Shown: positions 1-24,474 of the stretch, piece after piece | How positions within the stretch are numbered: the first letter of the stretch is position 1 | Layout: every line of letters starts with the position of its first letter | Virus record (IMG/VR): IMGVR_UViG_3300030101_001390 | Span: 1-24,474 of that record | Length of the DNA stretch: 24,474 nt | Strand: one strand, 5' to 3' | Source of the DNA: a virus | Position numbers and translations under genes: made by a program | Notes under the pieces: model-generated | What the model saw: only the letters and a program-made list of their open reading frames with translations | Database searches by the model: none | What the model was told of the DNA's origin: nothing

Positions 1-35
1 GTTTATAGAAAAACACCAAAATTGTAAAAAAAATC

Positions 36-64
36 TTGACAAATCGATAAATTGACGCTACCAT
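36..64 (+). promoter_or_regulatory. sigma70-type promoter of a candidate small RNA
   Basis: A perfect -35 box TTGACA lies at 36-41, followed by a 17-base spacer and a -10-like TACCAT at 59-64 (four of six consensus bases). No protein gene follows; a rho-independent terminator ends the possible transcript about 90 bases later. The -35 box and spacing are good and the -10 is mediocre. Confidence 0.45.
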
Positions 65-70
65 AGGTCC

Positions 71-161
71 AAGACCTGCCGGGGTAAACCCCCTGTCTAC
101 CTACAGGTCCCCCTAATGGTTCGCAAAATGGTCCCCGCTGGTCTTCCGGTGGGGCTTTTTT
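71..161 (+). ncRNA. candidate small structured RNA
   Basis: The stretch between the promoter at 36-64 and the terminator at 133-161 contains no credible reading frame but has strong secondary structure. GACCTG (73-78) pairs with CAGGTC (104-109) and encloses a GGGG/CCCC hairpin (81-84 with 89-92, TAAA loop). A single-stranded-looking segment at 110-132 contains GGTTCGCAAAAT, and the terminator hairpin closes the RNA. It does not fold as a tRNA and I do not recognise a known family. Seven bases (TGGTTCG, 117-123) are complementary to CGAACCA just before the start codon of the gene at 592-837, so control of early-gene translation is conceivable. That is inference only. Confidence 0.35.
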
Positions 162-188
162 GTTGGGTACCCTAGAGGTTCGCAAAAT
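118..188. repeat. two direct copies of GGTTCGCAAAAT
   Basis: The 12-mer GGTTCGCAAAAT occurs exactly at 118-129 and 177-188, with starts 59 bases apart, on either side of the rightward terminator. A chance pair of 12-mers this close is unlikely. The role is unknown: a protein-binding site, RNA element or origin iteron are all possible. Confidence 0.6.
133..161 (+). terminator. rho-independent terminator, rightward
   Basis: CCCCGCTGG (133-141) pairs with CCGGTGGGG (146-154) over nine pairs, two of them G-U, with a TCTT loop. C and six Ts (156-161) follow directly. On the opposite strand there is no comparable T-run, so it acts on rightward transcripts. Confidence 0.75.
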
Positions 189-534
189 ACCCTGTATGGA
201 TAACCTTAAAAATAGAAAAAATATGTCGGGATTGCATAGCAAATGGCAGGGGGGTGGGGTGTCCCTCGCGTACCCGCGCACAGCCAAATATTTTTATTAA
301 CATCGGTGAGGCCGTTGGTTCTGGTCGTATAACCTAGCGGCACCCATCCCCCGAACACACACTAACCCCTGCGAACATATGCGCACCCACATGCGCCCGT
401 GTAATTAATTTGTCATATTGTAAACTTTAGGGGGTGGCCTTTTGGTGGTAAAAATGCGCAGCAATTCCACACAATACACAACCCAAAACCACAAGGGATT
501 ACTGCCAGTTAGTCCGGATAAATACATGCCGGAC
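189..534. other. intergenic region without a recognisable gene
   Basis: I see no protein gene here; the long leftward frame over 3-287 runs through structured RNA and terminator sequence and looks spurious. Noted elements are a G-rich tract near 245-259, three copies of ATGCGC (379-384, 391-396, 454-459), an AT-rich patch near 287-300, and an inverted repeat GTCCGG/CCGGAC (512-517 with 529-534) next to the T-tract of the leftward terminator. Such a region could hold an origin or packaging signal, but nothing decides this. Confidence 0.4.
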
Positions 535-565
535 AAAAAAAGACCCCCACCGAATAGGCAGGGGT
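535..565 (-). terminator. rho-independent terminator of the leftward early operon
   Basis: Read on the minus strand, ACCCCTGCC (565-557) pairs with GGTGGGGGT (551-543) over nine pairs with two G-U, around a five-base loop. C and seven Ts (541-535) follow. It lies 27 bases beyond the last leftward gene and resembles the rightward terminator at 133-161 in design. Confidence 0.85.
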
Positions 566-591
566 AAGTCTAGGGAGGAAATGGTAAGGTG

Positions 592-837
592 TTATTCGCT
601 GCTATCTGGCTTGTAGGTAAGCTGCAGCCGCGCCACCGTTCGAGGGCTGTCGGTCGCGAATGTGTAGTGGTCGAAGCCGCACATACGCAAAAAGTCTTTT
701 AAACCTTTGAGCTGGAGTTCAAGGGCTTCAACCTGCCCAAGTATAACCGCCTGCTCTTGGGTAGTCATTACAACAAGCTTCTTTGCCTCGTCAGCATTGA
801 AAGTTTCATCGTTAATGTTAAGGGTTGATTTAATCAT
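592..837 (-). CDS. small hypothetical phage protein (81 aa)
   Basis: I do not recognise this 81-residue protein. It has a central stretch (about residues 24-50) rich in Gln, Glu and Leu that looks helical and possibly coiled-coil, and no Cys pair or membrane segment. It is the last gene of the leftward operon, just before the terminator at 535-565. The start is supported by a strong Shine-Dalgarno in GAAGGAACCGAACCA directly before ATG. This leader is almost identical to the one in front of the gene at 3352-3588. A hairpin at 864-887 precedes it. Its position suggests an early accessory function; the real role is unknown. Confidence 0.75.
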   Translation of the reverse strand: MIKSTLNINDETFNADEAKKLVVMTTQEQAVILGQVEALELQLKGLKDFLRMCGFDHYTFATDSPRTVARLQLTYKPDSSE

Positions 838-852
838 TGGTTCGGTTCCTTC
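838..852 (-). promoter_or_regulatory. shared ribosome-binding leader, copy 1
   Basis: The minus-strand sequence GAAGGAACCGAACCA immediately precedes the ATG at 837. It matches the leader at 3603-3589 in 14 of 15 bases and a shorter form at 1421-1410 (GAAGGGAACCGA). Identity beyond the Shine-Dalgarno core suggests a common translation signal or binding site. Confidence 0.6.
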
Positions 853-863
853 TTACAAGTTAA

Positions 864-887
864 TGGGGACAAGCTGCCCCGTCCCCA
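864..887 (-). promoter_or_regulatory. hairpin in the leader of the 81-aa gene
   Basis: TGGGGAC (864-870) and GTCCCCA (881-887) form a perfect seven-pair stem with a ten-base loop, about 27 bases upstream of the start codon at 837. No T-run follows on either strand, so it is not a terminator. It could be an RNA processing, stability or operator element. Confidence 0.45.
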
Positions 888-911
888 TCATTGTTATACT
901 AAGCTTTCGAG

Positions 912-1295
912 TTATGCAACAAGTTTATAAGCTGATTTGGCACCCTTACGAAAAACGGTTTCTATTTTGTAACCTTTTTCTCGCAAGGTCTTTATGCCCG
1001 TATAAACTGACCCAACAGTCATTCCAGTTTCACGAATAAGCGTGTCTTTGTTCACGGCATATGTGCGACTGTGTAGGCAACGGTAAAGCTTACCAAGCTT
1101 ACTGCCGGAATGAAAACCGCGCCGCTGCCGGACAGATTTCGCCGCATGGCGTGTTTTTTCCCCATTCTTATCCGCGAACAGTTCTTTGGATAATTGGGTT
1201 AAAACCTTTTGCCGCTCGTCCTGCCGATAGTATTCTTCAACACGGTCAGCTAAATAACGAAATTCTTCAATTAGATGGTTTGGAAGTGTACTCAT
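912..1295 (-). CDS. winged-helix DNA-binding protein, probable regulator
   Basis: This 127-residue protein is basic in the middle (about residues 43-73) and ends in what reads as a winged helix-turn-helix. Residues 83-110 contain TLIRETGMTVGSVYTGIKTL, with the turn around GMTV, followed by a short beta-like wing up to SAYKLVA at the C-terminus. The N-terminal 40 residues are acidic and helical, perhaps for dimerisation. It sits in the leftward early block between a membrane micro-ORF (1329-1409) and the gene at 592-837. A small hairpin (GGGC/GCCC, 1313-1322) precedes its start, with a weak purine-rich site AGAAAGAAA. It is probably a transcriptional regulator of phage or host genes; the target is unknown. 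Confidence 0.65.
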   Translation of the reverse strand: MSTLPNHLIEEFRYLADRVEEYYRQDERQKVLTQLSKELFADKNGEKTRHAAKSVRQRRGFHSGSKLGKLYRCLHSRTYAVNKDTLIRETGMTVGSVYTGIKTLREKGYKIETVFRKGAKSAYKLVA

Positions 1296-1328
1296 TGGTT
1301 TATTTCTTTCTGGGCAATGCCCGTTGGT

Positions 1329-1409
1329 TTACACAATAAAGACCGCGTATATTATTGTTATTATCAAAGCAACGGTCAAACTTCGATATATTACATATAA
1401 AGCTTCCAT
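1329..1409 (-). CDS. 26-residue single-span membrane peptide (candidate)
   Basis: ATG at 1409 opens a 26-codon frame ending at TAA (1331-1329). The peptide starts MEALYVIYRS and continues with about 16 mostly aliphatic residues to the C-terminus, so it would be a single membrane span with almost no soluble part. The ATG is preceded by GAAGGGAACCGA (1421-1410), the leader also seen before 837 and 3588, which is the main reason to believe it is translated. A -10-like TATAAT lies upstream on the minus strand (1441-1436) without a good -35. It might be a host-membrane effector; short size keeps confidence moderate. Confidence 0.45.
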   Translation of the reverse strand: MEALYVIYRSLTVALIITIIYAVFIV

Positions 1410-1463
1410 TCGGTTCCCTTCATATCACAAAGAAGATTATATAAATGAGCAACGTTTCGAGCA

Positions 1464-2471
1464 TCATGCCGCTGCCCGTTGTTCTGCCCATGTCCAGCAT
1501 GGCGACTCAATAACAGTCCGAACCATGTCATTTCGGGTTCGCTGGACATTGGCAACGTTCTGGGTTGTTCGTCCAGACTGGTAACCCTTGCCCGTTTTTG
1601 GGTCTGTCCACTCTTCGTTGGTATGAGTTGCCCAATGGGTCAAAGCATTATATGCCGCCCACATAGTCTGCCCCAATTCCTGCTTTTCCTTATCGAACAA
1701 GTAAAGCAAGTTGTTCATCAGGCGTTCATTAACTGGCTTTCCCTGCCCTGCCTCAACTGCTCGACTGGATTTGTAACAGATGGATTTAGCCAACAATTCG
1801 GCAAAGGCTTCATCAGTAAACTTGGCACCTGCCCACAAGTTCATCTTGTCGCGCTGCCCCGTCCACATTTCAAGGGAACCGCCGGCCTTACTAATAAGGG
1901 CATCGGGGGACAAGTTCTTCGTATGCTTTGCCTTTTGGTGATATGCCTTTTCACCACCAAACACTAGCGTATTACGGCACAAGTCACGATAGGCACCGGA
2001 AAACACTTGAAAAGACCATGACATGTCCACCGAATTGAAAACATCCATGCGGCAATTCACACGGTCGGTTGAATCCCCAACTGTGGTTTGTAGGTCATTA
2101 AAGTGGATTGTTCGATGCGCTCGCAGCCCGTCGTTATACACCCTGTCAATTACCTTTACATTCGACAAGGGTAAGTCGGTCTCTTGCAGCAATTCAGCCT
2201 GCCGCCGGAATAGTTTATCATGCGGAACCAAATTGTAAGTTCTGCCTATTGGCCTAGTGTTCAGGATTGCACCGGATGCGGTATTTTGTAGGGCTGAATA
2301 TTCTGGCATAGGTACTGGTTCGCACACCTCATATGGGTGTGTATCACGTGTTGTTATTGCCTCGATTGGCACCCTCTGGACAGAGCCGCGACGGGTAAAC
2401 AATTCGATGTTTGAAGGGTCGTTATGTTCAATAACGTTTAGGTCTGTGTTTACTTCTATTAAGTCGAACAT
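1464..2471 (-). CDS. DUF932 family phage/plasmid-like protein
   Basis: The 335-residue product matches my memory of the DUF932 (phage/plasmid-like TIGR03299) family, about the usual length. Family-like features are the early GRTYNLVPHDKLF segment (residues 77-88), the central NSVDMSWSFQVFSGAYRDLC (146-165) and the following RNTLVFGG, which corresponds to the family's conserved R-x2-C-x-N-x-L element. The function of the family is unsettled; it is common on phages and plasmids near replication and anti-host genes. I chose ATG 2471 because GAAAGGAAC lies just upstream. A longer in-frame start at 2546 would add 25 residues and lacks a visible ribosome-binding site. A hairpin at 2496-2512 precedes the leader. 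Confidence 0.8.
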   Translation of the reverse strand: MFDLIEVNTDLNVIEHNDPSNIELFTRRGSVQRVPIEAITTRDTHPYEVCEPVPMPEYSALQNTASGAILNTRPIGRTYNLVPHDKLFRRQAELLQETDLPLSNVKVIDRVYNDGLRAHRTIHFNDLQTTVGDSTDRVNCRMDVFNSVDMSWSFQVFSGAYRDLCRNTLVFGGEKAYHQKAKHTKNLSPDALISKAGGSLEMWTGQRDKMNLWAGAKFTDEAFAELLAKSICYKSSRAVEAGQGKPVNERLMNNLLYLFDKEKQELGQTMWAAYNALTHWATHTNEEWTDPKTGKGYQSGRTTQNVANVQRTRNDMVRTVIESPCWTWAEQRAAA

Positions 2472-2495
2472 ATCAATGTTCCTTTCGTTTTGGTT

Positions 2496-2512
2496 AACGG
2501 GACAACCCCGTT
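2496..2512 (-). promoter_or_regulatory. hairpin in the leader of the DUF932 gene
   Basis: AACGGG (2496-2501) pairs with CCCGTT (2507-2512) around a five-base loop, 25 bases before the ATG at 2471 and just upstream of the Shine-Dalgarno. It is placed like the hairpin at 864-887. There is no T-tract, so it is not a terminator. Confidence 0.4.
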
Positions 2513-2574
2513 GGACTGTTATTGCACCTGCTGCCAGATGCGTCAAGGTAATTCATTTTTTACCTTATTACATA

Positions 2575-2736
2575 CTAACACATGATTCTCGATAGTTGAC
2601 GTTGTGGGACAAAAAAAATGGATGCCGCCCCGCGACTCGCGACACCCGTTGCTAATACCGCACCCAGTCCCCCCCGAACCAATAAGGACACTGCAAGTAA
2701 CATACTAGCCCCAATAAAAAAGTTTAACGTGGGCAT
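2575..2736 (-). CDS. 53-residue hydrophobic micro-protein (candidate)
   Basis: ATG at 2736, five bases after the stop of the upstream gene (2741-2743), opens a 53-codon frame ending at TAG (2577-2575). Residues 5-20 (NFFIGASMLLAVSLLV) form one clear membrane segment. A glycine/alanine-rich second half follows, with a basic tail. It fills most of the 269-base gap between the HhH-like gene and the DUF932 gene, and its close spacing to the upstream gene fits the operon. The ribosome-binding site is weak (GGGAT about 14 bases upstream), so it may be non-coding spacer instead. Confidence 0.35.
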   Translation of the reverse strand: MPTLNFFIGASMLLAVSLLVRGGLGAVLATGVASRGAASIFFVPQRQLSRIMC

Positions 2737-2740
2737 TTTG

Positions 2741-3355
2741 TCATGTTATCCCATAACGGTCACGCCATACTCGCCACGTTATTGCCTGCAATTGGTAAGG
2801 CATTATCCCGGCATCGTTCGCAGCTTCCTTGTAAGCTTCCTGTAATGCCTTGTATTCACGCACCCCAATATTTGTTCGGTCGTCAGTTAATCCGATACGT
2901 TCATTATAAGCAATGTTTCGTGCGTGACCGTCTATAGTAACGTTGAACTCGCCCATAATGTCACAAAAGAACGACGTTATTTTTTGTCCCTTCAGCATAG
3001 CCTTTGCCCCATTGTAGGTTGGACGTTCTGCCAATATGCCCCAAGCCTTCTTTTTCATAGCGTGGTAAGTTGACACTTTTACGGAATCAATACCATCACC
3101 CCTGAGAAATGCACCGATTAAAGCATCGGCATTTTTAACGTTACGTTGCCATTTGTTATTTGGCGACAATGCAGAAATAACGGCCACCACGAGATAAACG
3201 CCTATCCCGTATTTATTGCCGATATCATACGCAGCATCGTAGGCCGCAGCATACCACGCCATGCCGCCTTGTATCTGTACTGGGTCGGCATCTAAATAGC
3301 AGTGGGTAATATTAGAGACTAGTTTTTTGTGAGCTAGTTTAGTTGGTCGTTTCAT
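2741..3355 (-). CDS. HhH-GPD (DNA glycosylase)-like phage protein
   Basis: This 204-residue protein carries the pattern of a helix-hairpin-helix DNA glycosylase-like domain. The segment GQKITSFFCDIMGEFNVTID (residues 123-142) followed by GHARNIAY and RIGL can be laid over the endonuclease III stretch that runs from its hairpin through VDTH to the next helix. In that alignment Asp142 of VTIDGHA takes the place of the catalytic aspartate. An earlier conserved-looking block is ISALSPNNKWQRN (60-72). No iron-sulphur cysteine cluster is present. Similar proteins occur in tailed phages without a known role. Base repair, modified-base handling or mere DNA binding are all possible. Its ATG overlaps the stop of the upstream gene by four bases (3352-3355), so the two are translationally coupled. 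Confidence 0.55.
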   Translation of the reverse strand: MKRPTKLAHKKLVSNITHCYLDADPVQIQGGMAWYAAAYDAAYDIGNKYGIGVYLVVAVISALSPNNKWQRNVKNADALIGAFLRGDGIDSVKVSTYHAMKKKAWGILAERPTYNGAKAMLKGQKITSFFCDIMGEFNVTIDGHARNIAYNERIGLTDDRTNIGVREYKALQEAYKEAANDAGIMPYQLQAITWRVWRDRYGIT

Positions 3356-3588
3356 CGTATTGTTTCCCCCGTATGAATCCAGACTGGCGCGTCGGTTTCA
3401 ATCCAAACTTTAGCACCACAAGATAAAGGTTTATTTGGGGAATATACCACCCGCGACAAACCGTCAATTTCCGCTGCATAGGTGTAGTGATTGCTTTTAC
3501 TGGTCTTAACAGTAATTACGGGTTCGTGCGTTCCATTCTTAGCATTAGCACGAATCACGTGTTGGTTTATATGTATTCGTTTTTTCAT
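3352..3588 (-). CDS. small conserved phage protein (78 aa), function unknown
   Basis: The 78-residue protein begins with a His/Asn/Arg-rich strand (IHINQHVIRANAKNG) and ends with SPNKPLSCGAKVWIETDAPV. From memory this pattern recurs in a small protein family found in many tailed phages, with no known function. It looks all-beta, with a single Cys. The start is marked by the leader GAAGGAACCGAACCG (3603-3589), nearly the same as before the 592-837 gene. It overlaps the next gene by ATGA, and the two are probably translated together. Confidence 0.7.
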   Translation of the reverse strand: MKKRIHINQHVIRANAKNGTHEPVITVKTSKSNHYTYAAEIDGLSRVVYSPNKPLSCGAKVWIETDAPVWIHTGETIR

Positions 3589-3603
3589 CGGTTCGGTTCC
3601 TTC
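3589..3603 (-). promoter_or_regulatory. shared ribosome-binding leader, copy 2
   Basis: GAAGGAACCGAACCG directly precedes the ATG at 3588 and differs in one base from the leader at 852-838. A second AAGGAATCCAACC lies about 25 bases further upstream, so the element appears duplicated here. Confidence 0.55.
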
Positions 3604-3625
3604 GTTGGTTTAGGTTGGATTCCTT

Positions 3626-3835
3626 TTAATGGTAGTTTTTGGCGCGGTCAAGTGTTTTTAATTTATCGCGCAATCTTTCTAAATAGCATTTTAGACAATA
3701 AAAAAACTTGTCCATGACAACAACGTTAGCGAGTTCCCAACAAATGCAGCATTTATGTTCCGGATTTAACGTGGGGTTTTTGTCTCGTTTTAACGTGAGA
3801 GATTTGTCAAGTTTTTTGCGTGGGGGATTTGTCAT
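3626..3835 (-). CDS. small four-cysteine zinc-ribbon protein
   Basis: The 69-residue protein has Cys29-x2-Cys32 (within HKCCICWE) and Cys47-x2-Cys50 (YCLKCY), the spacing of a small zinc ribbon. A lysine-rich N-terminus and C-terminus fit nucleic-acid or protein binding. The N-terminal arm has two eight-residue repeats, DKSLTLKR and DKNPTLNP, encoded by imperfect 24-25-base DNA repeats (3767-3833). The start overlaps the upstream stop as ATGA (3832-3835). The specific partner is unknown. Confidence 0.65.
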   Translation of the reverse strand: MTNPPRKKLDKSLTLKRDKNPTLNPEHKCCICWELANVVVMDKFFYCLKCYLERLRDKLKTLDRAKNYH

Positions 3836-4035
3836 TGTTTGTCACTCCAAAATTCATACCACGCATCCGCTAACATTTCGGCGTATTCGGTTTTGTCACG
3901 TACTCCCACCCAATCGCGGTAGGGTTCCATTCCTTGCAAGAACTCTCCAAATTGTTCGCAGCCACCAATGACCTCGTTTGCCTTACACCAAAAGTCTTCT
4001 TCTAGCTGGATTGCCCAGTCGCTCATCTTACTCAT
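3832..4035 (-). CDS. small acidic hypothetical protein (67 aa)
   Basis: I do not recognise this protein. It is acidic and rich in aromatic residues (DFW, YRDW, WYEFW), and looks helical and soluble. The start at 4035 (MSKMSDW) is chosen because GGAG lies eight bases upstream and because this start overlaps the stop of the preceding small gene by eight bases. An in-frame extension to 4095 would run through that gene (4028-4195) in another frame and has no ribosome-binding site. Its stop overlaps the ATG of the zinc-ribbon gene. Confidence 0.65.
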   Translation of the reverse strand: MSKMSDWAIQLEEDFWCKANEVIGGCEQFGEFLQGMEPYRDWVGVRDKTEYAEMLADAWYEFWSDKQ

Positions 4036-4195
4036 TGACTTGCTCCACTGTAATGTCCGGTAAGTATTCGCCGTCGTATTCTTTCCAGTGTCCATCCCAA
4101 TTCATAGCTATTATTCTAGCTTGATTGGCGTTCTCTGCTTCGAGAGTACACACCTCAGTTACGAGATAGCTTCGGGCTACTTCAAATTTTGGCAT
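4028..4195 (-). CDS. 55-residue small phage protein
   Basis: ATG 4195 overlaps the TGA of the upstream gene as TGATG, and the 55-codon frame ends at TAA (4030-4028) inside the start region of the next gene. Both junctions are typical of coupled phage genes. The sequence begins MPKFEVARSYLVTEV and then has an alternating Glu/Ala/Asn stretch and a WDGHWKEYDGEYLPDI segment. This is vaguely like the small beta-rich DpnD/PcfM-type domains often seen in phages, but the likeness is weak. Function unknown. Confidence 0.6.
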   Translation of the reverse strand: MPKFEVARSYLVTEVCTLEAENANQARIIAMNWDGHWKEYDGEYLPDITVEQVNE

Positions 4196-4482
4196 CACCC
4201 ATTCTCCCGCACATCTAGGTTAAATTCATAGCGCAGCTTATCCCTTGCCTCTGCCAATTCTTGCAGGTCATAGGCAGTAACAGCCTTGATGCCACCTAAG
4301 TCTGGATACATGGCGGTGTTTAATATCTCATCTAGCAATTGGTACGCATTGATAACAGCAGCTCGTTGGTCAAGAGACAGCTTGGCTACACGGTCACGGC
4401 GTTGGATACGTTCCTTCTCACGCTTCGATGCCCAATAAGCAATGCGTTCGTCTTGTGTCATATTCTCTAGTTTCTTCGCCAT
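4195..4482 (-). CDS. helical hypothetical protein (95 aa)
   Basis: The 95-residue protein starts MAKKLENMTQDERIAYWASK and is highly charged and helical throughout, with no cysteines or membrane segment. I do not recognise a family. The start at 4482 is preceded by AGGAGA at a good distance; the longer frame from 4530 would cross the promoter-like sequence at 4517-4543. It is probably the first gene of a transcription unit beginning after the terminator at 4547-4580. Its stop is coupled to the next ATG. Confidence 0.7.
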   Translation of the reverse strand: MAKKLENMTQDERIAYWASKREKERIQRRDRVAKLSLDQRAAVINAYQLLDEILNTAMYPDLGGIKAVTAYDLQELAEARDKLRYEFNLDVRENG

Positions 4483-4516
4483 TTGGTTTCTCCTATCTGG
4501 CAGTTGATTAGTAACC

Positions 4517-4543
4517 GATATAGAAAACAACCCCGTCTGTCAA
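4517..4543 (-). promoter_or_regulatory. internal leftward promoter
   Basis: On the minus strand a perfect TTGACA (4543-4538) is followed after 15 bases by TATATC (4522-4517), four of six -10 bases. It lies between the terminator at 4547-4580 and the gene at 4195-4482, so it could restart transcription of the downstream early genes. The spacing is a little short. Confidence 0.5.
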
Positions 4544-4546
4544 CAC

Positions 4547-4580
4547 AAAAAGAAACGGGACTAGAAATTAATCCAGCCCC
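4547..4580 (-). terminator. internal leftward terminator
   Basis: On the minus strand GGGGCTGGA (4580-4572) pairs with TCTAGTCCC (4565-4557) over nine pairs including two G-U, around a six-base loop. GTTTCTTTTT (4556-4547) follows. A second hairpin without a good T-run lies just before it (4608-4626). It separates the first three leftward genes from the rest. Confidence 0.65.
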
Positions 4581-4640
4581 GCTCTTCAACCAACCAACGA
4601 AAGTACAAGGGGTAACCACTCCCCCTGTTCAACCTTACTA

Positions 4641-4898
4641 CTAAGCTACTTCGTAAGGTGTCCTCAGTTTTACCAAAACCTGTTTATGTCTGTCAACCCA
4701 CAAACGACATTCATTTTCACTTTTTCCAACGTAAATTGTGACAAGACGCAAGTAATCTACACAGTCTTTTTTCTTCACCGCTTCCCTGTTTGTCTCGCCA
4801 ATGCGAACAGATGATGCTGGTGTATTGACTGCCCACCTATCGTCCCACTGTCTGCGAACTATTTCTAGCTCAAGTTTTGGGGTTTTCAACGATTCCAT
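4641..4898 (-). CDS. hypothetical protein (85 aa)
   Basis: I do not recognise this 85-residue basic protein. It has two cysteines far apart, no membrane segment and a mixed beta/alpha look (LELEIVRRQW near the start, YLRLVTIYVG in the middle). ATG 4898 is preferred over 4904 because GAGG then sits six bases upstream. It overlaps the ribbon-helix-helix gene upstream by 29 bases in another frame and is followed by the terminator at 4547-4580. Confidence 0.65.
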   Translation of the reverse strand: MESLKTPKLELEIVRRQWDDRWAVNTPASSVRIGETNREAVKKKDCVDYLRLVTIYVGKSENECRLWVDRHKQVLVKLRTPYEVA

Positions 4899-5082
4899 GT
4901 TCATCCTCGTAAGATTCTAAGTAAACGTCTATTGCATCCCGAATCAGGTCAGCTACTGCAACCTGTTCGAGAGAACTCTTTTGCATGTGATGTGCCATGT
5001 ATGCAAGCTTATCATACTGTTGTTCCTTCATCAGTAAATTATATGTCTTGGTAGGTTCAAGTATCTTGTTTGGTCTTGGCAT
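4870..5082 (-). CDS. ribbon-helix-helix regulator
   Basis: The 70-residue protein fits the ribbon-helix-helix (Arc/CopG-like) plan. A short strand segment (TKTYNLLMKE, residues 11-20) is followed by a helix (QQYDKLAYMA), a turn, and a second helix (VADLIRDAIDVYLE, about 43-56) ending in an acidic tail. Such proteins bind DNA as dimers and usually regulate transcription. It lies at the head of the leftward operon next to the divergent control region at 5207-5332, so autoregulation or an early-to-middle switch is plausible. AAGAAGGAAC upstream is a good ribosome-binding site. Its start overlaps the small gene at 5057-5206. Confidence 0.6.
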   Translation of the reverse strand: MPRPNKILEPTKTYNLLMKEQQYDKLAYMAHHMQKSSLEQVAVADLIRDAIDVYLESYEDEHGIVENPKT

Positions 5083-5206
5083 CGTTAAGTTCCTTCTTTG
5101 CCAGTTTATCTAACTTGTCTTTCCTCTTACTTGGGACAACCTGTTTCTGATACTTCTTGTCCCTTAATAGTTTAGCTATAGGGTTGATTTTATTAGGTAT
5201 CTTCAT
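5057..5206 (-). CDS. 49-residue basic protein resembling the N-terminal half of ArfA
   Basis: ATG 5206 opens 49 codons ending at TGA (5059-5057), overlapping the next gene by 26 bases. The protein is very lysine-rich. Residues 8-23, NPIAKLLRDKKYQKQV, align with NAIEALLHDPLFRQRV of Escherichia coli ArfA as I remember it: the Asn, the Leu-Leu pair, Asp, an aromatic residue and Val agree. ArfA rescues stalled ribosomes by recruiting release factor 2 and placing a basic tail in the mRNA channel. Here the GKGSY motif is missing and replaced by a lysine-rich tail. Similar tiny proteins are frequent in phages and usually left unannotated. It would be the first product of the leftward operon. The ribosome-binding site is weak. 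Confidence 0.6.
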   Translation of the reverse strand: MKIPNKINPIAKLLRDKKYQKQVVPSKRKDKLDKLAKKELNDAKTKQDT

Positions 5207-5229
5207 AGTAGGATTTCCCTATAGGGTTA

Positions 5230-5269
5230 CTGTTCGTATTGCGTAACATGGCTGTCAAGCGTTTGTCAA
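5230..5269 (-). promoter_or_regulatory. leftward early promoter region with tandem TTGACA
   Basis: On the minus strand two TTGACA boxes occur at 5269-5264 and 5258-5253, 11 bases apart. The corresponding -10 boxes are poor (AACAGT at 5234-5229 with an 18-base spacer is the best). Immediately downstream is the palindrome CCCTATAGGG (5217-5226). This is the obvious start region for the leftward operon, although the exact promoter is not settled. Confidence 0.5.
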
Positions 5270-5282
5270 ACAAAAAATGCTC

Positions 5283-5311
5283 TTGACACAGATTTTGGCG
5301 TAATGTAGTTG
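5283..5311 (+). promoter_or_regulatory. rightward promoter of the replication operon
   Basis: TTGACA at 5283-5288 faces right, 45 bases before the primase ATG. The -10 is unclear: TAGTTG (5306-5311) has the right 17-base spacing but a poor match, and TAATGT (5301-5306) is too close. It may need an activator or follow host-specific rules. It forms an inverted pair with the leftward TTGACA boxes. Confidence 0.45.
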
Positions 5312-5332
5312 TCAGGACATAGGAGTTAGCCC

Positions 5333-6127
5333 ATGACAGTTTGGCTAAAAGATTACGTTACTGATTTGTCAATCGCACCGGAAGGTCGTCTACGGATGGA
5401 CTGTCCTGCTTGTGGCAAAAAAAATACCTTCAGTGTTTCTGACACTGGCGGTGAACGTCTATGGTTTTGCTTTCATGCAGACTGTGGGGTTCGTGGACGA
5501 ACAGGCTTTAGGATACGCAAAGACACTGGTATCCACCCCCTGTTACGCACTAAGTCATTGGAAACAAACAATAACTCAAATATACCATTCGAGCTGCCTG
5601 ACACGTTTGTTGCCCTGTCCCGCGAACCTCGTGCCGAATCCTATGTCAAACGGGTAAATGCCTACGATGCGTACCTTGCTGGTCGCGTCGATATTCGTTA
5701 CGACTTTCGTATGAACCGTGTCGTCTACCTGATAAAGGATGGTAGGCAGGTGGTTGATGCTGCTGGTCGTAGTTTAGATAACATCAAACCTAAATGGTGG
5801 AGATATGGAAAATCCGGTAATCCTTTCGTTTGCGGTGCCAGCCGTGTCGGAGTTCTTCTGGAAGACTGTGCTAGTGCTTGTAGTGTATCTAGTTTTCTTT
5901 CGGGGGTAGCCCTGTTAGGAACTAACTTACAGGACAGTCACTTGCCCTGTTTAAGAAAATATGATAGGCTTCTTGTAGCCTTAGACAAGGATGCAACCAA
6001 GAAAGCATTGGAATTGGTTCGCAGACTACAGGCCATCAGGCCAACAAGTTTAGTTGTTTTAAACAAAGATGTGAAAGATATGACAGATGACGAACGAAAA
6101 CGAACCTTCGAAAGATATATCCCTTGA
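5333..6127 (+). CDS. DNA primase (zinc-binding and TOPRIM domains)
   Basis: This 264-residue protein corresponds to the primase half of the T7 gp4 type. A zinc-binding domain is seen at Cys24-x2-Cys27 and Cys46-x4-Cys51 (CPAC and CFHADC). A TOPRIM-like catalytic domain follows, with Glu177 in VGVLLED and Asp218-x-Asp220 in LLVALDKDA as metal-binding residues. It makes RNA primers for lagging-strand synthesis. It is shorter than bacterial DnaG and, unlike T7 gp4, is separate from the helicase, whose gene overlaps its end by 41 bases. AGGAG seven bases before ATG 5333 supports the start. It is the first gene of the rightward operon. Confidence 0.88.
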   Translation: MTVWLKDYVTDLSIAPEGRLRMDCPACGKKNTFSVSDTGGERLWFCFHADCGVRGRTGFRIRKDTGIHPLLRTKSLETNNNSNIPFELPDTFVALSREPRAESYVKRVNAYDAYLAGRVDIRYDFRMNRVVYLIKDGRQVVDAAGRSLDNIKPKWWRYGKSGNPFVCGASRVGVLLEDCASACSVSSFLSGVALLGTNLQDSHLPCLRKYDRLLVALDKDATKKALELVRRLQAIRPTSLVVLNKDVKDMTDDERKRTFERYIP

Positions 6128-7328
6128 ACTGCAGGTTCTTGGGTTTATACTAAACAAAGACTTCTATGGTAAGGTAAAGAATATTGTTAGTCGTGATATG
6201 TTCGAGGGGCGTTACGCAACGCTGTTCGATACCATCACTTACGGACACAAGACCTACGACATAGACATACACCCTAATCAGTTATCTGCCCTAGTCAATG
6301 ACCGTAATCCGGCAATGCCTAAGAGTGCGGTGTTCGAACTGTATGACATAATAGTAAATTTACCCACTCACATATCCCCTGACATGTCCCTCGAACTTGA
6401 TGTCGTCAAGAACTTTTGGGTTCGGGACAGGGCTAGGCAGATTGGTGAGAAAGCCATCTCTATTTTTACGGGCGAGTCCGAACACTTTGGCGAACTCAAG
6501 ACCCTGATTGATATGGTTGAGGACGGGCGTATGTCCGACAAGACTACATATAGCGAGGTATCCAAGGACTTTACCCAGTTACTAGAAGAGGGTACGGGTG
6601 CGCCTGACTTCCCCTTTAGTTGGGACTTGCTACAGGAAAACCTGCCGGGAATGGACAGAGGTAACTTAGGTATAATATTTGCCCGTCCTGAAGTTGGTAA
6701 GACTACCTTCTGTGCTTTCATAGCAGCCAGTTATGTTAAACAAAAACAAAGGGTTGTGTACTGGGCTAACGAGGAGCCTGCAGAAAAGATAAAGCTACGT
6801 ATCATACAAAGTTACTTTGGTATGACATACGATGAGATGAATGCGGGTGCAGAGGCTCTGTTGCCTAGGTGCCTAGAAGAGATAGAACCCTACCTGACCG
6901 TGATGGATTCGGTGGGTACATCTATGGATGAACTAAACGACTACGCTCAACTAAACGAACCTGATGTCATGTTCTGTGACCAGCTAGACAAGTTCAGAGT
7001 GAACGGTGAGTTCAACCGTGGTGACGAACGCCTCAAGGAAACCTACGTCTTGGCTCGTGAGATTGCCAAGCGAAATAAACTCCTTGTGTGGTCTGTTAGT
7101 CAGGCAAGCTTTGAAGCCCATGACAGGCAATTCATCGACTATGCTATGCTAGATGGTTCGCGAACTGGTAAGGCTGGTGAGGCAGATGTTATCATTGGCA
7201 TAGGTAAGACAGGCACATCAGAAGAAGAGAACACCACACGGCACATCTGCATATCCAAGAACAAGCTGAATGGATGGCATGGTATGTTTAATAGTCACAT
7301 AGACATTCAAAGGGGGTTGTACTACTAA
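6087..7328 (+). CDS. replicative DnaB-like helicase
   Basis: The 413-residue protein is a RecA-fold replicative helicase of the DnaB/T7 gp4 type. The Walker A loop is ARPEVGKTT (residues 199-207), which has the DnaB-like ARPxxGKT form. Walker B is VMFCDQLDKF with Asp298, the sensor-like segment is LLVWSVSQAS (Gln339), and the C-terminal ISKNKLNG corresponds to the region near the arginine finger. The N-terminal 150 residues are helical like the DnaB N-domain. It would unwind the fork 5' to 3' as a hexamer and work with the primase encoded just upstream. The start lies inside the primase gene with only a weak ribosome-binding site, suggesting coupled translation. Its stop overlaps the next ATG (TAATG). 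Confidence 0.87.
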   Translation: MTNENEPSKDISLELQVLGFILNKDFYGKVKNIVSRDMFEGRYATLFDTITYGHKTYDIDIHPNQLSALVNDRNPAMPKSAVFELYDIIVNLPTHISPDMSLELDVVKNFWVRDRARQIGEKAISIFTGESEHFGELKTLIDMVEDGRMSDKTTYSEVSKDFTQLLEEGTGAPDFPFSWDLLQENLPGMDRGNLGIIFARPEVGKTTFCAFIAASYVKQKQRVVYWANEEPAEKIKLRIIQSYFGMTYDEMNAGAEALLPRCLEEIEPYLTVMDSVGTSMDELNDYAQLNEPDVMFCDQLDKFRVNGEFNRGDERLKETYVLAREIAKRNKLLVWSVSQASFEAHDRQFIDYAMLDGSRTGKAGEADVIIGIGKTGTSEEENTTRHICISKNKLNGWHGMFNSHIDIQRGLYY

Positions 7329-7696
7329 TGTTAAGGCATGGTGATGTTAGAGAAGACGGCATGGTGTTCTGGGGTATGACAGGCAAACATCAGGACTGGA
7401 GAAACCCAGACAAGTTTTATGCTGCCAAGAAAAGAAACCACGACAATAAAATACGCATCAAAAAAATACGACGACGATGGCTGAACATATACAAGACATC
7501 CAAAGGGTGCAGTCTGTGTGGTTACAGGGAACATCCGGCGGCTTTACAGTTCGACCACCTAGACCCATCCACAAAGGTTAGGGATGTATCTAACATGGTA
7601 ACCTTAAAACTAAAGCGTTTGATAGACGAGGTTAGGAAGTGCAGGGTTCTCTGCGCGAACTGTCACATGATACACACTTTTGGAGAAAACAAATGA
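7328..7696 (+). CDS. HNH endonuclease with structural zinc
   Basis: The 122-residue protein shows a compact HNH nuclease at its C-terminal half. Cys61-x2-Cys64 (CSLCGY) and Cys109-x2-Cys112 (CANC) make a zinc site, LQFDHLDP gives the catalytic His77 after Asp76, and NCHMIH gives Asn111 and His116. The N-terminal half is basic. It cuts DNA; whether it is a homing-type, recombination or host-DNA-degrading enzyme cannot be told from sequence. It is cotranscribed between helicase and exonuclease with overlapping stops and starts on both sides, so it looks like a resident gene of the replication operon rather than a recent insertion. Confidence 0.82.
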   Translation: MLRHGDVREDGMVFWGMTGKHQDWRNPDKFYAAKKRNHDNKIRIKKIRRRWLNIYKTSKGCSLCGYREHPAALQFDHLDPSTKVRDVSNMVTLKLKRLIDEVRKCRVLCANCHMIHTFGENK

Positions 7697-8280
7697 AGGT
7701 GCTTACTTTTGACGTGGAGACCACTCACAAGCCCAAGGCAAATGGTTCGACAACAGCACTGCCGTATTTTGGTAACTCATTGGTTTCTATAGGTTTTAAG
7801 TGGACACATGACCCTCACGTTGAGTATCAGTGCTACTACCATAGTGTACAAAAGCCCTACGAGGATTCGGCAAAGCTATTTCAGTTTACCCTTGACTACG
7901 CTGATGTGGTTGTGGGACAAAACATAAAGTTTGATTTATCGTGGATTCGCGAATGCGGGTTTACTTACGAAGGACATGTCTATGATACAATGGTTGCAGA
8001 ATATATTCTTGCCCGTTCCCAAAGGTGGCCTCTTTCACTTGCTGCTCTTGCAGAAAAGTATAGTGATGTGCAAAAGGAGAAGGACCTTGTGGCATCGTAT
8101 CTCAAAGAGGGTAAGACATTTTATGACATACCGTGGGACATAATTGAAACATACGGAAAGGCAGATGTAATTTCCACAGAGCAAGTAGCCCTTGCACAAC
8201 TCGAAGCCTTTGGCACTACATTTGAGGAACTATTTAATGAACAACCAAGCACTCTTGCCCACTTTGCGTCTGTCGCTTGA
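7693..8280 (+). CDS. 3'-5' exonuclease, DEDD type (DNA polymerase proofreading)
   Basis: From ATG 7693 the product is 195 residues with all three DnaQ/Pol I-like exonuclease motifs: Exo I FDVETT with Asp7 and Glu9, Exo II GQNIKFD with Asn77 and Asp81, and Exo III YGKAD with Tyr154 and Asp158. It removes mismatched 3' ends by two-metal catalysis. The neighbouring polymerase lacks an exonuclease domain of its own, so this is very probably its proofreading partner expressed as a separate polypeptide. GGAG seven bases upstream and a four-base ATGA overlap with the HNH gene support the start; a longer in-frame start at 7639 has less support. The polymerase gene begins inside its last 44 bases. Confidence 0.88.
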   Translation: MKVLTFDVETTHKPKANGSTTALPYFGNSLVSIGFKWTHDPHVEYQCYYHSVQKPYEDSAKLFQFTLDYADVVVGQNIKFDLSWIRECGFTYEGHVYDTMVAEYILARSQRWPLSLAALAEKYSDVQKEKDLVASYLKEGKTFYDIPWDIIETYGKADVISTEQVALAQLEAFGTTFEELFNEQPSTLAHFASVA

Positions 8281-9784
8281 GATGACAGATACGCTGTCCC
8301 GTATAGAACGGAATGGCATCAAGATAAATAAAACCACTCTCGCTGACATCCGGCGTGAGTACGAGGACGAACTGTTCACCCTAGAACGCCGCCTAGAAGA
8401 ACTTGCTGCCCACGCTATGGGTGACACACCTATAAACCTAGACAGTCCAGATGACCGTTCTAAGCTGTTCTATTCTTGTAGTGTGAAAAACAAAAGTAAA
8501 TGGGCGGGTATTTTCAACCTAGGACATGAGGTTCGAGGAGCGGGTAAGAAGCCCAAGCGACGAACCCGTATGAGAAAGTCGGACTTCAAACGGCACGTTG
8601 TCAATGAGACAACTGTGTTGCATAAGACAGTTGGAAGTCAATGTACCGATTGCGGGGGCAAGGGACGCTACACAGCGCGTAAGAAGGACGGTACGCTAGG
8701 TAAGGCCGTTAGAATCTGTAAGCCCTGTGAGGGGACAGGTGTGCGCTATAAATCAACGGGTCAGGTTGCTGGCTTCAAGTTACTTCCCCGTGACCCTTAT
8801 GATGTGGCTGCTGCAGGATTTAAAACCGATAAGGAGACCCTAGAAAGCATGTTCACATCCCTGAGAGGAGATGCCCGTGAATTTGCAGAAGCTTATATAC
8901 GATATAGTGCGGTGCGCACTTACCTTCGTTCTTTCGTTGAAGGTATGGAAAATAACGTCGATAGTGAGGGTTTTATACACACCGAATTTATGCAATGTGT
9001 TACAGCGACGGGTCGCCTTTCGAGCCGAAACCCTAACTTTCAAAATATGCCACGAGGTTCCACCTTTATTATACGCAAAGCTGTTGAGAGTAGGTTTGAG
9101 GGTGGTTCGATACTTGAGGGAGATTACTCGCAGTTAGAGTTTAGGGTTGCAGGATTCTTAGCAAAGGATGAAGGTATCAAAAACGACGTGGAGATAGGTA
9201 CCGATGTTCATAATTATACTGCCAGTATTATTGGATGTTCGCGACAAGATGCCAAGGCTCATACATTCAAGCCGCTTTATGGTGGTGTGTCTGGCACAGA
9301 AGACCAGAAGCGTTACTACAATGCGTTTAAGGAAAAATACAATGGTGTAACAAAGTGGCACGAGGAATTGCAAAAACACGCAGTTATGAAGAAGCACATT
9401 CGACTGCCATCAGGTAGACAGTATGCTTTTCCAAACGCTCGTTGGACTGATTGGGGTGCTGCCACTGACCGCACTGCTATCTGTAACTACCCTGTACAGG
9501 GTTTTGCAACTGCTGACTTACTTCCTATGTCTTTGATTTTATTGGATAAAAGGGTGAGGGAGTTGAACATGAAGTCTGTTATATGCAACACCGTTCACGA
9601 CTCTATTGTGATGGATGTCCATCCTGATGAAGAAAAAAAATGTGTCTATATAATGTCAGAGTGTATGCTTGCTATCCCACGGGAATCAAAAGAAAGATAC
9701 GGCATTGAGTATGATATGCCTGTTGGAATAGAATTAAAAATGGGTAAAAACTGGCTTGACTTGGAAGAGGTACTCGTGGTATAA
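8237..9784 (+). CDS. polA: family A DNA polymerase with inserted DnaJ-type zinc module
   Basis: The 515-residue polymerase has TATGRLSSRNPNFQNMP (residues 256-272), motif A DYSQLEFR with Asp296, an O-helix with Arg336, Lys340, Phe344 and Tyr348 (RQDAKAHTFKPLYGG), and motif C VHDS with Asp455. The residue equivalent to E. coli Phe762 is Phe344. There is no exonuclease domain; that is the preceding gene. Residues 136-168 hold two CxxCxGxG repeats (CTDCGGKG and CKPCEGTG), half of a DnaJ cysteine-rich domain, inserted before the thumb/palm. I know this arrangement from phage HMO-2011. The module may bind DNA or a partner. Start 8237 is chosen for GAGGA eight bases upstream; the frame is open back to 8192. 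It overlaps the exonuclease gene by 44 bases. Confidence 0.9.
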   Translation: MNNQALLPTLRLSLEMTDTLSRIERNGIKINKTTLADIRREYEDELFTLERRLEELAAHAMGDTPINLDSPDDRSKLFYSCSVKNKSKWAGIFNLGHEVRGAGKKPKRRTRMRKSDFKRHVVNETTVLHKTVGSQCTDCGGKGRYTARKKDGTLGKAVRICKPCEGTGVRYKSTGQVAGFKLLPRDPYDVAAAGFKTDKETLESMFTSLRGDAREFAEAYIRYSAVRTYLRSFVEGMENNVDSEGFIHTEFMQCVTATGRLSSRNPNFQNMPRGSTFIIRKAVESRFEGGSILEGDYSQLEFRVAGFLAKDEGIKNDVEIGTDVHNYTASIIGCSRQDAKAHTFKPLYGGVSGTEDQKRYYNAFKEKYNGVTKWHEELQKHAVMKKHIRLPSGRQYAFPNARWTDWGAATDRTAICNYPVQGFATADLLPMSLILLDKRVRELNMKSVICNTVHDSIVMDVHPDEEKKCVYIMSECMLAIPRESKERYGIEYDMPVGIELKMGKNWLDLEEVLVV

Positions 9785-9785
9785 T
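9756..9785 (+). promoter_or_regulatory. strong sigma70-type promoter before the putative ssDNA-binding gene
   Basis: TTGACT (9756-9761, five of six) is followed by an 18-base spacer and a perfect TATAAT (9780-9785). The -10 overlaps the polymerase stop codon, and the next ATG is at 9820. This is the best promoter match in the window and would raise expression of the genes from 9820 on. Confidence 0.7.
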
Positions 9786-9819
9786 TCTTTTACGTACAAA
9801 ATCCCAATAGGAGATTACA

Positions 9820-10674
9820 ATGGGAAATGAAATTGCAATGATAAACGATGAATTGAATACTTTCCTCACTGCTTTTGATTCGGGAGACGAATCATCATTA
9901 ATGGAAATGAGTGGACAAACTGATGGTGACAATAGACCAAAGATGGGCTTGCCTCGCCTGACTATTAATTACGAGACTGAAACTGAAGATGGTACGCACC
10001 TTCCAAGAGGGGCGTGGCGTGTTTGGAACGGTTCTGGTGTTGTCTATGCTGATGAAGTACAGATACGTCCTCTTCTGCGAACCTTTGAGTGGTCTGTATG
10101 GGACCAAGAAGAAGGTAAATTTTCTTGTAAGTCTGTACAGAAAAATAAATTAGGTGGAGACTTTCCTGATACGCTTGGTGGAAACAAGTGTGGTAGACTT
10201 TCCAAGCAAGAAGAAGAAACCATGTCCCCGGATGACCCAAGGGTTTTGCTCAGTCGTTCGGTGAACTGTAATCAAGTCATATATGGAGTAATGGACGCAC
10301 CTAAGGCGAAGGATGCTCAAGGTGTTGTCACACCCATAGAGGCCATGCCATTTGTTGCATACTTTAAACGTTCTGGTTTTCGTCCGGTCAGTGACTTCAT
10401 TCAGAAGCAGCTTACTGACCGTAAAATCATAATGCAAAAGGCGGTCATTAATTTTACGACAGAGAAGCAAAAGAATGGTGGTGTGGTATATTGGACTCCA
10501 AAGCTATCTCTTGTTAAGGAAGTTAGCATTACAGACAGTGACAAAGAACTGATGAAAAAGTTTGGAGAAACTGTGATTGCTCATAATGAATCTGTGTTTG
10601 AAGAATATAAGCAGGCACAGAAAGCTATGTCTAATTCAGCGGATATTGATTTAGAGCAACGTTTGGCTGGATAA
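9820..10674 (+). CDS. putative ssDNA-binding / replication accessory protein
   Basis: I do not recognise this 284-residue protein by motif. It begins with an acidic, Ser/Asp-rich segment of about 40 residues. A mixed beta-rich region with many aromatic residues follows (WRVWNGSGVVYADE, TFEWSVWD, QVIYGV), and then a helical C-terminus rich in Gln, Glu and Lys. Position immediately after the polymerase, its own strong promoter (9756-9785) and a good AGGAG ribosome-binding site suggest a protein needed in large amounts, as single-stranded-DNA-binding proteins are. The beta-rich core would suit that, but the acidic C-terminal tip typical of such proteins is missing here. It is cotranscribed with a nuclease gene that starts right after its stop. 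Confidence 0.5.
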   Translation: MGNEIAMINDELNTFLTAFDSGDESSLMEMSGQTDGDNRPKMGLPRLTINYETETEDGTHLPRGAWRVWNGSGVVYADEVQIRPLLRTFEWSVWDQEEGKFSCKSVQKNKLGGDFPDTLGGNKCGRLSKQEEETMSPDDPRVLLSRSVNCNQVIYGVMDAPKAKDAQGVVTPIEAMPFVAYFKRSGFRPVSDFIQKQLTDRKIIMQKAVINFTTEKQKNGGVVYWTPKLSLVKEVSITDSDKELMKKFGETVIAHNESVFEEYKQAQKAMSNSADIDLEQRLAG

Positions 10675-11565
10675 ATGCTTCCGCTTGTAGAGATACAGGA
10701 TTTTCTACAAAGAGCAGGGCGGGGGGAGATAGACTCCTCTCGCCTTGAACCTTTGATAGAACAATTTGGTGAAGACTGTAAGGCAGCTATGCGTAAACAG
10801 TTTTCTAACCGTGGTGATTACCGTATACGTATGTCCGGTGTAGGTCGCCCCCTGTGTCAACAACAACTGGAGAAGCAGGGACACAAACAAGATGTTGCGT
10901 ATAATGATATAGTCAGGTTCGCAACTGGGGACTTACTAGAGGCTTTTGCAGTGTTGGTTATGAAGGGTGCTGGCTTAAACGTTGTGGACGAACAAAAAAA
11001 GTGTTCCCTCGAACTCGCTGGTCAAAACATAAATGGCACATTAGACGTAATTCTTGAAGTTGATGGTGAAGAAGAAGTTTGGGATATCAAGACTGCAAGC
11101 CCGTGGTCATATGAAAATAAATTTTCTGGTAGGGGTGGCTATGAAGTCATCAAAGAAGACGACCCTTTTGGATATATTATGCAGGGACATTTGTATGGAG
11201 AGTCAGAGGGTAAACGGTTTGGTGGCTGGATTGTAATTAATAAATCTAACGGTGAGTGGGACTTTGTAGAAGCACCCCGCGAACAAAGTGAAGACCGGAA
11301 AACCTACATAGAAGATGCGAACAGGCGTGTCGAAGCTATTACGAATGATGCACCCTTTAAGGTTCCCTTTCAGTCAACACCAGAGATGCACACTGTAAAT
11401 GGTCAAAAGGTAGAGACGGGGAATCGTCTTATGCCCAAGACATGTACATTTTGTTCTTTTAAAAATATGTGCTGGAAGAATGCAGTCCATGCTCCTAAAG
11501 CAACTTCTAAGGCTAAATTCAAGCCATACACTTGGTACACCAAACACGTAAAAGATGTTGCTTAG
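10675..11565 (+). CDS. Cas4/RecB-like PD-(D/E)XK nuclease with iron-sulphur cluster
   Basis: The 296-residue protein has the nuclease signature GTLDVILEV (Asp124), then VWDIKTAS (Asp137-x-Lys139), then QGHLY (Gln170 and Tyr174, the RecB QxxxY motif), with Glu89 as a possible additional ligand. A single Cys61 before the nuclease core and Cys257-x2-Cys260-x5-Cys266 after it match the split four-cysteine 4Fe-4S arrangement of Cas4, AddB and Dna2 nucleases. These enzymes degrade or resect DNA ends. In T7-like phages an exonuclease in this position recycles host DNA and acts in recombination, which is the likely role here. ATG follows the upstream TAA directly. There is no CRISPR array or other Cas gene, so a link to CRISPR is not implied. 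Confidence 0.8.
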   Translation: MLPLVEIQDFLQRAGRGEIDSSRLEPLIEQFGEDCKAAMRKQFSNRGDYRIRMSGVGRPLCQQQLEKQGHKQDVAYNDIVRFATGDLLEAFAVLVMKGAGLNVVDEQKKCSLELAGQNINGTLDVILEVDGEEEVWDIKTASPWSYENKFSGRGGYEVIKEDDPFGYIMQGHLYGESEGKRFGGWIVINKSNGEWDFVEAPREQSEDRKTYIEDANRRVEAITNDAPFKVPFQSTPEMHTVNGQKVETGNRLMPKTCTFCSFKNMCWKNAVHAPKATSKAKFKPYTWYTKHVKDVA

Positions 11566-11567
11566 TC

Positions 11568-11963
11568 ATGCCTATTTTATATACACGGGGCTACCCCTTC
11601 GAACTTTTTGACTTGAATCCAGAGATGCGTTGTGTGTTTGTGGAATCCCATGAGAAGCGAGGGGGTGGCCCTGCTACTGTTGATGTTCGCGGGATGGAGA
11701 CATCTCTGCCCCTCACTATGCGTGATAACTTTTCAACAGGTGGAGCCTTGGCTTGGGAAAGTGAGGCAAGAGACATTAAACTCATAGAAGAGGAGTTTCA
11801 AATTATTATTCATCATCTTAGACAAGGAGTTCTCGTATGCCTTCCGACACTTCTATTATCAGAAGAGATGGCACTGCTAGAAAAACGTTCCCCAAAAGTA
11901 GGACAGTATCTGTTAAAAAGGCTAGACGGAATGAAGGCGGGGTTTCCGTTGCAAGGATTATGA
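11568..11963 (+). CDS. hypothetical protein (131 aa)
   Basis: I do not recognise this protein. It begins MPILYTRGYPFELFDL, has a central CVFVESHEKRGGG stretch, and ends in a helical, Leu/Glu-rich half. The chosen ATG lies two bases after the upstream stop without a clear Shine-Dalgarno, suggesting coupling. An in-frame start at 11532 would lie inside the nuclease gene. Its last 127 bases may also be read in another frame as the N-terminus of the endonuclease I gene, and its stop forms ATGA with the inner start of that gene at 11960. Confidence 0.6.
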   Translation: MPILYTRGYPFELFDLNPEMRCVFVESHEKRGGGPATVDVRGMETSLPLTMRDNFSTGGALAWESEARDIKLIEEEFQIIIHHLRQGVLVCLPTLLLSEEMALLEKRSPKVGQYLLKRLDGMKAGFPLQGL

Positions 11964-12331
11964 GAGGCACTAAATATAGGTCTGCGTTTGAGATTAACAT
12001 AGCTAAATCTCTTGCAAACCGTGATGTACCCTTTGAATATGAGAAACACAAGTTCGAATACATACCCAAGGTACGTACCTACACACCTGATTTTTACCTG
12101 CCTCAGACGGACATCTATGTGGAAGTAAAAGGCCATTTAGATAAAGGTGATAGGGTTAAGATGCAGCTTATCAAGCAGCAGCATCCAGATTTAGATATCC
12201 GGTTCGTGTTCCTACGAGCCAGTAACAAAATTTATAGGGGCAGCAAAACGACCTACGCTGACTGGGCAAACCGTCATAGTTTCCCGTGGGCTGAAGGTAA
12301 CATACCTCAAGATTGGATTACAAATGGCTGA
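11837..12331 (+). CDS. T7-type endonuclease I, Holliday junction resolvase
   Basis: The product clearly resembles T7 gp3 endonuclease I. The catalytic set Glu20, Asp55, Glu65, Lys67 of T7 corresponds to Glu52, Asp85, Glu96 and Lys98 here (YRSAFE, YTPDFYLP, YVEVKG). The C-terminal stretch KQQHPDLDIRFVF also matches T7 closely. The enzyme resolves four-way junctions and branched DNA as a domain-swapped dimer, needed for packaging and host DNA breakdown. Two starts are possible. ATG 11837 has an excellent AAGGAG and gives 164 residues with a basic N-terminal extension, but overlaps the previous gene by 127 bases. ATG 11960 overlaps by ATGA and gives 123 residues. T7's protein has about 15 residues before its RSGLE motif, in between the two. 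Confidence 0.88.
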   Translation: MPSDTSIIRRDGTARKTFPKSRTVSVKKARRNEGGVSVARIMRGTKYRSAFEINIAKSLANRDVPFEYEKHKFEYIPKVRTYTPDFYLPQTDIYVEVKGHLDKGDRVKMQLIKQQHPDLDIRFVFLRASNKIYRGSKTTYADWANRHSFPWAEGNIPQDWITNG

Positions 12332-12674
12332 TGAAAGAGAATTTGAAATGGCTAGTTTACTGCCTGACAGGTGGTACGTTATATTAAAAAGAGTTGATGA
12401 TGAAACTTTCAACATGACGGCGTACGACACTACAAAGTATGATGAAAACAGTGAAGATATGGAAGCGGGTTTCGTTGCACAACAGGGTTTAATTGAATTA
12501 TTACAAAATGATTTTGATAGAGTGATTAAAGCAGGCACGACCCGTATAGCTTTATTTGATGTGGCTGAATCCATTAAAGATGAAATACAAGGGGAACTTG
12601 ACTTAGATGATGAACCTAAAGTATTGTCAATAGAAAATAATGTTGTGAAGGTAGATTTTGGTAAAAAACAATGA
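12324..12674 (+). CDS. acidic hypothetical protein (116 aa)
   Basis: I do not recognise this 116-residue, strongly acidic protein. It begins MADEREFEMASLLPDRWYVI, has a beta-like middle (WYVILKRVDDETFNMTAYDT) and a helical region, and ends in a short beta/Lys segment (VVKVDFGKKQ). No cysteines or membrane segment are present. It overlaps endonuclease I by eight bases and the next gene by four (ATGA), so it is an integral part of the operon. An anti-host or DNA-mimic role is possible from its charge but unsupported. Confidence 0.7.
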   Translation: MADEREFEMASLLPDRWYVILKRVDDETFNMTAYDTTKYDENSEDMEAGFVAQQGLIELLQNDFDRVIKAGTTRIALFDVAESIKDEIQGELDLDDEPKVLSIENNVVKVDFGKKQ

Positions 12675-12988
12675 AGAGACATGAAGCGTACATGAAACAG
12701 AAGCTCGAAGAAGAAAGGTTCTTTCCAGACGAGGATGCAAATGAACAGGCTGGTAAGATGGCCTATGGTAATGTGGACATGGTTAACAGCCCACCGCACT
12801 ACAACAGTTCAGGAATGGAATGTATAGACGCTATACAAGCAGCAACCCTAGAGGGGTTCGAATATTATCTGCAGGGAAACATAATGAAGTATCTGTGGAG
12901 ATACCGTTATAAGAATGGTATTGAAGACTTAAACAAAGCCAAGTGGTATTTAGATAAATTAATAGATGTTCGAGGAGAAAATAAATGA
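12671..12988 (+). CDS. DUF3310 family protein
   Basis: The 105-residue protein contains the DUF3310 pattern. VNSPPHYNSSGMECIDAI (residues 38-55) is followed by GFEYYLQGNIMKYLWRYRYK (62-81) and the helical GIEDLNKAKWYLDKLI. The family is very common in tailed phages and is sometimes labelled nucleotide kinase, without a catalytic site that I can see here. The first 35 residues are a variable charged arm. Its place directly before ribonucleotide reductase, with a four-base overlap, fits a link to nucleotide supply, which is inference. Confidence 0.85.
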   Translation: MKRHEAYMKQKLEEERFFPDEDANEQAGKMAYGNVDMVNSPPHYNSSGMECIDAIQAATLEGFEYYLQGNIMKYLWRYRYKNGIEDLNKAKWYLDKLIDVRGENK

Positions 12989-14934
12989 ACAACCAACTGC
13001 CCACTGTGTATCAGCAATTTATTCATAAGTCACGTTACGCTCGTTGGATTGACGATGAAGAAAGACGGGAGAATTGGGATGAGACTGTATCCAGATATAT
13101 TAGCTTTATGGATAGTTATGTGCGCGATAAACATGATTATATCCTACCAGATTCACTAAAAGCTGAATTAGAAGATGCTATCTTAGAGCTTAAAGTTATG
13201 CCATCTATGAGAGCTATGATGACTGCAGGTCCTGCTTTGTCTCGTGATAATATATGTGGATATAATTGTAGCTATATACCAGTTGATAGTCCTAGGTCTT
13301 TCGATGAGTGCATGTATATTTTGATGTGCGGGACTGGGGTAGGTTTTAGTGTTGAACGTGAAAATGTGGATAAGCTACCAGTTGTTTCAGATAATTTTAA
13401 TCAATCAGACACAATAATTAAAGTGGCTGATAGTAAACCGGGATGGGCAAAAGCTTACCGCGAATTAATTGCATTGTTATACGCGGGGCAAATCCCATCA
13501 TGGGATGTATCAGATATTAGACCAGCAGGTGCAAAGTTGAAAGTTATGGGGGGCAGAGCTAGTGGCCCAAAACCTCTTGTTGACTTGTTTAATTTTAGTG
13601 TAAATATATTTAAAAAAGCAGCAGGACGCAGACTATTTCCTATTGAGTGCCATGACCTTATGTGTAAGGTAGGTGAGGTAGTCGTTGTGGGTGGTGTTCG
13701 CAGGTCAGCCCTAATTAGTTTATCTAATCTTAACGACGACCAAATGCGTCACGCCAAGGCTGGTGAGTGGTGGGATGAACCTGACAAACAAATCTACCGC
13801 AATGGTCAACGAGCTTTAGCGAACAACTCTGTTGCTTACAAGACTAAGCCAGAGATGGGTACGTTTATGCGTGAATGGCTTGCGCTGTATGATAGCAAGT
13901 CTGGTGAGCGTGGAATGTTCAATCGTGAGGCTGCAGACAAACAGGTTGCACGTAATGGACGTAGAGAAACAGGACACATGTGGGGTACGAACCCCTGCAG
14001 TGAGATAATCTTACGTCCATACAGTTTTTGTAATCTGTCAGAGGTAGTGGTTCGCGAACACGACACACTAAAATCTTTAAAAGAAAAGGTACGGATAGCG
14101 ACTATCTTAGGTACTTTACAATCAACCCTTGTAGACTTTAAATATTTGAGGAAAGCATGGAAAGACAACGCGGAAGAAGAACGCTTGTTGGGTGTCTCCT
14201 TGACTGGTATCATGGACCATCCCGTTTTATCCAAAAATGTAGACAGCAAGCGTTGGCTAGACGAAATGCGAGAACACGCTATAGAGGTGAACAGGAGCTT
14301 TGCCCAGACGCTTGGAATCCCACAGAGTACTGCAATCACCTGTGTCAAGCCGTCGGGTACTGTATCACAACTAGTGGACGCAGCAAGCGGGATACATGCA
14401 CGGCACAACGACCATTTTATAAGAACAGTTCGCGGCGATAACAAAGACCCCCTAACACAGTTTCTTATTGACAGTGGTGTGCCTGCAGAGAGAGACATGG
14501 GTAAGCCAGACAGTGTTACGGTTTTTAGTTTTCCTATGCGTTCTCCATCTGGTGCCGTTACAAGAACAAGTATGTCGGCTATAGAACAGTTAGAGTTGTG
14601 GAAAACTTACGCTATACATTGGTGTGAGCATAAGCCATCAATTACTGTAACCGTAAAGGAACACGAGTGGATGGAAGTTGGAGCATGGGTATATGAGAAC
14701 TTTGACGTGGCTTCTGGTGTGTCATTCCTGCCTCATAGTGACCATACATATCAACAGGCACCTTATCAGGATATAGGCCCTGATGACTACGCAGAGTGGA
14801 AACAACGCATGGAAGTTGTAAACATTGACTGGAACAAACTCACTGACTTTGAAAAAGAGGACAATACAAGTGGCTCTCGCGAACTTGCCTGCTCATCAGG
14901 AGTTTGCGAAGTTGTAGACTTGACAGCAGCATGA
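12985..14934 (+). CDS. nrdJ: adenosylcobalamin-dependent ribonucleoside-triphosphate reductase (class II, monomeric)
   Basis: The 649-residue enzyme converts ribonucleotides to deoxyribonucleotides using a radical made from B12. The first redox cysteine is Cys95 in CGYNCSY. The radical-bearing finger-loop is NPCSEI with Cys338 and Glu340, and the second active-site cysteine is Cys349 in SFCNLSE. The C-terminal shuttle pair is Cys636-x4-Cys641 (ACSSGVC), eight residues from the end. Size and the NCS/NPC spacing match the monomeric Lactobacillus-type RTPR rather than larger class II enzymes. It needs no oxygen and no small subunit but depends on host cobalamin. It supplies dNTPs during phage replication. 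ATGA overlaps join it to DUF3310 and to the zinc-ribbon gene downstream. Confidence 0.93.
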   Translation: MNNQLPTVYQQFIHKSRYARWIDDEERRENWDETVSRYISFMDSYVRDKHDYILPDSLKAELEDAILELKVMPSMRAMMTAGPALSRDNICGYNCSYIPVDSPRSFDECMYILMCGTGVGFSVERENVDKLPVVSDNFNQSDTIIKVADSKPGWAKAYRELIALLYAGQIPSWDVSDIRPAGAKLKVMGGRASGPKPLVDLFNFSVNIFKKAAGRRLFPIECHDLMCKVGEVVVVGGVRRSALISLSNLNDDQMRHAKAGEWWDEPDKQIYRNGQRALANNSVAYKTKPEMGTFMREWLALYDSKSGERGMFNREAADKQVARNGRRETGHMWGTNPCSEIILRPYSFCNLSEVVVREHDTLKSLKEKVRIATILGTLQSTLVDFKYLRKAWKDNAEEERLLGVSLTGIMDHPVLSKNVDSKRWLDEMREHAIEVNRSFAQTLGIPQSTAITCVKPSGTVSQLVDAASGIHARHNDHFIRTVRGDNKDPLTQFLIDSGVPAERDMGKPDSVTVFSFPMRSPSGAVTRTSMSAIEQLELWKTYAIHWCEHKPSITVTVKEHEWMEVGAWVYENFDVASGVSFLPHSDHTYQQAPYQDIGPDDYAEWKQRMEVVNIDWNKLTDFEKEDNTSGSRELACSSGVCEVVDLTAA

Positions 14935-15080
14935 GGTGCTGGCACTGTAACACGGAGTTAATTTGGGGGGGTGACCATGAATCAGACCTAGATGAGGTTA
15001 TCATGGAAACCAACCTAAGTTGTCCTACTTGTAACTCATTTGTAATGGTATATCTACCAGAGAGTGAAGATGATGACTAA
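14931..15080 (+). CDS. 49-residue zinc-ribbon micro-protein
   Basis: ATG 14931 overlaps the nrdJ stop as ATGA, and the 49-codon frame ends at TAA 15078-15080. Cys3-x2-Cys6 (CWHC) and Cys31-x2-Cys34 (CPTC) form a typical small zinc ribbon. Between them is ELIWGGDHESD, and the tail is acidic (ESEDDD). Proteins of this look, beginning MRCWHC, are familiar in phage genomes but have no known function. The overlap, the cysteine pairs and the position between two operon genes make it a real gene. Confidence 0.75.
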   Translation: MRCWHCNTELIWGGDHESDLDEVIMETNLSCPTCNSFVMVYLPESEDDD

Positions 15081-15504
15081 CATGGAACCAGCAGTATGTG
15101 ACCGCAAGAAGTTCGACCTCGACCTGTCCTATGGTAAAGTTCGCGAACAGCGGGTCGCTGACATGCTCACAGATAAAAAAATAGAGGTCAAGTCTGAACG
15201 AGACATGTGGGCTAAGACAGGTAACATAGCTATAGAGTATGAGTCCTATGGTAAGCCTAGTGGTATTAACGCGACAGAAGCTGACTACTGGTTTCACAAC
15301 CTGTGCATAGGTAAAGATACTTTTGCAACCCTTGTGTTTGATGTGCCATCCTTGAAACGAATCATCGATAACCTCGACTACAAAAAATCCGTGAGCGGCG
15401 GTGACAACAACGCTTCACGGATGTATCTCTTAAACTTGCAGAAGTTATTTTCTTCTGATGTAATTAAGGCATATAAAGATGAGCAACAAGCATCCCAAGG
15501 CTGA
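15070..15504 (+). CDS. PD-(D/E)XK nuclease-like small protein
   Basis: The product (144 residues from ATG 15070) contains DKKIEVKSERDMWAKTGN, with an E-x-K core (IEVKSE), followed by IAIEYESYGKPSGI and EADYWFH. This order is usual in small PD-(D/E)XK-fold proteins of phages, some of which are nucleases. A preceding acidic residue (Asp/Glu in KVREQRVADML) could complete the site. It may process or degrade DNA; catalytic activity is not proven by these motifs. The start is uncertain: GTG 15064, ATG 15070, 15073 and 15082 are all in frame near a GAGAG site. It overlaps both neighbours. Confidence 0.55.
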   Translation: MMTNMEPAVCDRKKFDLDLSYGKVREQRVADMLTDKKIEVKSERDMWAKTGNIAIEYESYGKPSGINATEADYWFHNLCIGKDTFATLVFDVPSLKRIIDNLDYKKSVSGGDNNASRMYLLNLQKLFSSDVIKAYKDEQQASQG

Positions 15505-15703
15505 CCTGTTTACTCTAACAGCAAAACTGAATGACAGGGGCAGTGTCGAACTAGATATGGACTGCGTGAACGCTGACCAGTTTGTTCGCCTAATGGAAAA
15601 AGACCTGCCATCTTACGAGGGAACGTTTAAGATAGCAAGTCTTCTTAGGTACTTGAGGTCTATGGGAGATGAGGTCTTGAACAAGTCTAGTAGGTATATA
15701 TAG
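15479..15703 (+). CDS. hypothetical protein (74 aa), last gene of the rightward operon
   Basis: I do not recognise this 74-residue protein. It has a beta-like start (DLFTLTAKLNDRGSVELDMD) and a helical end, a single cysteine and no membrane segment. It overlaps the previous gene by 26 bases. Its stop codon is embedded in a hairpin (15690-15708) followed by a T-rich stretch, which probably ends rightward transcription. One base separates it from the stop of the converging gene. Confidence 0.65.
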   Translation: MSNKHPKADLFTLTAKLNDRGSVELDMDCVNADQFVRLMEKDLPSYEGTFKIASLLRYLRSMGDEVLNKSSRYI

Positions 15704-15725
15704 CCTACATCTTCTTTTTAGTTTT
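15690..15725 (+). terminator. terminator of the rightward operon (weak)
   Basis: GTAGGT (15690-15695) pairs with GCCTAC (15703-15708) around an ATATATA loop, followed by ATCTTCTTTTTAGTTTT. The stem is short and contains one wobble, so termination may be partial. It overlaps the stop codons of both converging genes. No good leftward counterpart is visible. Confidence 0.45.
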
Positions 15726-16022
15726 ACCCCCGTACATCATGCCTTCCATCTTGTTAGTCATGGGTGTTGGGGCTGACATAGCTGTAGGTTTTGTTCCCTG
15801 TGCGCGAGGCATCATGGGGTTCATCTGTGGGTTCATGTTTGCATCCCTGTTCATGGGGCTGCGAACCATTGAACCATAGGCGTAGTTCTTACGCATGGCT
15901 TTACCACCATATGCTTTCTTGTTCATTTTAGCTCCTGCTATTCTATCTGCTTTTGTTGGAGCAGGGTTGTTATCCATTCCTGCTTTTACACTTAACATAC
16001 CAAATTTAGTTTTCTTGTTCAT
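15705..16022 (-). CDS. Met/Lys/Gly-rich low-complexity virion-associated protein
   Basis: The 105-residue protein (from MNKKTKFGML) is unusually rich in Met, Lys, Gly, Asn and Pro. It has a repeated YGGK motif (AYGGKAMRK in the middle, MYGGKTKKKM at the very C-terminus) and a NPQMNPMMP stretch. It is strongly basic and probably disordered. It is the last gene of the leftward virion operon and its start overlaps the end of the 1532-residue gene. Start 16022 is preferred because GAGGAA lies upstream; 16043 is also in frame. It could be a DNA-binding or structural internal protein; I know no defined function. Confidence 0.65.
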   Translation of the reverse strand: MNKKTKFGMLSVKAGMDNNPAPTKADRIAGAKMNKKAYGGKAMRKNYAYGSMVRSPMNRDANMNPQMNPMMPRAQGTKPTAMSAPTPMTNKMEGMMYGGKTKKKM

Positions 16023-19000
16023 CTTCCTGTTCCTCATCTTCACTTGTTGTAAAAAAGTCCACTGTGGCTTCTACAGTGGCTTCTGCAGCGTCTACTGCAA
16101 TTTCTCCAGCACCCACTGCCATACCTTCTAATCCGGGGATTAAATCACCCTCCCCTTCTAATACTATTTTCTGTCCCTCTTGAGCCAGTTCTGTAAAGAA
16201 AAAGTTTTTCAGAATATTGTCAAACTTCTTCATGTCATTTCCACCTGTTAAATTAGGTGTCTTTAAAAATTTGTGAAGTACTTCTGCTGCAGCTTTATCT
16301 GACAGAGCTAGTTTCATCATACTTATCTGACCAGCTTTAGCTGCAGTAATAGCGTACTCTGAAGCGATATAAGCCGGGTTAACAACTCCTTTAACTGCAT
16401 TGTATACTCTACTAACCTTACCCGCTAACCCTATTCCTATGTAGTCCCCCGTGGCTCCACGAACATTTACAGCAGTCTTACTATCATTAAGATGTTGCAT
16501 TATACCTTCTATGAAGTCTATATGGTCTGGGTCTAGTATCTCCTCTAAGTTACTTCTAACTGCAGGCTTTTGAAGCTCACCCAACACAACTTCAGGGCTA
16601 AACAGTGCTTCAGTTACTTTTTCTCCTGCTTCTCTAGTGGTTACTTTTCCACTTACGTTACCTCTTCCTGCTCTTTCAAACAGTCCTACCATAGTATGAT
16701 ATACTGCTACAGTTTGAAAAGAATCATCAGCATCCTTTGGACTCATACCTGATGCTCGTAGCACCGAAGTAACTTCTTTTTTTAACGTTCCTAGTTCCCC
16801 GCCTTCTGGTCCAAATATAAAATTATCTGCAAAGTCAGCAGAAGACATAGACCTAGTTGCTCTATCCGTTACTTCAAACCCACGTTTAGCTTTGGAGTCC
16901 AATAATTTTATCTTGTCTAAATTATCTTTCTTAAAACTTTCAAATTCAACTTTTAAGGAATCAAAAGCACGTTTAATTATTGGGGACTTCTTTATAGACG
17001 TTACTAAATCATCCCGAACACTGACTGCTTCAACCACGTCTAATATTGGTTGTTGAACTATGTCGCCCCCTTCTTCTAATATAAAGGATGCGTTCAAATC
17101 ATCAGTGGTGTTTATTGCGTTGTTCGTTAAGTTAGGATTTAAGGAACCAGAAATTCCTGCGACAGATTGAGGGTCTTTAATAGCTTTATACTTTTCAAGA
17201 AACCTAGCTCCAGTCTCAGAATAAATCACCTCTTGCAAAATATTTTGTAAATCCCGAAAATCGTCCTTACCTTTTTCCGTTGTTAAATCGAAAACAAACT
17301 CACCATGCTTATTAGAGAACTGCCCATATGATGCTGTTAAGTTATCAACCAAAAGAGGCAGTTTATTTTTGGATGGGCCAAACATCTTTGCAGTCTTTGT
17401 TGGCATCAAAGAACTAATCACAGCCTCAGAAAAATCATCGAATATAGCAGTTGGGTTTTCACTGTAAACATTCTTCAGTTTCATACCAAACCCTAGTTCG
17501 TTAACCCTTCGAACCTTTATTTTTTCGAATTTATCCAACATTAGTTTGGGTGACTGAGGAAGACCCACCTGCATTTCATATTGTTTTCTTGCATCTCCTA
17601 TGGCGGTAAAGTACTCCTCTGTGGCTTGCCCTTGCACCACTTCGTCTAATTTATCGACGTATCTACCATACGCTGCATGTTTTTCTAAATCACCTGAAGA
17701 ATGTGCAGTTGAACCTGCTCTTTTAAAAGCTCTCCTAACAAGTTCTAAATCATACGGGTCAGCAGCCATAAAGGGATTGAACGTTGGATTTAACAGGTTG
17801 CCTGCATCATCTTTTGCAGTCATCATCGCTACTGCAAGGTCAAGGATGCCCATCTCTCTAAACTTGTTTTTTTCAGCCCCTGTTTCTGCAGCGTCTATTA
17901 GTTTATCGTGAAGTTCTTTTAAGTTTCTCTTACTAATCGCTCCCTCTACCATAGTTTCCAAAGCTTTTTTTACTTTCTTACCCTCACTGCCTGTGTACAG
18001 AACAGAGCTTGCATTAAAGAACCTTTTAACACCATCCACACCCTCTTGGGCTATTACATCATCAACGAAGGGTCGTAAACTGATAGGCCCACTTTTTTTA
18101 GCAAGTTCTCTTGGTGTTGTGTATATTTCGTCACCCAACATTTTAAGTCTATTGGTCTTAGATAGATGCAAAGCTTGTGTAGCTTCATTTAATGCTTCTA
18201 CGTAAAACTCCGTGTCTCTAAGATTTTTAGCTCTTTCCAAACTGGAGTCAACAAGTTCTTTCAATTGGGTATTAGTTTTTTGTAAAAATTCAGTGGGGTT
18301 GTATACTTGTTTTGCAAGCTTGGTTATCTGTCGTCTGTGTGCTTCCAAAGCAAGTAACATGTCTTCATCTAGTTCATCTCGTGGGCCAAACTTTATAACA
18401 TAGTTTTCTAGGTTATCTAGTTTTTTAAGTCTTTCCAAATTTGTTTTTTCAATCTTTTCCGCTAACTTTGAAAGTCCCTCTTCTCTTGCAGCTATGAAGC
18501 TCTTTACAATTTTTTGACTTGGAACATCATCTATGTCCATGACTATATTTTTCATGGCACCCAAAGCTTCAGTAGCAAACAGAAAGTTTTTTTCCATGTC
18601 GGCAAAGTCGGCTTCCATATCTTGAAGCTCAAACTTACTCAAAGTCTCTAAATCTATTTTACCCCTGTTTAATTCTCCGGCTGCTGCAAGCGTTACAATA
18701 CCAAACGTGTTTCCGTATGTCTGCAACATAAGCTCGTTCATACGTGCCTGCTGGTTTTCAGGAACCATACCCACTATCTTCTTATGAAGCGCAGCGGTTT
18801 CATCCATGTGACGTAAACTTTGCGCTCGTGTGTTAGGCTCTAGTTTTTGATGTAGTTTTATTAGGTTTCTAATATTTTCTCTTTGTTGTTCGTTTAACTT
18901 CACCCCTGTTCCTAACGCAGCCTCTATGTTTTTCATAGTGCCATCAACAAGGATTGGCCCTGCCACGGGTATGTTACTAGCTATAGTTCTACCCATTTCA

Positions 19001-20604
19001 AAAATGGAAGGTACGCCATACTTTAATGCACCTCCACTGGCGGATAGGATTCTTCTTCCTAGTTTCTTTCCACCATAACCAATTCTGTACCCTCCAAAAC
19101 TCATAAGCATATTTGATATGGCGGCACTAGCTTCAGGGTCGTCACTAAAAAGATTTAGTTCGCGTCCTAATGCTGTTCCCGAACCTATGATTAAAGCTGA
19201 TTCACCCACATCCTTTACATATGGTAATGTTTTAAAGGTCAACCTAGCATTTCTTGCAGTGTTCACTAACTGTGTTTTTTCTGCAATTAATTCGTTTCTT
19301 GTTTTTTCAGTGATGTCTTTCGAAGTTTTCAACTCATCGTCTATGGCTTTGATTCGGTCTCTCGAATATTTAAGTTCGTTGTCTACTCGCCTTTGAACAA
19401 CTCCAATTTCAAAGAACGAATCTGCTTTTTCTTTTGCACCGTTTTTATTAACTATTGCAAGTATCTCTTCAGGGTCGTCCGTGTTCTCTAACAACTTTGC
19501 GTATTTAGGAGAGTTCTTGTAGGACATAATTTTATCAACTTTAGATACTCCTCTAGCCATGCCTATTGGACCCGTGGTAGCCGCCCAGAGGCCCTCTTCT
19601 GTTACATCAACGCCAAACTTTTGCCACTTGCTCAAAGTGTTGTAGGTAGCGTCAAGCATATCTTGTATATCGCTAGGTTTTACAAACACCTTTTTAATTT
19701 TTTCACCTTCTTCATTTAACGCAAATTCACCATCAGATTTTCGTTCGAAGGCAAGGCTTTCGTATTTTTCTCCTTCATATTTTTCTTTTAATGCGCTGTG
19801 TATGCTTGCATTGAAACTGTCAGCAATATCTAAAGCAGGAACGTTTTCAGTTAGAAAGTTTTTCCAAGTGGAGTACGTATTCTCAAAATCTTCTTTTATT
19901 ATATCATACTCTGACATAAACTCTGCGCCACCCGGAAGGTCACCTGTCCTATACGTAGACATTACTGCAGATGGTAAAGTTGAAAAAACAAAATCAGGAA
20001 CAGCCATACCTATAAAACGACCTGCCTGTTTAAATCTAGTCAGAGTTTCCTTGACAACACCCTTGTACTCTAAAATGTCATTGGTGAGCAACTCAGCAAC
20101 TTCTTGCTCCATCCCCATATTTTCAAACCTTGACAACAGGGATTGTTGAGCCTGCTGAATCCTAACTGCTCTAGGCTTTAAGTCATTATATCTTTCCTCA
20201 CCAACTGCCTTCTCAAAAGCAGGAGCATCAAACTCGCCTGAAGCCGTGGTAAAAGCTGTAATAGCCCCCGAACCTTCGGGTGCGGGTCTACTAGCCTCGT
20301 ATTTACCAATTAAGTCAGCCTTCAAGTTTATATCATCTTTAGCCTGTTCTAAAAGAGCGGCATCGACAGGCGTGTCTCCAAGATACTCTACCCCATCCTT
20401 CTGGATTATACCTTCAGCCCACGTATCGTACTCCACAGGTTCGTTAGTCTGATACTGTTTACGCGACTCTACATCTTCTGTTCGCAGCCTCTGTTCTTTT
20501 TCAAACGGACTTTCGATGGCTCGTTCAAGTCGTGTTTTTTCATCCAATACAACAGGGTCTGCTGTGTTGTCCTGTTCTTGTTGAGTGTTTTCCGCTAAAT
20601 CCAT
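16006..20604 (-). CDS. very large internal virion protein (1532 aa), T7 gp16 position
   Basis: This is the largest gene of the window. The protein is mostly helical and highly charged, with long coiled-coil-like stretches, for example around residues 400-450 and 640-800. A few moderately hydrophobic segments occur (FIGMAVPDFVFSTLPSAVM near residue 200, then ESALIIGSGTALG and SNIPVAGPILVDG near 470-560). It ends in an acidic tail (SEDEEQEDEQEN). By size, order and position it corresponds to the large ejected core protein of T7-like podoviruses, which helps DNA cross the cell envelope. I do not see the lytic transglycosylase motif that T7 gp16 carries at its N-terminus. AAGGA about ten bases before ATG 20604 is the ribosome-binding site. 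Confidence 0.65.
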   Translation of the reverse strand: MDLAENTQQEQDNTADPVVLDEKTRLERAIESPFEKEQRLRTEDVESRKQYQTNEPVEYDTWAEGIIQKDGVEYLGDTPVDAALLEQAKDDINLKADLIGKYEASRPAPEGSGAITAFTTASGEFDAPAFEKAVGEERYNDLKPRAVRIQQAQQSLLSRFENMGMEQEVAELLTNDILEYKGVVKETLTRFKQAGRFIGMAVPDFVFSTLPSAVMSTYRTGDLPGGAEFMSEYDIIKEDFENTYSTWKNFLTENVPALDIADSFNASIHSALKEKYEGEKYESLAFERKSDGEFALNEEGEKIKKVFVKPSDIQDMLDATYNTLSKWQKFGVDVTEEGLWAATTGPIGMARGVSKVDKIMSYKNSPKYAKLLENTDDPEEILAIVNKNGAKEKADSFFEIGVVQRRVDNELKYSRDRIKAIDDELKTSKDITEKTRNELIAEKTQLVNTARNARLTFKTLPYVKDVGESALIIGSGTALGRELNLFSDDPEASAAISNMLMSFGGYRIGYGGKKLGRRILSASGGALKYGVPSIFEMGRTIASNIPVAGPILVDGTMKNIEAALGTGVKLNEQQRENIRNLIKLHQKLEPNTRAQSLRHMDETAALHKKIVGMVPENQQARMNELMLQTYGNTFGIVTLAAAGELNRGKIDLETLSKFELQDMEADFADMEKNFLFATEALGAMKNIVMDIDDVPSQKIVKSFIAAREEGLSKLAEKIEKTNLERLKKLDNLENYVIKFGPRDELDEDMLLALEAHRRQITKLAKQVYNPTEFLQKTNTQLKELVDSSLERAKNLRDTEFYVEALNEATQALHLSKTNRLKMLGDEIYTTPRELAKKSGPISLRPFVDDVIAQEGVDGVKRFFNASSVLYTGSEGKKVKKALETMVEGAISKRNLKELHDKLIDAAETGAEKNKFREMGILDLAVAMMTAKDDAGNLLNPTFNPFMAADPYDLELVRRAFKRAGSTAHSSGDLEKHAAYGRYVDKLDEVVQGQATEEYFTAIGDARKQYEMQVGLPQSPKLMLDKFEKIKVRRVNELGFGMKLKNVYSENPTAIFDDFSEAVISSLMPTKTAKMFGPSKNKLPLLVDNLTASYGQFSNKHGEFVFDLTTEKGKDDFRDLQNILQEVIYSETGARFLEKYKAIKDPQSVAGISGSLNPNLTNNAINTTDDLNASFILEEGGDIVQQPILDVVEAVSVRDDLVTSIKKSPIIKRAFDSLKVEFESFKKDNLDKIKLLDSKAKRGFEVTDRATRSMSSADFADNFIFGPEGGELGTLKKEVTSVLRASGMSPKDADDSFQTVAVYHTMVGLFERAGRGNVSGKVTTREAGEKVTEALFSPEVVLGELQKPAVRSNLEEILDPDHIDFIEGIMQHLNDSKTAVNVRGATGDYIGIGLAGKVSRVYNAVKGVVNPAYIASEYAITAAKAGQISMMKLALSDKAAAEVLHKFLKTPNLTGGNDMKKFDNILKNFFFTELAQEGQKIVLEGEGDLIPGLEGMAVGAGEIAVDAAEATVEATVDFFTTSEDEEQEDEQEN

Positions 20605-20620
20605 TTAGGTGTTGTCCTTG

Positions 20621-22633
20621 TTAAACAGCCATAGGAGAGGTGTTTGCTGTAGAGCTTGGTAATGAAGTCTTTTCCTTAAATAATTCATTTTTTTCATTTT
20701 CGTCTAATGGCACGATGGCATTATTTTCAGTGTCCTCTCTATACCATTGTCCATTATAATACTCTACTCTCTGCCCGTTCAGTGTTCGTTTAGGTGTTCC
20801 ATCTTGTCTATTTGTTCGAGGAAAATTTTCTGGTATGGCTGTTAGCCTGTCCCGTTCATTTCTATCACTGGCCTTATTCATACTTTCATTTAGGTAGGCT
20901 TCATCTAGGGATGTTTGAATTAAATAGTCGGCTCTTAACATCCTGATATTTCTTGGTTTAGCCAACTCCCCCGGTTTTGCGACGTCAACCATGACCTTAA
21001 CTCTGTCTAAGTCCCTTGCAAATTCTATGGATATGTCTCTCAATTTTTGCACGACCTGTGGCATGGTGCTTCCTATAATTCCTGCTGCACCTAACCTAGC
21101 TAACTGAACTTCAAAATCTTGGTTCGATAAACGACCAGCGGGGTCAGCAGCACGAGCCATGGCAATAGCTAAAGCCACTTGAGCAGCTTCAGCTTGAGCT
21201 ACAGCCTCGCCTCTTTCTTTACTAAAAAATCCTAGTTCTTTTGCTTTTTCTTCTAAACTTTTTAAAGTAGTGCCTTTTTTAAATTTAGACCCAAGTTCTG
21301 TTTGCATATCTTTACCGAACACTTGGTCTATTTGACCGCCTTGTCCAAACACACGTATACCTAAGTTTTGAATTTGTTTTGCAAATCCTGTCGTGCCGGA
21401 TTTAAATGTTCCTTCAGCAAAGTTTGCTAATTGTCCCTGTAGTTTTACACCAGCGTTTCTTTGTTCCCTGACTTCCTCTAATTTAAATCCTGTTAAGTCA
21501 GTAAACTCTTTTGCAATCATTGCTTCTGATTTTGACATTCTGGACTCAGTTGAATTTTCATCTGAATCTTTTGGTTTTAACATCAAAGAGACTGCTTGCG
21601 CCATACTATATCTATCATTTTTAAAATTTTCATTTAAGTACTGTCCAAACGCAATTCTATCCTGAAGGCTTCCCCCACCGTTAACAACTATATCATGCTT
21701 TGCGTCCATCATCTCTAAGGTTTTATACAAGACTTTGTTCAATCTGTATCCTGTGAGTGTGCCATCTCCATCCTGTGGAACAATGGTAGCAAGCTCATTT
21801 AACATTAACTTTACATCTCCGTTAAATCTAGGGGAAAAATTAGCAAGCTGTGGCAGATATTTATGCAATCTTTCAGGAAGTTCTGTTACTACAGCGTTCC
21901 CATCGTCTCCTGTCAGCTTGTAGGAAAACTGGACATTCTCTATTTCTCCATTCATTTTGGCATTATTTACAGCAGCATTTTGTTCACTTTCTGCGTTCAT
22001 ACCTTTTCTAAATTGGTTTATAATTCTAAAAACTCCCGGATATACTTCTGGTGCTTTAACATATTTTGTTATATCTCCAGTTTGTGGATTTTTAGATTTA
22101 AGTTCCTCTCCAACATTATAGGCATCTGTTGCTCTCATAGCTTCTCTTATAAATTTATCTCCAAGTGCGGGGTATTGTTGTAGGTGTCTTACGAAGTTAT
22201 CCTGCTTTTCATTTGTATCAAAATGCGTCGCCATGCTATTAAACCACGTTTGTCCCCTAACCGTTCCATCACTAGACAACAGATTTTTGTCAAATAACTT
22301 AGCCCCTCCAAATTTTGGAACCTTTATATCGCCGTAGTCCAAAGTAGAGTTTACATCTGCCATACTATTAGCAAGTCCTGTAATACTTTTCATAACTGTA
22401 TCTTTGTCTTGCCCTGATTTTTCAATCATGTTTAAAAAGTAAGGAGTATTAACTCGCCCACTTTTTATAAAATCTTCGTCATTAAGATGGGTAGCTACTA
22501 TTTTCATAGCCTCCATTTTTTCTTGAGCTTCTGCCTCTTTTTGTGCAGCTAGAGCAGCCCGATTTTCGTCCCCCATGCGTAACTTTTCTGAGGCAAATCC
22601 CTGAATCATGTTTGCAACAAATGAACCTACCAT
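20621..22633 (-). CDS. internal virion protein (670 aa), T7 gp15 position
   Basis: The 670-residue protein begins MVGSFVANMIQGFASEKLR and continues with a Ala/Glu/Lys-rich helix. Most of the rest is helical and soluble. The middle has GGGSLQDRIAFGQYLNENF and a Gln/Ala-rich helix near residues 480-500 (VAQAEAAQVALAIAMARAAD). The C-terminal 80 residues are polar and probably flexible. No enzymatic motif is visible. Placed between the 182-residue and 1532-residue genes it matches the middle internal core protein of T7-like phages in order and size. The start overlaps the upstream stop as TAATG. Confidence 0.6.
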   Translation of the reverse strand: MVGSFVANMIQGFASEKLRMGDENRAALAAQKEAEAQEKMEAMKIVATHLNDEDFIKSGRVNTPYFLNMIEKSGQDKDTVMKSITGLANSMADVNSTLDYGDIKVPKFGGAKLFDKNLLSSDGTVRGQTWFNSMATHFDTNEKQDNFVRHLQQYPALGDKFIREAMRATDAYNVGEELKSKNPQTGDITKYVKAPEVYPGVFRIINQFRKGMNAESEQNAAVNNAKMNGEIENVQFSYKLTGDDGNAVVTELPERLHKYLPQLANFSPRFNGDVKLMLNELATIVPQDGDGTLTGYRLNKVLYKTLEMMDAKHDIVVNGGGSLQDRIAFGQYLNENFKNDRYSMAQAVSLMLKPKDSDENSTESRMSKSEAMIAKEFTDLTGFKLEEVREQRNAGVKLQGQLANFAEGTFKSGTTGFAKQIQNLGIRVFGQGGQIDQVFGKDMQTELGSKFKKGTTLKSLEEKAKELGFFSKERGEAVAQAEAAQVALAIAMARAADPAGRLSNQDFEVQLARLGAAGIIGSTMPQVVQKLRDISIEFARDLDRVKVMVDVAKPGELAKPRNIRMLRADYLIQTSLDEAYLNESMNKASDRNERDRLTAIPENFPRTNRQDGTPKRTLNGQRVEYYNGQWYREDTENNAIVPLDENEKNELFKEKTSLPSSTANTSPMAV

Positions 22634-23181
22634 TATTTTTCTTCCTTCTTCGCTGCTAAAAATCCACGCTTCTCAGGCTCTTCAGGAGTAGAACCTGCTC
22701 GTATGGCAGCGTTCAAGTTTTCCTGTATGTAGGCGAACATTTGTGGATTATTCTCTTTCATCATACGAAGGAATGTTTCATCGTCCATCGTACCTTCGGA
22801 CTCTGGGTCATCCTTTTCGAACAGCCTATAAGGTATCTCTTCTTCTTCTGCCATGTCAGCAATAAGGATACCCAAGGCAGGCTTCAGGAGCAAGCCCGTG
22901 TCCAAACTAAACGAACCCTCTTGGAAGCCCTGTATAATCATGCCTTCAACAATGACCTCTACCGATATGCCAACCATGAGCAGCTTCAGGAGTTCCTGCT
23001 TGCTACGAGGATTGTTCAAATTATCAACGAGTTCGTCAAGAGCAACATCTGGGTCGGCATTCTTAGGAGCCTGTCCCCATGCCCATCGTGCGTTGTCATC
23101 CGTTAAAGAATGACCCGGTGGCGGTGCTGCGAACGGGTCTATATTATCTACAGTCCCTGCAAGGGGATTACGTTGTGCCAT
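22633..23181 (-). CDS. conserved marine-phage virion-associated protein (182 aa)
   Basis: The 182-residue protein begins MAQRNPLAGTVDNIDPF and contains PPPGHSLTDDNARWAWG, then DPDVALDEL. A hydrophobic helical segment follows (LKLLMVGISVEVIVEGMIIQ, about residues 65-84), and then IPYRLFEKDD and FLRMMKENNPQMFAYI. From memory, close relatives are very widespread in marine phages of different morphologies, usually beside structural genes and without a known role. It precedes the internal-protein genes, five bases after its upstream neighbour, with AAAGGTGG as ribosome-binding site. A chaperone-like or connector role is possible but unproven. Confidence 0.6.
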   Translation of the reverse strand: MAQRNPLAGTVDNIDPFAAPPPGHSLTDDNARWAWGQAPKNADPDVALDELVDNLNNPRSKQELLKLLMVGISVEVIVEGMIIQGFQEGSFSLDTGLLLKPALGILIADMAEEEEIPYRLFEKDDPESEGTMDDETFLRMMKENNPQMFAYIQENLNAAIRAGSTPEEPEKRGFLAAKKEEK

Positions 23182-23186
23182 ACTTT

Positions 23187-23663
23187 TTATACCACCTTTA
23201 TATCTTTTCGAACGCTAGCTGCAGCTACTTTTGTTGCGCCTTTAACTTGCGTGGTGCCTAGTCCTATATTTCTTGCTCCACCAACTCTTTTTGTTGCTCT
23301 AGGAAATATATTAGCATATTGAGGGTTGCGAGGAACCCCACTCACTCCCCTTCGTATTGCATTTAGGAGTTGTTGTTGATTCCTGTTCCCTTGCACGAAT
23401 GTTCGACCTTGCGGAGTCCCTGCGACTCTAGCTCTACCCCCCGGAATAGTTCCTGTTAAACTTGGAACTTTCATACGTGCGGCTTCTTCTTGTCGCCTTG
23501 CTGAAGCAGTGCCTTGAGTTGTCTGTGTTTCTGTGAACGTTCTGCCCAAAAACCCTAACATTCCTTCGTCTTTGCCTTCGCCGCCCAATGACCTGTCTTC
23601 ACCAAACAAAAACTCTGCAGCTATGCCTACATATTTTCCAATACTATTAAAAAAATCAAACAT
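23187..23663 (-). CDS. virion-operon protein (158 aa), function unknown
   Basis: The 158-residue protein starts with an amphipathic or membrane-touching segment (MFDFFNSIGKYVGIAAEFLF). It becomes Gly/Thr/Arg-rich (TIPGGRARVAGTPQGRTFVQ) and ends basic (KVAAASVRKDIKVV). It looks partly disordered apart from a helix near residues 95-105. I recognise no family. It is transcribed within the virion operon, directly after the hendecad-repeat protein with GGATAATATAGG before its ATG, and just before the 182-residue gene. A small internal or tail-associated protein is the natural guess. Confidence 0.55.
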   Translation of the reverse strand: MFDFFNSIGKYVGIAAEFLFGEDRSLGGEGKDEGMLGFLGRTFTETQTTQGTASARRQEEAARMKVPSLTGTIPGGRARVAGTPQGRTFVQGNRNQQQLLNAIRRGVSGVPRNPQYANIFPRATKRVGGARNIGLGTTQVKGATKVAAASVRKDIKVV

Positions 23664-23664
23664 C

Positions 23665-24474
23665 CTATATTATCCTTGCTAACCATGCTCCAAGAGACTT
23701 TGCCATAGCGTCTTTTTGTTGCTTGTTGTAAGCTGACTCTGCAGCGGCAATCTGCATGGCATTGGTGGCTGTTGTATGCTCCCTCTCCAAAGCGTTTTCA
23801 CTCTTTTGAAAATTCCAAGAGGCATTGTCACGATATTGTTGCCATAAACTGTTCAAGGCATTTTGACTTACGTTGTACAGGTTTTGTGTGTTGATGCGGT
23901 TTGTTTCGTTTTGAATGGCTGTGTCTGCAGTATTGACTTCCCGTCTCCAAACAGCGTTCGACTGATTGACTGCAAAACTCATGTTCGAATTGAATTTATC
24001 TCGTGAGTCTTTCATCTGCGCATCGAATTGTTCCATTGCGTTCTTTTCACTCGCATTGAACTGCTCCATAGCAGCCATACGATTAGAATTTGCAGTTTCG
24101 ACCTGCGAACCCAGTTCGGCAAAGAACTCATCAACCTGTAACTCATTCTTGGCGTTGAACTGGTTACGAGCGTTTTCTTCTGCCGCATCCTTGAACAAGC
24201 CTTGAACCAAACTGCTATAGGTTAGGGTATCACTCTTTTGCTTGTTATCGAGGTTCTTCAAGTCTACAGATAGTATCGACTGTGCCTCTGTAACAGCCCC
24301 CTGTAGCCGTGCGCTTAAATTCGCTTTATCCATTGCGGCAAAAGCTGCAGCGTTAGACAGGGCGGTTTGTTGTTGATTGTTCAGGTTTTGTAACTGTATT
24401 GCAGCGTACTTGTCTGCATCCCGTGCAGCTATCTGAACACCGGACTCCATCAAGGACTGTGTGATTGCAGCCGC
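23665..24474 (-). CDS. hendecad-repeat coiled-coil virion protein, 5' end beyond the window
   Basis: The frame is open to the right edge, so the visible 269 residues are the C-terminal part. TTG 24453 and ATG 24450 are internal candidates only. The protein is rich in Ala, Asn, Gln and Met without cysteine. Over 23677-24171 it can be read as fifteen successive 11-residue units, for example AMEQFNASEKN and AMEQFDAQMKD, with Asn or Asp recurring at the sixth position in ten of them. Such hendecads form long coiled coils. The location before the internal protein genes suggests a tail-tube, needle or ejected protein, similar in position to T7 gp14. Confidence 0.65.
   Translation of the reverse strand, partial: AAAITQSLMESGVQIAARDADKYAAIQLQNLNNQQQTALSNAAAFAAMDKANLSARLQGAVTEAQSILSVDLKNLDNKQKSDTLTYSSLVQGLFKDAAEENARNQFNAKNELQVDEFFAELGSQVETANSNRMAAMEQFNASEKNAMEQFDAQMKDSRDKFNSNMSFAVNQSNAVWRREVNTADTAIQNETNRINTQNLYNVSQNALNSLWQQYRDNASWNFQKSENALEREHTTATNAMQIAAAESAYNKQQKDAMAKSLGAWLARII

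Follow-up and report, generated by a model that had tools for sequence, protein, structure and literature searches.

Positions 36-161 of a 24,474-nucleotide viral DNA (IMG/VR record IMGVR_UViG_3300030101_001390, positions 1 to 24,474; hereafter the window) very probably hold a genuine small RNA gene, as judged by comparison with related phage sequences. In full, we read the site as a phage gene that stands on its own and encodes a non-coding RNA of about 90 nucleotides that would act in trans, and we assign this reading a probability of roughly 55%. A free-standing small RNA gene had been proposed for this site by an earlier, sequence-only reading, and the proposal gains support from a promoter and position that are kept among relatives, from the terminators, from sequence conservation, from the lack of coding capacity, and from RNA-like variation in the terminator stem. 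By sequence and comparison, the unit comprises a sigma-70-type promoter, a dyad that spans the expected start, a 5′ element without variation, a CCCCUAAnGGUUCGCAAA segment that is short, conserved, and mostly unpaired, and an intrinsic terminator (Table 1).

Table 1. Features of the candidate unit and its surroundings in the window
Feature	Positions	Strand	Remarks
Sigma-70-type promoter, TTGACA-17-TACCAT	36-64	+	10 of 12 consensus matches; mean identity 0.87 with six relatives
Dyad AGGTC-CAA-GACCT across expected start site, possible operator	65-77	.	Both bases change in 4 of 5 pairs
Inferred small RNA	71-161	+	Start by spacing from -10 box, end at T run; matched by model R1
5′ element CCTGCCGGGGTAAACCCC	75-92	+	Identity 1.00 with six relatives; common to a late-mRNA leader in relatives
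Direct repeat copy 1, CCCTAATGGTTCGCAAAAT, candidate seed	111-129	+	Mostly unpaired in centroid fold; identity 0.96
Intrinsic terminator, 9-pair hairpin (133-154) + C + T6	133-161	+	Identity 0.89 over 131-161
Direct repeat copy 2, past terminator	170-188	+	
Conserved non-coding block, cis element outside the RNA	189-275	.	AT-rich stretch, TTGCATAGCAA, GGGGGGTGGGG; 29-row alignment
AlphaR8/MmgR (Rfam suhB, RF00519)-like RNA, second candidate	528-593	-	3′ end of leftward early operon

Phage identity and genomic setting

The window is a fragment of an HMO-2011-type marine phage. Its DNA polymerase is 48% identical to the enzyme of Pelagibacter phage HTVC033P and approximately 36-42% identical to those of HMO-2011 and of roseophages of HMO-2011 type. 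DNA searches against 50,697 phage records returned no match to the window, and thus no cultured relative by DNA. The available text on HMO-2011-type phages describes them as dominant and widespread in the sea, reports no lysogeny genes in subgroups IV-X, and contains no mention of sRNA or small RNA (PMC9038755).

The early genes (592-5206) run leftward and include a DUF932 protein (1464-2546) and an HTH-like protein of 127 amino acids (912-1295). A non-coding stretch (1-590) adjoins the end of this operon, and relatives reveal that the terminase genes, which are also leftward, sit beyond position 1. The candidate site in relatives therefore lies between the end of the early operon and the terminase genes. 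The unit does adjoin the early operon, as had been claimed, but it is rightward and so points opposite to the genes on both sides, and the first rightward gene 3′ of it begins only at 5333. In relatives such as L001, a leftward promoter (TTGACA-17-CATAAT) stands back to back with the candidate.

Conservation of the unit among relatives

The promoter described from the window alone is confirmed, with a perfect TTGACA at 36-41, a spacer of 17 nucleotides, and TACCAT at 59-64. Within positions 1-3000, terminator-like matches are enriched (9 found versus 3.0 expected) and promoter-like matches are not (4 found versus 5.4 expected from shuffled sequence). The RNA at 71-161 folds moderately better than its shuffled versions (z of -2.06, with 4 of 200 shuffles as good). 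Because the promoter-like matches are not enriched and the fold exceeds shuffles only moderately, the single sequence is no more than suggestive.

We then turned to 31 loci that had been fetched solely by similarity to the neighboring DUF932 protein, without reference to the candidate. In all 25 relatives where the region could be delimited, TTGACA-17-TA.... is the best promoter on the candidate's strand (10 or 11 of 12 matches), although many of these loci are closely related and the counts represent non-independent events. The other six loci (L014, L015, L019, L021, L022, and L031), in which the 81-amino-acid protein was unmatched, were not delimited; a scan for promoter plus element finds the promoter in five of them, with L015 absent from that scan. 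Two further pattern scans, made independently, yielded 94 and 17 stretches, and the 66 distinct promoter-plus-element sequences comprise 55 of the small-RNA type and 11 protein-gene leaders.

Identities with six relatives (Table 1, where 0.96 refers to 111-130) remain high across the unit and reach 0.92 at 170-270, compared to 0.66 in 301-527 and values of 0.66-0.78 in the adjoining coding frame of 81 amino acids. By this sequence measure, 36-161 is more conserved than the adjoining coding sequence. This conservation across relatives indicates that the pairing of promoter and terminator is more than chance.

The view that nothing protein-coding lies between promoter and terminator also stands, as no conserved frame runs through 71-161 in the six relatives. 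A 19-codon ATG frame at position 116 lacks its ATG in four of the six and loses phase in four of the six, and a 94-amino-acid minus-strand frame (3-287) is broken in five, remaining intact in L002. Protein-coding readings of either strand were rejected since the frames break in most relatives.

For a covariance search, which had been suggested as a check, alignment A1 was assembled from 33 of the 39 distinct complete GGTTCGC-type sequences. It omits L003 (a tandem copy of its neighbor type) and five loci (L031, L034, L085, L119, and L122) for which no T run was found close by under the selection rule. Covariance model R1, based on these 33 relatives, recovers the unit at the same spot in all 12 relatives outside the training set (L005, L007, L011, L012, L014, L016, L021, L022, L025, L029, L031, and L034), with E values from 7e-8 to 0.012. 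No match to HTVC033P was listed for R1, and HMO-2011 gave only a chance-level match (9.7 bits, E of 3). No Rfam match above the gathering score was obtained for the plus strand of 36-161. Hence, the candidate would represent a new small RNA family, not in Rfam, of a known kind (phage small RNAs).

Variation in the terminator and in the RNA body

The terminator hairpin, CCCCGCTGG-TCTT-CCGGTGGGG at 133-154, has nine pairs, seven of which are G-C. The nine-pair terminator with six Ts that had been noticed is thus present, with C155 placed between the stem and the T run (156-161). Counting the window, 24 distinct syntenic segments were compared, and 20 of them contain a stem with five or more G-C pairs and Ts directly after it, versus 40 of 480 shuffles. 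Among the 24, L031 has no recognizable terminator and L011, L014, and L029 are below threshold.

In the 33 sequences of A1, 99.3% of the cells of the terminator stem are paired. Changes in the stem are mostly one-sided, exchanging G-C, G-U, and A-U pairs, and a two-sided change is found in one pair in a single cell. Such variation is what a plus-strand RNA stem would be expected to show. The stem includes 65 G-U or U-G cells, which the complementary strand would show as C-A mismatches, and therefore the plus strand is taken to be the RNA. This pattern suggests that the terminator stem has been selected as plus-strand RNA. The fold energy of the alignment is -21.56, compared to a mean of -2.93 for column shuffles.

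The earlier description of the RNA as structured is firm for this hairpin only. The 5′ half carries no consistent covarying fold, and single-sequence folds vary among relatives. RNAalifold places a GGGG-UAAA-CCCC hairpin in the 5′ element, but the element is almost invariant and covariation neither supports nor refutes this hairpin. Across A1, fixed short segments are joined by linkers that vary in length and sequence.

At the dyad (65-77), 11 of the 16 distinct 17-mers have arms of at least 4, whereas shuffles reach this in 533 of 3,200 cases. We infer that it is a DNA operator because a transcript start near position 71 would cut the dyad.

Proposed function of the candidate RNA

The candidate RNA most likely serves as a base-pairing or decoy RNA. 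Host RNA polymerase would make the RNA, and a regulator that binds the dyad could set its timing. The terminated RNA would then act in trans by base pairing to mRNAs of the host or the phage through its C-rich and GGUUCGCAAA segment, or alternatively it might sequester a factor. U-tailed terminators contribute to stability and Hfq binding in other bacterial small RNAs, and the one seen here may do the same. For phage targets, the best predicted duplexes with start regions were no better than those of shuffled RNA (window, L001, and G001), and the top match in G002 was the RNA's own antisense locus. GGUUCGC is not kept in group-2 relatives and therefore is not a universal seed.

The sequence CCTGCCGGG(N)GTAAACCC of the 5′ element also follows a second promoter (TTGAC.-TATAAG) in relatives, where it forms the leader of a protein gene directly downstream of what we take, from gene order, to be a capsid-type gene. 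Both forms, small RNA and late leader, occur in G001 and L081, with a variant in G002. The late protein-gene leaders at G001:C1:53049+ and G002:C1:7613- have TTGACA-17-TATAAG, with a GGGGGCA...TGCCCCC hairpin upstream and the 5′ element downstream. In the genome collection, no host sequence was found that has the 5′ element after a TTGAC box.

Before the next gene, the late leader carries ACGGTTCGC in 10 of 43 listed loci and ATGTTCGC in 11 more. These stretches have the same sense as the GGUUCGC of the RNA. They are shared rather than complementary, and therefore we retained a decoy reading, in which the RNA mimics the late leader: its 5′ end bears CCUGCCGGGGUAAACCC, which begins the late mRNA downstream of the capsid-type gene. 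We consider this proposal quite doubtful. If true, the RNA may compete with the late leader for a bound factor, or it might instead pair with that leader via the self-complementary GGGGU-AA-ACCCC, and late gene expression would be coupled to a separate small RNA gene. A separate observation is that the leftward late leader of L005, L007, L008, L010-L014, L016, L021, and L022 contains a near-invariant GTTGTGGGGCTAGATAAATCTAGCACATCCCGACA stretch, which includes an obvious GCTAGAT/ATCTAGC hairpin.

Sequences beyond the terminator and alternative readings

Direct repeats flank the terminator (111-129 and 170-188) and co-vary between phage groups, with GGTTCGCAAAAT in one and CACGTCGGTTT in the other; this group difference involves L011, L014, and L029. 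On the minus strand of L003 (3600-3792), the unit of repeat plus terminator (58 bases) is duplicated in tandem, as if by recombination between direct repeats, although an assembly error is possible. An attachment site formed by the GGTTCGCAAAAT repeats was considered and dropped, since no integrase scored above the cut-off in G000-G003 and no exact GGTTCGCAAAATGGTCCCCG occurs in the genome collection. The sole sub-threshold integrase match, in G002, falls inside a 687-amino-acid frame.

That the repeats on either side of the terminator change together would fit a cis-acting attenuator, in which the rightward transcript normally ends at 161 and antitermination permits read-through of 189-275, against the early operon. 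The promoter of the lambda late operon, with its short terminated transcript, provides a precedent of this type. Divergent promoters also occupy this place in HTVC033P, whose rightward promoter precedes the core of the conserved block with no plus-strand terminator found, which also favors an attenuator. However, with no rightward gene before 5333, this arrangement would need about 4.6 kb of antisense read-through of early genes, and neither a gene nor a site for antitermination was identified. We therefore regard it as unlikely.

Conservation extends past the terminator (170-270), and therefore part of it may serve DNA-level reasons. The block at 170-275, with its AT-rich stretch, TTGCATAGCAA dyad, and GGGGGGTGGGGTG..CCCTCGC, is kept in relatives whose small RNA differs, and its core is also found in HTVC033P (L137 from 3785). 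This block is possibly an origin, a packaging site, or a regulatory site. The entire region might accordingly be a hub of operators, or a replication origin or packaging site beside the terminase genes, with the RNA as a by-product or an aid to DNA opening, a role that has been proposed for transcription from the lambda pO promoter. The conservation of 170-270, which equals that of the RNA segment and persists in distant relatives, the dyads at 65-77 and around 233, and the proximity of the terminase genes are all in keeping with this idea. Nevertheless, we judge it improbable because it leaves unexplained both the strand-specific tolerance of G-U pairs in the terminator stem and the invariant 5′ element, and because the cumulative GC skew of G001 and G002 turns at changes in gene direction rather than at this site.

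Finally, a functionless promoter look-alike that happens to precede a stem with Ts, as the unremarkable number of promoter-like matches in the window alone might allow, is highly improbable, given that all 25 delimited relatives keep the promoter in this position and that conservation exceeds that of the coding neighbors.

A second RNA candidate at the end of the early operon

On the minus strand, 528-593 matches RF00519 with 41.0 bits, which is borderline relative to the gathering score of 41. The gathering score is reached in 2 of 16 other loci (L001 and L006, both above it), and matches below it occur at the same place in 8 of 10 further loci. A UUUCCUCCCU sequence, the 10-mer that the available text of PMC12559287 assigns to the alphaR8 family, precedes a terminator at 565-543. 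No promoter-like match was listed close upstream, and the RNA may belong to the 3′ end of the early mRNA. Its sequence suggests a relative, carried by the phage, of a family of host regulators.

Comparison with known systems

HMO-2011-type phages are a large group whose intergenic regions have apparently gone unstudied. Our literature text searches turned up no small RNA described for these phages and did not find the motif in print. A conserved small RNA gene and an alphaR8-like RNA 370 bases away would offer an entry point to RNA-level control in this group.

The 6S RNA of the lambda late promoter arises from a strong promoter with a terminator directly after it, an arrangement that the candidate shares. 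In contrast to lambda, the candidate has no same-direction downstream genes, and no Q-like protein was identified; PHROG matches of Q-like type fall inside the DNA polymerase.

The plus-strand RNA resembles alphaR8/MmgR, as described in the available text of PMC12559287, in having a C-rich unpaired stretch before its terminator. However, RNA 71-161 contains no UUUCCUCCCU and gave no match to the suhB covariance model, and its assignment to alphaR8/MmgR (RF00519) was rejected on these grounds.

Lambda OOP RNA, transcribed from pO, is likewise a short RNA that runs against the direction of its neighbors in a regulatory region. According to the portion of PMC12197685 available, OOP is antisense to cII, whereas RNA 71-161 overlaps no opposite-strand gene. 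The same portion describes phage-encoded small RNAs with their own promoter and terminator, namely PreS/LPR1 of lambda and VpdS of VP882 (PMC12197685). No sequence relation to these RNAs is apparent, and Rfam gave no plus-strand match above the gathering score at 36-161; the candidate resembles PreS/LPR1 and VpdS in being a short unit for a non-coding RNA within the genome of a phage.
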